Source of the DNA: Nitrospirota bacterium
GTDB lineage: Bacteria > Nitrospirota > Thermodesulfovibrionia > Thermodesulfovibrionales > Dissulfurispiraceae
NCBI GenBank assembly: GCA_016936655.1
Contig: JAFGXL010000010.1
Span: forward strand, 1 to 63,448
Length of the DNA: 63,448 nt
Direction: 5' to 3'
This document shows positions 1 to 63,448 of the stretch, in pieces. How positions within the stretch are numbered: the stretch's first letter is position 1; every line of letters starts with the position of its first letter. The translations under genes were made by a program, and so were the position numbers. Below the pieces are notes generated by a model. That model ran no database searches and was not told the DNA's origin. It saw nothing but the letters and a program-made list of their open reading frames with translations.

Positions 1-1
1 C

Positions 2-514
2 AGGGCAATACTTGAGCTGCTCTACTCGAGCGGTCTTAGGGTTAGTGAGCTGGCTGGTCTTGATGTAGATGATCTCAATGTCAAGGAAGGGCTTGTGAAG
101 GCGCGTGGCAAGGGCAAAAAAGAGCGCATAGTGCCTGTTGGCAGTAAGGCTGTAGAAGCGATGCGGTCATACCTAGTAGAGAGGATGGTTTTCAGAAAGA
201 GCAGATTCTATAAAGATGGAGAAAAGGCTCTGTTTTTGAGTACAACCGGCAGCAGGCTTACAGACAGGCAGATAAGGCGTATAGTGGTAAAATATGCAAG
301 AGCTGTAGGCATTGACGGTCAAATTGGGCCGCATACTTTAAGGCATACTTTTGCTACCCATCTGCTGATGGGCGGCGCTGACCTGAGGTCGATCCAGGAG
401 ATGCTCGGGCACAGCTCGCTCTCTACAACACAGAAATATACACATCTTGATATAGGGCATCTAATGCAGGTTTACGACAGTGCTCATCCATTGAGTAATA
501 AAGACGGCAGCTAA
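2..514 (+). CDS. xerC: Tyrosine recombinase XerC/XerD type (5' end missing)
   Basis: The window opens inside this gene, so the N-terminal DNA-binding domain is not visible. The remaining 170 codons are the catalytic domain of a lambda-integrase-type recombinase: the first catalytic Arg lies in RVSEL, HTLRH gives the His-x-x-Arg box, LGHSS the second His, and the nucleophilic Tyr lies in TTQKYTH. Xer proteins resolve chromosome dimers at dif. It is followed by hslV and hslU, the same order as codV-clpQ-clpY of Firmicutes, which favours the housekeeping recombinase over a phage integrase. XerC and XerD cannot be told apart from this part alone. Confidence 0.9.
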   Translation, partial: RAILELLYSSGLRVSELAGLDVDDLNVKEGLVKARGKGKKERIVPVGSKAVEAMRSYLVERMVFRKSRFYKDGEKALFLSTTGSRLTDRQIRRIVVKYARAVGIDGQIGPHTLRHTFATHLLMGGADLRSIQEMLGHSSLSTTQKYTHLDIGHLMQVYDSAHPLSNKDGS

Positions 515-551
515 ATAAATCATAACGGCATATGAGCAACAGGAGGTTTTG

Positions 552-1085
552 ATGTTTCATGCAACAACCATTTTATGTGTAAGAAGAAACGGCAAAGTCG
601 CCATGGCGAGCGACGGACAGGTGACTCTAGGCAGCACGGTACTCAAACATAATGCTAAAAAAATAAGGCGTATGTATGACGATAAAGTGATTGCGGGTTT
701 TGCGGGCGCAACTGCTGATGCGTTCACGCTTTTTGAAAAATTTGAATCAAAGCTCCAGTCATACAGGGGAAACATAACTAGAGCAGCTGTTGAGCTGGCA
801 AAGGACTGGCGAACAGACAAGGTTCTCAGGAGGCTCGAGGCTCTGCTCATTATTGCGGACAAAGATCATACTCTCATAATCTCGGGCAATGGCGATGTTA
901 TAGAGCCGGAAACAGGCGTTGCTGCTATAGGCTCAGGCGGGCCTTACGCACAGGCGGCTGCAAGGGCATTGGTTGAAAATACAGAGCTGTCCTCTTCAGA
1001 TATAGTCACAAAGGCTATGGAGATAGCAGGCGACATATGCATTTACACAAACAAAATTATAACTATAGAGGAGATAGATGGATAA
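552..1085 (+). CDS. hslV: ATP-dependent protease proteolytic subunit HslV (ClpQ)
   Basis: 177-residue threonine protease of the proteasome beta family that forms the peptidase core of HslUV. The N-terminus carries the HATTI segment, with the nucleophile exposed after processing, followed by GDGQ-type (here SDGQVTLG) and [14 protein letters not shown] signatures of the family. ATG at 552 is chosen because AGGAGG at 541-546 is spaced 5 nt from it; the in-frame TTG at 549 is too close. It overlaps hslU by 8 nt, so the two subunits are translationally coupled. The N-terminal extension resembles ClpQ of Bacillus more than E. coli HslV. Confidence 0.95.
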
Positions 1086-2430
1086 TCTCACACCCAAAAA
1101 AATTGTTCAGGAGCTCGACAGATTTGTTATAGGGCAGGATAAGGCAAAGAGGGCTGTTGCGATAGCTCTCAGAAACAGATGGAGAAGGCAGCGTCTGTCT
1201 GAAGACCTGCGTGACGAAGTGCTTCCAAAAAACATAATCATGATCGGACCTACCGGAGTCGGAAAGACCGAGATTGCGCGCAGGCTTGCAAAGCTCGCAA
1301 ATGCGCCATTTTTGAAGGTTGAGGCGTCAAAGTTTACAGAGGTGGGCTATGTTGGCAGAGATGTAGAATCTATGATAAGGGATCTCACCGAAATATCTCT
1401 TGGCATGGTCAGATCTGAGCATATAGAAAAGGTGCAGGAAAAGGCCAAAGCTATGGCAGAAGAGCGTATTCTAGATCTTTTGCTGCCGCCGCAGCGTAGT
1501 TCAAAAAACTCTTCAGTGGATGATGAAGAGAAAGAAAAAGAAAAGGAAAAACATAAAGAGACAAGAGAGAGGCTGAGGCAGCAGTTGAGAGAAGGCAAGC
1601 TTGATTCAAGATATATAGACATAGAAGTAAAAGAAAAGACTGTGCCTTTTGGGATTATGTCTAATGTCGGACTTGAGGAGATGGAGATCAACCTCAAGGA
1701 GATGCTCGGCAACTTTCTCCCGGAAAAATCCAAGCGTAAAAAGGTGAAAGTGGCTGAAGCGCTTGTGATGCTCACAAATGATGAAGCAAATAAGCTTGTT
1801 GATATGGACAAGGTGACAAAAGAGGCGATCAACCGAGCAGAGCAGACAGGAATTGTTTTTATTGATGAGATTGACAAAGTCGCTTCAAGAGGCCACGGAC
1901 AGGGGCCTGATGTGTCGCGTGAGGGAGTGCAGAGGGATCTTCTGCCTATAGTCGAGGGCTCGACTGTCTCGACAAAACATGGCACAGTTAATACGGATCA
2001 TATACTTTTTATAGCAGCAGGAGCTTTTCATGTTGCAAAGCCTTCTGATCTAATACCTGAGCTTCAGGGAAGGTTTCCCATAAGGGTTGAACTAGAAGCT
2101 CTTGGCAAAGATGAGTTTGTGAGGATTCTTACGGAACCCAGCAATGCTCTTACCAAACAGTATGTTGAACTTATGAAAACAGAAGGGGTGAGTATACTTT
2201 TTAAAGAGGAGGCAGTAGATGAGCTTGCTGTCATCGCAGTCTCTGTAAATGAAAAGACGGAGAATATCGGAGCAAGGAGACTGCATACAGTACTTGAGAG
2301 GCTGCTTGATGATGTCTCGTTTAACGCCCCTGAAATGCAGGGTATAAAAGTGGAAATAGACAGGGAGTATGTAAGAGAAAAGCTGTCTGAGATAGTGAAG
2401 GATGAGGATCTCAGCAGATATATTCTATAA
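1078..2430 (+). CDS. hslU: ATP-dependent protease ATPase subunit HslU (ClpY)
   Basis: 450-residue AAA+ unfoldase that feeds substrates to HslV. Walker A GPTGVGKT is at residues 57-64 and Walker B with the sensor acidic pair is in VFIDEIDK near residue 260; between them lies the charged, insertion-like I domain, with a run of Glu/Lys around residue 150. The pore motif GYVGRD is present and the C-terminal tail ends SRYIL, the segment that docks into HslV. The start lies inside the 3' end of hslV. Length is typical of the family. Confidence 0.96.
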
Positions 2431-2448
2431 AAATGACGGAGGGATCTG

Positions 2449-3261
2449 ATGTGTGTATTTGGCTCTAGCAGAACTATATTTGCTGTAATTCTGCTTATTA
2501 TATTTCTTGCCTTATCCGCATGCTCGAGCTCCAGGCATGTTGTTATACCTTCTGATACAACGGCTGAACATGCTGCAGAAAAGAAGGATCCTCAGTCTGT
2601 TGCGCTGCAGCAGACCAAACCTCAGGAAGATATCACAGCAATCAAGCCAAAGTCAGCTGATATTCAGCAGCAGTCAGTGTATCAGCAGTACAAAAAGCAG
2701 GTGATAGCCTCTTGGTACGGACGCGACTTTCATGGCAAGCCAACCGCATCTGGAGAGATATACAATATGCATGAAATGACCTGTGCGCATAAAGAACTGC
2801 CCTTTGGCACAAGGTTGAGGGTGGTTAACACAGCTAATAATCTGGAAACTGAATGCATAGTTAATGACAGAGGACCTTTTATAACAGGCAGGGATCTTGA
2901 TATGTCCTATGGCGCTGCAAAAAACATAGATATGATTGGCGCCGGCACAGCCCTGGTAAATATCGAGACCATAGGAAGAGATATGCGTTATGTGAAGTAT
3001 ATCAGATACTCCGGCGCTGACGGCGTAGTCACAATACAGATCGGCTCTTTCAAGGATGAAGGCAATGCAAAGAGGCTGAAGCTTGGACTCGAGCTCAAAT
3101 ACAACAATGTTTACATTATGCTGGCGAATATTAATGGAGACTCCTGGTACAGAGTAAGAGTCGGAAAGTTCAAGGCAAAGAATGATGCCGCAGAACTCGG
3201 CAAAAAGCTTGCTGAAGAGGGGTATCCAGTGCTTATAACAAGACATGAGCAGCAGATTTAA
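2449..3261 (+). CDS. rlpA: RlpA-like septal ring lytic transglycosylase lipoprotein
   Basis: 270 residues. A hydrophobic N-terminus ends in the lipobox LSAC, so the protein is a lipoprotein. After a Gln-rich linker, a double-psi beta-barrel domain (roughly residues 85-175) shows ASWYG, the TASGE segment and VNDRGPF, the RlpA hallmark. A SPOR domain (roughly 190-265, DGVVTIQIGSF...) should bind denuded glycan at the septum. Known RlpA proteins cleave such glycan. A GGAGG site lies before ATG 2449, and hslU ends 18 nt upstream, so it is probably in the same transcript. Confidence 0.9.
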   Translation: MCVFGSSRTIFAVILLIIFLALSACSSSRHVVIPSDTTAEHAAEKKDPQSVALQQTKPQEDITAIKPKSADIQQQSVYQQYKKQVIASWYGRDFHGKPTASGEIYNMHEMTCAHKELPFGTRLRVVNTANNLETECIVNDRGPFITGRDLDMSYGAAKNIDMIGAGTALVNIETIGRDMRYVKYIRYSGADGVVTIQIGSFKDEGNAKRLKLGLELKYNNVYIMLANINGDSWYRVRVGKFKAKNDAAELGKKLAEEGYPVLITRHEQQI

Positions 3262-3345
3262 ATTCAGGCAGTGCAGATACAAATAAACGCTCAGTGTTGA
3301 GCTGATGGTTGTATAATAGAACAAAAATCCCCAGGAGATGGAGAG

Positions 3346-4221
3346 ATGAAGAGACTTATAGAGAAAGCGAATGCGCTTACAGAGTCATTGCCTTATATAA
3401 AAAAGTTTTATGGCAAGACCTTTGTTATCAAGTATGGAGGAGCAGCACAAGTTAAGGAAGAGCTGAAGGCTCCGTTTGCGAGCGATATAGTGCTGCTAAA
3501 CCTTATAGGAATACGCACGGTGATAGTGCATGGCGGAGGCCCGAAGATCAGCGATACAATGAAACGAATGGGCAAGGAGCCTGTATTTGTGCATGGCCAG
3601 CGCATAACTGATGAAGAGACCATGGATATAGTAGAAATGGTTTTGGGAGGACTTGTAAACAAGGAAATAGTAGCGCTCATAAATAACCATGGAGGCAAGG
3701 CCGTGGGTCTTAGCGGCAAAGATGGAAATCTTATCCTTGCCAAGAAGAAGATGTTAAAACGCTCAACAGGCAGTGATGACGAGAGCATAGATATCGGCCT
3801 TGTAGGCGAGGTTGACCAAGTATGTCCTGATCTTCTTTACGCTCTTGAGCGCGAAAACTTTATACCAGTTATATCTCCGATAGGAGCCGGTCTGCATGGA
3901 GAGACATTCAATGTGAATGCTGATGATGTGGCTGCATCTGTAGCTGCAGCAGTAAAGGCAGAAAAATTTATTCTGCTTACTGATGTTGCTGGAGTAAATA
4001 ATAAAAAAGGCGAAATAATAGCAACTGTTCACAAAAAAGATATTAAGAAGCTGATTGATGAAGAGGTTGTCTCAGGAGGAATGATCCCCAAGGTGCAGGC
4101 ATGCAGACGCGCTCTTGACGGAGGAGTGAGCAAGGCGCATATTGTTGACGGCAGAGTGCCTCACTGTTTGCTTCTGGAGATATTTACTGATCAGGGAATA
4201 GGCACAGAGATAGTGGAATAG
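3346..4221 (+). CDS. argB: Acetylglutamate kinase
   Basis: 291-residue amino-acid kinase family enzyme that phosphorylates N-acetylglutamate in the second step of arginine synthesis. KYGG near the N-terminus, VHGGGP, the NVNADDVA substrate segment, LLTDVAGV and GGMIPK are all present at their usual places. An AGGAG-like site lies upstream of ATG 3346. An 84-nt gap separates it from rlpA. No other arg gene is in the window. The length is normal for ArgB. Confidence 0.96.
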   Translation: MKRLIEKANALTESLPYIKKFYGKTFVIKYGGAAQVKEELKAPFASDIVLLNLIGIRTVIVHGGGPKISDTMKRMGKEPVFVHGQRITDEETMDIVEMVLGGLVNKEIVALINNHGGKAVGLSGKDGNLILAKKKMLKRSTGSDDESIDIGLVGEVDQVCPDLLYALERENFIPVISPIGAGLHGETFNVNADDVAASVAAAVKAEKFILLTDVAGVNNKKGEIIATVHKKDIKKLIDEEVVSGGMIPKVQACRRALDGGVSKAHIVDGRVPHCLLLEIFTDQGIGTEIVE

Positions 4222-4243
4222 TTTTTTATCAGGGTTCAGGATC

Positions 4244-4284
4244 AAAAGGTCAGGCAGCTATTTCAAAAGGCTCCTGACCTTTTT
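4244..4284. terminator. Bidirectional terminator between argB and nfo
   Basis: AAAAGGTCAGG (4244-4254) pairs with CCTGACCTTTT (4273-4283) over 11 bp, flanked by A- and T-runs so it can act on both strands. The hairpin spans the stop codon and the last codons of nfo (reverse strand), so the terminator is partly coding. Confidence 0.75.
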
Positions 4285-5106
4285 CAGATTTTTTATATCA
4301 TCTTCTTCAGTCGCTTTTGGAGTCTCGAGCACAATTGCTGCATTTGTCAGCTTGGGATGCCTCACAACATTGCCGAGTCCTGATATGCCGATCTCGCCTT
4401 CTCCAAGATGCTCGTGCCTATCTACACCGGAGCCAACAGACTTTTTAGAGTCATTCAGATGAATCAGTTTCAGCATATCAATGCCCATGTTTGACTCTAT
4501 TTCTGAAATAAGAGACTCAAGCCCTTTTGAATGTCTAAGGTCATAACCTGCTGCATACGCGTGGCAGGTATCCAGGCATATGCCTCCTATAAGATCAGAG
4601 CCGGTCTCGTTTATCAGCAGATTGAGGTCTGATATTTTTGATGTGAGATCTCCGCGCTCGCCTGCTGTATTTTCGAGCAGGATCTTTGCATCCCATCTTT
4701 GTTCAGCAGCAAGCCTGCTGATGCCTCTTGCAGCATCACGCAGCGCCTCTGTTGCGTCTGTATGCGCTGTGCCTGTGTGCAGCACGATATATTCAGCTCC
4801 GAGCTGGTCAGCGATATCGAGTTCATTTCTGAGCAGTCTGAATGACTTTTCCTTAACCTCATTGTTGGCTGAGCAGAGATTTATGAGATAAGATGTGTGG
4901 ATGAATACAGGGTCTATTCCGAGCTCTTTTCTTGCTGATCTGAACTGTTGCACAGCATCAGCAGTAAGCGGTTTGACATCCCACTGCCTTGGGTTGTGCG
5001 AAAATATCTGCATGGTTGTGCAGCCAAGATCAGCTGCCCTCTGGAGCGCCATATGCAGGCCTCCTGCAACAGAGGTGTGAACCCCGATTTCCCGGCTCTT
5101 TTTCAT
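4258..5106 (-). CDS. nfo: Deoxyribonuclease IV (AP endonuclease)
   Basis: 282-residue TIM-barrel AP endonuclease of base-excision repair. Metal-binding signatures of the family are visible: GVHTSVAGG at the N-terminus, VLHTGTAH, LLENTAG, CLDTCHAYAAGYD and LIHLNDSK, then HEHLGEGEIG. It is transcribed divergently from ileS with only 68 nt between the starts. No clear Shine-Dalgarno precedes the ATG; a TACAAT box lies 7 nt upstream, so a leaderless transcript is possible. The 3' end is shared with the terminator at 4244-4284. Confidence 0.95.
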   Translation of the reverse strand: MKKSREIGVHTSVAGGLHMALQRAADLGCTTMQIFSHNPRQWDVKPLTADAVQQFRSARKELGIDPVFIHTSYLINLCSANNEVKEKSFRLLRNELDIADQLGAEYIVLHTGTAHTDATEALRDAARGISRLAAEQRWDAKILLENTAGERGDLTSKISDLNLLINETGSDLIGGICLDTCHAYAAGYDLRHSKGLESLISEIESNMGIDMLKLIHLNDSKKSVGSGVDRHEHLGEGEIGISGLGNVVRHPKLTNAAIVLETPKATEEDDIKNLKKVRSLLK

Positions 5107-5137
5107 AATACTGATTGTAACACTAATTCCATTTTTC

Positions 5138-5167
5138 TTGACTTAAAAAAGCTATTAGTGGTAATTT
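5138..5167 (+). promoter_or_regulatory. Predicted ileS promoter (leaderless layout)
   Basis: TTGACT (5138-5143), 18-nt spacer, TAATTT (5162-5167), then only 7 nt to the ileS ATG. No purine-rich ribosome site lies before the ATG. The predicted start of transcription therefore falls on or next to the start codon. Confidence 0.5.
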
Positions 5168-5174
5168 CTTCTTT

Positions 5175-7961
5175 ATGCCAATTGATTATAAAGATACACT
5201 AAACCTGCCGAAAACAGACTTTCCGATGAAGGCAAACCTGAACCAGAAAGAGCCGGAACTGCTCGAATTCTGGAAAAAAGAGTCTGTTTATTTCAGGATG
5301 CAGGAACAGAACAGCAAGAACAAGAGCTACATACTGCATGACGGGCCGCCTTATGCCAACGGCAATATCCATATTGGCCATGCATTAAACAAGATACTTA
5401 AGGACATCATCATCAAATACAAATCCATGCGCGGATTTTACTCGCCTTATGTGCCAGGATGGGACTGCCACGGTCTGCCTATCGAGCTTCAGGTGGACAA
5501 AAACCTTGGCGACAAAAAAGATCAGGTCGACAGCATTCAGAAGAGACAGCTTTGCAGGGAGTATGCTGAAAAGTTCGTGAACATTCAGAGAGAAGAGTTC
5601 GAGCGGCTAGGCGTGTTCGGCGACTGGATGGATCCGTATCTTACCATGGCGTTTTCGTACGAGGCTTCAATTGTGCGAGAATTCTTTAGCTTTGTGAAAA
5701 AGGGATCAGTGTACAAAGGCAAAAAGCCCGTGCATTGGTGTCCTTCGTGCGTAACAGCTCTTGCTGAAGCAGAGGTGGAGTATGCTGACAAAGAGTCTCC
5801 ATCAGTATTCGTGAAGTTCAGCATTCCTGAAGACCAGACGCAAAAATACCTGCCGTCACTTGAAGGAAAAAAGGTCTGCGCTCTCATCTGGACAACAACT
5901 CCATGGACGCTTCCGGCAAACCTTGCGCTCGCTGTGAATCCTGAACTCGAGTATGCAGTTGTCGAGCATGAAGGGAGCTCACTGATTGTTGCCGAGGGCA
6001 ATCTAGATGCACTGAGAGAGAAGATTCAGCTCGCAGGTAATGTGCTGCTTAAGATAACTGGCGAAAAGTTAGAGGGCATGACAGCAAGGCATCCGTTCAT
6101 TGACAGAGAGTCAAAAGTGGTGCTCGGTGATTTTGTTGCTGTTGGAGAAGGCAGCGGCATTGTGCATATAGCTCCGGGCCACGGCGAGGATGACTATGCT
6201 GTAGGCATAAAGTACGGACTTGATGTTTACGCTCCTGTAGATGACAGAGGCAAGTTTATAAAGGCTGTTCCTGAACTCGAAGGTCAGTTTGTGTTCAAGG
6301 CCAACGAGGCGATCATAGAGATCCTCAATGAAAAAGGCGCTCTTGTCGGCAGAGAGAATATAAGGCATTCGTATCCTCACTGCTGGAGATGCAAGAAGCC
6401 TGTGATATTCAGGGCAACAGCACAGTGGTTCATATCAATGGATGCAAACAGCCTTCGTGACAAATGCATAAACGAGATAAACCGCGTGCAGTGGGTTCCT
6501 TCATGGGGAAGAGAGCGGATACTCGGCATGGTTTCAAGCAGACCTGACTGGTGCATATCCAGACAGAGGAGCTGGGGTGTGCCGATCATGCTCGTAACAT
6601 GCGAAGACTGCGGCGCTTTTGTAAACGACAATGAGCTGTTTGATCGCATAACAAAGCTTGTGGAAGAAAAGGGCGCTGATGTCTGGTACTCAATGAGCGT
6701 GCAGGATCTGCTCGGCTCCGGATGCAAATGCCCTTCTTGCGGAAGCGCATCTCTCAAAAAAGAGATGGATATACTTGATGTATGGTTCGACTCGGGCGTG
6801 AGCCATGCTGCTGTTCTCGAACAGGACAAGAGACTTTCATGGCCTGCTGATCTCTACCTTGAGGGCAGTGACCAGCACAGGGGATGGTTCCAGAGTTCCC
6901 TGCTCGCATCAACAGGCACACGCGACAAAGCTCCATACGGCACTGTTCTTACTCACGGCTTCACAGTTGACGGCCAGGGTAAAAAGATGTCCAAATCCCT
7001 TGGCAATGTCATATCTCCTCAGGAGGTCATCAAGGCAAACGGCGCTGAGATAATCAGGCTCTGGGTCTCTGCTGAGGACTACAGCGATGATGTGAGGCTC
7101 TCAAAAGAGATTATAAGCAGGCTTACTGAGGCATACAGAAAGATCAGAAATACAGGCAGGTATCTGCTCGGCAATATATCAGATTTTGACGGCGCTGATT
7201 ATAGCAGTTCGCTCACAGAGCTGGACATGTGGGCGATGTCGAGGCTCCAGCGCCTTATCAAAAAGGTGACAGAGGCTTACGAAAGATTCGATTTTCATGA
7301 AGTGTTTCATGCGCTTTATAACTTCTGTATTGTGGACATGAGCTCGTTTTATCTGGATATACTTAAAGACAGGCTCTATACCTATAAAAAGGATTCCGCA
7401 GAGCGCCGCGCAGCACAGTGGGTGCTTCGCCAGATACTTGTGGATATGACAAGGCTTATGGCTCCGGTGCTTTCATTCACAGCAGAAGAGATATGGAAAT
7501 ATACACCCGGAAAGGATGAGGCTGAATCAAGCATCTTCCTTGCGGGTTTTCCAGAATACAGGCAGCAGTATCATGATGAAGAACTTGAAGCAAGATGGCA
7601 GACGCTGATCACGATAAGAGACGAGGCCAATAAGGCGCTCGAAATAAAGAGAAAGGACAAATTTATCGGCAATGCCCTCGAAGCAAAACTAGTTTTTCAT
7701 CTGGAAGATGATGAATATAATCTTCTTGACAGGTATTTGGACTTTCTGCCCTCGCTTTTCATCGTATCAGCGGTGGAGCTGCGCAGGGCAGGAGGTCCGG
7801 CTCTTGATGCCTATCCAAGCACTGAGGTGAAGGGCATGGCAATAGAGGTGCAGCGCGCCTCTGGAGCCAAGTGCGACAGGTGCTGGAACTGGAGTGTCAG
7901 TGTCGGAGCTTCTGCTGAACATCCTGTAATCTGCGAAAGGTGTCTCAAAGCCATCTCATGA
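5175..7961 (+). CDS. ileS: Isoleucyl-tRNA synthetase
   Basis: 928-residue class I synthetase that charges tRNA-Ile. HIGH is at residues 66-69 within GNIHIGHALNKILKD, KMSKS at 604-608, and the editing domain with TTPWTLPAN lies between. WDCHGLPIE and DVWFDSG are IleS signatures. The C-terminal zinc knuckle is present (CDRCW ... CERC), as in bacterial IleS. The leader is too short for a T-box. The stop overlaps the lspA start (ATGA), suggesting an ileS-lspA operon, a common arrangement. Confidence 0.97.
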   Translation: MPIDYKDTLNLPKTDFPMKANLNQKEPELLEFWKKESVYFRMQEQNSKNKSYILHDGPPYANGNIHIGHALNKILKDIIIKYKSMRGFYSPYVPGWDCHGLPIELQVDKNLGDKKDQVDSIQKRQLCREYAEKFVNIQREEFERLGVFGDWMDPYLTMAFSYEASIVREFFSFVKKGSVYKGKKPVHWCPSCVTALAEAEVEYADKESPSVFVKFSIPEDQTQKYLPSLEGKKVCALIWTTTPWTLPANLALAVNPELEYAVVEHEGSSLIVAEGNLDALREKIQLAGNVLLKITGEKLEGMTARHPFIDRESKVVLGDFVAVGEGSGIVHIAPGHGEDDYAVGIKYGLDVYAPVDDRGKFIKAVPELEGQFVFKANEAIIEILNEKGALVGRENIRHSYPHCWRCKKPVIFRATAQWFISMDANSLRDKCINEINRVQWVPSWGRERILGMVSSRPDWCISRQRSWGVPIMLVTCEDCGAFVNDNELFDRITKLVEEKGADVWYSMSVQDLLGSGCKCPSCGSASLKKEMDILDVWFDSGVSHAAVLEQDKRLSWPADLYLEGSDQHRGWFQSSLLASTGTRDKAPYGTVLTHGFTVDGQGKKMSKSLGNVISPQEVIKANGAEIIRLWVSAEDYSDDVRLSKEIISRLTEAYRKIRNTGRYLLGNISDFDGADYSSSLTELDMWAMSRLQRLIKKVTEAYERFDFHEVFHALYNFCIVDMSSFYLDILKDRLYTYKKDSAERRAAQWVLRQILVDMTRLMAPVLSFTAEEIWKYTPGKDEAESSIFLAGFPEYRQQYHDEELEARWQTLITIRDEANKALEIKRKDKFIGNALEAKLVFHLEDDEYNLLDRYLDFLPSLFIVSAVELRRAGGPALDAYPSTEVKGMAIEVQRASGAKCDRCWNWSVSVGASAEHPVICERCLKAIS

Positions 7962-8407
7962 CAAAGAGGGCTGTTCTGTTATTTCTGCTCGCTGCGGCAG
8001 TATTTGTACTGGATCAGGCAACAAAGCTGGTAATCCTCAAATATGTCGGGCCTCATGACATTATCAGTGTCACTTCATTCTTTAACATCGTGTTTGTGGA
8101 AAACACCGGCTCAGCATTCGGCATGTTCAAGAGCCTCGGTAATGTCTTCTTCATCTCAGTGGCAGTGGCAGCAATGGCTGTTGTCTCTTATCTGATAATA
8201 AAATCCAGGGAGGACGGCATCGCTTTTGCTCTTGTGCTTGGAGGCGCTGCCGGCAATCTGCTCGACAGGATAATAAGAGGCGCTGTTGTGGATTTTCTCG
8301 ACTTTCATGTATCAGGATGGCACTGGCCTGCATTCAATGTAGCTGACTCTGCACTCACAATCGGTGTGGGGCTTCTCTTTATCAGCGTTATTTTCAAAAA
8401 AGGTTAG
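7958..8407 (+). CDS. lspA: Lipoprotein signal peptidase (signal peptidase II)
   Basis: 149-residue inner-membrane aspartyl protease that removes the signal peptide of prolipoproteins. Four hydrophobic segments are visible. The catalytic Asp residues lie in GGAAGNLLDR and FNVADSAL; VENTGSAFG is the conserved substrate segment. ATG 7958 is chosen because it overlaps the ileS stop by 4 nt and gives the family length. It would process RlpA and the lipoprotein at 43542 encoded in this window. Confidence 0.95.
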   Translation: MTKRAVLLFLLAAAVFVLDQATKLVILKYVGPHDIISVTSFFNIVFVENTGSAFGMFKSLGNVFFISVAVAAMAVVSYLIIKSREDGIAFALVLGGAAGNLLDRIIRGAVVDFLDFHVSGWHWPAFNVADSALTIGVGLLFISVIFKKG

Positions 8408-8413
8408 CATGCA

Positions 8414-9190
8414 ATGAAAGAATACTCCTCGTTTCATAACCTATACATGTCTTTTTATTCTCCTGATATTTACAGACATGCAGCACGCAAGGGCAGAGGA
8501 CTCGGGTTTGCTTACCTGGCTATTTTGGTAGCTGTCTTTCTCATCCCCAAAGTGATGTCTTTTGACAGGGTCATATCAGAAGTTATCGCTCAGGAAGCTC
8601 CGGCAGTTGCAAAGCAGATACCCGAGGTGATGATTACAAAAGGCAAGGTCTCCCTGGACAGGCCCCAGCCGTATGTTATAACAAAATCAGACGGCAAGAC
8701 CCCGCTGATCGTTATAGACACTTCAGGCAAAACCACATTCAGCAATACTGAGGCGCTTTACATTGTGACTGAATCAAAGGTGCTAGTCAGACCTGGGCAG
8801 GGCGGGTGGCAGAATCTTGACCTTTCGTCTTTTGACGGAGTTATGATTAACAGGACAAGTGCTTATGAATTTCTCGACTGGCTTGAGCAGATATCATTCT
8901 TTCTCATATATCCGTTTGCTTTTGTCATGGCTCTTGGGTTCAGGTTCATGCAGGCATTTTTATGTGCATTCGTCGGCTTCTCTTTCGCAAAGTCGAGGGG
9001 ATGCCAGTTCCCTTACAGCACTGCTGTCAGGGTCGCTTCTGTTGCGCTCACTCCGGTTGTTGTGATAGGTACTATGCTGGTGATGCTCAATCTCCATATT
9101 CCATACTGGGACATCATATCTTTTGCAGCTGCTATTGGGTATACCGTGTTTGGTATCAAATCATCGATGGGCGCTGATGTTACTGTCTGA
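8414..9190 (+). CDS. DUF1189-like membrane protein
   Basis: 258 residues. It starts 6 nt after lspA. An N-terminal transmembrane segment (about residues 30-48) precedes an extracytoplasmic domain of about 110 residues, and three to four more membrane segments follow from about residue 155. The layout and the DGVMINRTSAYEFLDW stretch resemble the DUF1189 family of unknown function. Its position after lspA suggests a membrane or envelope role. Its stop codon abuts the stop of the convergent gene with no spacer. Confidence 0.65.
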   Translation: MKEYSSFHNLYMSFYSPDIYRHAARKGRGLGFAYLAILVAVFLIPKVMSFDRVISEVIAQEAPAVAKQIPEVMITKGKVSLDRPQPYVITKSDGKTPLIVIDTSGKTTFSNTEALYIVTESKVLVRPGQGGWQNLDLSSFDGVMINRTSAYEFLDWLEQISFFLIYPFAFVMALGFRFMQAFLCAFVGFSFAKSRGCQFPYSTAVRVASVALTPVVVIGTMLVMLNLHIPYWDIISFAAAIGYTVFGIKSSMGADVTV

Positions 9191-10096
9191 TCACAACTGC
9201 TGAATATTAAAGCCCTTCTGCTTAAGAAGATTTACTATGCCTGTTTTACCCACAAGATGGCCTGCGCCGACCACAATGAAATATGTTCCTCTGCTGCTCA
9301 GAATGGATTCTATCTTTGAGGTCATTGTGAAGTTGCGTTCTGTAAAAAGTTTGCGGTAGATATTGTTAAGTTCAGGCGCGCCGGCCATGCCGGACAGCAG
9401 CAGCTTTTCGAGTGAAGCTGCATCACCCCTCTGCCATGAGACTATCAATCTATCCATGTCGCTCTGGAGATTTTCGAGGTCTTTTATTGTGTAGAGCAGA
9501 AACATCTCCTGCTCCTTGTCGCTAAAGGAGTTGAGCAGTGATATCTGGAAGTCAAAATTCTCAAGCTGAAAAATCCTTTTTGTTCCTGACCTTCTGAGAA
9601 AGTGGTTGTCTATCCCGTACGCAGGATCAAATCCGAGCCGCCGCATCGAGATGTCCATAAGAGTCATTGCGACCATCCAGGGTTTTGTCTTCTGGAATAT
9701 GCTTATGTCGAGTCCTGTTTCGCGCAGCTTTGCTTCTGCAAGCCTGTAGTTTGTTTCAGAGATGGATGATCTGAGTGTTCTGCTGTCAGTATAAGCTGCG
9801 TTTGCGCTTATTACGCCTGCTGCCTTGCTAATGTCAAGGGCAGTCAGGTTAACTTCTACAACGAGCGAATCCGAGCTGCGGAATGCTGATTCAATGACAG
9901 GATTCAGTGGGTACATTTCTGGCTTCATCAGATGTATCGAGCCGAGGATGTATGCTGTTGAGTTTGGAGCTGTTACTCTCCAGAGAAAGTTCTGCTGTTT
10001 TTCAGCAGCCAGACTGACAGACCCGGCAGCAGCCATGCATATGATGCAGAAGATAAAAAAGAATAGATGCAGCAGGCCCTGTTTCAGGCTTTTCAT
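9191..10096 (-). CDS. TraB/GumN family secreted protein
   Basis: 301 residues with a signal peptide (hydrophobic residues about 10-30). The body opens with FLWRV, then YILGSIHLMKP, the conserved N-terminal motif of the TraB/GumN (erythromycin-esterase-like EreA/ChaN-like) superfamily, and ends with FIVVGAGHLVGKTGIVNLL, the conserved C-terminal GAGH. These residues form the putative metal or catalytic centre in the family. The biochemical role is unknown. A GGAGC site lies before the ATG. It follows gatB on the same strand. Confidence 0.85.
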   Translation of the reverse strand: MKSLKQGLLHLFFFIFCIICMAAAGSVSLAAEKQQNFLWRVTAPNSTAYILGSIHLMKPEMYPLNPVIESAFRSSDSLVVEVNLTALDISKAAGVISANAAYTDSRTLRSSISETNYRLAEAKLRETGLDISIFQKTKPWMVAMTLMDISMRRLGFDPAYGIDNHFLRRSGTKRIFQLENFDFQISLLNSFSDKEQEMFLLYTIKDLENLQSDMDRLIVSWQRGDAASLEKLLLSGMAGAPELNNIYRKLFTERNFTMTSKIESILSSRGTYFIVVGAGHLVGKTGIVNLLKQKGFNIQQL

Positions 10097-10109
10097 GAAA
10101 GCTCCTTTT

Positions 10110-11570
10110 TTAGAGGCCGAGTTTCTGTTTCAATATCTCGTTGACCATTCCCGGGTTTGCCTTGCCTTTTGTTGATTTCATGATTTGTCCGACAAGAAAG
10201 CCGAGCAGCTTCTCCTCGCCGGCCTTTAGCCTCTCGACCTCAGCAGGGTTTCCGTTTATAGCATCAGCAACAGCCTGTTCAATGGCAGAGCTGTCGCTTA
10301 TCTGAACCAGCCCCTTTTCCTTCACAATGGCTTCAGCATCTTTGCCTGTTTTGTACATCTCTTCAAATACTGTTTTTGCTATCTTGCCGCTTATGGTTCC
10401 TTTGTCAATAAGCCTTAGCATATCAGCGAGCATGGATGGCTTGAGTCTGCAATCTTCAATTGCAGTGCCGTCTTCATTCAACAGCTTTGTCATGTCGCCC
10501 ATTATCCAGTTTGCTGCTGCTTTTGGACTGCCTCCGGCCTGAACAACATTCTCAAACCAGTCTGAGAGCGCACTTTCTGATGCGAGCATCTCAGCATCCT
10601 GCTCAGGCAGACTGTATTCGTTCATGAACCTGTTGATTTTTTTGTCAGGCAGTTCAGGCAGGCCGGATTTTATTTCATCGATCCATTCCAGAGAGACCTC
10701 TATTGGCACGAGGTCAGGATCAGGAAAGTAGCGGTAGTCATGCGCCTCTTCTTTTGAACGCATCGAGTTTGTGACTCCGGCTGTAGAATCCCAAAGCCTG
10801 GTCTCCTGTATGATTTTTCCGCCGTCCTCTATCACCTTTATCTGGCGTTTTATCTCGTACTCTATCGCCTTTTCCACAAATTTAAATGAGTTGATGTTCT
10901 TAAGCTCTGTCCTTGTGCCGAACTCTTTTGCGCCGACAGGCCTTACAGACACATTCGCATCGCACCTTAGAGAGCCTTGCTCCATGTTGCCGTCGCATAC
11001 CCCGAGGTATCTCAGTATGGTCCTCATCTTCTTCATGTATGCTGAAGCCTCTTCAGGGCTTCTGAGATCAGGCTCTGAAACAATCTCCATCAGCGGAGTG
11101 CCTGTCCTGTTGAGGTCAACAAGGCTGTAGTTGCTGCCCGATTCGTGTATGCTCTTTCCGGCATCCTCTTCCATATGGATGCGTGTTATGCCGATGGTCC
11201 TGTGTTCACCATTTACAGTTATGTCAATATGGCCGCCTTCGCATATGGGCAGCTCATACTGGCTTATCTGGTATGCCTTTGGCAGGTCAGGATAGAAGTA
11301 GTTCTTTCTCGCAAATCTGCTCTGTCTTGATATTCGGCAGTTCATGGCGAGTCCTGTTTTTATCGAGAATTCGACAGCCTTTTTATTAAGCACAGGAAGT
11401 ACCCCGGGCAGCCCTTCGCATACTGGACAGGTTTGTGTATTTGGTTCTGATCCGAATGTTGTTGAGCAGCCGCAGAATATCTTTGATTCAGTCAGCATCT
11501 GGGCATGCACCTCAAGCCCTATAACTGCCTCATACTTTCCGTTTCCGTATGTTAAAGTGTAATTTGTCAT
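10110..11570 (-). CDS. gatB: Asp/Glu-tRNA(Asn/Gln) amidotransferase subunit B
   Basis: 486 residues. GatB phosphorylates and transamidates misacylated Glu-tRNA-Gln or Asp-tRNA-Asn. [12 protein letters not shown] at the N-terminus, CPVC of the zinc site, and the tail domain ending [11 protein letters not shown] are typical. ATG 11570 overlaps the gatA stop (TAATG), so translation is coupled; an upstream in-frame start would run into gatA. gatC is not here but at 25063-25350. Confidence 0.96.
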
Positions 11571-13024
11571 TAAATCTGCGGCCTCCTCTTGTGCCATTCT
11601 GTGCTCTGTTCAAACGCATATGCAGCACTAAAGATGGATGATTCGTCAAAATGCTTTCCGATTATCTGGAGCCCTATCGGCAGGCCTGATGAAGAAAATC
11701 CGCAGGGTAGAGATATTGCCGGCACTCCTGCAAGGTTTACGGATATTGTGAATATGTCAGACAGATACATCTGGAGAGGGTCTGTTGACTTCTCTCCGAC
11801 TCTGAATGCAGGAGTCGGCGCAGTTGGAGTTACTATAATATCAACGGATTGAAATGCCTTGTCAAAGTCCTGCTTTATAAGCGTACGCACCTGCTGCGCC
11901 TTTTTGTAGTATGCGTCATAGTATCCAGCTGATAGAGCGTATGTGCCGAGCATTATCCTGCGCTTCACCTCAGGCCCAAAGCCCTGCGCCCTTGTGTTCA
12001 TGTACATATCAATCAGATCTTTACCCTGCGCCCTGAAGCCGTATCTCACTCCATCGTAGCGCGCGAGGTTTGATGATGCCTCTGATGTTGCAAGCAGATA
12101 GTATGTTGCAACTGCAAAGCCTGTATGCGGCAGAGAAACCTCTACAGGAACAGCTCCGAGGGATTCCAGCTTGCTTATAGCCTCTTTTACTGATGCCTCC
12201 ACCTCTTTGTCCATGCCATCTATGAAGTATTCACCGGGTATGCCTATCTTCATGCCTTTAATATCTTTACCAAGAGACTCTGTAAAATCCGGAACATGTA
12301 CTGGAGCTGATGTTGAGTCGAGAGGGTCATGTCCTGCGATTGCATTGAGCAGTATGGCAGAGTCTGTAACATCTTTTGTTAATGGCCCGATCTGGTCGAG
12401 TGAAGAAGCGAATGCTACAAGGCCGTATCTTGAGACGAGCCCGTAAGTCGGCTTCATGCCCACAACACCGCAGAGTGATGCAGGCTGCCTTATCGAGCCG
12501 CCTGTGTCAGATCCTAGAGCTGCTATGCATTCGTCAGCTGCAACTGCTGCTGCTGAGCCTCCGCTGCTGCCGCCCGGTACGCACTCTATGTTCCAGGGAT
12601 TTTTCGTTGTATGAAATGCGGAATTCTCAGTTGAAGAGCCCATAGCAAATTCGTCCATGTTCAGTTTGCCGGTCATCACATAACCCTGTCTGAGCATTTT
12701 TGATGTAGCTGTGCTCTCGTATGTCGGTATGAAGTTAGCGAGCATTTTTGATCCGCAGGTTGTGCGTATGCCCTTTGTGCACATGTTGTCTTTTACAGCT
12801 ATTGGTATGCCTGTTAGAAGATTAGGTCTGCCAGATGCGATAATTGCGGCAGCGTCTTGAGCCATTTTGGCTGCGTTGTCCTTTGGTATGCTTATATATG
12901 CTTTTATGCTTTCTTCAACAACATCTGCGCGATTGTATACATCGCTCAGGATATCTGAGGGGCTTATCTCCCTGTTGTCGAGCAGTTTTCTCAGTTCATG
13001 AATGGTGAGTTCATTGAGTTTCAA
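11570..13024 (-). CDS. gatA: Asp/Glu-tRNA(Asn/Gln) amidotransferase subunit A
   Basis: 484-residue amidase that releases ammonia from glutamine for GatB. The Ser-cisSer-Lys triad is visible: Lys in GIPIAVKDN, and the Ser residues in [12 protein letters not shown] and [14 protein letters not shown] 13024 is chosen as start because GGAGG is spaced 5 nt upstream and the protein then begins close to NELTIHELR, as in other GatA; a second TTG at 13051 has no such site. Confidence 0.95.
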
Positions 13025-13072
13025 AGTTTCCTCCGGAAGGCGGCTTTGCAATCTATAATTCTATCACTCTGA

Positions 13073-13078
13073 TATAAT
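13073..13078 (+). promoter_or_regulatory. Predicted -10 box for rluD
   Basis: A perfect TATAAT ends 13 nt before the rluD ATG. No convincing -35 box and no ribosome binding site are seen, so the leader would be only about 6-7 nt. Confidence 0.45.
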
Positions 13079-13091
13079 AGTTTTCAAGAAA

Positions 13092-14024
13092 ATGAAAGAG
13101 ATATTGAGAGCATCGGAAGAAGACGCAGGGAAAAGGCTGGATGTCTTTGTGGCAGACAGAGCATCACTAACACGCTCTCGCGTGCAGAAACTTATTGAAG
13201 AGGGTCTGATAACCGTAAACGGTCTTTCAGCAGCAAGCAGCAGGAGGATGGCTGCTGACGATCAGATTAGCATACAGCTGCCGCATGAGCAGGAGATGCA
13301 GCTTGTGCCAGAGGACATACCTCTTAAAATACTTTTCAAGGATGATTATCTGGCTGTGGTAGACAAGCCCGCCGGCATGGTTGTATATCCATCAGCAGGA
13401 CACAACAGCGGCACACTTTTAAATGCGCTGCTCTATCAATCAGGCAAACTCGCCAATATCGGCGGGCCGGTCAGAAACGGAGTTGTGCATAGGCTCGACA
13501 AGGATACAACAGGCGTTATGGTTGTGGCGCTTGATGACGCTGCTTATCACGGACTGGTTGAGCAGTTCAAAGAGAGAACAATTAGCCGCAAATATGTTGC
13601 ACTGGTTTATGGGTCTTTTAAAGAAGACTCTGGCGAGATATCCCTAGGCATAGGCAGGTCTTCTGCAGACAGAAAAAAGATGTCAACAAAGGCGAAGATT
13701 AAAAAAGCTGCTGTTACATCATGGCGTGAACTCAAAAGGTACGGCATAGCCACTCTGATAGAGGCTAAGCTCGCAACAGGCCGTACGCATCAGATAAGGG
13801 TACACTTTGCTGATATAGGCCACTCAGTACTTGGAGATGATACATATGGAAATAAAAAAGTTATAAATGTTCATAAGCACAGGATAGAGTTTCCGCGCCA
13901 GATGCTGCATGCAAAAAAACTCGGGTTCACCCATCCTGTGACAGGCAAATATATGGAGTTCAGAAGCTCGCTGCCTGAAGATATGCAGAAGTGTATAGAA
14001 ATGCTTGAGAAGCTGTACGACTAG
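13092..14024 (+). CDS. rluD: RluA-family 23S rRNA pseudouridine synthase (RluD-like)
   Basis: 310 residues. An N-terminal S4 RNA-binding domain (KRLDVFVADRASLTRSRVQKLIEEG) precedes the catalytic domain with VVHRLDKDTTG, in which the Asp is the nucleophile, and ATGRTHQIRVH. DKPAGMVV is the other family motif. The combination of S4 plus RluA catalytic domain matches RluD/RluC. I prefer RluD by length and motif spacing, but the target uridine cannot be read from sequence. It is divergent from gatA. Confidence 0.88.
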   Translation: MKEILRASEEDAGKRLDVFVADRASLTRSRVQKLIEEGLITVNGLSAASSRRMAADDQISIQLPHEQEMQLVPEDIPLKILFKDDYLAVVDKPAGMVVYPSAGHNSGTLLNALLYQSGKLANIGGPVRNGVVHRLDKDTTGVMVVALDDAAYHGLVEQFKERTISRKYVALVYGSFKEDSGEISLGIGRSSADRKKMSTKAKIKKAAVTSWRELKRYGIATLIEAKLATGRTHQIRVHFADIGHSVLGDDTYGNKKVINVHKHRIEFPRQMLHAKKLGFTHPVTGKYMEFRSSLPEDMQKCIEMLEKLYD

Positions 14025-14098
14025 TTAATTGCTCTATTTTTATTAATGCTATGTTTCACAATTCAAGACCTGAATATGCTAAAATAACTGCTCAACCT

Positions 14099-14172
14099 GC
14101 GCCCATAGCTCAGCTGGATAGAGCGTCGGACTACGAATCCGCAGGCCGGGGGTTCGAATCCCTCTGGGCGCG
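14099..14172 (+). tRNA. tRNA-Arg (anticodon ACG)
   Basis: A 74-nt cloverleaf: acceptor GCGCCCA pairs with TGGGCGC, the anticodon stem TCGGA/TCCGC (one G-G or closing mismatch allowed) encloses CTACGAA with anticodon ACG, and GGTTCGAATCC forms the T arm. CCA is not encoded. It lies 75 nt after rluD. ACG is normally edited to ICG by TadA. Confidence 0.93.
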
Positions 14173-14205
14173 CTTTTCCCGTCTTACTTTTCTAATTTTC
14201 TTCGT

Positions 14206-14211
14206 TATAAT
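14206..14211 (+). promoter_or_regulatory. Predicted -10 box upstream of the heme-sensor gene
   Basis: Perfect TATAAT, with a weak TTACTT 16 nt upstream. It precedes a leader of roughly 150 nt before the ATG at 14368. Confidence 0.35.
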
Positions 14212-14367
14212 TTAATTAAAGGCTATGGCATACATAGATCTTGTAGGAAAATTCTCAACAGGTATTAATTTTTTTTCGCAGCTCCCGATAATTAATTCAG
14301 AAGCCTGTAATGGATCTAAATGCCTCATTTTGAGACAAGTAACAATACAAGAGCAGAGGAGGTTTAT

Positions 14368-15105
14368 ATGCAGAGAATTAAGTTTTTCGCAATTCTGCTG
14401 GTTGTTTTCTCAATGGTTATGTTTGTTTCACTCCAAACACCATCAGCAGGTTCAAAGGAAGAGGCTATCGCAAAGGCGATAACAGACTATCTGATTGAGG
14501 CCAGAGGAGTAATGGCCAGAAATCAGTCACTTATTAATGATGCATCAAAAGGCGACAAGGGTTATACACCAGAGTTTTTTGAGGCGCAGGTAGTAGAAAG
14601 CCTGAAGGCTAAGGGTATAGATCTGAAGGGTGCAAATGCCGGTGATCCTGTTGGCAAGGCTCTTATAGATGTTAACGCTGCTGCAAAAGAAGTTGTTGCT
14701 GATGCTCAGCCTGTAATAAATGAGAAGGGCAAAGGATTTAAGGCATTTACACCTGCTATATTCGGTGCAAGAACTGGAGACAAGTTCTACAAAATGACAG
14801 GCATAAGGCTTAAGCAGACAAGCATAAAATTCAGAGGAGACTATAACAGACCTGATGAATTTGAAGAGGCATACCTAAAGAAGTTCGAGGCTGCTGAATG
14901 GCAGAAGGGCAAGTCAATTGTTGAAGAGGCAAAGCTTGGCGGAAGAAATGTTGTTCGCTCAATGACACCTCTTTACATTGCCAAAGCATGTCTTCCATGC
15001 CACGGAGACCCTAAGGGCGAGATCGATATATCCGGCCGCGTAAAGGAAGGATATAAAGAGGGTGAATTAAGAGGCGCGATCAGCACAGTTGTTCCTATTA
15101 GATAA
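14368..15105 (+). CDS. DUF3365 (Tll0287-like) secreted c-type heme protein
   Basis: 245 residues. A signal peptide (about residues 1-27, ending PSAG) is followed by a helical domain whose C-terminal part holds KACLPCHGDP, a CXXCH heme c motif. This fits the DUF3365/Tll0287-like domain, a PAS-like fold with heme, found alone or as the sensor part of signalling proteins. ATG 14368 is chosen for its AGGAGG site. It lies 119 nt upstream of a chemoreceptor on the same strand, which suggests a periplasmic redox or gas signal feeding chemotaxis; that coupling is inference. Confidence 0.85.
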   Translation: MQRIKFFAILLVVFSMVMFVSLQTPSAGSKEEAIAKAITDYLIEARGVMARNQSLINDASKGDKGYTPEFFEAQVVESLKAKGIDLKGANAGDPVGKALIDVNAAAKEVVADAQPVINEKGKGFKAFTPAIFGARTGDKFYKMTGIRLKQTSIKFRGDYNRPDEFEEAYLKKFEAAEWQKGKSIVEEAKLGGRNVVRSMTPLYIAKACLPCHGDPKGEIDISGRVKEGYKEGELRGAISTVVPIR

Positions 15106-15116
15106 TGTGTATTAAA

Positions 15117-15151
15117 GACAGGGGCTCGGTTATACAGCGCCAGCCCCTGTC
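15117..15151 (+). terminator. Hairpin after the heme-protein gene
   Basis: GACAGGGGCT (15117-15126) pairs perfectly with AGCCCCTGTC (15142-15151). No T-run follows, so it could be an mRNA 3'-stabilising hairpin or an inefficient terminator between this gene and the chemoreceptor. Confidence 0.55.
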
Positions 15152-15224
15152 ATATACAAAGAGCTTCAAATTTAATATAATTTTAAACAATGGGTTATAA
15201 AAAACTGTGAGAGAGGGAACTTGA

Positions 15225-17753
15225 ATGCTTATAACTAAAATACTTAACAAGCTTTCTATAAAAAAGATGGTGGTGCTTAACAGCTTGCTGATTTTCAGTA
15301 TAGCCTGTGGAGCCACGCTCTTTACCCTTATCAGCACAGGATTCATACAGGAAAAATTATCTCATCTCACCTCACAGTCTACCCCATTTCAGGTAAAAAC
15401 CATACAGGCGCAGGCAACTCTTCAGGAAGCTACAACTGTGCTTAACAAGATGGCTACATCACCAAATCCAAAAGACCTTGAAGACAAAAAGATTCAGATG
15501 GACAAGGTGCTTGTTGATCTTAAGACAGTGAGCACTGATCTTACAGCCCTGTCAATGGGTGATGACAGAATTGAAAAGGTTGTTGACGATTTTAAAAAGA
15601 CATCAGATACAGTATATTCAGTCACAAAAGAGAAGCAGAACGCAGAGACAACAGCAAAGGCAGCCGGCAAGAATATGTCTGTAAAGCTTGCAGAGATAGC
15701 AAAAAGGCTTCAGGAGATAGATACAAAGATACAGAACATACAAAAAGGAGCATCCACAAAGCTTAATACAGCATCAGGAACAGTTACAAGGGCATTTGGT
15801 GTTGTAAGAGACCTTTATGATTTTTCAAAAATACTTCGCGATGTAGAAGTAGCATATAGTGAGCTTAGGCGTTCAGATAACAAGGCTATGCTTGATATAG
15901 CAAAAGGTAAATTCTTTCTGGCCAGCAACAAGGTGCTGAGCGCTGATTTTCTCAAGGCAAGATCAAAGGACGCAGAGATAAAGAAGCTATACGACAGGAT
16001 GAAGGATATTCAAGATACTGTAATGGTTAAGGGCGGTACAGCAGATCTTCTTGATGCATATATAAAGGATAAATCCCCAGCCTCAAAAAAGAAGTTTGAT
16101 GATTCTGATTCTAAGGTGGGCAGCAAACTGTACACGCTTTCCTCGGAAATAACAGGCTATATGGATGCACAGCTTGAAGATATATCATTCAGCAGCAGGG
16201 ATCTTACAGATTCTGTAAAGGTTTCAGGTCTTTCAAATAATGTTCTTCTTCTCAGTTCAGAGCTTATATCAATAGGATATTCTATAGAAGGAGATGCAGC
16301 AAGATTGCTGCTGTCTGAAAATGAACAGGCTCTTAATGTTCAGGTTAATTCGCTTAATGCAAAGTTTAACAGTGTTGATGGCACAATAAAAAAGCTTACA
16401 GATATGTTTGTAACTATGGGCAGAAAGGATGATATAGCCTTTCTCAAAAAGGTTGGAGAATTTTTTAAGGATATAAAGGGCACTCTTACAGGCGGTAATG
16501 GACTGTCCAGCCGTATTGCCATGACACTCAAGGCTCAGCAGAGGGCAATGGCAATAAGTCAGGAAATAGAGAAGATGGTCTCTGAGCAGCAGCAGAAGAG
16601 CAAAATAGGCCTCACAAAGGCTACTGGTGAGCAGGAAAAGGCTACAAAAGAGGTCTCTAGGATTGTTAAGTTCACTCTTTCCGGCTCTATAGTAATGGGT
16701 TTAGTTGCTATATTAATCGGACTAATTGCTGGTACGCTGGGTGGCAGGGCTGTGAGCAACTCGCTTTCTCAGGTAACTAATGTTGCCAATGCGATTGCAC
16801 AGGGCGATCTTTCAAAGGATATAAAAGTTGAGGGGCCTCCAGAGATTCGTTCTATGGGAGAGAGTTTTGTAAAGATGAAGACAGATCTGAAGGACATGAT
16901 CCAGAAGATCATAGATTCAGCAAATGTGGTTACATCAAATTCTTCACAGATAATGGGTACTGCTGAGGAGCTGAGCGGCAATATGCATAACCAGGCTTTT
17001 CAGGTGGAGCAGGCTGCGTCATCCATAGAGGAGATGAGCCAGACTGTTGCTGATGTTGCAAAGAATGCCTCAAACGCTGCAATTGAATCTAAAAAAGCAT
17101 CAGAAACCGCAGATAAGGGCAGAAGCGCTGTTGAGGCTACAGTCAATGAGATGAATCAGATTGTTACAACATTTCAGCATATTTCTGACACTATACAAAA
17201 ACTTGGCGCAAGGTCTGATGAGATCGGTAAGATAGTAAGTGTTATTAACGATATAGCAGAGCAGACAAACCTGCTGGCTCTTAATGCTGCGATTGAAGCA
17301 GCAAGAGCTGGAGAGCAGGGCAGAGGTTTTGCTGTTGTTGCTGATGAGGTGCGCAAATTGGCAGAGAGGACATCTGATGCCACAGGTCAGATAGGCAGCA
17401 TGATACGCGGCATACAGACAGAGATTGGCGAGTCAATAAATTCTATGGAGACAGGCACAACTATGGTAGGCAAGAGTGTAGAGACTGCAAAACACTCGCA
17501 GAATCTGCTTGATGATATAGTTCACTCATCCAATACCAGTTCAGAGATGATACAGCTTATAGCAACAGCTGCTGAAGAACTTTCACAGGTATCTGACAGC
17601 ATATCTGAAAATATGGATAAGGTCTCTTCGCACGCTAAGACTTCAGAAGAGTCTGCAAACTTTATGAAGACCACTTCTGAGGAGCTTGCTGAGCTGGCTG
17701 AAGGGCTTCATAAGCTTGTGCTCTGGTTTAAGCTTGAAGAGGATAGGAATTAA
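15225..17753 (+). CDS. Methyl-accepting chemotaxis protein
   Basis: 842 residues. Transmembrane segment 1 is at about residues 17-37, followed by a very long (about 450-residue) periplasmic region rich in Lys, Asp and Ser and predicted helical. Transmembrane segment 2 is near 485-510, then a HAMP domain and a cytoplasmic coiled coil. The signalling tip [19 protein letters not shown], near residue 680, contacts CheA and CheW. No known ligand-binding fold is recognised in the periplasmic part. It ends [12 protein letters not shown], without an obvious CheR-tethering pentapeptide. No other chemotaxis gene is nearby. Confidence 0.93.
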
Positions 17754-17782
17754 TCAGACAAAAAAAGGAAAATGCAGTTTAT

Positions 17783-17820
17783 AAAAATATGGGGTCAGCT
17801 AGCTGACCCCATATTTTTTT
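17783..17820. terminator. Bidirectional terminator between chemoreceptor and thyX
   Basis: A perfect palindrome: ATGGGGTCAGCT then AGCTGACCCCAT, flanked by A-run and T-run (17783-17820). It serves the chemoreceptor on the plus strand. On the minus strand it contains the thyX stop codon and its last codons. Confidence 0.85.
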
Positions 17821-18527
17821 CTTACGCTCTTTATCTTTCCGCAAGAGTATTCACCCTCAGGGCAAGGAGCGAAAAGGCAGCCAGGACCTGATTTGGCAAA
17901 TATAACAGGCGCAGCCTCTTTTGCCAGCCTAAGCATTTCTTCAGCCATATATCTTATCTCCCACTGTGCCCTGTTGCAGCATCTCTGACGGAAAAAGTGG
18001 ATAAGCTCCCTTGCGTTCATCGTTATTATTATCTTTGTCTCGGCTGCATTGGGCAGTACGAATCTCGCATCCTGATTTGCAGCCTCACCCTCGATGCCTG
18101 ATGAGTTGAGCTGTTCAACAATATGGTCGTAGGCTTTCTGGCAGTCTGCCATAAAATTTCTGAAATATTCAGTCAGCTCTTTGTCAGTCTTTATCGATTC
18201 TGGTATCACATAGTCAAACCCTGAAGATTCATTAACATACCTCTGTGACTGCTGGGAATATGATGCTATTCTGTGTCGCACAAGCTGGTGCGAGCATGCC
18301 CTTGATATGCCCTCTACTGCAAATGTGAATGTTACATGCTCCACAGGGCTCATATGTCCCATCTTCATAAGCCGTTCAACAAAAGCGCGCTGGTCTTTTG
18401 CTGCTGTCTTGCCCTTTAGCGTAGAAATTTCAGCAGGACTGTAACATAGCTTCGCGGCCATAGCCACAGTCTCTTCAGGCTGGGGGGTATGTTTTAGAAG
18501 TATTACCTTCAATTTTGCTTCGGGCAT
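17799..18527 (-). CDS. thyX: Flavin-dependent thymidylate synthase
   Basis: 242 residues. ThyX makes dTMP from dUMP using FAD and methylenetetrahydrofolate. The signature RHRxxSxxxxSxR is present as RHRIASYSQQSQR, and the dUMP and FAD segments (ELIHFFRQRCCNRAQWEIR) follow. The last residues (KKYGVS) and the stop are encoded within the terminator palindrome. A Cys-rich tail (GCLFAPCPEGEYSCG) is present, common in longer ThyX. It starts directly after the hisB stop. No thyA is seen. Confidence 0.96.
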   Translation of the reverse strand: MPEAKLKVILLKHTPQPEETVAMAAKLCYSPAEISTLKGKTAAKDQRAFVERLMKMGHMSPVEHVTFTFAVEGISRACSHQLVRHRIASYSQQSQRYVNESSGFDYVIPESIKTDKELTEYFRNFMADCQKAYDHIVEQLNSSGIEGEAANQDARFVLPNAAETKIIITMNARELIHFFRQRCCNRAQWEIRYMAEEMLRLAKEAAPVIFAKSGPGCLFAPCPEGEYSCGKIKSVRKKYGVS

Positions 18528-19112
18528 CTACAGCTTTCCTTTTGTTGTAGGAAGTTTTTTCATCCTTGGTTCTATAGATACTGCATTCATCAGGGACTTG
18601 GCAAATGCCTTGAATATGGCTTCATATATATGATGCAGATCGCGTCCATACCTTACATTTATATGAAGATTCATCATTGCATGGTTGCTGAGGGATCTAA
18701 AAAAATCTTCAAATAGTGATGTCTCCAGATCTTTCAGTATGCCGCTTGCAGGTTTAACCTTGTATATAAGATAAGGCCTGCCGCTCAGGTCTAGAGTAAC
18801 CTCTGCAAGACTCTCATCCATCGGAATACATATATGTCCGTATCTTCTGATGCCCTTCTTGTTGTTGAGAGCTTTTTTTATTGCTTCCCCGAATGTTATG
18901 CCAAGGTCTTCCATAAGGTGGTGGTAATCTATGTCTGTATCGCCCTTTGCCCTGACTTTAAGGTCAAACATGCCATGAAAAGCAAAAAGGTTGAGCATGT
19001 GATCCATAAAAGGTACGGATGTCTTTATATCAGTATTGCCGCTGCCGTCCAAATTGATTGTCACAGATATCTGTGTTTCTTTTGTCTTTCTCACTATAGA
19101 AGCTTTTCTCAT
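18528..19112 (-). CDS. hisB: Imidazoleglycerol-phosphate dehydratase
   Basis: 194-residue monofunctional HisB of histidine synthesis. Metal-binding repeats are visible: FMDHMLNLFAFHG and DYHHLMEDLGI in the first half, SNHAMMNLHI and HHIYEAIFKAFA in the second. There is no fused histidinol-phosphatase domain. It lies between hisC and thyX on the same strand, with 12 nt to hisC, so a hisC-hisB-thyX operon is likely. Confidence 0.96.
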   Translation of the reverse strand: MRKASIVRKTKETQISVTINLDGSGNTDIKTSVPFMDHMLNLFAFHGMFDLKVRAKGDTDIDYHHLMEDLGITFGEAIKKALNNKKGIRRYGHICIPMDESLAEVTLDLSGRPYLIYKVKPASGILKDLETSLFEDFFRSLSNHAMMNLHINVRYGRDLHHIYEAIFKAFAKSLMNAVSIEPRMKKLPTTKGKL

Positions 19113-19124
19113 TATGCCTCCCGC

Positions 19125-20186
19125 TTATTTAAAGGCTCTCATTTTTTTAACTATGTTCTCAAGTGTCTTTAGGAAAATGCTGTTTTCTTTTTCGTTCCCT
19201 ACTGTAACTCTCAAGCATCCTTTAATCGCTCCGGAAATATTCTTTATAAGGATGCCTTTGCTTAACAGCTCATTAAATATGGTGTCAGCAGATGCTGTTT
19301 TAAATAGTATGAAATTGGCTTCCGAAGGATAAGCCTCTATGCCATTTATTGAGCATAGCCCGTCGTATAGACGCTGGCGTTCAGAAACTATTTTTTTAAT
19401 ATTTATCTTTCTCTCTTTTTTGTTTTTGAGACCTTCAATCGCAGCAGATTGTGAGAGTGCATTGACATTGTATGGCAGCCTCACCTTGTTGAGCTCATTG
19501 ATGATCAGAGGATTTGCTGCTGCAAAACCTGTGCGCAGTCCAGCAAATCCGATTTTGCTAAGAGTTCGCAGAATAACAAGATTCGGCAGATCATTTAGCA
19601 TAGGCATAAAACCGCTCTCACTAGCAAATGGCTGGTAAGCTTCATCAACAATTACTATGCCTTTTGATGCCCGAATTATCTTCAGTATTGTTTCTGATGA
19701 GAAACAATTGCCGGTTGGATTGTTCGGATTGCTGAGAAATATAAGCTTTGGATTAATTTTCTTTACAGCATTAAGCATCTTGGCTTCATCAAGGTCAAAA
19801 TCCTTATTGAGAGGAACGCCTACAAATTTTACGCCGAAAGATTTTGAGATAATCGAATACATTGCAAAGGTGGGTACCGGGCAGAGCACAGGCCCTCCAT
19901 ATACTGTGACAAGACAGCTGATGAGTTCATCAGATCCGTTGCCGCACACAATCATATCAGAAGATATTCCTGCATTGTTGGCCAGTGTTTTTCTGAGCAT
20001 CTTTGCCTCTGGATCAGGGTATCTGTTGAGCGGAACAGCAAGAGTAGCTTTAAGGTTTAAGCCAGAAACTGTGTACGGGCTTTCATTTCCATCGAGTTTT
20101 ATTCTGCATTTGATATCTCTTGCTGAATAAGGACTGAGTGCCCGGATGTTTTTCTTGGGAAGGGCAGAGAGCTTTTTTTCATTCAT
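19125..20186 (-). CDS. hisC: Histidinol-phosphate aminotransferase
   Basis: 353-residue fold-type I PLP aminotransferase. GNGSDELI binds the cofactor phosphate, SNPNNPTG is the conserved Asn-Pro region, IVDEAYQPF carries the Asp that contacts the pyridine nitrogen, and RTLSKIGFAGLRTGF carries the Schiff-base Lys. The ATG lies 5 nt after a near-consensus -10 box with no ribosome site, so it is probably translated from a leaderless mRNA. Confidence 0.95.
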   Translation of the reverse strand: MNEKKLSALPKKNIRALSPYSARDIKCRIKLDGNESPYTVSGLNLKATLAVPLNRYPDPEAKMLRKTLANNAGISSDMIVCGNGSDELISCLVTVYGGPVLCPVPTFAMYSIISKSFGVKFVGVPLNKDFDLDEAKMLNAVKKINPKLIFLSNPNNPTGNCFSSETILKIIRASKGIVIVDEAYQPFASESGFMPMLNDLPNLVILRTLSKIGFAGLRTGFAAANPLIINELNKVRLPYNVNALSQSAAIEGLKNKKERKINIKKIVSERQRLYDGLCSINGIEAYPSEANFILFKTASADTIFNELLSKGILIKNISGAIKGCLRVTVGNEKENSIFLKTLENIVKKMRAFK

Positions 20187-20191
20187 TGTTT

Positions 20192-20242
20192 ATATTATCC
20201 TTAACATGTGTCATTGTCAATGCTGATCGTGTGCTGTATAAT
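20192..20242. promoter_or_regulatory. Divergent promoters of hisC and the IMPase gene, overlapping -35 boxes
   Basis: Reverse strand: TTGACA (20220-20215), 17 nt, TAATAT (20197-20192), 5 nt, hisC ATG. Forward strand: TTGTCA (20214-20219), 17 nt, TATAAT (20237-20242), 10 nt, ATG of the next gene. The two -35 hexamers share ATTGTCAA, so polymerase binding to one should exclude the other. Both layouts leave almost no leader. Confidence 0.75.
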
Positions 20243-20252
20243 GTTCGGATAG

Positions 20253-21038
20253 ATGGATATTAATTTGCTCAGACAAATAGGCAGCAAACTTTTTAAGGAG
20301 ATCGGACAGACCAGGCATATGCCTTTTTCTCAGGAGCCGATCACAAAAGGCGCTGGCGGAGACAGGACATTTCCTATTGATAAAAAAGCTGAGGACATCA
20401 TAATTAGCTCTCTGGAGTCTTTTGATATTCCTTTGAGCATTATATCAGAAGAACTCGGAACAACGGATATGAAAGGCGGAGGCCAGTATGTAGTTATAGA
20501 CCCTGTTGACGGCAGCAAGAATGCTATAACAGGCATCCCGCTTTATTGCACATCCATAGCTGTTGCTGATTCCGACAATGTCGGAAGTATAAGGCTAGGA
20601 TATGTGCTTAATCTGCTAACCGGCGATGAATTTTGGGCAGAAAAGGGAAGAGGCTCATATTTTAATGGTCAGCGCATTTATACACAGAAAGATGATACTA
20701 TCTATCTTGTCAACTATGAAGCTCAGAACCCGGGAGTTGATATCCCCAAGATACAGCAGCTCTTCTCAAAGGCGAGACGCACGAGATGTTTTGGCGCAAC
20801 TGCTTTATCTATTTCGTATGTAGCTTATGGAGCTTCGAGCGTTTTTGTCACTCCAGCTCCCTCAAGAACATTCGACTTTAGCGCAGGATATCTCTTGGTC
20901 AATGAGGCAGGAGGTATTGTGACAAGTTATGATGGGAGTCCTATTGAACATATAGAGCTGGGCATCAAAAAGAGAACTACTCTTCTGGCAGCAGCCAATA
21001 AGACACTTCATCAAAAGTCTATTGATCTGATATCCTGA
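20253..21038 (+). CDS. Inositol monophosphatase/fructose-1,6-bisphosphatase superfamily enzyme
   Basis: 261 residues. Metal-binding motifs of the Li-sensitive phosphatase superfamily are clear: SEELG (first Glu), DPVDGSKNA (the DPxDGT-like motif with Ser for Thr), and PAPSRTFDFSAGYLLVNEAGG in place of the usual WDxAAG motif. The last motif has Phe-Asp rather than Trp-Asp. The architecture is closer to archaeal-type dual IMPase/FBPase enzymes than to SuhB. Substrate unknown; a gluconeogenic FBPase role is possible. Confidence 0.82.
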   Translation: MDINLLRQIGSKLFKEIGQTRHMPFSQEPITKGAGGDRTFPIDKKAEDIIISSLESFDIPLSIISEELGTTDMKGGGQYVVIDPVDGSKNAITGIPLYCTSIAVADSDNVGSIRLGYVLNLLTGDEFWAEKGRGSYFNGQRIYTQKDDTIYLVNYEAQNPGVDIPKIQQLFSKARRTRCFGATALSISYVAYGASSVFVTPAPSRTFDFSAGYLLVNEAGGIVTSYDGSPIEHIELGIKKRTTLLAAANKTLHQKSIDLIS

Positions 21039-21083
21039 TTATCCGTGGTTTTGCCTGATTTTGAGCAGGCACTCAAGAAGTGT

Positions 21084-21102
21084 GTTACATTGTATATGTA
21101 AC
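21084..21102 (+). promoter_or_regulatory. Inverted repeat (possible operator) before the 117-residue gene
   Basis: GTTACAT (21084-21090), 5 nt, ATGTAAC (21096-21102), a perfect 7-bp inverted repeat. It ends 16 nt before the ATG at 21119 and overlaps the likely -10 region. Confidence 0.45.
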
Positions 21103-21118
21103 GTGTGAGGAGATAAAA

Positions 21119-21472
21119 ATGTCCGACAAAAACCAAAAAAATAGATTAATGGAAAATGACAGAGTATACGAATCCGCAATCGCCAGTATGAGGGATGGTC
21201 TAAAGAGCGGGCTCAGCTTTAGTGAAGCATGCAGCATTATGGATGTTACTGATCCAGAGTTGAGAAGGTTTATAGAGGACGATGCGCTAAAAATAGTTAT
21301 CGCAGAGATGCACTATGGAAAAGGCACTGCGCTAAAAGAGCTGTCAAGAATGCTGAGGCTTCCTTACGCTGTAGTGTATGAGGCTAATATAGAAATGCTT
21401 GAGGATGCAGGACTATCAGCTGCAGAAATTTATAAGCATGAGAATTTTGATAATGCTGTTGGGAATGCATGA
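21119..21472 (+). CDS. Hypothetical protein, 117 residues
   Basis: Not recognised. It is soluble, mildly acidic and largely helical. The segment GTALKELSRMLRLPYAVVYEANIEML looks like a possible helix-turn-helix, and the FSEACSIMDVTDPELRRFIED part could form another small helical unit; both are guesses from pattern. ATG 21119 is chosen because GAGGAG lies 7-8 nt upstream. A perfect inverted repeat just upstream could be its own operator. It is convergent with the HAD phosphatase gene. Confidence 0.7.
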   Translation: MSDKNQKNRLMENDRVYESAIASMRDGLKSGLSFSEACSIMDVTDPELRRFIEDDALKIVIAEMHYGKGTALKELSRMLRLPYAVVYEANIEMLEDAGLSAAEIYKHENFDNAVGNA

Positions 21473-21503
21473 GCCTGCTGCATGACATTCTGGAGTATTT
21501 TTT

Positions 21504-22178
21504 CTAGAGTTTGTGTTGATCTGATATCATTTTGCATAATTCGTTAAAATCATCAACTGTCTGAAATTCGCTGTGAACAAGCGGTTCTCTCTTTGAGTTA
21601 GGTCTGTTCTTCAAAAAAAGATTTTTAATACCGTACTGTTTTGCTGCACGCAGCACATTTACTGTGTCATCAATGAACATTGTGCGCTCTTTTTCAAAAT
21701 TGATCAGGGTCTGGGCTTTGTGCCAGAACTCTTGCTGCTCTTTGGGATGTCCCATCTCAAAAGAGGTTATGCATTTATCAAAGTATTCTCCGATGGATGT
21801 TTCACGCAGCTTTATTTCAAGGACTTTGTAGTGCGCGTTTGTCACCATAAAAACTTTTTTATTGTTCATCTTTAGCTGAATTAGGAAATCTTTAACATGA
21901 GGATGCACCTCTATCATATGCTTGATCTGCTCTTTGAGCGCCGGGATGTCGAGTTTAAGCTCTTTTGACCAAAAGTCTATGTCTGTCCAGTTTAGAGTGC
22001 CTTCATGAGCTTTATATTTTGCGCTCAGCAGTTCTTTAGCTTTTCCGAATGTTATATCATGTTTCTCTGAGTATTTTTCAGGAACAAGGTGTTCCCAGAA
22101 GTAGTCATCGAAGTATTTGTCCAGAAGCGTGCCATCCATGTCCAGAAGCACATGGGTTATCTGGCTAAAGGGGATCAA
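21504..22178 (-). CDS. HAD-superfamily phosphatase, YrfG-like
   Basis: 224 residues. HAD motif I is LLDMDGTLLD, motif II VTNA, motif III the Lys in GHPK, and motif IV MFIDDTVNVLRAA. The opening DMDGTLLDKYFDDYFWEHLVP closely resembles YrfG, the GMP/IMP nucleotidase of E. coli, so a nucleotidase role is plausible. Translation starts at TTG 22178, overlapping the TGA of the upstream gene (TTGA), with AGGAG 5-6 nt before. Confidence 0.8.
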   Translation of the reverse strand: MIPFSQITHVLLDMDGTLLDKYFDDYFWEHLVPEKYSEKHDITFGKAKELLSAKYKAHEGTLNWTDIDFWSKELKLDIPALKEQIKHMIEVHPHVKDFLIQLKMNNKKVFMVTNAHYKVLEIKLRETSIGEYFDKCITSFEMGHPKEQQEFWHKAQTLINFEKERTMFIDDTVNVLRAAKQYGIKNLFLKNRPNSKREPLVHSEFQTVDDFNELCKMISDQHKL

Positions 22179-22756
22179 TCCTGCTCCTCATACCACGATC
22201 TGTCTATGTAGCGTTTAGTCTTTTCGTGTGTAATGGACATTATTTCTCTAAGCTCGCTGAAAATTTCATCAAAAATTTCTGTGTCATCAACATCATCCGT
22301 CTCGATCTCATAGAAGTATGAAAGCTCATATTCAGTAATGTCTTCTTCAGGCCCTGTGATATGTTTTTTTAGCAGGAATGGCTCTATGTCGGGGAACTCT
22401 TCCTGAATCTCTTCCGTAAGGTTTTCAAGATCAGGTTCACCATAGAGTATTGGCAGCTTGATCGTAAGGTTAATTTCTATAAAGTTGTCGCTGTTCTCAT
22501 CTTCATCATTTTCATCGTCTTCTTTTTCATCAAAAGGATCCTTGTATATTGTGGCTCCGGACTGTATTACATCGTAATTAAAAGAAACTACTGCTGTGAG
22601 CGGATATGGCAGAGTATCCATGTCCGGCATTGTAACAGTCATTCTGCTTTCACGCTCCAAAGAAAACTGCTCTATAAATACCTGCATGCTGAGTATCTGG
22701 AGATGTTTTCTTGCTGATTCGGCGATCGCCATCTGGAGTTCTTCGAAGCGGACCAT
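22175..22756 (-). CDS. Hypothetical acidic protein, 193 residues
   Basis: Not recognised. The centre is a run of Glu, Asp and Asn (about residues 76-90, DEKEDDENDEDEN), flanked by beta-rich stretches (NFIEINLTIKLPIL; ITEYELSYFYEIETDDVDD). A GGAGG site lies before ATG 22756. It overlaps the HAD gene by 4 nt, so the two are coupled. No signal peptide or membrane segment is visible. Confidence 0.7.
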   Translation of the reverse strand: MVRFEELQMAIAESARKHLQILSMQVFIEQFSLERESRMTVTMPDMDTLPYPLTAVVSFNYDVIQSGATIYKDPFDEKEDDENDEDENSDNFIEINLTIKLPILYGEPDLENLTEEIQEEFPDIEPFLLKKHITGPEEDITEYELSYFYEIETDDVDDTEIFDEIFSELREIMSITHEKTKRYIDRSWYEEQD

Positions 22757-22835
22757 ATTGCCTCCGTAAAAAAATTACTGCAACGATTTTTGCTTGCTTT
22801 AACCGTTTCGAAATTATAACATGAATGCAATGGAT

Positions 22836-23549
22836 ATGACGAACAGGACAGCGCTGATTACAGGTGCAGCAGGCGGACTCGGAAGGGCAGTTGCTGATCA
22901 ATTTTATAAAAATGGATATTTTGTTGCCCTCAACTATTTCAGTTCTGCCAGAGCAGCGGAAGATATTGCTGTATGTATGGGAGACAGGGCGTCCGCTATT
23001 CAGGCTGATGTAAGCATATATGCTGATGCAGTACGCATGGTAGAGACTGCTGCTAAACTGACAGGCAGCATAAATGTTGTTGTGGCTAATGCGGCTGTTA
23101 CTGCTGATGCATTGCTGATAAAACAGAAAGAGCAAGCATGGGACCGGATAATGGATGTAAATCTAAAGGGAGGATTCAATACAGTTAAAGCCTGCGTTCC
23201 GTATATGAACTACGGCGGAAGCATAATAATTATATCATCATACTCAGGACTAAAAGGCAAGGCTGGTCAAGCTGCCTACAGCGCTTCCAAAGCTGCGCTG
23301 GCTGGTTTAATGAAGACAGCTGCTATTGAACTGGCTGATCAGAATATAAGGGTGAATATGCTGCTTCCCGGTTATATGGATACTCCTATGGGAAGAAGAA
23401 ACGAGACAGCGATGGATGCTGCACGCAGTGAGAGTATTCTGGGCAGGTTGTCTTGTCCGAAAGAGGCTGCGGAGCTTATTTATTTAATAGCATCCTCTTC
23501 ATCCATAACAGGGCAGATATTCTGTCTGGACAGCAGGATAATCTGGTAG
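22836..23549 (+). CDS. SDR-family oxidoreductase (FabG-like)
   Basis: Short-chain dehydrogenase with TGAAGGLG for NAD(P) binding, the ANAAV segment for NNAG, and the catalytic Ser, Tyr and Lys in SSYSGLKGKAGQAAYSASKAA. The C-terminus (GQIFCLDSRIIW) departs from the usual GQ-DGG ending. Three in-frame ATG codons occur (22821, 22830, 22836); 22836 gives the usual MTNRTALITGA start and leaves room for the TATAAC box at 22815-22820. It lies 13 nt before bioD, so a role in making the pimeloyl moiety of biotin is possible but unproven. Confidence 0.8.
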   Translation: MTNRTALITGAAGGLGRAVADQFYKNGYFVALNYFSSARAAEDIAVCMGDRASAIQADVSIYADAVRMVETAAKLTGSINVVVANAAVTADALLIKQKEQAWDRIMDVNLKGGFNTVKACVPYMNYGGSIIIISSYSGLKGKAGQAAYSASKAALAGLMKTAAIELADQNIRVNMLLPGYMDTPMGRRNETAMDAARSESILGRLSCPKEAAELIYLIASSSSITGQIFCLDSRIIW

Positions 23550-23562
23550 GTATGGGCGATAT

Positions 23563-24282
23563 ATGACAAAAGGAGTGTTTATAACAGGGACAGATACAGG
23601 GGTAGGAAAGACATTTGTGTCATGTATGATACTTCGATGGCTGGTAAAAAAAGGCATAAGACCCGGAGCTATGAAGCCTGTTGAGACAGGCTGCCTAACC
23701 ACTGGTTCAGGGCTTCTGCCTGCTGATGCTGCTTCATTAAAAGCTGCATCAGGCATGCAGAATGATATTTCAGACATTGTGCCATATATGTTCGACAAGC
23801 CTCTTTCTCCATATGCTGCGTCAATGAAGGATGGGAGGATTATAGATCCTCGCCTTATAATTAGCCAGTATGTGTCTTTAAAATCTTCATTCGATTTCAT
23901 GGTGGTTGAAGGAGCTGGCGGACTCCTTGTGCCTGTATGCAGCGGTACGAGCGCTGGCATAGGCAGAAGCGCCTACTTTTACTCTGATCTTGTAAGGGAT
24001 CTTCAGCTGCCTCTGCTGATTGTCGCAAGGGCAGGTCTGGGAACAATCAATCATACAATGCTGACAGTAAGGTGCGCTCTTGATGAGGGATTAAGGGTAG
24101 CTGGTGTTGTGCTTAATAGCGCTTCAGGTGCTTCCAGCGATATTTCTGAAGAGACTAATATGTCTGTTCTGGCCAATATATGCCCTGTGCCTGTGATAGT
24201 GAGCATCGGATACCTAGGTGGGGATGTTGATACTTATGATGATGAGGCAGAGAGGTTGATATCTGTTCTTCTCTCTTTGTAA
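23563..24282 (+). CDS. bioD: ATP-dependent dethiobiotin synthetase
   Basis: 239 residues. BioD closes the ureido ring of dethiobiotin. GTDTGVGKT is the P-loop, KPVETGC the substrate segment, and VVEGAGGLLVPV the conserved Gly-rich motif. It follows the SDR gene closely and is convergent with moaE. No bioA, bioB or bioF is in the window. Confidence 0.95.
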   Translation: MTKGVFITGTDTGVGKTFVSCMILRWLVKKGIRPGAMKPVETGCLTTGSGLLPADAASLKAASGMQNDISDIVPYMFDKPLSPYAASMKDGRIIDPRLIISQYVSLKSSFDFMVVEGAGGLLVPVCSGTSAGIGRSAYFYSDLVRDLQLPLLIVARAGLGTINHTMLTVRCALDEGLRVAGVVLNSASGASSDISEETNMSVLANICPVPVIVSIGYLGGDVDTYDDEAERLISVLLSL

Positions 24283-24307
24283 TTAGTAAAGAGTAAGGCT
24301 AGGTAAT

Positions 24308-24655
24308 CTAGTATTCCTGTTCGACAACCACTTCTTTTTTGATAGCTGATACCAGACATTCAAGAGCCGGCAGAACATCGGTTCTGAATCTTCCTGCAAC
24401 CGCTACATACATTATAGTGTCACCTATGTTAAGGTCGCCTTCGTTTATCCATACCTTTACAGCCTGTATCCCGTCTTTTGCTTTATATTCATCTATCAGC
24501 TGGTTTAGCCTTGAGTGGTCAGCTGATAATTTTACTCCACTTACGGGTTTGCCATCCTTGGATGTAGCTCTTACCAGACCGTTATGCGCAAGGATCATCC
24601 CAAGTTCGCGAGGATCTGCTTCCTTTTTTATCTCATTTATCCATTTGTTTATCAT
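24308..24655 (-). CDS. moaE: Molybdopterin synthase catalytic subunit, MoaE-like
   Basis: 115 residues, shorter than E. coli MoaE (about 150). The core NGLVRATSKDGKPVSG, VWINEGDLNIGDTIMYVAVAGRFR and C-terminal LVSAIKKEVVVEQEY match the compact MoaE-like family of anaerobes. MoaE inserts the dithiolene sulphurs in molybdopterin with MoaD, which is not seen here. The formate dehydrogenase at 39487 would use the cofactor. It lies 1 nt from panD. Confidence 0.75.
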   Translation of the reverse strand: MINKWINEIKKEADPRELGMILAHNGLVRATSKDGKPVSGVKLSADHSRLNQLIDEYKAKDGIQAVKVWINEGDLNIGDTIMYVAVAGRFRTDVLPALECLVSAIKKEVVVEQEY

Positions 24656-24656
24656 T

Positions 24657-25046
24657 TTAATTACCCTTACCTGAAGTCGGTACTATATGGTTTGTGTGCT
24701 CCAAAGGATTATTTTTTGAATCAACCTTTATCACAGTGGGCTTAAAGTCAGCTATTTCCGCATCGTTGAGATGGCAGTATGCAAATATTATGATAGTATC
24801 GCCAACAAGGCCTTTTCTTGCTGTAGGACCGTTAAGGCATATCTCCCTTGATCCCCGCTTGCCTGGTATTACGTATGTTTCGAACCTTTCCCCATTGTTC
24901 AGGTTGCTAATCATGACTTGTTCATAAGGCTTCATGTCAGCCATCTCGATGAGTTCGGTGTCTATTGTAATGCTGCCTTCGTATGTGAGGTTAGACTCTG
25001 TTATAGTGGCTCTATGTATTTTTGATCTGAGAAAACATCTGAGCAT
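24657..25046 (-). CDS. panD: Aspartate 1-decarboxylase
   Basis: 129 residues. PanD makes beta-alanine for pantothenate. The self-processing site is visible as YEGSITID: cleavage at Gly-Ser yields the pyruvoyl group on the alpha chain. KIHRATIT at the N-terminus, GERFETYVIPG and LNGPTARKGLVGD are family motifs. A weak AAAGGA site precedes the ATG. It lies in a compact reverse-strand run with gatC and moaE. Confidence 0.96.
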   Translation of the reverse strand: MLRCFLRSKIHRATITESNLTYEGSITIDTELIEMADMKPYEQVMISNLNNGERFETYVIPGKRGSREICLNGPTARKGLVGDTIIIFAYCHLNDAEIADFKPTVIKVDSKNNPLEHTNHIVPTSGKGN

Positions 25047-25062
25047 TTTTTTGATATCCTTT

Positions 25063-25350
25063 CTATTCGATTATTTTAGGCACCCTGTAAAACTTATCTG
25101 TGTGATCAGGCGCATTCATCAGGGCATCCTTCCTGCTTAACGAGGGCGCTGCGCTGTCTTCGCGCATTACATTATTGATCTTCAGCACGTGCGAGGTAGT
25201 CTCAACACCGTCAGTGTTGAGACTGCTTAGCTGTTCTACATAATCGAGTATTTTGTTCAGCTGCAGTTCATATTCTGATATGTCGGATTCATCCAGATGC
25301 AGTCTGGACAGCGTCCCGATTTTGCTTACTTCATTTTTAGTGATTTTCAT
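25063..25350 (-). CDS. gatC: Asp/Glu-tRNA(Asn/Gln) amidotransferase subunit C
   Basis: 95-residue GatC, the small belt that joins GatA and GatB. The pattern VSKIGTLSRLHLDESD, LNKILDYVEQLSSLNTDGVETTSHV and the C-terminal FYRVPKIIE are typical. It is unlinked to gatBA at 10110-13024, a split often seen in bacteria. It starts 12 nt after the pcrA stop. Confidence 0.95.
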   Translation of the reverse strand: MKITKNEVSKIGTLSRLHLDESDISEYELQLNKILDYVEQLSSLNTDGVETTSHVLKINNVMREDSAAPSLSRKDALMNAPDHTDKFYRVPKIIE

Positions 25351-25362
25351 GCGGTGTATGCC

Positions 25363-27468
25363 TCAAATTTTTTCGAGATTAGCGAATCTGGCACAGAGGC
25401 GCTTTATGCCTACGCCTGAGAAGTTTACTGTAACCTTTGTGTCTTCCCCATCTCCGCTGCAGTCTCTAATGATGCCGACTCCCCATGAAGGGTGTTTTAC
25501 TCTTGAGCCTACAATATACAGTGCAGCAGGTTTTTTGGGTGTAGGTTTTATTATATTTTTTGGTGTTTCAATCTTTTTCTGAATCTTCTCTATGCATTTG
25601 CAGTGTTCTTTTGGTATATCCAGAAGGAACCTTGATGGCTCCTGATCCTGTACCCTTGAGTATAGTTTTCTTCTTTTTACGCTTGTAAGGCATAGGATGT
25701 TTCTTGCCCTTGTCATGCCCACATAGCAAAGTCGCCTTTCTTCCTGAAGCTCCGTAGGGTTTTTCATAGCCTTGAAATAAGGCAATATACCTTCTTCCAT
25801 TCCTACCATGAACACAACAGGAAATTCCAGACCCTTTGCGCTGTGCAGTGTCATGAGAGAGACGGCTGGCCCGTCAGAAAGGTTGTCTGTGCTTGAGGCA
25901 AGGGAGACCCTGTCCATAAAGTCTTTTACCGGAATACCTTCTGCAGAAGATACAAGCTCTAGTATATTCTGTATGCGTTCATCTTCAAGTTCATCAATAT
26001 ATCCGGTCTGTTCTATAATTTCTTTGAGCATTTCTGCTGAGCTCTTGAAGTTTTTGGCAGCCAGCTTCTTGATTATTTGTGTAAATCCGTTAAGCTTGTC
26101 CTTCATTGACTGCGGCACACTGGTTGTTTTTACAATTACGTCTATAGCTTCAAAAAGGCTGAGGCTGTTTTTCTTTGCCTCCTGCTCAATCTTTGCGAGT
26201 GTGGATGCTCCGATGCCGCGAGCCGGACTGTTTATTACCCTGCGCAGGCTTACATTGTCGCTGTTGTTTGTAATAAGCCTCATGTAAGACAGGACATCTC
26301 TGATCTCCTTGCGGTGATAAAAGCTTATTCCGCTTATTACATTGTATGGTATTCCGTCTGCTCTGAGTGCGTCCTCAAGAGCTCTGGCCTGCATATTTGT
26401 TCTGTATAGTATTGCGAAGCTGTTATATTCGAAACTTCCTCTTAGATAAAAATCTTTTATAATCCGTGACACATATTTTGCCTCTTCATCCTCATTCTGC
26501 AGTATGCAGTATGAAACCTTTTCTCCCTCGCCCTGATCGGTCCAGAGTTTCTTTGACTTTCGTGCAGTATTTTTGGATATTACAGCTCCGGATGCATCGA
26601 GAATATTCTGTGTTGATCTGTAGTTCTGCTCAAGCTTTATAACAGTAGCATTCGGATAGTCTTTTTCGAAGTTTAGTATATTGCTGACATCCGCTCCCCT
26701 GAAACCGTATATGCTCTGGTCATCATCACCGACTGCGCAGATATTCCTGTTTTTTGATGCTAGTGTCTGCATAAGCTTGTATTGAGCTTGATTTGTATCC
26801 TGGAACTCATCTACAAGAAAATAAGAGTACATCTGCTGGTATTTCTCAAGGATTTTAGGATTTTCTATAAATAGTTTTACTGTAAGTGTTATTAGGTCAT
26901 CAAAGTCCAGCGCGTTGCACCTTTTAAGGTCTTCTGTGTATTTTAGATATACCCTTCCGAGCTTCTCATCAAAGCTATACCCATCTCCTTCAGAAAGAAA
27001 CTGCTCAGGAGTTACAAGCGATGACTTTAGATTGCTGATTCTGGCAACAACGCCTTTATAAAGAGCTTCATATATTTTGAATTCACGCAGTATATGTCTG
27101 ATCAGACCCCCCTGGTCATCATCATCATATATTGTGAAGTCAGGTTTATATCCAAGAGCTTTTATCTCTTTTCTCAATATCTTGTTGCATTGTGAATGGA
27201 ATGTGCCTATCCATGAAGACCTCATATCGTCATCTATAAGATTTGATATTCTTGACTTCATCTCAGCAGCAGCCTTGTTTGTGAATGTAACGGTGAATAT
27301 AGAGTCTGGATTTGTCTTTTTCTTTTTTGCAAGGTAAGCAAACTTGTGAGTTATAACCCTTGTCTTTCCGCTGCCGGCGCCTGCAAGAACAAGCAGCGGA
27401 CCTTTAGAATGCAGGATCGCCTCTTTTTGTTGTGTATTTAGGTCGTCTAATAGGACTTCTTTTGCCAT
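25363..27468 (-). CDS. pcrA: ATP-dependent DNA helicase PcrA/UvrD
   Basis: About 701 residues of superfamily 1A helicase. LNTQQKEAI (Q motif), GAGSGKT (Walker A), DEFQDTN (Walker B), GDDDQSIYGFRGAD (motif III), QNYRSTQNIL (motif IV) and VSLMTLHSAKGLEF are all present, and the C-terminal Tudor-like domain ends VGSRVKHPSWGVG. ATG 27468 (MAKEVLLDDLN) is chosen; a longer reading from 27513 would add a hydrophobic stretch absent in PcrA. No ribosome site is seen; TATACT lies 10 nt before. Confidence 0.95.
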   Translation of the reverse strand: MAKEVLLDDLNTQQKEAILHSKGPLLVLAGAGSGKTRVITHKFAYLAKKKKTNPDSIFTVTFTNKAAAEMKSRISNLIDDDMRSSWIGTFHSQCNKILRKEIKALGYKPDFTIYDDDDQGGLIRHILREFKIYEALYKGVVARISNLKSSLVTPEQFLSEGDGYSFDEKLGRVYLKYTEDLKRCNALDFDDLITLTVKLFIENPKILEKYQQMYSYFLVDEFQDTNQAQYKLMQTLASKNRNICAVGDDDQSIYGFRGADVSNILNFEKDYPNATVIKLEQNYRSTQNILDASGAVISKNTARKSKKLWTDQGEGEKVSYCILQNEDEEAKYVSRIIKDFYLRGSFEYNSFAILYRTNMQARALEDALRADGIPYNVISGISFYHRKEIRDVLSYMRLITNNSDNVSLRRVINSPARGIGASTLAKIEQEAKKNSLSLFEAIDVIVKTTSVPQSMKDKLNGFTQIIKKLAAKNFKSSAEMLKEIIEQTGYIDELEDERIQNILELVSSAEGIPVKDFMDRVSLASSTDNLSDGPAVSLMTLHSAKGLEFPVVFMVGMEEGILPYFKAMKNPTELQEERRLCYVGMTRARNILCLTSVKRRKLYSRVQDQEPSRFLLDIPKEHCKCIEKIQKKIETPKNIIKPTPKKPAALYIVGSRVKHPSWGVGIIRDCSGDGEDTKVTVNFSGVGIKRLCARFANLEKI

Positions 27469-27548
27469 TTGATCATTCAGTATAACACAAATGTTCCACT
27501 TCAATAAAGCCAAGTGGCATCTATGTGATTTTTCTCGCTTGATTATAA

Positions 27549-29375
27549 TTATTCTACTGTTACGCTTTTTGCCAGATTCCTTGGCTGGTCAACATCGCAG
27601 CCTCTTAATACAGCTACATGATATGAGAGAAGCTGAAGAGGTATTGTCAGCAGAATAGTGTCCAGATATATATTGCTTGATTCAGTTGTTATGGTACGTT
27701 CGGAAATTTCCTGAAGCTGCGGCTTAATTCCAGCCGTGACAGGTATAATCATTCCGCCCCTGCTTTTTACCTCTTCGATATTCGACAGGAGTTTTTCATA
27801 GAGCTGACCCTGAGGCACAAGAGCAACAACAGGCACATCAGCATCAATAAGGGCGATAGGTCCGTGCTTCATCTCGCCGGCAGGGTATCCTTCTGCGTGT
27901 ATATATGATATTTCTTTCATCTTCAGAGCTCCCTCAAGAGCTATTGGGTACTCGACTCCTCTTCCGAGATAAAGAAAGTCTTTTGCCATATAGACCTCTT
28001 TTGCTATTGAGAGCGTCTTGTCATCAAGCTCAAGTGTCTTTTCTATCTTTGCAGGAAGGGCTAGACAGTCAAGGAGCAGTTCAGATGCCTGCTGAGTTGA
28101 TATGGTTTTGTTTGCTGAGGCCAGCGCAACAGCAAGCAGATATAATGCTGTAATCTGAGTTGTAAAAGCTTTTGTTGATGCCACTCCTATCTCAGGGCCT
28201 GAATGAGTATAAAAAACATAGTCAGCTTCACGTGCGGCTGTGCTGCCTATAACATTGCATATTGTTAATACTTTTGCTCCCAAGCGTTTTGCTTCTCGCA
28301 TAGCTGCGAGGGTGTCTGCAGTTTCACCGGATTGTGTTATTGAAATAAAAAGTGTATCTGGTGAGAGTATAGGGTTTCTGTATCTGAATTCAGAGGCCAG
28401 ATCAACATCAACAGGCACTCTTGCCATTGCTTCTATCATATATTTGGCAACAAGGGCAGCATGGTATGATGTGCCGCATGCCGCTATAAAAATGTTTTTG
28501 GTGTTAGAGATATTCTCTGGAGTGAGGCCGAACTCATCTAGAGCGACCTCACCCTTGTCAGGGTATATCCTTCCCATGAGCGTATCCGCAACAGCACGGG
28601 GCTGCTCGTAGATCTCTTTAAGCATAAAATGCTTGTATCCGCCTTTTTCTGCCATGGACGGACTCCAAGATATTGTGACCACATCCTTCTGTATAGGGTT
28701 GCCGTCAAGGTCTGTAACGATTACGCCATCTTTATACATTACAGCCATTTCATTGTTGTCGAGGAATATAACTTCTTTTGAGTAGTTGAGGAATGCCGGC
28801 ACATCAGACGCAAGAAAAAATTCGCCTTCACCAAGCCCTATGACAAGAGGACTCTCTTTTCTTACAGCCACTATTTTGTCAGGCGTGTTTTCGTCCATTG
28901 CTGCGAATGCGTATGCACCCTGCAGTTTTTTTACAGCCTTGCGTGCAGCTTCTTCCAGTGTTGTTCCGGGCAAGAATTTGGTTATAAGATGGCATAGCAC
29001 CTCTGTGTCAGTCTCAGATGTGAAAACAAAGCCTTCTTTTATTAACTCCTGTTTTAGGGAGAGGTAGTTCTCAATTATTCCGTTGTGCACTATTACGATG
29101 CTGTTTGACCTGTGAGGGTGCGCATTTTCTGTGGATGGCTTGCCATGAGTTGCCCATCTCGTATGGCCTATGCCAAGACTGCTCGTAATATTCATGGAGC
29201 TGATAATGTTGTCCAATTCTTTTATTTTGCCTTTGCATCTTTTAACCTCAAGGCTGCTGCCGTTGAAGTATGCTATACCGGCGGAATCATACCCTCTGTA
29301 TTCGAGTTTTCTCAGGCCTTCCATTACAATAGGAATAGCGTTTTTTGTGCCTATGTATCCGATTATTCCGCACAT
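27549..29375 (-). CDS. glmS: Glutamine-fructose-6-phosphate aminotransferase (isomerizing)
   Basis: 608 residues. The N-terminal Cys2 (MCGIIGYIG) is the glutaminase nucleophile, and two SIS domains follow (ISITQSGETADT, ASTKAFTTQ), ending LAKSVTVE. It makes glucosamine-6-phosphate for peptidoglycan and lipid A. A GGGG site precedes the ATG. It follows glmU with a 1-nt gap, so consecutive steps of UDP-GlcNAc synthesis share one transcript. The leader is too short to hold a glmS ribozyme. Confidence 0.97.
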   Translation of the reverse strand: MCGIIGYIGTKNAIPIVMEGLRKLEYRGYDSAGIAYFNGSSLEVKRCKGKIKELDNIISSMNITSSLGIGHTRWATHGKPSTENAHPHRSNSIVIVHNGIIENYLSLKQELIKEGFVFTSETDTEVLCHLITKFLPGTTLEEAARKAVKKLQGAYAFAAMDENTPDKIVAVRKESPLVIGLGEGEFFLASDVPAFLNYSKEVIFLDNNEMAVMYKDGVIVTDLDGNPIQKDVVTISWSPSMAEKGGYKHFMLKEIYEQPRAVADTLMGRIYPDKGEVALDEFGLTPENISNTKNIFIAACGTSYHAALVAKYMIEAMARVPVDVDLASEFRYRNPILSPDTLFISITQSGETADTLAAMREAKRLGAKVLTICNVIGSTAAREADYVFYTHSGPEIGVASTKAFTTQITALYLLAVALASANKTISTQQASELLLDCLALPAKIEKTLELDDKTLSIAKEVYMAKDFLYLGRGVEYPIALEGALKMKEISYIHAEGYPAGEMKHGPIALIDADVPVVALVPQGQLYEKLLSNIEEVKSRGGMIIPVTAGIKPQLQEISERTITTESSNIYLDTILLTIPLQLLSYHVAVLRGCDVDQPRNLAKSVTVE

Positions 29376-29376
29376 T

Positions 29377-30759
29377 TTATTTCCCCTTTTGAGGCCTCTT
29401 TTTAGCCCAGCCGTATATATTTTTTTGGTGTGTTCTGGTTACTGCCAGAGCTCCTGGCGGCACATCGCGAGTTATGGTAGATCCTGCACCAACATATGCT
29501 CCTTTGCCGACTTTGACAGGAGCTACAAGCTGAGAGTCGCTGCCTATAAAAACATCATCATGTATCTCTGTTTTGAATTTGTTTTTTCCGTCGTAATTAC
29601 ATGTTATCGTGCCTGCTCCAATGTTAACATCCTTGCCGATAACTGCATCGCCTATATATGTAAGGTGTGATGCTTTTGAGCCTTTACCGACAACTGATTT
29701 TTTTATCTCAACAAAGTTGCCAATTTTTGCAGAGCTGCCTATTACAGAGCCGGGTCTCAGATGAGCAAAAGGACCGACAGATGCCTTTGATTTAACCTCT
29801 GATGATTCGATAACTGTTGAGTCTTTTATTGTCACTTCATCTGCGATTATGCTGTCTAAGATCCTGGAGTTTGGGTATACTATGCATTTTTTGCCTATAA
29901 CGCTTCTGCCTTCAATATGCACATTTGGATAAATAACCGTGTCCTGTCCAATTTTGGTTTCTTTGCTTATGAATACTGATGAAGAATCAATAAAGGTTAC
30001 TCCTGACTGCATAAACTCTGCAACTAGTCGCTCTCTTAAAAATAGAGTCGCTCTGTGCAGTTCTGCCCTCGTATTTATTCCAGTAAGCTCTGTCTCGCTG
30101 CCGAGCAGATGGGCTCCGGCTTTAAAACCTTTTTTTAGAGCTATTGAGACTATATCTGTCAGGTAATACTCGCCTTTTGCTTTATTGAGAGGTATGCTGC
30201 GCAGCAGATTGAGAATTGATGATTTCATAAGGTAAATTCCGCTGTTTACTTCAGTTATGAGTTTTTCTTCAGATGTTGCGTCCTTGTCTTCAACTATCCT
30301 GGATATCTTTCCTTCTGATCTGATGATTCTGCCGTATGCGTGAGGTGGTGTAGCATCAAATGTCATTAGTGAAAGGTCTTCTTTTTTTTGTTTATGCAGT
30401 TTTATAAATTTTGTTAGAAGATTCTGCGTCACTAGTGGAGTGTCTCCGCTAAGTATTAATATATTACCTTCAAATCCTTTTAGGGCTGGCAGTGCAGAGC
30501 GCAGGGCTCCGGCTGTACCGTCCTGTTTTTTCTGGAGTGCGAAGGTTGTTTTATCAGAGTCGAGATGTTTTTTTGCTTCTTGTGTATGGTTGCCTAGTAC
30601 AACAACGCATCTGCTGCTTCCAACGGCTTTTGCAGCTTCAGCGACATGGGCAATCAAAGGTTTGCCCATCAGGTTGTGAAGAACCTTTGGTGTTGATGAT
30701 TTCATCCTTGTGCCAGCGCCAGCGGCAAGTATTACGGTAGCTAGTTTCATATTATACAT
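29377..30759 (-). CDS. glmU: Bifunctional N-acetyltransferase/uridylyltransferase GlmU
   Basis: About 460 residues. The N-terminal half is the uridylyltransferase (LAAGAGTRMKSSTPKVLH), the C-terminal half a left-handed beta-helix acetyltransferase with hexapeptide repeats and NIGAGTITCNYDGKNKF. It yields UDP-GlcNAc. Two starts are possible, ATG 30759 or ATG 30750 (MKLATVIL); the first overlaps the DUF502 stop. No ribosome site is clear for either. Confidence 0.96.
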   Translation of the reverse strand: MYNMKLATVILAAGAGTRMKSSTPKVLHNLMGKPLIAHVAEAAKAVGSSRCVVVLGNHTQEAKKHLDSDKTTFALQKKQDGTAGALRSALPALKGFEGNILILSGDTPLVTQNLLTKFIKLHKQKKEDLSLMTFDATPPHAYGRIIRSEGKISRIVEDKDATSEEKLITEVNSGIYLMKSSILNLLRSIPLNKAKGEYYLTDIVSIALKKGFKAGAHLLGSETELTGINTRAELHRATLFLRERLVAEFMQSGVTFIDSSSVFISKETKIGQDTVIYPNVHIEGRSVIGKKCIVYPNSRILDSIIADEVTIKDSTVIESSEVKSKASVGPFAHLRPGSVIGSSAKIGNFVEIKKSVVGKGSKASHLTYIGDAVIGKDVNIGAGTITCNYDGKNKFKTEIHDDVFIGSDSQLVAPVKVGKGAYVGAGSTITRDVPPGALAVTRTHQKNIYGWAKKRPQKGK

Positions 30760-31405
30760 AGTTGTTTTCGGAGCCAGAGCTGCTGCCTTTAATTTGGCCT
30801 GGTGCTGCTATGCCTCCTGATAGGATTATCTTTATGCCGTCTTCTATTGTTATATCAGTATATGTGATGCTTTTGTCTGTAAGCAGTACAATCTCTCCAA
30901 GATAAAGATTGTTGGTCGGTATGTATATAGTCTTGAGGCATTCAGATGTATCTCCCTTTATCACCTGGCACTCTTTTGTCAGAAAGCCGAAAGCATATGC
31001 CCCCTTTCTTGGGTATTCAGCTATTACGAATTTTTTAAATGATGTCTTGTTGTCAGGAGAAAATGCATCAATCAGCTGCTTAATCGCGTTGTATAGACTT
31101 TTAAAGACAGGTATTCTCTGAAAAGCTTTTTCTACAAAGGCGAGAATTTTCTTTCCAAATACATTGGTTGAAATTATACCGATAAGAAAAATAAAGACTA
31201 TAGCTGATATAAAGCCGAGCCCTGCTATATGACTGCCTAGAAGAGAGTCGAGCAGGGGACCCAGTATGCCGTCAATGAACTTGAATAATCCTATTATTAC
31301 AAATACTGTAATTACGCCAGGAATGGTTATGAGCAGTCCTGCAAGAAACTTGCGTTTGAATGTTACTTTAAAGAAATTTACAAAGTCATCTTGGTGTATA
31401 TGCAT
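30752..31405 (-). CDS. DUF502 family membrane protein
   Basis: 217 residues. Two transmembrane segments (about residues 20-42 and 58-80) precede a soluble domain with GKKILAFVEKAFQRIPVFKSLYNAIKQLIDAF and IPTNNLYLGEIVLL, the conserved core of DUF502. Function is unknown in bacteria; plant members are the LIKE COV proteins. It sits between yebC and glmU on the reverse strand. Confidence 0.85.
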   Translation of the reverse strand: MHIHQDDFVNFFKVTFKRKFLAGLLITIPGVITVFVIIGLFKFIDGILGPLLDSLLGSHIAGLGFISAIVFIFLIGIISTNVFGKKILAFVEKAFQRIPVFKSLYNAIKQLIDAFSPDNKTSFKKFVIAEYPRKGAYAFGFLTKECQVIKGDTSECLKTIYIPTNNLYLGEIVLLTDKSITYTDITIEDGIKIILSGGIAAPGQIKGSSSGSENNYV

Positions 31406-31438
31406 GGCCTTAGGATAAGTATGGCTTTGTCATCAGAC

Positions 31439-32176
31439 CTATGCCTCATCAGGAAGGTCAAAGTTGGAGTATACATTCTGGACATCATCGTTGTCTTCGA
31501 GTGCTTCCATAAGCCTTACCATCTGCTCGGCAGCGCTTCCGTCCAGAGCTACATAATTTTTTGGCAGCATCGTCACTTCTGCCATGCTGAAGTCTATGCC
31601 AGCCTTTCTCAATGCTTCTTTGGTAGACTCAAGCGCATCCGGAGCTGTAATAATCTCATAGTTGTCTTCTTCAGGGTCATTTACAATATCTTCTGCTCCT
31701 GCGTCCAGCGCTAGCGATATGAGAGTTTCTTCATCACTCTTTTTCTTGTCAACAAGAATGTACCCCTTTGTTTCGAACATCCATGATACGCAGCCAGCCT
31801 CGCCCATGTTGCCGTTGTTCTTGGAAAGGATGTGTCTAATCTCAGAGACTGTGCGGTTTTTATTGTCCGTAAGCGATTGTATAAGCAGCGCAACGCCACC
31901 TGGCCCGTATCCTTCATATGTTATCTCTTCATAAGAGACACCGGGCAGCTCGCCTGTTCCCTTCATTATGGCTCTTTTAATATTGTCAGAAGGCATGTTG
32001 GCTTCTTTAGCCTTTTCGAGAGCTGTGCGAAGTCTAGGATTGCCTGATGGATCTCCGCCGCCGCACCTTGCAGCTACAGCGATCTCTTTGACTATTTTTG
32101 TGAATACCTTGCCTCTTTTAGCGTCTGTGTGAGCTTTTTTATGCTTGATCTGCGACCATTTGGAATGTCCTGACAT
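31439..32176 (-). CDS. yebC: YebC/PmpR family protein (TACO1-like)
   Basis: 245 residues, beginning [23 protein letters not shown], a near-invariant start of the family. It has the three-domain YebC length and motifs ([35 protein letters not shown]). YebC proteins are annotated as transcription regulators, and recent work links some to relief of ribosome pausing. A TCGGAGGA site precedes ATG 32176. Confidence 0.95.
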
Positions 32177-32270
32177 CTGTCCTCCGAAGATATATAAAGA
32201 GATATTTTAATTGCAGTATCAAGTGGGTGTCAAGAAACTAGTTGGGATATATTGGTTAATACAGCAGGGT

Positions 32271-33056
32271 TCAGAGGCCGGAGTCTTTGAGTGCGTCCTT
32301 GCATCCGCAGCTTCTATTTTGCGGGATTTCGGCGATAGCTGCTTTTAAAAGTGTTTTTAGCCTTTCTGTTGATGCATTCATAGTTTCTATAACCTCAGAT
32401 GTTGTGAGCCTTTCATTTGTAATACCTGCAGCAAAGTTTGTTGCTATGCAGATGCCGCAGTAACAAATCTCGAGCTCTCTTGACAGTACAGCCTCGGGCA
32501 TCGCTGTCATGCCCACAATATCAGCTCCTGACCTTCTGAAGAATTCAATCTCTGCTGCTGTTTCTAGTCTCGGTCCGTTTACACATATGTAGGAGCCTCT
32601 TTCATATACATTAATGTCTGTTTTATGTGCTGCTGATATTATACTGCTGCGCATCTCCCTGCAGTATGGTTCTGTGAAGTCCACATGCACAACCTTGCCG
32701 CTGTCATAAAAGGTGGATTCTCTGGAGCCGTATGTAAAGTCTATTATCTGGTCAGGAATGATAATAGAGCCTGGTTTTATATCAGGATTTATGCTTCCTA
32801 CAGCTGTTACAGCTATTATCCTGTCTATGCCCAACAGCTTGAATCCCTGTATGTTAGCCCTGTAATTAACTTTGTGCGGGGGTATGGAGTGGGGGAATCC
32901 ATGCCTTGGCAGAAACGTGACAGGTATGCTTTCTATTTCTCCCAGCCTGTAAGGCGCAGAAGGGGCGCCGAATTGTGTCTCTACAGGTTTTTCGCCACAA
33001 ACCTTAAGGCCATCTATCTCGTATAGTCCGCTTCCGCTTATCAGCCCGATTGACAT
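32271..33056 (-). CDS. mtnP: S-methyl-5'-thioadenosine/thioinosine phosphorylase
   Basis: 261 residues from ATG 33056 (MSIGLISGSGLY). PNP/MTAP family features are visible: phosphate-binding GSGLY, PRHG, PHKVNYRANI, and CVNGPRLETAAEIEFFRRSGADIVGMTAMPEAVLSREL. It salvages methylthioadenosine or methylthioinosine to methylthioribose-1-phosphate; the substrate cannot be decided from sequence alone. The long upstream reading to 33170 is not used, because TAAAAT lies only 5 nt before this ATG. Confidence 0.88.
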   Translation of the reverse strand: MSIGLISGSGLYEIDGLKVCGEKPVETQFGAPSAPYRLGEIESIPVTFLPRHGFPHSIPPHKVNYRANIQGFKLLGIDRIIAVTAVGSINPDIKPGSIIIPDQIIDFTYGSRESTFYDSGKVVHVDFTEPYCREMRSSIISAAHKTDINVYERGSYICVNGPRLETAAEIEFFRRSGADIVGMTAMPEAVLSRELEICYCGICIATNFAAGITNERLTTSEVIETMNASTERLKTLLKAAIAEIPQNRSCGCKDALKDSGL

Positions 33057-33061
33057 GCAAT

Positions 33062-33089
33062 ATTTTAGCATGAAATAAAAAAATGATAA
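33062..33089 (-). promoter_or_regulatory. Predicted mtnP promoter (leaderless layout)
   Basis: On the reverse strand TTATCA (33089-33084), 16-nt spacer, TAAAAT (33067-33062), then 5 nt to ATG 33056. No ribosome site is seen. Confidence 0.45.
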
Positions 33090-33236
33090 CCGATTGAGTA
33101 AATAATAAAAGCTGTTTTTTGAGCCTATTTTTGCTACAGGTCTGTTGTCGGATGAGCTTGAGTGCTGCATTCGTTCATTAAAATGAATTTTGTGTTATAA
33201 CTACATAGAATCAGTTTTGTTCTACGGGAGGGTATT

Positions 33237-34628
33237 TTGATACATGAGAACCTGCTTGCCAAGCTGCTCAAAAAGGCGCTTTCAAATGGCGGCGACTTTG
33301 CGGATATATTTGTTGAAAGGCGCACATCCAATGCTGTTCAGCTTGAAGATAGCATTATAGAGAAGGTTACATCAGGCACAGTAGCTGGTGTAGGCATAAG
33401 GGTTATACATTCAGGGAAAACAGCTTATGCATATACAAATGACTTTTCTGAAGATCTGCTTATGGATATTGCAGGCACAGTCAGCAGGGCGGCATCTGGT
33501 GGTTCAAAAGAGCCTTCAGATTTTATAAAGTCGAAACCTGCAAAGGCAGCGGATATAAGGATCGCCCCAGTCTCTGTACCTGCATCATTCAAGATAAATC
33601 TTGTTGGAGCTGCTGACGCTGCTGCAAGGCAAATAGACAGCAGAATAAGGCAGGTTTCTGTCTCTTGCAGGGATCTGCGACAGAATATTCTAATAGCTGC
33701 TTCTGACGGCACACTATGTGAAGATGAGAGGATTTATGTTGTTGGTATGGTTCATGTTGTCGCCTCAGATGGAGATGTTATACAGACAGGGTACGAAACA
33801 GCAGGAGGCATGACAGGGTTTGAGCTGTTTGAAGATAATAATATTGAAAATATGTCAGTTGTTGCTGCTGGCAGGGCGGTGATGATGCTTGGGGCGCAGA
33901 GAGCGCCAGGGGGCAGGATGCCTGTTATCATATCATCAGAGGCTGGAGGAACAATGATTCATGAGGCTATAGGTCATGGACTTGAAGCTGACCTGGTGAG
34001 ATCCGGTCTGTCGGTCTATTCAGGCAAGCTCGGCCAGCAGGTTGCTTCAAAGTTAATAACAGTTATAGATGATGCAACAATTGCAAAAGCACGCGGATCG
34101 TACTCATTTGATGATGAAGGCACGCCAGCATGCAAAAATGTTCTCGTTAAAGACGGCATTCTTCAGGGCTTTATGTATGACAAGCTATCAGCATTACAGG
34201 ATCAAGCCAAATCTACCGGCAACGGCAGGCGAGAATCTTTCCATCACAGGCCGATTCCAAGAATGAGCAATACATATATAGCCCCAGGTGAGAGTTCTCC
34301 AGAAAGCGTTGTTAAGTCTATACCCAACGGACTTTTTGTTAAAAAGATGGGCGGCGGTCAGGTTAATACTGTAAATGGCGATTTTGTTTTTGAGGTGCAG
34401 GAGGGCTATATGATACAAAATGGCGCTGTTTGCGAGCCTGTAAGAGGGGCTACTCTTATCGGTAATGGACCCGAAGCACTTATGTCTATTGATATGGTTG
34501 GGTCTGATCTCGGATTTTCTATAGGAACCTGCGGCAAGGATGGGCAGGGGGTTCCTGTATCTGATGCTATGCCCACGCTTAGAATACCTGAGTTTGTTGT
34601 CGGTGGAGAGATCAAAGGCCGCAGGTAA
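33237..34628 (+). CDS. tldD: TldD metalloprotease subunit
   Basis: 463 residues. The zinc-binding motif HEAIGHGLEAD near residue 241 (HExxxH) and MGGGQVN / GFSIGTCGKDGQGVPV identify the catalytic TldD rather than the TldE/PmbA partner. TldD/E degrades unstructured peptides and processes modified peptides. No tldE is adjacent. The start is TTG 33237, preceded by GGGAGGG; the next codon, ATA, makes the site unusual but no better start exists. Confidence 0.92.
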   Translation: MIHENLLAKLLKKALSNGGDFADIFVERRTSNAVQLEDSIIEKVTSGTVAGVGIRVIHSGKTAYAYTNDFSEDLLMDIAGTVSRAASGGSKEPSDFIKSKPAKAADIRIAPVSVPASFKINLVGAADAAARQIDSRIRQVSVSCRDLRQNILIAASDGTLCEDERIYVVGMVHVVASDGDVIQTGYETAGGMTGFELFEDNNIENMSVVAAGRAVMMLGAQRAPGGRMPVIISSEAGGTMIHEAIGHGLEADLVRSGLSVYSGKLGQQVASKLITVIDDATIAKARGSYSFDDEGTPACKNVLVKDGILQGFMYDKLSALQDQAKSTGNGRRESFHHRPIPRMSNTYIAPGESSPESVVKSIPNGLFVKKMGGGQVNTVNGDFVFEVQEGYMIQNGAVCEPVRGATLIGNGPEALMSIDMVGSDLGFSIGTCGKDGQGVPVSDAMPTLRIPEFVVGGEIKGRR

Positions 34629-34763
34629 ATATAGCTTCATCTAATTTCAAAATGTGGTTATTTAAACTCAAGCAAGTGATAAAGACACAGCCATCACATT
34701 CATAACTCTCTGATTTTAAATAAAACCTGCCTTGGCACGCTAATTGCTAATTATCTGCTTACA

Positions 34764-35651
34764 ATGAGACTGCAGAGAACAATTAAAAGAGAAGTAACGT
34801 TCAGCGGCATAGGACTGCACACAGGCAGGTATGCGAGCGTAAGGCTAAAACCAGCAGCCCGTGATACTGGGATCGTATTTTACAGGGTAGATAAGGGTGC
34901 TTTGATAAGGGCAACTGTAGCTTCTGTTATTGATACAGCTTTTGCTACAACAATAGGTTTTGACAATATGAAGGTGAGAACCATTGAGCACCTTATGTCA
35001 GCTCTTGCAGGAATAGGCATAGACAATATCCTTATAGAGATTGATGGTCCGGAAGTTCCTATACTCGATGGCAGCGCCACAGAGCTTGTCGGCATTATAT
35101 TAGAGGCTGGCATAGCAAAGCAGGCAAAAAACAAGACATTCATACAGATACTCAAGCCTGTAATATATGAAGATGCTCATTCAAGGGTGGTGGCTTTGCC
35201 TTATGAAGGCAGGAAGATATCCTATCATATAAGCTTTAATCACACTTACCTGAAGCATCAGGATCTCACAATTGATATTGATGAGACAGCATTCGCAAGA
35301 GATATAGCTCCAGCCAGAACATTCGGCTTTCTAAATGATGTCGAGGCTCTAAAGGCTAACGGCCTGGCAAAGGGCGGATCTCTGGACAATGCTGTTATAG
35401 TGGGCGAGGACGGTGTGCTTAACAAGAGCGGCCTCAGGTTTCATGATGAATTTGTACGTCATAAAATACTTGATTCTATTGGAGACCTTTCTCTTATAGG
35501 TCATCCTATACAGGGGCACCTGATACTTGAAAAATCCGGACATACTGCTAATGTTAGATTTCTAAAAAAGCTGCTTTCCTCTCCTGATGCATACAGACTA
35601 GTTTCTGATCCTGTATCATATCCATATAGCAACCAGCCTGCATTTGCCTAA
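34764..35651 (+). CDS. lpxC: UDP-3-O-acyl-N-acetylglucosamine deacetylase
   Basis: 295-residue zinc deacetylase for the committed step of lipid A synthesis. VTFSGIGLHTG, HLMSALAGIGIDN (zinc His), LDGSATELV, RTFGFLNDVEALKANGLAKGGSLDNA, FHDEFVRHKILDSIGDL and the C-terminal GHLILEKSGH are diagnostic. It shows the cell makes LPS. No ribosome site is seen before the ATG. Confidence 0.97.
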   Translation: MRLQRTIKREVTFSGIGLHTGRYASVRLKPAARDTGIVFYRVDKGALIRATVASVIDTAFATTIGFDNMKVRTIEHLMSALAGIGIDNILIEIDGPEVPILDGSATELVGIILEAGIAKQAKNKTFIQILKPVIYEDAHSRVVALPYEGRKISYHISFNHTYLKHQDLTIDIDETAFARDIAPARTFGFLNDVEALKANGLAKGGSLDNAVIVGEDGVLNKSGLRFHDEFVRHKILDSIGDLSLIGHPIQGHLILEKSGHTANVRFLKKLLSSPDAYRLVSDPVSYPYSNQPAFA

Positions 35652-35654
35652 AGA

Positions 35655-35750
35655 AGATAAAAAATAGGGAATACCCTTAACTCTTTCAAAGTATCCAGCT
35701 TGAACAGCTGGACGGGTATCCCCTCATTCAAACTACGACAATGAGCTATC
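35655..35750 (-). ncRNA. Folded 3' RNA of the Lys/Ala peptide gene, ending in a U-run
   Basis: Reading the reverse strand after the peptide stop: CTCATT and AATGAG can form a first hairpin. Then GGGGATACCC (35723-35714) pairs with GGGTATTCCC (35676-35667) over 10 bp including one G-U. Inside it, TCCAGCT/AGCTGGA (35712-35706 with 35700-35694) forms an inner hairpin, and TATTTTTTATC follows the outer stem. The plus-strand version has an A-C mismatch where the minus strand has G-U, so the minus strand folds better. It may be a compound terminator or a separate small RNA. Confidence 0.5.
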
Positions 35751-35828
35751 TTATTTCTTCTTTGCAACTTTCTTAGCAGCAGCCTTCTTAGGAGCAGCCT
35801 TCTTAGCAGGAGCCTTTTTTGTCGCCAT
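35751..35828 (-). CDS. 25-residue Lys/Ala-rich basic peptide (histone H1-tail-like)
   Basis: A complete small gene: ATG 35828, 25 codons, TAA 35751. The product is MATKKAPAKK followed by further AAPKK and AAAKK blocks and ends KVAKKK; it has 12 Lys, no acidic residue, and otherwise mainly Ala with two Pro. GGAGGTGA lies 6 nt before the ATG, one of the best ribosome sites in the window. Such Lys/Ala/Pro repeats resemble the tails of bacterial H1-like proteins that bind DNA or RNA, but here the tail stands alone. Folded RNA follows the stop. The upstream neighbour on the same strand is a winged-helix regulator, 56 nt away. Confidence 0.75.
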   Translation of the reverse strand: MATKKAPAKKAAPKKAAAKKVAKKK

Positions 35829-35884
35829 TTTCTTCACCTCCTTTTTTCCCCTTACTAATCGTTTGATTTGGGAAAATCTTTAGC

Positions 35885-36430
35885 CTAAGCGCGTCCCCAT
35901 AGCGGAATGCGCTTGCTTGAGAGTATGCGCTTGAGGCTTGTATCTTTATGTTTTTTGATTCTGTAGTCATTTTCATCGATTATAAGGCAGTTCATTTTTT
36001 TACCAAACTTTTTCTCAATATTCTGGAGTCCAATTAGCAGTGCTGGAGTTGAAGGGCCTATTAAAACAATATCAACTGTAGGCATCAGTTCGTCTTCTGC
36101 ATACGGACCATAAATGAAAGCTGTTTTAATGTTGTTAATGCGGAGCAGGCTCTTAAGCGCTCCGGGCAGTCCGAGTGATTTTGCGATAAGATCTTTGAGT
36201 TCTGGAAAGAGAGGTGAGGCGCTGCTCGCCTGAAAGTATTTAAGATTTGCTACGCGCTCACTTGTTACGAGACCCATATCCTCTAGTTTGTCGAGTTCTC
36301 GTTTTACTCCTGAAGGGTTTTTACGCAATAGTTTTGCTATTTCACGGAGATAAAATTTTTCTTCAGGACTATTAAGGAGAAGAGCCAGGACATCGGCTCT
36401 GATGGATGAAGAAAAGAGGCTTTTAAGCAC
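35885..36430 (-). CDS. Winged-helix regulator with degenerate nucleotidyltransferase-like domain
   Basis: 181 residues from GTG 36430, with AAGGAG about 8 nt upstream. Residues 1-75 form an ArsR-like winged helix (FYLREIAKLLRKNPSGVKRELDKLEDMGLV). Residues about 100-150 look like a minimal nucleotidyltransferase fold (TAFIYGPYAEDELMPTVDIVLIG), but the GS...D-x-D signature is degenerate: GP replaces GS and only one Asp of the pair is seen. It is likely a DNA-binding regulator without catalysis. The divergent region to tsaC holds repeats that could be its operator. Confidence 0.72.
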   Translation of the reverse strand: MLKSLFSSSIRADVLALLLNSPEEKFYLREIAKLLRKNPSGVKRELDKLEDMGLVTSERVANLKYFQASSASPLFPELKDLIAKSLGLPGALKSLLRINNIKTAFIYGPYAEDELMPTVDIVLIGPSTPALLIGLQNIEKKFGKKMNCLIIDENDYRIKKHKDTSLKRILSSKRIPLWGRA

Positions 36431-36473
36431 CCTGCAGCTCCTTCATGATTCAATCGTATTTTATTGATCAGTA

Positions 36474-36555
36474 TTTGTCAACAAAAAAATCATTTAAATA
36501 TACAATTGTTCTAATTTTGTCAACATTCAGGACAGTGTGTCTTCACCTGAATGTT
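36474..36555. promoter_or_regulatory. Direct repeats and inverted repeat between the regulator and tsaC
   Basis: TTTGTCAACA occurs at 36474-36483 and 36516-36525, 42 bp apart (about four helical turns). The second copy runs into an inverted repeat, AACATTCAGG (36522-36531) and CCTGAATGTT (36546-36555). Together they suggest an operator or a folded leader; neither gene is known to need one. Confidence 0.4.
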
Positions 36556-36586
36556 CAAGCTGCAGGTCGTACATGCCTTAAGATGA

Positions 36587-36592
36587 TATAAT
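36587..36592 (+). promoter_or_regulatory. Predicted -10 box for tsaC
   Basis: Perfect TATAAT, 5 nt before the tsaC ATG at 36598, with no ribosome binding site between. A leaderless transcript is suggested; the -35 region is poor. Confidence 0.4.
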
Positions 36593-36597
36593 TGATC

Positions 36598-37200
36598 ATG
36601 GTGACCAAGGTTGACACGAACAACTATTCAGCAGTTCTTCAGAAGGCTGTTGAAGTGATTAAAATTGGCGGTATTGTGGCCTGCCCGACTGAGACATTTT
36701 ACTGCCTTGCTGCAAGATACGATTCTGCTGCTGCGATTGAGCGCATTCGAAGTCTTAAAAATAGGCCGTCAGAAAAGTCTTTTCCTCTAATAATCGGCAG
36801 TATGGAACAATTGTTCCTTTTAACGCAACATATGCCTTCTGAGGCCAAAGCGCTTGCTGCCAAATACTGGCCAGGCCCGCTCACTATTCTTTTCAATGCA
36901 TTATCAGGTCTTCATGACGCGATTGTTCAGGAGGGCAAGGTGGCTGTGCGTATGGCAGGCAAATCTTTTGCATTTGATCTTAGCGCAGCTTCAGGCTTGC
37001 CGATAACTGCCACAAGCGCAAACATATCAGAAATGCCAGCTGCGCAGACAGCTGAAGAAGTTGAGTCATATTTTAGCGGCAGGCTTGATATGATTGTTGA
37101 TCAAGGCGCTGCGCCCGGCGGATTCCCATCCACAATAGTAACAATTACTGATGGCAGCATAAAGGTGCTGAGGCATGGAGCTGTCAAGATAGCGCAGTAA
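36598..37200 (+). CDS. tsaC: Threonylcarbamoyl-AMP synthase (Sua5/YrdC/YciO family)
   Basis: 200 residues of a single YrdC domain: GGIVACPTETFYCLAARYDS, the KNRPSEKSFPLII segment, YWPGPLTILF, VAVRMA and TATSANIS are the conserved nucleotide and carbonate-binding parts. It forms threonylcarbamoyl-AMP for t6A37 in ANN-decoding tRNAs. TsaB, a partner of the transfer complex, is encoded at 47816. There is no C-terminal Sua5 domain. The assignment as TsaC rather than YciO rests on motif match only. Confidence 0.88.
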   Translation: MVTKVDTNNYSAVLQKAVEVIKIGGIVACPTETFYCLAARYDSAAAIERIRSLKNRPSEKSFPLIIGSMEQLFLLTQHMPSEAKALAAKYWPGPLTILFNALSGLHDAIVQEGKVAVRMAGKSFAFDLSAASGLPITATSANISEMPAAQTAEEVESYFSGRLDMIVDQGAAPGGFPSTIVTITDGSIKVLRHGAVKIAQ

Positions 37201-37371
37201 TCTTTGTTTTCTCAATTTTAGTATTTCGTATTGGTATAAGTCGCTCAGATGTGAAATATACAGAGAAATGCCTTATCTGATAATTGCTGATGACTTCTAT
37301 ATAAGTCTTACAAAAAATCTTTGTTCAGCCCTGCCATCTGTAGAATGGATTTTCCCCACTTTTGTAGACAT

Positions 37372-38271
37372 TTACAAGCTTCCACAAGAAGCCTGTTCAA
37401 ACTCATAGGGACTTATCTGTCCCAGTGCACTGTGCCGCCTGCTGCGGTTGTAAAATATCTCTATATACTCAAAGATATCCGCTCTTGCTTCCTCTTTTGT
37501 ATGATAGATTCTACTTTTAATGAGCTCCTTTTTCAAGCTGCTGAAAAACGACTCCAATGCCGCATTGTCATAACAGTTCCCGCGCCTGCTCATGCTCGGC
37601 TGAAGATTATGGGATCTGCAAAATCTCATCCAGTCATCACTGCCATACTATGAGCCCTGATCTGAATGCACTACTACCGCATCCTTGGGTTTGCGCCTCC
37701 ATACTGCCATCAACAAGGCATCCAGAACTAGTTCCCTTGCAAGTGTAGGCTTCATTGACCATCCGATAATCATCCTTGAATGCAGATCCATTACCACTGT
37801 AAGGTATAGCCACCCCTCATAGGTTCTGATGTAGGTGATGTCTGTTGTCCATACTTTATCTGTATGTGTAGCCATAATGCCCCGCAGCAGTCTGTTGTCA
37901 AACACATTAGATGGCCTGCCGCCTCCGTATTTATGCTTCCTGTACCTGCGTTCTGCCCTTATCTTTCTGTGGCGCATTATCCTGGCTATGCGCTTTTTGC
38001 TACACCTGCATCCGTTTGTTCTGAGCTCTTTGTATATGCGCGGACTTCCATATGTGCCTGAGCTTTGTTCATAAGCATCTTTGATAAGTTCAAACAGTTT
38101 TGCGTCCTCTTTAGTCCGTCTGGATTCAGGCGTGTTCATCCACGCATAAAAACCGCTTCTGTGCAGCCTGAGCACCTGGCACATTGATGATACCCTGAAC
38201 TCATAACGGTGATCCCTGATGAACGCGTACTTTACCCTGACGCCTTGGCAAGGTACGCTGCGGTCTTTTTT
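37372..38271 (-). pseudogene. IS3-family transposase OrfB (DDE integrase), interrupted by TAG
   Basis: The frame runs from the frameshift site to 37372. It holds the HTH_21-like segment (MCQVLRLHRSGFYAW) and an rve integrase core: VWTTDITYI (first Asp), VVHSDQGS (second Asp), and NAALESFFSSLKKE (Glu). TAG at 37650-37648 sits exactly where other IS3 elements have Gln (GS-Gln-Y), a one-base change from CAG. The stop splits the catalytic triad, leaving Asp-Asp upstream and Glu downstream, so the protein should be dead. Confidence 0.88.
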
Positions 38272-38501
38272 AGTATCTCACGCTCCTCTTGTACACGCTT
38301 GAGTTCATTCTTGAGTCGAACTATCTCATGCTTATCACAATTGGTTTGTGTATTGCCCTGCTTGGACTTCTTGACCCATAAATACAGGCTCTTGCTCGAT
38401 ATGCCGAGCCTTTGGCTGACTTCTTTGGTCTTGAAACCCCACTCTGTTACCTGTCTGATTGCTTCAAGCTTGAACTGCTCCGTGTACCTCAGATTCCCCA
38501 T
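38232..38501 (-). CDS. IS3-family transposase OrfA
   Basis: 89 residues from ATG 38501, with AGGAGG upstream. It has a helix-turn-helix (EAIRQVTEWGFKTKEVSQRLGISSKSLYLWVKK) and a C-terminal leucine-zipper-like coil (EIVRLKNELKRVQEEREILKK). The slippery A6G heptamer near its end (38271-38265) is the usual site of programmed -1 frameshifting into orfB; after the shift the orfB frame reads KYAFIRDHRYEF, as in relatives. Confidence 0.9.
   Translation of the reverse strand: MGNLRYTEQFKLEAIRQVTEWGFKTKEVSQRLGISSKSLYLWVKKSKQGNTQTNCDKHEIVRLKNELKRVQEEREILKKTAAYLAKASG
38265..38271 (-). promoter_or_regulatory. Programmed -1 frameshift heptamer A AAA AAG
   Basis: On the reverse strand the sequence A6G lies 33 nt before the orfA stop. 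A -1 slip joins orfA to orfB without a gap in homology. Confidence 0.7.
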
Positions 38502-38563
38502 AAACACTCCTCCTGTCAGTTGCTTCCAATTGTAACTTATTTGTGTCTACTGAATCGGGGGAA

Positions 38564-39304
38564 GTCCACTGATATTGCTGGAGTAAAAGAAAAAACAATT
38601 GATAAATGCAAAATGGTAATGTTCTATGCATTCCAACCAGGACAGAGAAAAGGCTATAGCTCATTATCCATTTTTTTATTAAACCTTCTGATGCACCTGA
38701 CAATGCATGCACAGAAGAGATAATAGAGCAGGAAGGCAAGAGAGTTTTTGAGACAATGAAATCAACACTCAAAAAAGAGGCTGAATTAGTGGAGGGCGGA
38801 TTCAAATTGGATGTCTCATCAGAGAATATAGGCACAGCGCTGACCCTTAACTGCGGAATTGCCCCTGACCCTCTAAGCCAGCTTGTAACCTGCGGACCCG
38901 CAATGCTGCTGAGTGCGGTTAACATATTCAAAACAATAATAGGCTCCAGAGCAGGAAAACAGATCATAGAGGATCTCAAAAACTACGAAAAAGAGGGTGA
39001 TGAACCTGTCAGTAGCTGCAGAACATCAATGGCAGGCAAAGACGCAGTCTCTATTCAGCTGGCAGCAGCTCCAGTCAAAGACAAGCAGCCTGCAGAAGCA
39101 GAAAACAAGCCTCAGCCAGAAAACGAGACAACAGCCAAAGACAAACAGCCAGCAAAAGAGCCGGACACGATCAAGATAGAGTGTTCAAAATCAAACGGCA
39201 TGATCAAAGCCAGACTTTACAGGAACAATATTCTGATTCGGCAGGCAATAAGGCTGGAGACACCAAAACCAGAGAAAGTTGCTGAGGCAAACAAAATAGA
39301 CTAA
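38564..39304 (+). pseudogene. Remnant of an unknown gene, cut by the IS and frameshifted
   Basis: Just right of the IS, one frame reads TDIAGVKEKTIDKCKMVMFYAF to about 38675; the other then continues IKPSDAPDNACTEEIIEQEG and runs to the stop at 39304. The shift lies in a T7 run (38671-38677). The product is unrecognised. The middle part is weakly hydrophobic (TCGPAMLLSAVNIFKTIIG), then a low-complexity linker with two KDKQPA repeats, and a C-terminal motif (CSKSNGMIKARLY ... LIRQAIR). The last part, from ATG 38756, could still be translated as 182 residues. A related fragment lies at 57899-58045. Confidence 0.55.
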
Positions 39305-39321
39305 TAGAAAAAAGCTTTTCC

Positions 39322-39361
39322 AGAAAGCTCCATGTTGCAACACAGCATGGAGCTTTCTTTA
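39322..39361 (+). terminator. Rho-independent terminator
   Basis: AGAAAGCTCCATG (39322-39334) pairs with CATGGAGCTTTCT (39346-39358), a perfect 13-bp stem with an 11-nt loop, followed by TTT. It isolates fdhA from the remnant upstream. Confidence 0.85.
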
Positions 39362-39416
39362 AAGCAACCTATCAATAATCACAGGCTTTATTTATTAAAC
39401 TATTATTTTTATCTAT

Positions 39417-39445
39417 TTGAATATCCATATAGCAGTTGATATAGT
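39417..39445 (+). promoter_or_regulatory. Predicted fdhA promoter
   Basis: TTGAAT (39417-39422), 17-nt spacer, TATAGT (39440-39445), about 40 nt before the GTG start. Unlike many genes here, fdhA has a leader with a ribosome site. Confidence 0.5.
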
Positions 39446-39486
39446 AAATATTATTATTAAAACTGGCTGCTTAGCGGAGGTTATCT

Positions 39487-42192
39487 GTGAGTATCAGTAT
39501 CACCATAAATGGCAGGTCAATGACGGTAGAGCAGGGCAGGACAATTCTCGAGATCTGCCGCGAAGCAGGCATACGCATTCCGACACTATGTCATGATGAG
39601 CGGCTTGAACCCTACGGAGGCTGCAGACTCTGTCTTGTCGAGGTTAAGGGAATGGCAAGGCCGCTCGCTTCATGTACAACCCCTGTGCAGGATGGCATGG
39701 AGATAACTACTGAAAGCACGTTGCTTAGACAGCTTCGCAGAACAAATCTCTCGCTTATACTTTCAAATCATCCCAATGACTGCATGAAGTGCGAGCAGAA
39801 CGGGAGCTGCATGCTTCAAGATCTTGCTTATGAGTATGATGCTGATGGTGATATGTTTAAGGGCGATAAGTGGGATCTGCCAAAAAGAGAGGATAATCCT
39901 TTTATCACATACGAGCCTAACAAGTGCATACTCTGCAGCAGATGTACAAGGATATGCAATGAGGTTGTTATGGCAGGGACAATAGATCTTACAGGCAGGG
40001 GATTTAGGACAATGCCTGATACAGCATACAGCAAGCCTCGCACTTTAGAAAATTGTGAATTCTGCGGTCAGTGTGTTTCTGCATGTCCTACTGGAGCTCT
40101 AACTGACAAGAGGGGCAGGGGTTTTGGCAGGGACTACGAGATGAAGAAGGTTAAGACAACATGTACATATTGTGGTACTGGATGCAACTTTTATCTAAAT
40201 GTAAAAAACAATAAAGTGGTTAAGGTTACATCAGCTTTTGATGCACCTGTAAACAGGGGCAATCTATGCATAAAGGGAAGATATGGATATGAGTTTATTC
40301 ATAACCCGGATCGTATAAAAATCCCATTAATAAAGAGAAAGGGTGTATTCCATAAGGCTTCATGGGATGAGGCTCTGGATCTTGTTGCAACAAGATTTAA
40401 AAGCCTTATAGAAAGGTACGGACCAGAGAAGGTTGGCGCATTTTCATCAGCGCGCTGCACAAATGAAGAAAATTATCTGCTCGCAAAATGGGTAAGATGC
40501 GCGGTTGGATCCAATAATGTTGACAACTGCGCTAGGGTCTGACACGCTCCTACTGTGGCCGGTCTGGCCACTAGCCTTGGCGCAGGAGCTGCAACCAATT
40601 CACTTGATCAGATGCCGGATATTGATACGCTTTTTCTTTTTGGTTCTAATCCTACAGAGGGACATCCGATAGTCTCTTTATGGCTTAAGAAAGCTCTTAG
40701 AATTGGTGCAAAGCTTGTAGTTGCAGATCCAAGAAAGATATGGATGGCGAAACGTGCTGATGTCTGGTTAAACCTTAAGCCAGGCAGCAATATAGCGCTT
40801 TTGAACGGCATGCTTAATGTTATATTTCAGAATGGATGGGAAGATAAGGCCTTTATTGCAAAAAGAACTGAGGGCGTAGAAGAGCTTAAAGCAAAGGTTA
40901 CAGAATATGGTCCCGATGTTGTTGAGAAGATAACCGGTGTTTCTTGGGATAAAATTGTTGAGGCTGCGCGGTTGTATGCAAAGGCTGATAAATCTATGAT
41001 TGTTTATGGACTCGGAGTTACAGAGCATAAGACAGGCACAGAAAACGCAATGGCTATCGCCAATCTTTCACTTGCATGCGGCCAGATTGGAAGACCTTCA
41101 ACAGGGATAATGGCTTTGAGAGGACAGAATAATGTGCAGGGCGCGTCGGATCTTGGGCCGTATCCATCATCACTGCCCGGCTATCAGTCAGTGCTAGATC
41201 CAAATGCTCGGGCAAAGTTTGAGAAGGCATGGGGTGTGCAGATCAAGGACAAAGCCGGGTTAAAATCAGTAGAGATGCTGGATGAATGTACTAAGGGTAA
41301 TTTCAAGGGTTTATATATACTGGGCTATGATATAGCACAGACAGATCCTAATCTCAATCATGTATGGAAGGCTCTGGAGTCTGTTGAGTTTCTTGTTGTG
41401 CAGGATATTTTTCATACAGAGACGACAAGGTTTGCGGATGTAATACTGCCGGGAGCCAGCTTTGCAGAAAAGGACGGCACATTCACAAATGGGGAGCGTA
41501 GAGTGCAGCGAGTCCGCAAAGCGATAGATCCGCTCTGTGGAATGGCTGAGTGGCAGGCATTGTGTGAACTTTCATCAAAGATGGGATATGAGATGAATTA
41601 CAATCATCCGTCAGAGATTATGGACGAGATAGCGTCATTAGTGCCTACATACGGCGGAATAGATTATAGAAGAATTGATGAAAAAGGGCTCCAGTGGCCA
41701 TGCCCGACAAAAGATCATCCCGGCACATCGACTTTGTATACTGATATATTCTCCAGGCCGGGAGGATTAGCACAGTTCATGTCACTAGATCATACAGGCT
41801 CTGGTGAAAAGCCTGATAATGAGTATCCTTATGTGCTGATAACAGGCAGGATAAGAGAACATTACAACAACGGCTCTATGACAAGGAGATGCGGCGGGAT
41901 ACTTGAGCTCGTACCTGAAGAGTATATCGAAATAAGCCATGAGGATGCAGCTGAGCTTGGAGTGCTTAATGGAGATTGGGTTAATGTATCATCGCGAAGA
42001 GGGCAGATAAAGGTTAGAGCAAAAGTTACGGATCGTTCTCAGCCTGGAAATGTTTTTTTGTCTTTCCATCATCCTGAAGCTCTGACTAATATGCTTACAT
42101 CAGGCTATAGAGACCCTGTAACAGGCACACCTGAATACAAGTCCTGTGCTGTAAAGATCGAAAAGACTTATATAGAAGGCGAATGGACATGA
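39487..42192 (+). CDS. fdhA: Formate dehydrogenase alpha subunit, selenocysteine-containing
   Basis: 901 residues when TGA at 40540-40542 is read as selenocysteine (residue 352). A [2Fe-2S] domain (C35, C46, C49, C63) is followed by a His-Cys cluster segment, two ferredoxin-type 4Fe-4S motifs (CILCSRCTRIC, CEFCGQCVSAC), the CTYCGTGC cluster and the molybdopterin domain. The segment NCARV-Sec-HAPTVAG matches the active site of FDH-H type enzymes. The TGA is followed at once by a SECIS hairpin. GTG 39487 has GGAGG upstream. The N-terminal layout is that of NuoG-like, NAD- or ferredoxin-linked enzymes, but no beta or gamma subunit is adjacent, so its partner is unknown. Confidence 0.93.
40550..40574 (+). 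promoter_or_regulatory. Bacterial SECIS element in fdhA
   Basis: GTGGCC (40555-40560) pairs with GGCCAC (40566-40571) around the loop GGTCT. Outside it CTA (40550-40552) pairs with TAG (40572-40574), leaving a bulged CT. The GGUCU apical loop and bulged U match the SelB-binding hairpin of E. coli fdhF, and the distance from TGA (about 18 nt to the loop) fits. Confidence 0.85.
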
Positions 42193-42316
42193 TTCAGAAG
42201 TTTTCCTATCTTCTAAAATAAATCACGCCAAAAAAACTAAAAGCATCATATGCATTTTTATATTGAATGCCGCACTAAATCTGTATCAAAAAAACAGAAG
42301 AATTTGTATTTAAAAA

Positions 42317-42393
42317 TGGCGGGGCGGACGGGGCTCGAACCCGCGACCTCCGGCGTGACAGGCCGGCGTTCTAACCAGCTGAACTACCGCCCC
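42317..42393 (-). tRNA. tRNA-Asp (anticodon GTC)
   Basis: 77 nt on the reverse strand including encoded CCA. Acceptor GGGGCGG pairs with CCGCCCC; the anticodon loop reads CTGTCAC (GTC); GGGTTCGAGCCC is the T arm. Confidence 0.95.
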
Positions 42394-42411
42394 AAAAGCG
42401 GTAAATAAAAA

Positions 42412-42487
42412 TGGTAGGCGGAACAGGGATCGAACCTGTGACATCAGCCTTGTAAGGGCTGCGCTCTCCCAGCTGAGCTATCCGCCC
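42412..42487 (-). tRNA. tRNA-Val (anticodon TAC)
   Basis: 76 nt on the reverse strand with encoded CCA. Acceptor GGGCGGA pairs with TCCGCCT (one G-U), anticodon stem CAGCC/GGCTG encloses CTTACAA, T arm CAGGTTCGATCCCTG. It lies 18 nt upstream of tRNA-Asp, so the pair is likely one transcript. Confidence 0.95.
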
Positions 42488-42533
42488 AAGAGAAAGTATA
42501 TTTAACACTACAAGAGATGCTTTTGTCAACGCC

Positions 42534-42563
42534 TTGATTGAATATTATTTAGTCCGTTATTAT
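42534..42563 (+). promoter_or_regulatory. Predicted promoter of the L,D-transpeptidase gene (leaderless layout)
   Basis: TTGATT (42534-42539), 18-nt spacer, TATTAT (42558-42563), then 8 nt to ATG 42572. No ribosome site is seen. Confidence 0.45.
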
Positions 42564-42571
42564 GAAGTATT

Positions 42572-43471
42572 ATGAATAAACTATTTATCAAATTTGTGCC
42601 AGTTCTTTTGGTATATATTGCATTGTTTTCATGCTTTGTCGAGTCAGTATATGCGCAGACATACGCTTTAAGCAATGGTGATTCTGTGGTAGGAATTAAT
42701 CAGCATCATACTGTAGCAGACAGAGAGTCGCTTATTGAGGTCGCAAGAAAATATGGAATAGGATTCAATTCTATACATAACGCTAATCGTGACCTTGATG
42801 AGTTCATACCTGGTGACGGAGCTGATGTGCTTATTCCAACATCATTTATAATTCCAGAAGAGAAAAAAAGCTCTATTGTCATAAATCTTTCTGAAATGCG
42901 GCTCTACTACTTTTTCAGCAAAGGCAAGTCAAGATATGTGAGTACATTCCCTATAGGTATAGGAACGGATATATCGAGTACCCCAACAGGAGTTTTTAAA
43001 ATAACTCATAAAATAGTAAAGCCGAGCTGGTATGTGCCGTTATCTGTTCAGAAGGAGCATCCTGAATTGCCTAAGGTAGTTCCTCCTGGTCCTGAAAATC
43101 CATTAGGTACTCACTCGATGAGACTCTCATCCTCAGCATATCTTATTCATGGTACCCACAGACCTTATGGTGTAGGCAGGAGGGTCAGCCATGGTTGTAT
43201 AAGGCTTTATCCTGAGCATATCCCCCAGCTTTTTAGTATAGTGCCCATAGGAACTACAGTACATATAATTCAGCAGCCAGTAAAGGTAGGGCAGCGTGAA
43301 GGAAGAGTTTATATTTCTGTAAATAATGATGACCAGCTTGAAGGCTTTAATTATCTTGGTTCAGTAATAGGTATCCTTAAACAGAAGAATCTTCTTGACA
43401 AGATAAATACAGAAAAACTGTATGAAACAGTAGAGATGAAGAAAGGATATCCAGTGGATATAACAGAGTAA
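42572..43471 (+). CDS. L,D-transpeptidase (YkuD family)
   Basis: 299 residues. A signal peptide (residues about 1-28, ending VYAQ) and a LysM-like stretch (QHHTVADRESLIEVARKYGIGFNSIHNANRD) precede the YkuD domain, which begins SIVINLSEMRLYYF. The catalytic motif HGTHRPYGVGRRVSHGCIRL holds the His and Cys residues. Such enzymes make 3-3 cross-links in peptidoglycan or attach lipoproteins to it; the Lpp-like lipoprotein encoded next door (convergent) could be a substrate, which is inference. Confidence 0.93.
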   Translation: MNKLFIKFVPVLLVYIALFSCFVESVYAQTYALSNGDSVVGINQHHTVADRESLIEVARKYGIGFNSIHNANRDLDEFIPGDGADVLIPTSFIIPEEKKSSIVINLSEMRLYYFFSKGKSRYVSTFPIGIGTDISSTPTGVFKITHKIVKPSWYVPLSVQKEHPELPKVVPPGPENPLGTHSMRLSSSAYLIHGTHRPYGVGRRVSHGCIRLYPEHIPQLFSIVPIGTTVHIIQQPVKVGQREGRVYISVNNDDQLEGFNYLGSVIGILKQKNLLDKINTEKLYETVEMKKGYPVDITE

Positions 43472-43488
43472 TACATATATAAAAAATT

Positions 43489-43522
43489 AAAGAGGGGAGT
43501 CAAACATCAGGCTCCCCTCTTT
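43489..43522. terminator. Bidirectional terminator
   Basis: AAAGAGGGGAG pairs with CTCCCCTCTTT around a 12-nt loop. It lies between the convergent transpeptidase and lipoprotein genes and can serve both. Confidence 0.85.
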
Positions 43523-43541
43523 GCAGTATAAGTTGTTGTAA

Positions 43542-43934
43542 TTACTTTTTCTGGTGTAGCTCGAATGCTTTTTTAGCTTTGTCTGAAGCGGATTCAGCCT
43601 TGCCGAGTGCAGCTTCAGCTCTCGCAGCAGCAGCTTCAGCGCGCTTTACAGCGTCATTAAGAGCAGCATCATTAACGCCACAGCATTTCTTAGCGTCAAG
43701 AGCAGCAGCCTTAGCATCAGCAGCGTCTTTTCTGACAGAGCTGAGATCAGCAGCTGATACTGAGCCCTTGCTCTCAAGAGCTGCAACCTTAGCTTCAAGA
43801 GCTGAGTTCTTTGCCTCAAGCTTGCTTATTCTGTCAACAAGAGGATTAATCTCCTGTTTAACGTAGTCCTTTGTTGCGCAACCAAATGCGAACATCAGGA
43901 CAACTGCAAGAACGAGCATCATTAATTTCTTCAT
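43542..43934 (-). CDS. Alanine-rich outer-membrane lipoprotein (Lpp/OprI-like)
   Basis: 130 residues. The lipobox is AFGC, with a good signal peptide. The mature part is almost wholly coiled coil: heptads with Leu (RISKLEAKNSALEAKVAALES), then Ala-rich heptads (AAARAEAALGKAESASDKAKKAF) like the alanine zipper of OprI. It ends HQKK, so the C-terminal Lys could be linked to peptidoglycan as in Lpp. An internal Cys pair (KKCCGVND) breaks the coil, which is unusual. GGAGGTG precedes the ATG, and a TTGCTT-17-TATATT promoter lies upstream. Confidence 0.82.
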   Translation of the reverse strand: MKKLMMLVLAVVLMFAFGCATKDYVKQEINPLVDRISKLEAKNSALEAKVAALESKGSVSAADLSSVRKDAADAKAAALDAKKCCGVNDAALNDAVKRAEAAAARAEAALGKAESASDKAKKAFELHQKK

Positions 43935-44039
43935 AATTACACCTCCTTTTTTAATTAAAAAATCAACCTATGTTTTATTCAATATACTACTATTCATGGT
44001 AAAAAGCAACTTTGAACAAATCAAAAAACTGATTAAAAG

Positions 44040-44861
44040 TCAATATCTTTTTCTTAGAAAATAGGCTGCAGCAAAACATGCAGACATTATAAGCACAATG
44101 GTTCCGCCAGGCGCTAGATTAAAAAGATAGGATATGGAAATTCCTGATATTATCGAAAATAGTGTTATAAATGATGAGGCTATAATCATCTTGAAAAGAC
44201 TATTAGTAATCAGGTTTGCTGTTGCTCCAGGTATTACAAGTAGTGCAGAGACAAGTATAACTCCGACAAGTTTTATCCCTGTTACTATTGCTATTGCCAT
44301 TGAGGTTATAAATATAAATTTAATGAGGCGTACTCGTATGCCGCTTGAATAGGCGAGTTCTTCATTAAAGGTTATAAAATGAAGCTCTTTTGTTATCAAT
44401 ATTATTACTGTAGTAAGAATTAAACTCATTGCTATTGTAGCTGTCATGTCTGAATGTGTTATTGCGAGAATGCTTCCAAACAGGTACCCATGCAGGTCAA
44501 CATTATATGAGGTAGAAAGCCCAATAAGCACTATGCCTAGTGCCATAGAAGACGCAAAAAATATACCTATAGCTGTATCTTCAGATACTTTGCCTTTGGC
44601 ACTAATTTGTTCAATGCCTATTGCAGTTAATATGGAGTAAGCTAATGCTGTGAATATGGGGTTGATGCCTGTAACAAATCCTATAGCAACACCGCCGAAT
44701 GCTGCATGGGATATGCCAGAGCCTAAAAATGATATGCGTCTGAGCACTATGAATACAGAAATAATCCCAGAAAATATGCCGAGCATTATTCCGGATATCA
44801 GCGCTCTCTGTATGAAGCTCATAGAGAGAGCTTCTTTGGCTGCATTTATATATTCATTCAT
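44040..44861 (-). CDS. znuB: Metal ABC transporter permease (ZnuB-like)
   Basis: 273 residues with about eight hydrophobic segments, ABC-3 family (RALISGIMLGIFSGIISVFIVLRRISFLGSGISHAAFGGVAIG is the conserved start, quoted here only in part by its motif HAAFGG). ATG 44861 (MNEYIN) is chosen; it overlaps the znuC stop by 8 nt. With znuC and znuA it forms a zinc or manganese importer. The substrate-binding protein with a His-rich loop favours zinc. Confidence 0.9.
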   Translation of the reverse strand: MNEYINAAKEALSMSFIQRALISGIMLGIFSGIISVFIVLRRISFLGSGISHAAFGGVAIGFVTGINPIFTALAYSILTAIGIEQISAKGKVSEDTAIGIFFASSMALGIVLIGLSTSYNVDLHGYLFGSILAITHSDMTATIAMSLILTTVIILITKELHFITFNEELAYSSGIRVRLIKFIFITSMAIAIVTGIKLVGVILVSALLVIPGATANLITNSLFKMIIASSFITLFSIISGISISYLFNLAPGGTIVLIMSACFAAAYFLRKRY

Positions 44862-45627
44862 GTTTATTTTTATCGCATTGGCTGCAGCAGTCACTATGTG
44901 TAACTAGTGACACTTTTCTGCCATAAAGTTTTTCTAATACTTGCCTATCCAGCGCTCCAAAAGGATTTCCATGATAATATAATGTTTTGTTAATACATGC
45001 TATTTCATCAACAAAGGTTGTTATTGCGCCAATGTCGTGAGAGACCATAATGATTGATAGGCCTATCTGATTCTGAAGCTCTTTTAATAGCTGATAAAAA
45101 TCAGTCTGTCCAACCATGTCAATACCAGTGCTGGGTTCATCTAAGATGAGCAGTTTTGGGTTGTTGATAAGAGCTCTGGCTATTGAAATTCGTTGTTTCT
45201 GCCCTCCTGAAAGCTTTGAAAATGTAGCGTTTCCCAAACCGGACATGCCTAGAATATCGAGCATTTCATAAGCTTTTTGTTTATGTTTTTTGGTTGGCCA
45301 TCTAAAAAGACCCAGTTGACCGTATAGACCCATTAGTACGACATCCATAGATCTTGCGGGAAAGTTATTTATAATATTTTGGTTTTGAGGCAGATATCCA
45401 AATATATGTGCCTTAACAGCTTCCTTTGGTGTCATCCCAAAAACAGTAACACTGCCTGATAAAGGGGTGGCGCTACCAATGATTGTTCTGAGCAGTGTTG
45501 TCTTGCCGCATCCGTTTGGACCTACTATGCCTAGGAATTTCCCCTGTTCTAGAGTTAGGTTGATGTTTTTAATAACCTCGATGCCATTAAGTACAGTTGT
45601 CAGGTTTTTGATTTCTACTGCGTTCAC
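44854..45627 (-). CDS. znuC: Metal ABC transporter ATP-binding protein (ZnuC-like)
   Basis: 257 residues. Walker A GPNGCGKTT, Q-loop YLPQNQ, signature LSGGQKQR, Walker B LLILDEPSTG and switch His in SHDIG are present. The C-terminal tail is unusual: THSDCCSQCDKNKHE, with three Cys and two His, could bind the metal in the cytoplasm. It overlaps both neighbours, by 4 nt with znuA and 8 nt with znuB. Confidence 0.93.
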   Translation of the reverse strand: MNAVEIKNLTTVLNGIEVIKNINLTLEQGKFLGIVGPNGCGKTTLLRTIIGSATPLSGSVTVFGMTPKEAVKAHIFGYLPQNQNIINNFPARSMDVVLMGLYGQLGLFRWPTKKHKQKAYEMLDILGMSGLGNATFSKLSGGQKQRISIARALINNPKLLILDEPSTGIDMVGQTDFYQLLKELQNQIGLSIIMVSHDIGAITTFVDEIACINKTLYYHGNPFGALDRQVLEKLYGRKVSLVTHSDCCSQCDKNKHE

Positions 45628-46535
45628 TTCATCCCTCGCTGCATCTGTTCTACATTAAATTTCATCAGCTTTATATAGGTGCTCGTGTTGCTATCAAGAG
45701 GGTTACCTATAGGATCGAGGAAAATAATTTTAGCTCCAGCCTCTTCAGCTATAGCAGAAGCGATTTTCGGATTGAACTGAGGCTCTGCAAATACTACCTT
45801 GGCATCACATTTTTTAAGGCTTGATACAATTTTTGAAATATTTTTTGGAGTAGGTTCTCTGCCGGGAGCTTCTTCTATAACACCAATTATTTTCAGATTA
45901 TACCTTTTAGAAAAATATGTCCATGCAGAGTGGAATGTTACATATTCTCTGTTAGAAAAAACATCTATTGTTTTTTTTATATCTTTGTGGAGTGCGTACA
46001 GCTTTTTTTTATACGAATCAGTATTCTTGATGTAGTATAACTTGTATGCCGGGTCTGCGATACAGAGGGCTTTTGCTATCTTGTCAACCATCTGCATACT
46101 TAATACAGGATCCAGCCAATAGTGAGGATCAGGATGTTTGTCTCCACTTTTGTTAGTATGCTCTGATCTATGGCTGTGCGTTGTATACTCAAGAGGCATG
46201 CCTTCAGAAAGGTCTACAATCATCAGTTTTTCAGTAGATGCTGATCTGATTATCTTGTCTGCCCATATTTCGAGTCCTGCTCCTACCTTGAAGAAGATTT
46301 TTGCATGCTGTATGCTGCGCATAGTAGATGGAGTGGGCTCAAATATATGTGGTGATGCTCCTGGCGGCAAGAGTGTTATAACAGAAACCCGTTCTTTGCC
46401 GATATTTTTAACCATGTCAGAAAGAGGATGAATTGTAGCGACAGCTGTTATTTTTTCAGCAGCGTGCAGGTGAGCCGCTAAAGGCAAAAACATAAAGAGC
46501 AAAAGCGATATCATCAGTACTGCTCTTCTATTCAA
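45624..46535 (-). CDS. znuA: Periplasmic zinc-binding protein (ZnuA-like)
   Basis: 303 residues with a signal peptide. Cluster A-1 metal-binding protein: metal ligands are expected in the ASPHIFEPTPS and ADPHYWLDP-like (here DPHYWLDP) segments, in VTFHSAWTYFSKRY, and the Asp/Glu near the C-terminus. A short His-rich loop (THSHRSEHTNKSGDKH) before the second ligand is typical of zinc rather than manganese binders. The start is TTG 46535, with GGAGGAG upstream. Confidence 0.92.
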   Translation of the reverse strand: MNRRAVLMISLLLFMFLPLAAHLHAAEKITAVATIHPLSDMVKNIGKERVSVITLLPPGASPHIFEPTPSTMRSIQHAKIFFKVGAGLEIWADKIIRSASTEKLMIVDLSEGMPLEYTTHSHRSEHTNKSGDKHPDPHYWLDPVLSMQMVDKIAKALCIADPAYKLYYIKNTDSYKKKLYALHKDIKKTIDVFSNREYVTFHSAWTYFSKRYNLKIIGVIEEAPGREPTPKNISKIVSSLKKCDAKVVFAEPQFNPKIASAIAEEAGAKIIFLDPIGNPLDSNTSTYIKLMKFNVEQMQRGMK

Positions 46536-46546
46536 TGCTCCTCCGC

Positions 46547-46559
46547 GTTAAAGTTTAAC
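46547..46559. promoter_or_regulatory. Inverted repeat upstream of znuA (possible metal-regulator site)
   Basis: GTTAAA-G-TTTAAC is a perfect 6-1-6 repeat just upstream of the znuA ribosome site, in the 63-nt divergent region with the MFS gene. A Fur/Zur-family regulator could bind here; the sequence is not a canonical Zur box. Confidence 0.35.
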
Positions 46560-46598
46560 ATTAAAGTAATATGCGTTAATTAATTGTTATTATAGCAG

Positions 46599-47819
46599 AT
46601 GGTAAGAGCTCATAAGTTCTCAGCGCTATATTTTGAGGATTACAGGCTGTTTTGGACAGGGCAAGTTATTTCTCTCTCAGGCACCTGGATGCAGATTGTT
46701 GTTCAGAGCTGGCTTGTTTATTCTCTTACTAAGTCTGCTCTTTATCTCGGTATTATAGCCTCTCTTTCTGCATTGCCCATACTGGTGTTTTCTCTGCTTG
46801 GCGGTCATGTTGCAGATATATATTCAAAACGAAACATAATTATAACAACCCAGATATTATCGATTATACCCGCTCTGATTCTTGGTATATTGACAGATAC
46901 AGAAGCTGTTGAGTTTTGGCATATAGCATTGGCAGCACTTTTTCTGGGTACTATTAATGCTTTTGATGTTCCTGCAAGACAGGCATTTATGTTCGATCTT
47001 GTGGGCAGGGGAGATATAACAAATGCGATAGCGTTAAATTCTGCTGCTTTTAATGGAGCAAGAATAGCCGGATCTGCCATAGCAGGGATAATTATCGCAT
47101 ATGCAGGCATCCCAGCATGTTTTTATATCAACGCAGCCAGCTTTGTTCCTGTTGTAGTAGCGCTTTTTGCGATCAAGGCGAGAGGTGTTTCCGAAATGTC
47201 CAATCATAGCGGCATAATAAAGGGCATAGCTGCGGGGTTGCATTTTGTAACAAAGGAGAGAGATATATTTTATATCTTTTCTCTCATAGCTGTTTTTAGT
47301 CTGTTTGGAATACCTTATGCTGCGCTTTTGCCTGTTCTGGCTGCAGAGGTGCTTTCTGGAGGATCTGATACATTTAGTGCCTTGGTCTCATCTGGAGGAG
47401 CCGGATCATTTATAGCTGCAATTACATTGGCGTTTAAGGGTGATGTGATGAAAAAACAGATATTTATGCCAGCAACAGCCATGCTGTTTTCTTTATCATT
47501 CTTCTTTCTTTCTTTATCAAAAAACCAGTATCTGAGCATAGCTCTGGTGTTTGCAGCCGGACTTGGGATCGTGAGCTTTCTGGCTACTGCCAATGGATTT
47601 ATACAGCAAAGGGTGAGTGACATTCTGAGGGGCAGGGTGATGAGCCTTTACACTATGGTTTTTTTAGGGTTTGCTCCTTTGGGTAATACATTGATTGGCA
47701 TAAGCGCTCATAATATAGGAACTGTAGAATCACTCGCTCTTTTTGCAGGTTTGTGCATTGCAGGCACTGTTATTTTAATGAGATTATTCATAAGAGATTA
47801 TCGCGGAGGATCAATATGA
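46599..47819 (+). CDS. MFS transporter (EntS/DHA3-like exporter)
   Basis: 406 residues with about twelve hydrophobic segments. The opening YFEDYRLFWTGQVISLSGTWMQIVVQSWLVYSLT (recognised by FWTGQVISLSGTWMQ) and the motif LGGHVADIYSKRN are typical of the MFS_3 exporters such as EntS. Substrate unknown. It ends in ATGA overlapping tsaB, so it heads an MFS-tsaB-rimI operon. No ribosome site precedes the ATG; TATTAT lies 5 nt upstream. Confidence 0.85.
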   Translation: MVRAHKFSALYFEDYRLFWTGQVISLSGTWMQIVVQSWLVYSLTKSALYLGIIASLSALPILVFSLLGGHVADIYSKRNIIITTQILSIIPALILGILTDTEAVEFWHIALAALFLGTINAFDVPARQAFMFDLVGRGDITNAIALNSAAFNGARIAGSAIAGIIIAYAGIPACFYINAASFVPVVVALFAIKARGVSEMSNHSGIIKGIAAGLHFVTKERDIFYIFSLIAVFSLFGIPYAALLPVLAAEVLSGGSDTFSALVSSGGAGSFIAAITLAFKGDVMKKQIFMPATAMLFSLSFFFLSLSKNQYLSIALVFAAGLGIVSFLATANGFIQQRVSDILRGRVMSLYTMVFLGFAPLGNTLIGISAHNIGTVESLALFAGLCIAGTVILMRLFIRDYRGGSI

Positions 47820-48505
47820 AATGTCTGGGGATTGAGACATCCACCATGCTTGGAGGGGCAGCAATTGTAGAGGATAGCAGACTGATTGCAGAGGTGAGGG
47901 TTAATGTTAAGACCACTCATTCTGAAGGTCTTATGTCTATAATTGATTTTATGCTGCGGAGTTCAAAAATTGATATAAATAATATTGATATATTCAGTAT
48001 TTCGTCAGGTCCTGGGTCGTTTACAGGATTGCGGGTGGGGCTCAGCACAATCAAGGGGCTTGCATTTGCTGCAAACAAAAAAGTTGCGTCGGTATCTTCT
48101 TTGGAAGCTCTTGCATGGAATATGGCATTTTGTGAGCATCAGGTCTGTCCGATTTTTGATGCCAGGAAAAAAGAGGTGTATACAGGCATATTTAGATGGA
48201 ATGGCAAAGGTTTTGACCAGCCTCTTACCGAGAGAGTTATGGGCCTGGATCATCTGCTTGCAGAGATGGACAAATTTACAATTTTTTTGGGGGAAGGCGC
48301 TGAGATCTGGCGTGAGACTATATGCGAACGGCTTGGGGAACTGGCTCTTTTTGCTCCTCCGCAGCTTACAGTGCCGTCTCCTGCTAATGTTGCCAATATC
48401 GGTCTTTTAAAGGCAGCATTAGGTCAGCTTGAAGATGCTGCCACCCTAGCCCCAAGATATATTAGAAAGTCAGAGGCAGAAAATAAGCTGGAGGCAAAGA
48501 GCTAA
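47816..48505 (+). CDS. tsaB: tRNA threonylcarbamoyladenosine complex subunit TsaB
   Basis: 229 residues, ASKHA fold. CLGIETST, the GPGSFTGLRVGLSTIKGLAFA segment and the DARKKEVYTGIF segment match TsaB (YeaZ). With TsaD and TsaE it transfers the threonylcarbamoyl group made by TsaC (36598) onto tRNA. ATG 47816 has GGAGGA upstream. It overlaps the MFS gene by 4 nt. Confidence 0.93.
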   Translation: MKCLGIETSTMLGGAAIVEDSRLIAEVRVNVKTTHSEGLMSIIDFMLRSSKIDINNIDIFSISSGPGSFTGLRVGLSTIKGLAFAANKKVASVSSLEALAWNMAFCEHQVCPIFDARKKEVYTGIFRWNGKGFDQPLTERVMGLDHLLAEMDKFTIFLGEGAEIWRETICERLGELALFAPPQLTVPSPANVANIGLLKAALGQLEDAATLAPRYIRKSEAENKLEAKS

Positions 48506-48509
48506 TTTG

Positions 48510-48950
48510 ATGCGTGATTTGGTTATCAGGTCAGTTGTGGCTGAAGATATGCCTCAGATAATTAATATTGAACAGATCTCTTTCTCATCTCCTTGGCCTG
48601 AGGCATCATTTTTGAGCGAACTATACAACAGATATTCAGTATGCAGGGTGGCTGAAAACAATGGCACAATAGCTGGATATATTTTTGTACGCCATATATC
48701 GGACGAATGTCATATAATGACATTGGCTGTGCATGATCTTTACAGACGAAAAGGGGTTGCATCCATTCTTCTTAAGGATATGTTGAGTGATGTGAGATCA
48801 GAGGGTCAGCCTTTTATTTATCTAGAGGTCAGGGCATCAAATATCGCAGCACAGAGTCTTTATCAAAAGTTTGGATTTGTTAAGTGCGGTATCAGAAAGG
48901 GCTATTATGCAAGCCCTGAGGAAGATGCTGTGGTTATGGTAAAAAAGTGA
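48510..48950 (+). CDS. rimI: Ribosomal-protein-alanine N-acetyltransferase RimI
   Basis: 146 residues of GNAT fold. It has SSPWPEASFLSEL, the H-x-x-x-x-L beta-4 segment HIMTLAVHDLYRRKGVASILL with acetyl-CoA-binding RRKGVA, and the C-terminal ASNIAAQSLYQKFGF. The tsaB-rimI order is common. ATG 48510 is preferred over the TTG 3 nt before. Target (S18 or another N-terminus) is inferred. Confidence 0.9.
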   Translation: MRDLVIRSVVAEDMPQIINIEQISFSSPWPEASFLSELYNRYSVCRVAENNGTIAGYIFVRHISDECHIMTLAVHDLYRRKGVASILLKDMLSDVRSEGQPFIYLEVRASNIAAQSLYQKFGFVKCGIRKGYYASPEEDAVVMVKK

Positions 48951-49034
48951 TTTTTTAGACGCTGGTCAGTAATTTTATAGCTTAAAACGCCGAACGTGTG
49001 AGATAATTAATTATAAAAAGAAAAGGAGGTAAAA

Positions 49035-49205
49035 ATGCCTATATATGAATTTAGTTGCGACAAGTGCAATGCAGAATTTAGCACAATTGTTAAGGCAACA
49101 GAAGATAAGGTTGTATGCCCTGTATGCGGTTCTGATGAGGTTAGCAAATTGATATCCCCATTTAGTTATGGTGGCGGATCACCTTTTGATTGCGGCAGCA
49201 TGTGA
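49035..49205 (+). CDS. FmdB-family zinc-ribbon protein
   Basis: 56 residues, ATG 49035 with AAAGGAGGT 5 nt upstream. MPIYEFSCDKCNAEF and VVCPVCGSDEV give two CxxC pairs of a small zinc ribbon, the FmdB regulatory-protein family. It ends GGGSPFDCGSM with an extra Cys. Role unknown; the name comes from a gene next to formamidase or formate-related genes elsewhere. It is monocistronic, closed by a strong terminator. Confidence 0.85.
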   Translation: MPIYEFSCDKCNAEFSTIVKATEDKVVCPVCGSDEVSKLISPFSYGGGSPFDCGSM

Positions 49206-49259
49206 GGCCCCTCTTACTGAACCGTGTGTTCAGTTTAAAAGCCTTAAATACAAATCGTT

Positions 49260-49294
49260 GAAAGCCGGCGGTCTTAGAACCGCCGGCTTTTTTA
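49260..49294 (+). terminator. Rho-independent terminator
   Basis: AAAGCCGGCGGT pairs with ACCGCCGGCTTT around a TCTTAGA-type loop, followed by TTTTA. It is G+C rich and perfect. Confidence 0.9.
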
Positions 49295-49318
49295 TATTTA
49301 TTAATACCGCCGGCAATT

Positions 49319-49756
49319 TTATTTTAAATATTTAAGAATGGAATTCTTGTCCAATTTTGTGAGATCTGCTGAGATGCTCTTTTTCAGACTCTCTTTTTGT
49401 TCACTATCAAGTCCGTTTTCTATTCGAGGCATAATTTTCGTAGGAGCAGCCAAATACCATGTATCTGGTTTTGATTTTTTTAGAATAATTTTTATTGATT
49501 CAATAATATTGTTTATCAGCCGTCTTTCTGTCTCGTTTTCCAAAGAGTGAGACTCTGCTGAACCCTTTACCCATCCCATGCTGCCGGCTTCACCAAAACT
49601 TCCTAAACTGTCCGCCACTTTTTCTGAAATTCTGCTGTGTGCATCAAGATAGTCGAAGCTTTCGATAAGTTTAAGGCTCGGTGTTTTTTGATTAGTGATG
49701 AGATAACGGTATGCCTTGAAATGCCCCAAGTCTGCTACGATCATGATCTTTTCCAT
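49319..49756 (-). CDS. Host-attachment-like protein (baeRF family)
   Basis: 145 residues. It opens IMIVADLGHFKAYRY and ends LAAPTKIMPRIENGL ... DLTKLDKNSILKYL, the pattern of the 'protein required for attachment to host cells' family, which belongs to the archaeo-eukaryotic release-factor-like fold of bacteria. The name is historical and the function is unclear; roles at ribosomes have been proposed for relatives. Monocistronic. Confidence 0.75.
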   Translation of the reverse strand: MEKIMIVADLGHFKAYRYLITNQKTPSLKLIESFDYLDAHSRISEKVADSLGSFGEAGSMGWVKGSAESHSLENETERRLINNIIESIKIILKKSKPDTWYLAAPTKIMPRIENGLDSEQKESLKKSISADLTKLDKNSILKYLK

Positions 49757-49866
49757 AAATCACCTCACGCAAAGTCTGAGTTGTTTAGTACGGTAAAAAT
49801 CTGAGGGCAGAGTATATTTATATATAGAAGTGTAGCTCTAATGCAGCAATAATTCCAGCCCGGTTT

Positions 49867-51498
49867 TTATTGTCTGCAGAAACTTGCAAAAAAGTCGTTT
49901 CCTTTGTCATCAACAAGAATAAAGGCAGGGAAGTCTTCGACCTCGATTTTCCATACAGCCTCCATTCCCAGCTCAGAATAGTCTAGACACTCAACCTTTT
50001 TAATATGCTCTTCAGCAAGCAGCGCAGCAGGGCCTCCTATAGAGCCCAGATAAAAGCCGCCATGTTTTTTGCAAGATTCAGTAACCTGCTCACCGCGGTT
50101 GCCTTTTGCTATCATGATAAGCGACCCGCTGTTTGACTGCAGAAGATCAACATAAGAGTCCATCCTTCCAGCAGTAGTAGGGCCGAACGAACCAGACGGT
50201 TTCCCAGCAGGTGTTTTTGCAGGGCCGGCATAGTAGACAGGATGATTTTTGAGATAATCTGGAATGCCGAGCCCCTTGTCTATGCGCTCTTTGAATCTGG
50301 CGTGCGCAATGTCTCTGGCAACAACAAGCGTGCCGGTTAGTGACAAACGTGTTGTTACAGGATATTTTGAAAGCTCTGCCAGGATCTCTTGCATTGGCCT
50401 GTTAAGATTCATTTTTACAGCGCCATGGTCATGTCTGCCCATATACTTTTTAGGAATGTATTTGCCGGGATCCCGTTCAAGATCCTCTATCCATATCCCA
50501 TCCGTATTGATTTTTGCTTTTATGTTTCTGTCTGCTGAGCATGATACCCCCATGCCCACAGGACATGACGCGCCATGCCTTGGCAGCCTTATAACACGCA
50601 CATCAAACGCAAAATATTTGCCGCCGAACTGAGCGCCCATGCCGCAAGTGTGAGCAGCATTGAGCAGCTTCTTTTCGAGTTCAAGGTCACGGAATGCCTG
50701 TCCATGTATACTGCCGGTTACAGGCAGATTATCCAGATACTTTGCTGTTGCCAGCTTTACTGTTTTTAGGCATGATTCTGCTGAAGTCCCGCCTATAACA
50801 AAAGCGATTCTATATGGAGGACAGGCTGCTGTGCCAAGAGTGTTCATCTTTTTGACAAGGAATTTTTCGAGAGTATCAGGATTGAGAATGGCTTTTGTCT
50901 CTTGAAACAGCATAGTCTTGTTTGCTGAGCCGCCGCCCTTTGTTATAAAAAGAAAATTGTACTCCATGCCGTCATCAGAATAAATATCTATTTGGCCAGG
51001 CATATTTGAGCCTGAGTTGACCTCTTCGTACATATTAAGAGCCACAGTCTGGGAGTAGCGCAGGTTTTCTTCGGTGAATGTCTTATAAATGCCTTTTGAT
51101 ATATAGAGCTCATCATTGCCGCCTGTCCATACCTGCTGGCCTTTTTTTGCAAATACAGTAACAGTGCCGGTATCCTGGCAAAGAGGGAGTTCAAACTTTG
51201 CTGCAACCTCGGCATTGCGCAGCATTGCAACAGCTACACCCTTGTCATTCTGTGAGGCCTCAGGGTCAGAAAGTATAGATGCTATCTGCTCAAGATGCTC
51301 AGGGCTCAATAAAAAAGAGACATCCCTAAGAGCCTCGTTTGTTATCAGCGACAGCGCATCAGGGGCTATTACCAGCATATCTTTATTCTTAAATGATTCT
51401 ACAGATACATAATCTTTGGTAAGCAGACGATATCTGGTCTCTTTAGGTTTAAGCGGAAATGGCGGATGATATGAAAAACTGCTGTTTATATCAGACAT
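49867..51498 (-). CDS. fum: Class I (Fe-S) fumarate hydratase
   Basis: 543 residues of single-chain FumA/FumB type. CQDTGT holds the first cluster Cys, later ones lie in [12 protein letters not shown] and [10 protein letters not shown], and [19 protein letters not shown] and GSIGGPAA belong to the beta domain. The 4Fe-4S cluster is oxygen-labile, fitting an anaerobe. ATG 51498 has GGAGG upstream; the reading from 51528 would lie before it. tRNA-Sec is immediately upstream on the same strand. Confidence 0.95.
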
Positions 51499-51579
51499 CA
51501 GAACCTCCGGTATGTTTTTGGAAGGCAATTCACATTATAAATGCAACAGATGGTTAATTCAATAACGAGAGATCAAGAT

Positions 51580-51677
51580 TGGCGGGAGCGTGTGGGAATC
51601 GAACCCACCCTGCCACCTTTTGAGCGGCAACACCGGATTTGAAGTCCGGGAGGGACACCAGAACCCTATGCACTCCC
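51580..51677 (-). tRNA. selC: tRNA-Sec (anticodon TCA)
   Basis: 98 nt on the reverse strand with encoded CCA. The acceptor GGGAGTG pairs with CGCTCCC (one G-U), the anticodon loop ACTTCAAAT contains TCA, and a long variable arm (TGTTGCCGC...GGTGGCA region) is present, as only selenocysteine tRNA has. It decodes the UGA in fdhA at 40540. selA, selB and selD are not in the window. Confidence 0.95.
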
Positions 51678-51752
51678 ATATCTGGTTATGAAACGCAATG
51701 GATATATTAATGTCTTTGACTGAGGGTGTCAAATCAGAGAAAATAGATATTC

Positions 51753-51781
51753 TTGACAGGTGTAGTTTGATCCAATAGAAT
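51753..51781 (+). promoter_or_regulatory. Predicted promoter of the secreted TPR gene
   Basis: TTGACA (51753-51758), 17-nt spacer, TAGAAT (51776-51781), about 38 nt of leader before ATG 51826. Confidence 0.6.
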
Positions 51782-51825
51782 TGAACCATAGTGTTTGATA
51801 TATGAAGCAAGGCCACGAGGATATT

Positions 51826-53082
51826 ATGCATTCAGACGCTTTCTATTTAAAGATAGTTATGGGAACTGCATCCAGGTTTATTATTTCTTTTCTTGTTCTT
51901 ATTTCAATCCCGGACATTTCTATTGCGATTGATTGCAGCAGAGCTCCTGCAGGATTTGGAGGCAGTTGGGCTCGGGCATACAAAAATTGGTGCGAATCAT
52001 GCGGTGGTATATATTCTTCACGCGGGCCTACATGCACCCCTGGGGCTAACTGGGGTGTGGGATCTCCCTATCGGCAGCCATCATATGATTATGAGGCGGA
52101 TCGGCGGCGGCAGGAAGAGGAAGAAAGGCAGCGTATTGAGGCTGAAAGAAGAAGGCAGGAGGAGCTTGAGGAGCAGCGTACGCGTGAAGAAGAAGAGGTA
52201 AGGCGCAGGCAGCAGCAGTTTGAAATGAGTAAGCAGAATGCCCTGAAGAGCATGAAAGGAATCTCAGAGGGCGAACTTGATTTAAAGGGCGTTGATGCTG
52301 ATGAACTGACAATAAAAGATTTTAAAAATGAAGGATCAGGCAGTCATGAGTTGAAGAATATATCCCCTCCTGATGTTAGTGCGTCTCCAAATAAAATGAA
52401 TTGTGAATGGGGTAATATGGGGCCCTCAGCAGTTGATCTTCGCTGCCTCGGCCTTGACCCTGATAAGCCTGTTGCTGTTGATCCACATGTTGTCAAAGGT
52501 AAAGAGCGGGCATTCCCAGTGCAGATAGATCCTGAAACATTTAAGAACATAAATTATAACAAAGGATTTAAAGCTTTGAAGCGCTTTGATGCTGCTTCTG
52601 CTGCTCAGGCTATCAAATATTTTGAACAGGCCCGGAAGGAAAGGCCTAATGACCCGATGATCCGAAATGGATTGTATCTAGCACAGGACATCTATAAAGC
52701 CCGCCAGCAGAAAGAGAAAGACGATAAGGCAAAGGCCTCTTATTTCACTCTCCAGAGCTATGCCTGCCTGATGATGGGCGACACGACAAATGCGAGGAAT
52801 TATATTCAGCAGGCTCGCCAGCTTGATCAGTCGGAAAATAAAGCTAAATTTGTTGAGTCCCTTGCTAAAATTGATTGGGGAGAAACCTCAACATCCCCTA
52901 ACAGGAGACAGGCTTATCAGTTGGTGTCAGGCGGTCTGGTGTCTATCTATAAACAGCATTATGCTGTTGCGCTTGATATGATCGAAGCTGCGCAGCTCCT
53001 GCAGCCGGAAGACAGATTTATTAATGCATTCCTTCAGGAAATGCGTAAATATGAATCAACTGTAAGGGAGAGAGAAAGATAA
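51826..53082 (+). CDS. Secreted coiled-coil and TPR protein
   Basis: 418 residues from ATG 51826, with GAGG upstream. A signal peptide is followed by a short Cys-containing domain (four Cys within IDCSRAPAG ... WCESCGG ... TC), a long charged coiled coil of Arg/Glu/Gln (about residues 80-145), a middle linker, and TPR-like helices from about residue 235 (KALKRFDAASAAQAIKYFEQARKERPNDP; SYACLMMGDTTNARNYIQQARQLD; KQHYAVALDMIEAAQLLQPEDRF). It is likely a periplasmic scaffold; partner unknown. The next gene, 25 nt on, also has TPR-like repeats. Confidence 0.8.
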   Translation: MHSDAFYLKIVMGTASRFIISFLVLISIPDISIAIDCSRAPAGFGGSWARAYKNWCESCGGIYSSRGPTCTPGANWGVGSPYRQPSYDYEADRRRQEEEERQRIEAERRRQEELEEQRTREEEEVRRRQQQFEMSKQNALKSMKGISEGELDLKGVDADELTIKDFKNEGSGSHELKNISPPDVSASPNKMNCEWGNMGPSAVDLRCLGLDPDKPVAVDPHVVKGKERAFPVQIDPETFKNINYNKGFKALKRFDAASAAQAIKYFEQARKERPNDPMIRNGLYLAQDIYKARQQKEKDDKAKASYFTLQSYACLMMGDTTNARNYIQQARQLDQSENKAKFVESLAKIDWGETSTSPNRRQAYQLVSGGLVSIYKQHYAVALDMIEAAQLLQPEDRFINAFLQEMRKYESTVRERER

Positions 53083-53107
53083 CTGTCCCTTCACAAAAGG
53101 CGGATAT

Positions 53108-54997
53108 ATGAGAAAAATTAATTTTACTCTGGCCTTATTAGTGCTGTTTTTTGTTGTAATGATAGTTGGAGTCGATGGGGGTCTGTCTGCTGCAACTTAC
53201 ACCTCTGCCTGGAATGATTTCACTGTAACGGTGCCGGATGGATGGCGGGTAAGCCTGGACAATGAAGGAACAGGTTATGCGAACTCCGTGTTTAAGAGTC
53301 CGGAACCCAACTACAGCCTCTCAATCAGGTGGTATACTCATTGGGCAACGCATATGCAGACAAATGGATCTCTGGAAATGTTTGCCAGTGCTGACGATTT
53401 TGCCAAACAGATTAGTGCCTGGTATGGGAACTCGTACATGGTGGAACAGGTCCACGAGATTAATGTCGGTGATAAGAAGATGAAACGATTTACAGGCAAG
53501 CTTTCGAGTCTTTCGCAGAAAGACTACGATGCTGCGAATTATAGCATGAACAGGCGCAGCAGAATGGGAGGGATACTTTTCAGTGACAGCGAAGCAATTG
53601 CCGGCGGAAGACAGGTCTGGACTGTTGTGCCGGCCCGCTCCGGCTTTTATGTGCTTGCGTATTTCGCACCGGATGTGGATTACGGTAAATATGAAAAATA
53701 CTATAATCAGATGATAGCTTCTTTTGTCCCGAAGGATGGTCCGGGCGGAACCGGAAGCAAGGCGGATCCGAACCTGTCCCAGAAGATAGAGCAGGATAAG
53801 CTTGAAGGATTGATAGCAGGTATTAGATCGCAGAAAGATACACTTTTCAAGCAAGGCACAAAGAGCATTACGGATTATGCATACAGCAGCAGCCCCCGTA
53901 ATATGTCTGTTCCTTCCGGAAGATTTGCCGGCTCTTCTTCTCTTGAGGATATTATCAAATTTGTATCAAATATGAAGGCTGCTCCTGTAATACCCGAGGC
54001 GGCAAAACGCAGTTTCGTGAAAGCAAATATTTTCATGAAAGCTGCCAAGGCTGCTTCAGATTTTAAAGAGGCTGTTGTCGCTTATCAGGAGGCACTATTC
54101 GACGCGCCCTGGTGGGGAGATGCGTATTACAATATGGGCATTGCCTTTGCAGGAGCAGAACAGCCTGTTGAAGCAAAAGAGTCACTCAATCTGTATCTCT
54201 TGACAAATCCAAAGGAGCCGGATAAATCCCAGGCTCTGAATAAGATATATGAGATAGAGGCAAAGCAGGAACTCCAAAATAAGCGCGAAGCAGCTATGAA
54301 GGCGAAATATGGAGGTAACAGGGGCGGTAGTTATGGGGTGGATGATCTTTACAGATATGGGGCAGTTGTTCAGAAAATGAGCTTTGACGCAAGCGGCATG
54401 GAGCGGACTATATCTCTGAAAATTGTTACACGCAAGGAGGCAGGGTATCTCAGGTCTTACTTTCAGATAACCGACCTTACTTCATCGTATGATGTTTATC
54501 TGCAGATACTCAGCATTGACTGGCGTGGCACAAAGACATTTTATTTTGACGATCGCGCCTATCCGAACAAGCAGTTGATGACTATGACCGTAACATCATA
54601 TGGAGACGGAGATGCCAACATCACTATACGCCCTGCTAATAACTCCTCTGCAGGCATTAAAACTACCCTTAACGCCTTACTGAAAGAATTAGCCACTCAG
54701 GCCGTATATGCCGGTGACAGAATGAGCATAGGTGGAAGGGAATTTTATGCTCTTGCACAGGGAGGCTCAAAGGGGTCGCTTTTGTTCTTTCCGCCTGAGA
54801 TAAAAGGTATTCTTGAAAACGGTTCAGTGCGTGATCTAATGCCTAAACTCGTGGCTATCGTAAACTACCGTGCATCTGATGGTACAAACGCGAGATATTA
54901 TAATTCTGACCTTGGCGAGATCAATGGGAAGCGTTACCATCTGGAATTTGATGGCAGCTATTATGTGGCAAAAGAGGGCCGTGGCGAGAATCATTAG
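53108..54997 (+). CDS. Secreted protein with PsbP/DUF1795-like and TPR-like parts
   Basis: 629 residues with a signal peptide. Residues about 30-215 (FTVTVPDGWRVSLDNEG ... FAPDVDYGKYEKYYNQMIASFVP) resemble the PsbP/DUF1795-like fold of small secreted proteins. TPR-like helices follow at about 310-400 (AVVAYQEALFDAPWWGDAYYNMGIAFA), and a beta-rich C-terminal part contains the acidic GTKTFYFDDRAYPN region and ends GKRYHLEFDGSYYV. Not recognised as a whole. It is very likely cotranscribed with the gene at 51826. Confidence 0.75.
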   Translation: MRKINFTLALLVLFFVVMIVGVDGGLSAATYTSAWNDFTVTVPDGWRVSLDNEGTGYANSVFKSPEPNYSLSIRWYTHWATHMQTNGSLEMFASADDFAKQISAWYGNSYMVEQVHEINVGDKKMKRFTGKLSSLSQKDYDAANYSMNRRSRMGGILFSDSEAIAGGRQVWTVVPARSGFYVLAYFAPDVDYGKYEKYYNQMIASFVPKDGPGGTGSKADPNLSQKIEQDKLEGLIAGIRSQKDTLFKQGTKSITDYAYSSSPRNMSVPSGRFAGSSSLEDIIKFVSNMKAAPVIPEAAKRSFVKANIFMKAAKAASDFKEAVVAYQEALFDAPWWGDAYYNMGIAFAGAEQPVEAKESLNLYLLTNPKEPDKSQALNKIYEIEAKQELQNKREAAMKAKYGGNRGGSYGVDDLYRYGAVVQKMSFDASGMERTISLKIVTRKEAGYLRSYFQITDLTSSYDVYLQILSIDWRGTKTFYFDDRAYPNKQLMTMTVTSYGDGDANITIRPANNSSAGIKTTLNALLKELATQAVYAGDRMSIGGREFYALAQGGSKGSLLFFPPEIKGILENGSVRDLMPKLVAIVNYRASDGTNARYYNSDLGEINGKRYHLEFDGSYYVAKEGRGENH

Positions 54998-55253
54998 AAC
55001 GGAAACAGGATTGTGCTAATACAGAGCAAGGTAATATGATGTAAATAGATAACGGTTTTAATTAATTAACAGATATTGCATAAGGTGATACATTTGATGC
55101 AGAAATGAAGATAAGAGTGATGGATAAAAGTTAAATGCAATTGTCCTTTTAAGTAATTTAGAGCAAATTTTGATGATCACCTTTTTCATTCTGAAAAAGT
55201 TTAGAGTAAACATTAGAACTTAAAATTCTATGACGTTTACTTAAGGAGGGTAA
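54998..55253 (+). other. 256-nt gap before the beta-repeat protein
   Basis: A+T rich, with no gene seen. It ends with a GTAAAC/GTTTAC inverted repeat about 30 nt apart and the AAGGAGGG ribosome site of the next gene. Confidence 0.4.
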
Positions 55254-55925
55254 ATGAAGCTAAAAGGTTTTTGGCTCTTATTTACGGTAATTGTCTCAAG
55301 TTTTTTTGGAGGCGCCTTTTCTTCCTATTTACTGACGGGTAGTACATTATATGCTCAACCTCCCAAGATTCCGAAAATTGTCGAAGCTGAAGAATTTCGA
55401 CTGGTGGACAAAGATGGCAGTGTAGTAGCTAAGATGGGCAAACGGGGTGATGGTGGGGCGGTTATACTGTTTAGTAAAAATGGAAAACCATCAGTGGGAC
55501 TCTTTTCAGGTAGTGATAATTTGCGCGGCTTGGCTGTTTTTGATAATGGTGGTAAAATGCGTGTGATTTTAAATGTATCATCAATTGATGATACTGTAGG
55601 ACTAAGCTTTACGGATAGGAATGAGGTTCCGCGAGTTGTCCTTCAAAACAGAACGGATAAGTCACTACTATCCTTTAGTGCAAAAAATAAGAAGCCTCAA
55701 CTAAAGTTAGTTACTGCTGATACAGGCTCGGGCGTTGCTCTGATTAATCCTGATACTGCAAACGTACAAATTGGGTTATTCCGTGCAGAGGATTCAAGTG
55801 GAGGGGTAACCCTTTATGATAACGCAGGCATAGTGAGGGGCGTCATAGCTGTTGATAAAGACGGCTTTCCTTTTCAGCAATTCTCTGACAAGAACGGTAA
55901 GGCTTTTTGGAGCACTATGGATTAA
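55254..55925 (+). CDS. Membrane-anchored beta-repeat protein
   Basis: 223 residues. One N-terminal transmembrane segment (about residues 7-30) precedes repeats of about 22-25 residues of the form 'x-DxxGxxRxxLxxxxxxxxGLxLxD' (VDKDGSVVAKMG, FDNGGKMRVILN, FTDRNEVPRVVL, YDNAGIVRGVIAV). The pattern suggests a stacked beta solenoid or propeller on the outside of the inner membrane. There are no Cys residues. Not recognised. AAGGAGGG precedes the ATG. Confidence 0.75.
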   Translation: MKLKGFWLLFTVIVSSFFGGAFSSYLLTGSTLYAQPPKIPKIVEAEEFRLVDKDGSVVAKMGKRGDGGAVILFSKNGKPSVGLFSGSDNLRGLAVFDNGGKMRVILNVSSIDDTVGLSFTDRNEVPRVVLQNRTDKSLLSFSAKNKKPQLKLVTADTGSGVALINPDTANVQIGLFRAEDSSGGVTLYDNAGIVRGVIAVDKDGFPFQQFSDKNGKAFWSTMD

Positions 55926-56297
55926 GCCCGGTAACCTCTGTGTGTGTTGACTTTGGCGTTCCCCTTCGGAATGAAAGAAGCAGGAGGATAACTATCTTTG
56001 ACGGAAAACTCAGGACAGACTACCATATCGAATTCGTTTTGACCGGGATAAGCGCCTTCGTAGCTTTCATTGTTCTTGGTTCTTTCAGCCTCGATACCGA
56101 GCGGAGAAACTGGCAGGGTCTCCACAGAAAGGGTATTGCAGACAAGAAGGAGTATTACACGAATCGATTCAACTTCTTCTGATGCCTTAAGACTAATCAT
56201 AAAAAAATAGTGACAACGATCATTTGGAAAATAGAAGCTGTGTCCATAATAATCTGCCTGATAAACTATGTCGGAGAGTCAGCCCCTGTATTAGGCG
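55926..56297. other. 372-nt gap without a supported gene
   Basis: Open frames of about 90 codons exist on both strands, but neither has a ribosome site, recognisable motif or repeat. A GCAGGAGGATAA stretch near 55978 looks like a ribosome site but no sensible start follows. It could be remnant sequence. Confidence 0.4.
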
Positions 56298-57131
56298 ATG
56301 ACAAGGGGGCATATTTATTTCATGATTGAAGATGATCACTACATTGTAAATACTAGAAACGCGCACATCGATACGCTGGTTTTTGAGCGTGAAGTGCACT
56401 ATTGTCTGACTGGTTTTAAGGTTGGAATTGAAGAGGCTCTTGAATGTATCTATAAAATCGCTTTCTTAAACACAAGCAAACCACCGCAGGAACCGAACGA
56501 CAATCAACTGATATGCAGGTATCTGTCTCCGATAAAGTTCATACAGCTTCTACATACGCGATCCGTTAACTTTCCGATGGCGACTCAGTTTTCCGACCAT
56601 TGGGAATGTCGTGTGCCTGAGGACTACCAAACAGCGGTACTAAAAGAACTTCGTCAGCACAACATATCTGCTGACGTTTGGAGCAGCTTAGTCAGGCGTA
56701 AAGCAGGAGAATGGAACATATCCTGTTGGACGCAGCTGGATGAATACTTTGATGATCATCTGATGTGGGATTGTTATGCGGGCGGATCACAGGGCGTTGG
56801 CATTACCGTACGTTACGGAGTACTGAAGGGTAGTCTCGCGAATTCCGTCAAAAACCTTAGTGCTGATGGAACGCTTTGTTGCGGAAGCGTCAACTATGAA
56901 ACTCTGTCCATTCTTCCATTCAACAAACACTATATGTTCAGGAATGAAAAGGAGATTAGGTTTGCTTTTAGGCCCATTAAGATTGGCATTCATAGTGTTT
57001 CAATCAACGATATCTTCCATGAATTCGGTATTCGAATTTCACCATCTGCCGATGTTTATCACCATGATGCTATGCGGCGTCTTTGGCTTAAGTATGGTGG
57101 CGTAGACCGAGTGCAATGGCCTATTGACTAG
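56298..57131 (+). CDS. DUF2971-like protein
   Basis: 277 residues. The core LICRYLSPIKFIQLLHTRSVNF...FSDHWE, then EWNISCWTQLDEYFDDHLMWDCYAGGSQGVGITVRY and FRNEKEIRFAFRP follow the order of DUF2971 (Tyr-x-FxDPxE, CWx, MWxxY, GVAI, K-x-E-x-E-R). Function unknown; members are common in accessory and defence-rich regions. An N-terminal part of about 70 residues is extra to the domain. A second ATG at 56322 is possible. No partner gene is coupled. Confidence 0.68.
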   Translation: MTRGHIYFMIEDDHYIVNTRNAHIDTLVFEREVHYCLTGFKVGIEEALECIYKIAFLNTSKPPQEPNDNQLICRYLSPIKFIQLLHTRSVNFPMATQFSDHWECRVPEDYQTAVLKELRQHNISADVWSSLVRRKAGEWNISCWTQLDEYFDDHLMWDCYAGGSQGVGITVRYGVLKGSLANSVKNLSADGTLCCGSVNYETLSILPFNKHYMFRNEKEIRFAFRPIKIGIHSVSINDIFHEFGIRISPSADVYHHDAMRRLWLKYGGVDRVQWPID

Positions 57132-57329
57132 GCGCCAATAATAATTAGAGTATCACTATACTTGCCCCTGTTTGGTCTGATAAATATGATAAATAGGTTC
57201 GGTCGATAAATAGGGTCAGCGCCCATTATTTTAATACGACGCATTTGGCATGAGCGAGGCAGGTCAATTTTCGAATAGATTCCTTCGTGTGGCACTGCTT
57301 CACTTTAGAGTAGATTTCGGAACATTGAA

Positions 57330-57345
57330 AGTATACCAGTATACT
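57330..57345. promoter_or_regulatory. Perfect inverted repeat, likely antitoxin operator
   Basis: AGTATAC-CA-GTATACT (7-2-7), 32 nt before the antitoxin ATG. RelB-like antitoxins commonly bind such palindromes to repress their own operon. Confidence 0.55.
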
Positions 57346-57377
57346 GATGTACTAATGAGGTTAAGGGAGGTGTGAGT

Positions 57378-57617
57378 ATGACCACAACAGTAAAGGTTGA
57401 TTCAGACAAAAGTGATAAACTCAAAGTAGTCGCCACTATTGAAAAGCGGGATATTAAAACAATCGTTGATGAGCTTATAGATGAATATCTGGAAAGGCAC
57501 AAAGAGACGCTGGAGATACTTTCCCGTCCGGATTGGGTGGAAGCCATACAGCAGGGCTTGAAGGAATCAGAGCAAGGGGAAACCGTCAAGTGGCGAAAAA
57601 AGAAAGCTGGGAAATAG
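57378..57617 (+). CDS. RelB/ParD-like antitoxin
   Basis: 79 residues from ATG 57378, with GGGAGG 7 nt upstream. The N-terminal KVDSDKSDKLKVVATIEKRDIKTIVDELIDEYLERH resembles a ribbon-helix-helix antitoxin, and the C-terminal acidic and basic tail would wrap the toxin. It overlaps the toxin frame by 28 nt and appears intact. Family placement is by pattern and neighbour. Confidence 0.7.
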   Translation: MTTTVKVDSDKSDKLKVVATIEKRDIKTIVDELIDEYLERHKETLEILSRPDWVEAIQQGLKESEQGETVKWRKKKAGK

Positions 57618-57866
57618 TCCTTACACGAACAGCTGAAAAGGTGTATGATCGAGCAAGCAAGGATATCCAATCCAGGTTTGATGCTTGCTTTGAAGCCCTT
57701 GAAAAATATCCTCTCTTAGCGGGGTCGATATCAAGCAGCTCACAGGGCAGCTCAAAGGACTTGCTCGATACCGAGTAGGGGAGTGGAGAGTTGTCTTCAG
57801 GGTTGATAAAGAGAAATAGCAGTCGAGATTATCGCTATTCTCCCTCGAGGGGATGCGTACAAATAG
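57590..57866 (+). pseudogene. RelE/ParE-family toxin with two frameshifts
   Basis: From GTG 57590 the frame reads AKKESWEIVLTRTAEKVYDRASKDIQ to LLAG near 57722. One lost base then moves the frame to DIKQLTGQLKGLARYRVGEWRVVFRVDKEK, which stops at TAG 57817. A second shift resumes AVEIIAILPRGDAYK, ending at 57866. Joined, this is an ordinary RelE-type toxin with the YRVGEWRV and RGDAYK motifs. The broken state with an intact antitoxin suggests a dead module. Confidence 0.85.
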
Positions 57867-57898
57867 AGTGAGAGCATAAGTAAAACAGCCATGACCTG

Positions 57899-58045
57899 TG
57901 CCCCAAAAAAGCAGGGCTTATCAAGGCAAGGCTGTTTAGTGATGGAGTACTGGTAAGACAGGCCATAAGAACCGCTGATTTCAAGCCTGAAATCAAGGAT
58001 ACTGCAAAAGAGTCAGGCAAAGAGCAGCCAGCAGAAAATAAGTGA
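57899..58045 (+). pseudogene. C-terminal fragment related to the 38564 remnant
   Basis: The frame reads CPKKAGLIKARLFSDGVLVRQ then AIRTADFKPE, and ends at TGA 58045. It matches the C-terminus of the gene remnant near 39180-39290 (CSKSNGMIKARL ... LIRQAIR ... KPE). No start or upstream domain remains, so it is a fossil of a second copy of the same family. Confidence 0.6.
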
Positions 58046-58137
58046 TCAAGGAATATATTATGACAACGCTGGTCGGGTTTTGCAGGCTCGACCAGCCTAT
58101 CCTAAGTATAAAACCCCCGACTTCTAAAGTTCAGATA

Positions 58138-58245
58138 TTAAGCCACCTTTGCGTTCATAGGCGCAATTGACTTAAGGATGCCTCTATCCTTTTCCTTTGC
58201 TATCCAGAGATCATGCTGGATCTGCAGTTTAATATCAGTAAAACC
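58138..58245 (-). pseudogene. Possible HigA-type antitoxin C-terminal fragment
   Basis: On the reverse strand a frame reads LQIQHDLWIAKEKDRGILKSI and stops at TAA 58138. It resembles the NLQ-x-x-YDL-x-x-A end of HigA-like antitoxins. It has no start and no helix-turn-helix, so it would be a remnant. Low certainty. Confidence 0.3.
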
Positions 58246-58373
58246 TGAAATTGCACAGATAATAAGAACATAAAATCAGCTTTTATTGAAATTATGATAT
58301 AATTAAGCATTATAAGCATAGCGGTTGCTAGTTGTTTGAATTGGTAGTGTACAAACCTGGCAGAGGAGATGAA

Positions 58374-58712
58374 ATGGGCTTGGAGCTTCTTACCGATAAC
58401 GAGATTATTGAAGAGCTTGGCAAGCGGCTCGATCTGGTGCGGCGCAGCAAGCAGGTACAGCTTGCGGAGCTGGTTAAAAAGAGCGGTGTAAATCATGATT
58501 CACTGAACCGTTTTTTCAATGGAAAGGGATCGATCAGTCTGAAAACATTTGTGCGCCTTGTAAGAGGACTGGGAGAGGCGGACAAGCTGGACAAGCTGTT
58601 TGTTCTTCAAAATGAGTTTAACCCTACTCAGCAGAAGCCGGCCATTCCGAAAAAAAGAATATACGCAAAAAACAGGAAGCCCGGTGCTTTTAAGTGGGGT
58701 GATGAAAAGTGA
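58374..58712 (+). CDS. hipB: HTH antitoxin, HipB-like
   Basis: 112 residues from ATG 58374, with GAGGAG upstream. An XRE-type helix-turn-helix (RLDLVRRSKQVQLAELVKKSGVNHDSLNRFFNG) is followed by a basic tail ending GAFKWGDEK. The gene overlaps hipA by 4 nt (GTGA). HipB dimers bind operators and hold HipA inactive. The basic tail of about 25 residues (IPKKRIYAKNRKPG) is longer than in E. coli. Confidence 0.85.
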   Translation: MGLELLTDNEIIEELGKRLDLVRRSKQVQLAELVKKSGVNHDSLNRFFNGKGSISLKTFVRLVRGLGEADKLDKLFVLQNEFNPTQQKPAIPKKRIYAKNRKPGAFKWGDEK

Positions 58713-60013
58713 GCAAGGTAGTTGAAGTGAAGCTTTGGGGTACAGAGATAGGATATCTTGCTTATCCGCCTGGTCAGACAGACTCAGCAACATTTGTTTA
58801 TGATGAAGAGTTCATGAAGTCAGGTATTCAGCTTTCGCCTATTCAAATGGCATATCCGCCAAAGCTGTTCACCTTTCCGGATATAAGTAGGCAGACATTT
58901 AAGGGACTGCCTGGTATTTTTGCTGACTCGCTGCCGGATAAGTACGGCAATCAGCTTATTGATATCTTTATGGCAGAGAAAAAAATTCCGCTGACTCAGG
59001 TTACTTCTCTTGACAGACTGCTGTATGTAGGTACAAGAAGCATGGGAGCTTTTGAATACCATCCTGCTGAAAAAGATGATCCAGCTTACAATAGCTTGCT
59101 GGCTCTTGATATTTCATTATTGAGTGAACTTGCAGAAATGGTGTTGTCTCAAAAAGAGGAGTTGTTCCGCAGGATTCATGATGCTGCCACAAAAAAAGAA
59201 GCTCTCAATCTTATCCGTGTTGGATCTAGCGCTGGAGGCGCAAGAGCAAAGGCTCTGGTTGCAAGGGACAGAAGCGGGAGGTTTTTTGATGGAACAGTGG
59301 AGCATGCAGAAGGATACAGTTACTGGATAATAAAGTTTGATTCTGCAGAAAATAGTGACAGGGACAGCAATGACCTAAAAGGCATGACGAAAATTGAGTA
59401 TATCTATAGCATTATAGCCAGGCAATGCGGAATAAATATGCCCGAAACTGATTTTATAATGGATGGCAGCAGTTTTCACTTTCTTGTCAAGAGATTTGAT
59501 AGAGATGAAGATGGTAAAAAGCTGCACTATTCATCCTGGGCAGGACTTGCTCATGCTGACAGGGAAACTACTGGGGCATATTCATATGAACAGCTTGTTC
59601 TGACTGCAAGACAGCTGGGTCTTGGACAGGATGATATTACCGAGCTGTACCGGAGGGCGGTATTCAATATTGTCGGCAGGAATCAGGATGATCATACTAA
59701 AAACTTCGGGTTTCAGATGAATAGGGCGGGTCAGTGGTCTCTTTCTCCTGCATTTGATATGACATATGCATTTGATCCAACAGGAAGGTGGACTAGAACA
59801 CACCAGATAAGGCTCAACAAAAAACAGGATGACTTCACATTGAATGATCTGCTGGCGTTCGGCAGTTATTGTAATCTCAGCGCCGGCAAGTCAAGACAAA
59901 TAGCCGAAGAGGTGGTTGATGCGTTCACGCAGTTTAAGAAACTTGCTAAACAATACAAAGTATTAACAGTACTCACAAATACTATAACAATGACGATGAG
60001 GACAGATTTTTGA
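58709..60013 (+). CDS. hipA: HipA-like serine/threonine kinase toxin
   Basis: 434 residues from GTG 58709. The N-terminal HipA_N/couple_hipA region (residues about 5-100) is followed by a kinase core: GSSAGGARAKALVARD (Gly-rich loop), YSYWIIKFDS, then RNQDDHTKNFGF (catalytic DDHxKN, near residue 325) and LSPAFDMTYAF (metal-binding Asp). All catalytic residues are present, so it looks active. HipA proteins phosphorylate glutamyl-tRNA synthetase or related targets. The end (LTVLTNTITMTMRTDF) looks atypical, and an IS-end relic lies 60 nt further on. Confidence 0.88.
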   Translation: MSKVVEVKLWGTEIGYLAYPPGQTDSATFVYDEEFMKSGIQLSPIQMAYPPKLFTFPDISRQTFKGLPGIFADSLPDKYGNQLIDIFMAEKKIPLTQVTSLDRLLYVGTRSMGAFEYHPAEKDDPAYNSLLALDISLLSELAEMVLSQKEELFRRIHDAATKKEALNLIRVGSSAGGARAKALVARDRSGRFFDGTVEHAEGYSYWIIKFDSAENSDRDSNDLKGMTKIEYIYSIIARQCGINMPETDFIMDGSSFHFLVKRFDRDEDGKKLHYSSWAGLAHADRETTGAYSYEQLVLTARQLGLGQDDITELYRRAVFNIVGRNQDDHTKNFGFQMNRAGQWSLSPAFDMTYAFDPTGRWTRTHQIRLNKKQDDFTLNDLLAFGSYCNLSAGKSRQIAEEVVDAFTQFKKLAKQYKVLTVLTNTITMTMRTDF

Positions 60014-60198
60014 TGTCTTTTATTTTGTCTGATATTCCCTATATCCTGTGCCGGTATCCACTTTTGGACTTGCCTCACTTCTGTAGATATACACAAAGAT
60101 CTCGAATGAAGTTAGCTCAAACTCATAGTGTGAGTGTCTTTTTTCAGCCCGCTCAAACATTCTGAAATCCGTTCCTGAAAAAAATATTGAAAAAAGTC
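60014..60198 (+). other. Gap between hipA and the str operon promoters
   Basis: No gene seen. It contains the IS-end relic at 60073-60128 and a weak 5-bp hairpin followed by a T6 run near 60119-60148 that could terminate hipA. Confidence 0.4.
60073..60128 (+). mobile_element. Relic of an IS3-family end
   Basis: The stretch CCTCACTTCTGTAGATATAC...GCTCAAACTCATAG aligns with the left end of the IS at 37354-37410 (CCCCACTTTTGTAGACATTT...GTTCAAACTCATAG), covering the terminal repeat and the last codons of orfB in the same orientation. The rest of the element is gone. Confidence 0.6.
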
Positions 60199-60228
60199 TT
60201 TACATTTTAAAAATGCATGTGGTATATT
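60199..60228 (+). promoter_or_regulatory. Predicted upstream str operon promoter
   Basis: TTTACA (60199-60204), 18-nt spacer, TATATT (60223-60228). Confidence 0.45.
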
Positions 60229-60279
60229 GTCTCTTCCTTAGCATTCCGAGAAATTATGGCGCTCAACTGCCGATAAGAG

Positions 60280-60308
60280 TTGACATTTAAGAATTTCTCT
60301 GGTAAAGT
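60280..60308 (+). promoter_or_regulatory. Predicted main promoter of rpsL
   Basis: Consensus TTGACA (60280-60285), 17-nt spacer, TAAAGT (60303-60308). A small TCCGA/TCGGA hairpin (60319-60332) lies in the leader. Confidence 0.65.
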
Positions 60309-60381
60309 TAGCAGGTTTTCCGATTTTTCGGAGATTTTAGAGAAAAATACTCTTTATATCAGTAATTTGTCTGGAGGAATC

Positions 60382-60753
60382 GTGCCTACAATTGCACAAT
60401 TAGTCAAACACGGCCGTACAGAAATTGAACAGAAGACCAAAAGCCCTGCTCTGAAGAATTGTCCTCAGAAGCGCGGCGTTTGCGTAAGGGTATACACAAC
60501 AACACCAAAGAAGCCAAACTCAGCTCTGAGAAAGGTTGCCAGGGTGAGACTCACAAATGGCATGGAAGTTACAGCATACATACCGGGTGTTGGACATAAC
60601 CTGCAGGAGCACTCAATTGTTCTGATCAGGGGCGGAAGGGTAAAGGACCTTCCGGGTGTGAGATATCACATCCTTAGAGGCGCATTAGACTGCGCAGGCG
60701 TCAATGACAGACGTCAGGGCAGATCAAAATACGGTACAAAGAGACCTAAATAA
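60382..60753 (+). CDS. rpsL: 30S ribosomal protein S12
   Basis: 123 residues from GTG 60382 ([11 protein letters not shown] after the start), with GGAGG 5 nt upstream. An upstream in-frame ATG would add 34 residues not found in S12. [15 protein letters not shown] and [15 protein letters not shown], the decoding-centre and streptomycin region, are present with the usual Lys residues, so no resistance change is evident. First gene of the str operon. Confidence 0.97.
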
Positions 60754-60772
60754 AGATTTTGGGGAAACTTAA

Positions 60773-61243
60773 ATGGCAAGAAAAAGAGAAATAGCAAAAA
60801 GAGAAGTAGTTCCGGATCCTAAATACAACAGCAAGCTTGTAAGCAGGTTCATAAACATTATTATGGAGCACGGCAAGAGGTCAATTGCTGAGAGCACATG
60901 CTACGGAGCATTCGATGTGCTCAAAGAAAAGACAGGCAATGAGGCGCTTAAGGTTTTTAAGACCGCTATTGATAATGTAAAGCCTGTACTCGAGGTGAAG
61001 CCCAGAAGAGTGGGTGGAGCCACATATCAGGTTCCTATGGAAGTCAAGCCGGCCCGCAGGGTTGCGCTCGCGCTCCGTTGGGTTGTTGACTACGCCCGCA
61101 ACCGCAAGGAAAAGACCATACATGAGAAGCTTGCTGCAGAGCTGCTGGATGCATATAACAACACAGGAACTTCCATAAAAAAGAAGGAAGATACCCACAA
61201 GATGGCAGAGGCGAACAGGGCTTTTGCTCACTATAGATGGTAA
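60773..61243 (+). CDS. rpsG: 30S ribosomal protein S7
   Basis: 156 residues, beginning [33 protein letters not shown] and [20 protein letters not shown] are the conserved RNA-binding parts. S7 nucleates the head of the 30S subunit. It lies 19 nt after rpsL, with GGGGAAAC before the ATG. Confidence 0.97.
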
Positions 61244-61258
61244 GGAGATTTAACTCTG

Positions 61259-63337
61259 ATGTCCACTGCTCGTTTAAATAAAACAAGAAACATCGGCATT
61301 ATGGCGCACATTGATGCCGGTAAGACCACTACAACTGAAAGAATTCTTTTCTATACAGGCGTCACCTATAAGATTGGTGAGGTTCATGACGGCGCTGCAA
61401 CAATGGATTGGATGGAGCAGGAGCAGGAGAGGGGCATAACAATCACCTCTGCTGCTACTACATGCACATGGAAGGATCATACAATTAACATTATTGATAC
61501 TCCTGGCCATGTTGACTTCACAATCGAGGTTGAGCGTTCGCTCAGAGTGCTTGACGGAGCGGTTGCTGCATTTGATTCAGTTGCTGGCGTGCAGCCACAG
61601 TCGGAGACTGTATGGCGCCAGGCAAATAAGTACAAGGTGCCGAGAATAGCATTTATGAATAAGATGGACAGGGTAGGCGCTGACTTTTTTGCTTCTGTTC
61701 AGACAATGATAGACAAGCTAGGAGCCACACCACTTACTATCCAGATTCCTATAGGAAAGGAAGATGGGTTCAGGGGAGTTGTGAATCTTATAAATATGAA
61801 GGCTTATCTCTTTGATGATGAAGCACTCGGTGCAAAGTTTGTTGTAGAGGATGTTCCTGAAGCTCTTGTCGATCAGGCGAAAGAGTACAGAGATAAATTG
61901 ATAGAGACTCTCGCAGATTTTGATGAAGTGATAATGGAAAAGTATCTCTCAGGAGATGATATATCAGAGTCGGAGATTATGGCCGCTATAAGGCGCTGCA
62001 CGATTGCTCTTCAGATCACGCCTGTTGTTTGCGGTACAGCATTCAAAAACAAGGGTATACAGCTTGTGCTTGACGCGATCGTTGACTATCTGCCTTCTCC
62101 TCTTGATATTCCACCTGTAATGGGGATCAATCCTGACAATGAGCAGGAAGAAGAGAGGAAGTCTTCCGATGACGAGCCGTTTTCGGCTCTCGCATTCAAG
62201 ATAATGACAGATCCTTTTGTGGGTCAGCTCACATTTACAAGGGTTTATTCCGGAGTGCTTACTGCTGGATCTTATACATATAATTCAAGCAAAGGCGTTA
62301 AAGAGAGAATCGGCAGACTTCTGAAGATGCACGCAAACAAGAGAGAAGAAATAAAAGAGGTTAGGGCGGGTGATATCGCTGCTATAGTAGGCCTAAAAAG
62401 CACGCTTACAGGAGATACTCTCTGCAGCGAAGACAAGCCGGTTATTCTAGAATCCATAGAGTTTCCTGAGCCAGTAATATCTGTAGCTATCGAGCCAAAG
62501 ACCAAGGTTGATCAGGAGAAGCTTTCTATGTCTCTTGGCAAGCTTGCTCAGGAAGACCCATCATTTAAGGTTTCATTTGATGAAGAGACTGGCCAGACAA
62601 TAATTGCAGGTATGGGCGAGCTTCATCTAGAAATTATTGTTGACAGGCTCCTCAGGGAGTTCAAGGTCGGCGCCAATGTCGGCAAGCCTCAGGTTGCATA
62701 CAAGGAAACAATCAAGGGCAAGGCTCAGGTTGAAGGCAAGTATGTAAGGCAGACAGGCGGACGCGGCCAGTATGGTCATGTATGGATTGATATCGAGCCG
62801 ATCGAAAGAGGCGGAGGCTTCAAGTTTGTTAACAAGGTTGTTGGTGGCGCGATACCAAAAGAATATATACCTGCTGTTGAAAAGGGTATCAAAGAGGCAA
62901 CAGAAGGCGGTGTTCTTGCAGGTTATCCTGTTATGGATGTGCAGGTTACACTGTTTGACGGTTCATACCACGATGTTGACTCATCAGAAATGGCCTTTAA
63001 AATAGCGGGATCCATGGCATTCAAGGATGCATGTAAGAAGGCAAAGCTTGTGCTGCTCGAGCCTATCATGAGTGTTGAGGTTGTTACACCTGAAGACTAC
63101 ATGGGTGATGTTATCGGCGACCTCAACTCCAGAAGGGGCAAGATACAGTCAATGGAGAAGAAGGGCAACTCGCAGGTTATAACAGCTGTTGTCCCTCTGT
63201 CAGAGATGTTCGGCTATGCGACAGACCTCAGGTCAAAGACGCAGGGAAGGGCAAACTACTCGATGCATTTCGGCAGCTATGAAGAAGCGCCAAAAACTAT
63301 AGCAGAGGCTGTGGTCGCCAAGGTTAAAGGCGAGTAA
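61259..63337 (+). CDS. fusA: Elongation factor G
   Basis: 692-residue translocase GTPase. [10 protein letters not shown] (P-loop), [10 protein letters not shown] (switch), DTPGHVDF and NKMD are present, and domains II to V have full length to the end at VAKVKGE. TAAGGAGA precedes the ATG. It lies 15 nt after rpsG in the str operon. Confidence 0.98.
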
Positions 63338-63376
63338 TTATAAATCAGGAATTATTGAGGATACCAAGGAGGATAT

Positions 63377-63448
63377 ATGGCAAAGGCTAAATTTGAGAGA
63401 TCCAAGCCGCATGTAAACGTAGGAACGATAGGACACGTTGACCATGGC
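63377..63448 (+). CDS. tuf: Elongation factor Tu (5' part)
   Basis: The first 24 codons are visible: [20 protein letters not shown], with DHG of the P-loop at the window end. AGGAGGA lies 6 nt before the ATG. It follows fusA by 39 nt and completes the conserved str operon order. Confidence 0.97.

Follow-up and report, generated by a model that had tools for sequence, protein, structure and literature searches.

A complete gene for a lysine- and alanine-rich peptide of 25 residues lies on the minus strand of the window (the whole stretch of 63,448 nucleotides of Nitrospirota DNA that was analysed). Comparison with related genomes indicates that it is a real gene and not a product of chance, as it recurs at one position phylum-wide under purifying selection. 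Its product is, on balance, probably a strongly expressed, free-standing polycation resembling the tail of histone H1, which would bind nucleic acid or another polyanion and whose gene would have a terminator dedicated to it. This reading is drawn from sequence comparison and from analogy with known proteins.

Table 1. Features of the peptide locus in the window.
Feature	Position	Strand	Remarks
Convergent neighbour, presumably lpxC (UDP-3-O-acyl-GlcNAc deacetylase)	34764..35651	plus	Most constant neighbour of the peptide gene
U-run (U6 in the transcript), after the stem	35659..35664	minus	Intrinsic-terminator-like together with the stem; from sequence
3' stem: arm GGGGATACCC (35714-35723), 37 nt inside, arm GGGTATTCCC (35667-35676)	35667..35723	minus	From fold and comparison
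K/A peptide ORF, 25 aa, MATKKAPAKKAAPKKAAAKKVAKKK	35751..35828	minus	TAA stop included; 118 homologous loci, synonymous changes dominate
Ribosome-binding site AAAGGAGGTGA	35834..35844	minus	Near-perfect anti-SD complement; AAAGGRGGTGA conserved across the phylum
5' hairpin TTTTCCC...GGGGAAA, 32 nt	35845..35876	minus	Directly before the ribosome site; across the class the arms change yet stay complementary
Upstream neighbour, winged-helix and nucleotidyltransferase-like protein (wHTH-NTase)	35885..36430	minus	Catalytic motif degenerate; in 171 of 230 genomes of the class

The reading frame starts at ATG 35828 and ends with a TAA at 35751-35753. An in-frame GTG at 35837, three codons 5' of this ATG, falls within the ribosome site, and for this reason ATG 35828 was taken as the start. 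A preliminary description of this DNA had reported a complete gene with one of the best ribosome sites in the window. This was borne out, since AAAGGAGGTGA is the sole exact match in the 63 kb; sites with at most one mismatch numbered five against 1.4 expected. The 12 lysines counted there in MATKKAPAKKAAPKKAAAKKVAKKK had to be corrected to 11. No strong duplicates of the peptide region were found in its own genome, and the very short peptide did not match any profile in Pfam or NCBIfam.

In Nitrospirota, 29 family-level groups yielded 118 loci of the gene, and in each of them a near-perfect ribosome site precedes a K/A/T/P peptide. Loci were obtained by reading downstream of the NTase-like neighbour, by a pattern search of the phylum and by searches around lpxC, in genomes that were mostly MAGs; the family labels (f1 to f43) are those of the genome tool, f1 being the family of the window. 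With a 231-bp DNA query, the peptide region was detected in the majority of f1 genomes. The f1 peptides are 21-29 aa long, follow the pattern MA(A/T)xKKAPAKKAA...KK(T/A)AKKK and have an identical ribosome site; in five f1 genomes two peptide genes (21 aa plus 25-27 aa) stand in tandem. In 60 stretches downstream of the NTase-like neighbour in the window's class, the gene was present in all families sampled.

Most peptides have a length of 12-30 aa: 13-14 aa in f2 (MAAKKKAAAKKKKK), 18-23 aa in f11, 20 aa in f8, 24-26 aa in f5 and f12, 27-30 aa in f13 and, in other classes, 17-18 aa in f26 and 18-23 aa in f25. Six of nine genomes of the largest family, f29, encode the 12-aa peptide MATKKAAKKKKK from a TTG start. 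A few lineages have expanded to 50-116 aa, and longer peptides at the locus were found in f4 (34-68 aa) and f7 (87-116 aa). All copies together consist of 45% K, 31% A, 12% T and 4% P, with one acidic residue in total. Most start with MA and end with KKK, and KKK just before the stop codon is nearly universal. Lys/Ala(/Pro/Thr) low-complexity repeats that are nearly devoid of acidic residues, a trait of H1-like proteins, are thus present, as is the variation of size with repeat number known from H1-like K/A proteins, here from 12 to 116 aa at a syntenic locus. The stand-alone H1-tail-like peptide gene proposed in the preliminary description is therefore conserved, with 12-30 aa as the commonest state across the 29 families. 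Three traits of the locus had escaped that description: the shortness is variable, with lengths spanning the range just given, a covarying hairpin precedes the ribosome site, and lpxC and the wHTH-NTase gene are its neighbours.

Next to lpxC the peptide gene was not found in the tested genomes of f3, f10, f22, f24, f30, f32, f35, f37 and f42. This indicates that the gene is widespread but not universal, and that it is dispensable or relocated in the families without a copy beside lpxC. Beyond Nitrospirota, AAAGGRGGTGA with an MA(x)KK micro-ORF was matched in 5 of 247 genomes of the phylum to which a Desulfobulbaceae record belongs. Short K-rich peptides are encoded in four of the five, and lpxC did not occur in the 1.5 kb read to either side of any match. 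Two genomes of that phylum (L255 and L256) carry 27-aa peptides behind the same ribosome site that end in SSCKSC, a cysteine-bearing variant. A small survey of 14 assorted genomes outside Nitrospirota revealed no peptide gene.

Codon differences were counted in same-length pairs at least 75% identical and compared with a neutral simulation. The pairs are not independent, so the resulting ratios of synonymous to non-synonymous differences are not P values: 286:124 in f1 (neutral expectation about 88:323), 29:0 for the 12-aa peptides of f29 (6:21), 64:8 in f5 (17:56), 52:22 in f25 (14:61) and 20:8 in f2 (6:28). The synonymous excess has the same direction in all five families compared. Since the codon changes are mostly synonymous, the peptide appears to be selected and presumably translated, and the excess together with the near-invariant ribosome site provides strong comparative evidence for translation. 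The stop codons of the peptide genes comprised 96 TAA, 31 TAG and zero TGA.

The convergent ORF, presumably lpxC, faces the peptide gene in 28 of the 29 families at a distance of 82-594 bp; in the window the U-run stops a few bases before the lpxC stop codon. The NTase-like neighbour is present in 27 of 31 f1 genomes; its linkage to the peptide gene does not extend to all classes. In f25, f26 and f31 another gene lies between the two, which in f25 encodes a HEPN domain (Pfam PF05168), and f29 has a different upstream gene. The catalytic motif of the neighbour in the window reads YGPYAEDELMPTVDIVLIG and that of the f25 version SNINLMVIG. The protein had no match among solved structures and is probably a pseudo-enzyme or a regulator. 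The arrangement of an MNT-HEPN toxin-antitoxin system, a HEPN gene beside an active NTase, was not found, as the window's class has no HEPN gene between the two and the NTase motif is degenerate.

The 5' stems of 86 loci in the class comprise 61 different ones with complementary arms, and they end just before the ribosome site. In the class the pairing score was 15.2 for a stem's own arms and fell to 10.6 when arms were exchanged across families; other classes showed a slight difference (8.4 versus 7.6). This indicates that the 5' hairpin is a class-level element held by compensating changes.

At the 3' end, arm GGGGATACCC begins 27 nt after the stop codon, and stem and U-run together occupy 35659-35723. 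Two hairpins lie inside the stem, one of 8 bp and a weak one of 5 bp. The 96-nt 3' RNA was predicted to fold with -33.8 kcal/mol (z = -4.26; none of 200 shuffled sequences folded as well); the opposite strand of the region folds too (z = -3.5). The 10-bp outer stem, inner hairpin and U-run that had been described on the peptide strand are all present. Full pairing on that strand only (G-U versus A-C) holds here and in a sister species, but the stem of most relatives is fully Watson-Crick and symmetric.

Conservation of the 3' RNA stem was confirmed within f1, where stem and U-run occur at 27 of 28 loci, the 5' arm being GGGAATACCC in 19 and the 3' arm GGGTATTCCC in 23 of the 27. Pairwise identity is 93% and 97% for the arms versus 28-33% for the spacer and the inside, the latter ranging from 21 to 60 nt and varying in sequence. 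A few variants retain pairing via G-U or a two-sided change (AGGAATACCC...GGGTATTCCT). Exact copies of the f1 stem occur once per genome in the relatives searched, at the peptide gene only, and a repeat element was rejected on this ground. When named genomes were scanned for the stem pattern, the matches other than MAGs of Nitrospirae, Nitrospiraceae and Thermodesulfovibrionales were few, scattered single records from other phyla, roughly as many as chance would give. In f5, f11, f12 and f13 the place of the f1 stem is taken by GGCTGGAGAA-N4-6-TTCTCCAGCC plus a U-run, which in the genomes listed is likewise present in one copy, at the peptide gene. Other families have further different hairpins with a U-run at this site. 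No Rfam family reached the gathering score in the region (a single chance match had an E of 0.53), and scanning for simple terminators gave no hit. In the whole-transcript fold the terminator tail pairs with the ribosome site, a possible 5'-3' lock; this was set aside, as such pairing is trivial between a purine-rich site and a C/U-rich tail.

Because the common denominator is a strong hairpin plus a U-run, the 3' element is best read as a dedicated intrinsic terminator rather than as a dual-function RNA. Like known Rho-independent terminators it has a GC-rich stem directly before the U-run (27 of 28 f1 loci), and it closes a unit that converges on lpxC at its 3' end. It differs from them in the 21-60 nt inside the outer stem of f1, the usual short loop of 3-8 nt being found in several other families, and in arms that are nearly invariant across genera. 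A near-invariant stem sequence across a dozen genera is needless for a plain terminator, which suggests that the stem may have a further function. Such a one-copy, sequence-constrained stem poses the testable question of why a terminator should be conserved in sequence.

According to the reading preferred here, the locus would be a small complete transcription unit with the peptide as its product. The excellent ribosome site and the 5' hairpin would yield a stable and heavily translated short mRNA. Too short to fold, and too repetitive, the peptide would be a disordered polycation comparable to a free histone H1 tail. It could neutralise and bridge a polyanion, most likely nucleoid DNA, possibly RNA, ribosomes or polyphosphate, and its length might be tuned in some lineages by gain or loss of KKxA units. 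Stem and U-run would keep the strong transcript from entering the convergent lpxC. High expression, disorder and polyanion binding are inferred by analogy with H1 tails, AlgP and Hc2. Against this reading it can be argued that a K/A peptide of 12 residues should bind nucleic acid weakly, so that a role in the nucleoid requires very high abundance, and that several families have no copy beside lpxC. It is proposed more tentatively, and with some doubt, that free-standing H1-tail peptides of down to 12 residues may act phylum-wide as an abundant counter-ion of nucleoid, RNA or polyphosphate, with a locus-specific, sequence-constrained stem at the transcript end that is itself recognised.

Two other interpretations are unlikely to a similar degree. 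The peptide could be a ribosome-associated mini-protein, seated in rRNA like bTHX (about 26 aa) or eL41 (25 aa), which are free-standing, very small and basic ribosomal proteins. Its size and charge are comparable to theirs, and an abundant, stoichiometric protein would agree with the near-constant locus, the strength of the ribosome site and the strong purifying selection. However, K/A/T/P repeats and growth to 116 aa suit a disordered tail better than a fixed pocket, and whole families are without the gene beside lpxC. The peptide is not known to resemble bTHX or eL41 in sequence, and its variable-length K/A repeat sets it apart from them. Alternatively, the short transcript might encode the peptide and in addition function as an RNA by way of the conserved GGGAATACCC stem. 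The 10-nt arms of f1, 93-97% identical against about 30% for spacer and inside and present once per genome, suggest selection on sequence as well as on pairing, and hence recognition. This is opposed by the variable length and sequence of the inside, by the different hairpins of other families, by the U-run that directly follows in all of them and by the lack of an Rfam match. A coding RNA of this kind would have its RNA element conserved along with the ORF, but the stem type differs between families; the view of the preliminary description that peptide and fold form one co-evolving dual-function unit was not sustained, as the peptide is phylum-wide and the GGGAATACCC stem belongs to one family only.

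It is very unlikely that translation of the lysine run matters rather than the product, as in a regulatory or stalling peptide. Polylysine slows ribosomes, and the nearly universal KKK before the stop codon would agree with this, but there is no same-strand gene downstream, where terminator and convergent lpxC end the unit, and length varies tenfold. A toxin-antitoxin-like cassette with the upstream wHTH-NTase and, in some classes, a HEPN gene is about equally unlikely: the peptide does come after wHTH-NTase and a second gene in f25, f26 and f31, with HEPN in f25, yet the locus is fixed and apparently vertically inherited, the NTase motif is degenerate, the window's class leaves no room for HEPN between the genes, and the upstream gene of f29 is another one. 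Least probable of all, to the point of being negligible, is a chance ORF or the decayed end of a longer H1-like gene. Longer K/A proteins do exist at the locus in some families, and elsewhere in a sister genome, but start, ribosome site, stop and own terminator are complete in 29 families and synonymous changes are in excess. The broken end of a longer gene, which the preliminary description had named as an objection, is contradicted by these conserved complete short genes.

Several known proteins resemble the peptide. The C-terminal KPAA domains of AlgP and PhaF of Pseudomonas have Lys/Ala/Pro repeats that resemble the H1 C-terminal tail, are disordered and vary in repeat number, but form a 154-aa repeat region on a larger protein, whereas here the tail stands alone, mostly with 12-30 aa, at a fixed locus. 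KPAA-repeat peptides of AlgP bind DNA in vitro, and AlgP organises polyphosphate granules (PMC9239181). The lysine-pentamer protein Hc2 (165-237 aa) binds DNA and varies in repeat number (PMC2848022). Chlamydial Hc2 and the BpH1-type H1-like proteins (Pfam HC2, PF07382) share short lysine-rich repeats and a size set by repeat gain and loss, but are about ten times longer, and the peptide is without a Pfam or NCBIfam match. Protamines are likewise short unfolded polycations almost without acidic residues, but they are arginine-rich and belong to eukaryotic sperm. The likeness to H1 tails is one of composition, and no H1-family profile matched; the peptide is better called a very short new variant than a member.

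No literature on such a peptide in Nitrospira or Nitrospirae was found among open-licence papers. The family appears to be undescribed, and undescribed members may be listed in small-protein catalogues. If the sequence evidence for translation holds, these genes would be among the shortest known to be conserved across a bacterial phylum, under the usual length limits of gene finders, and an H1 tail alone, without a folded domain, would be a selected gene product. The natural length series from 12 to 116 aa may reveal what a polycationic tail needs to act on the bacterial chromosome, the ribosome or polyphosphate.

Other K/A-rich genes were noticed. An f13 genome (G053; L028:1521-1823) has a separate gene of 100 aa in which a K/A tail is joined to a segment that is rich in cysteine and resembles a metal ribbon, and to another short K-rich end; its K/A tail matched HC2 at 3.9e-5, below the curated cut-off. 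A sister genome encodes a 168-aa protein with a K/A tail followed by an apparent SWIB domain (L254:833-1339, reverse-complement coordinates) and a 93-aa pure K/A repeat protein (L252:620-901, plus strand). In the window itself, the minus-strand ORFs at 37372-38507 resemble the transposase pair of an IS3-type element; one of 91 aa is followed by two of 178 and 85 aa, apparently interrupted. The window also has a gene for selenocysteine tRNA (51580-51677, minus strand), and some genes of this genome may therefore use TGA as a Sec codon.
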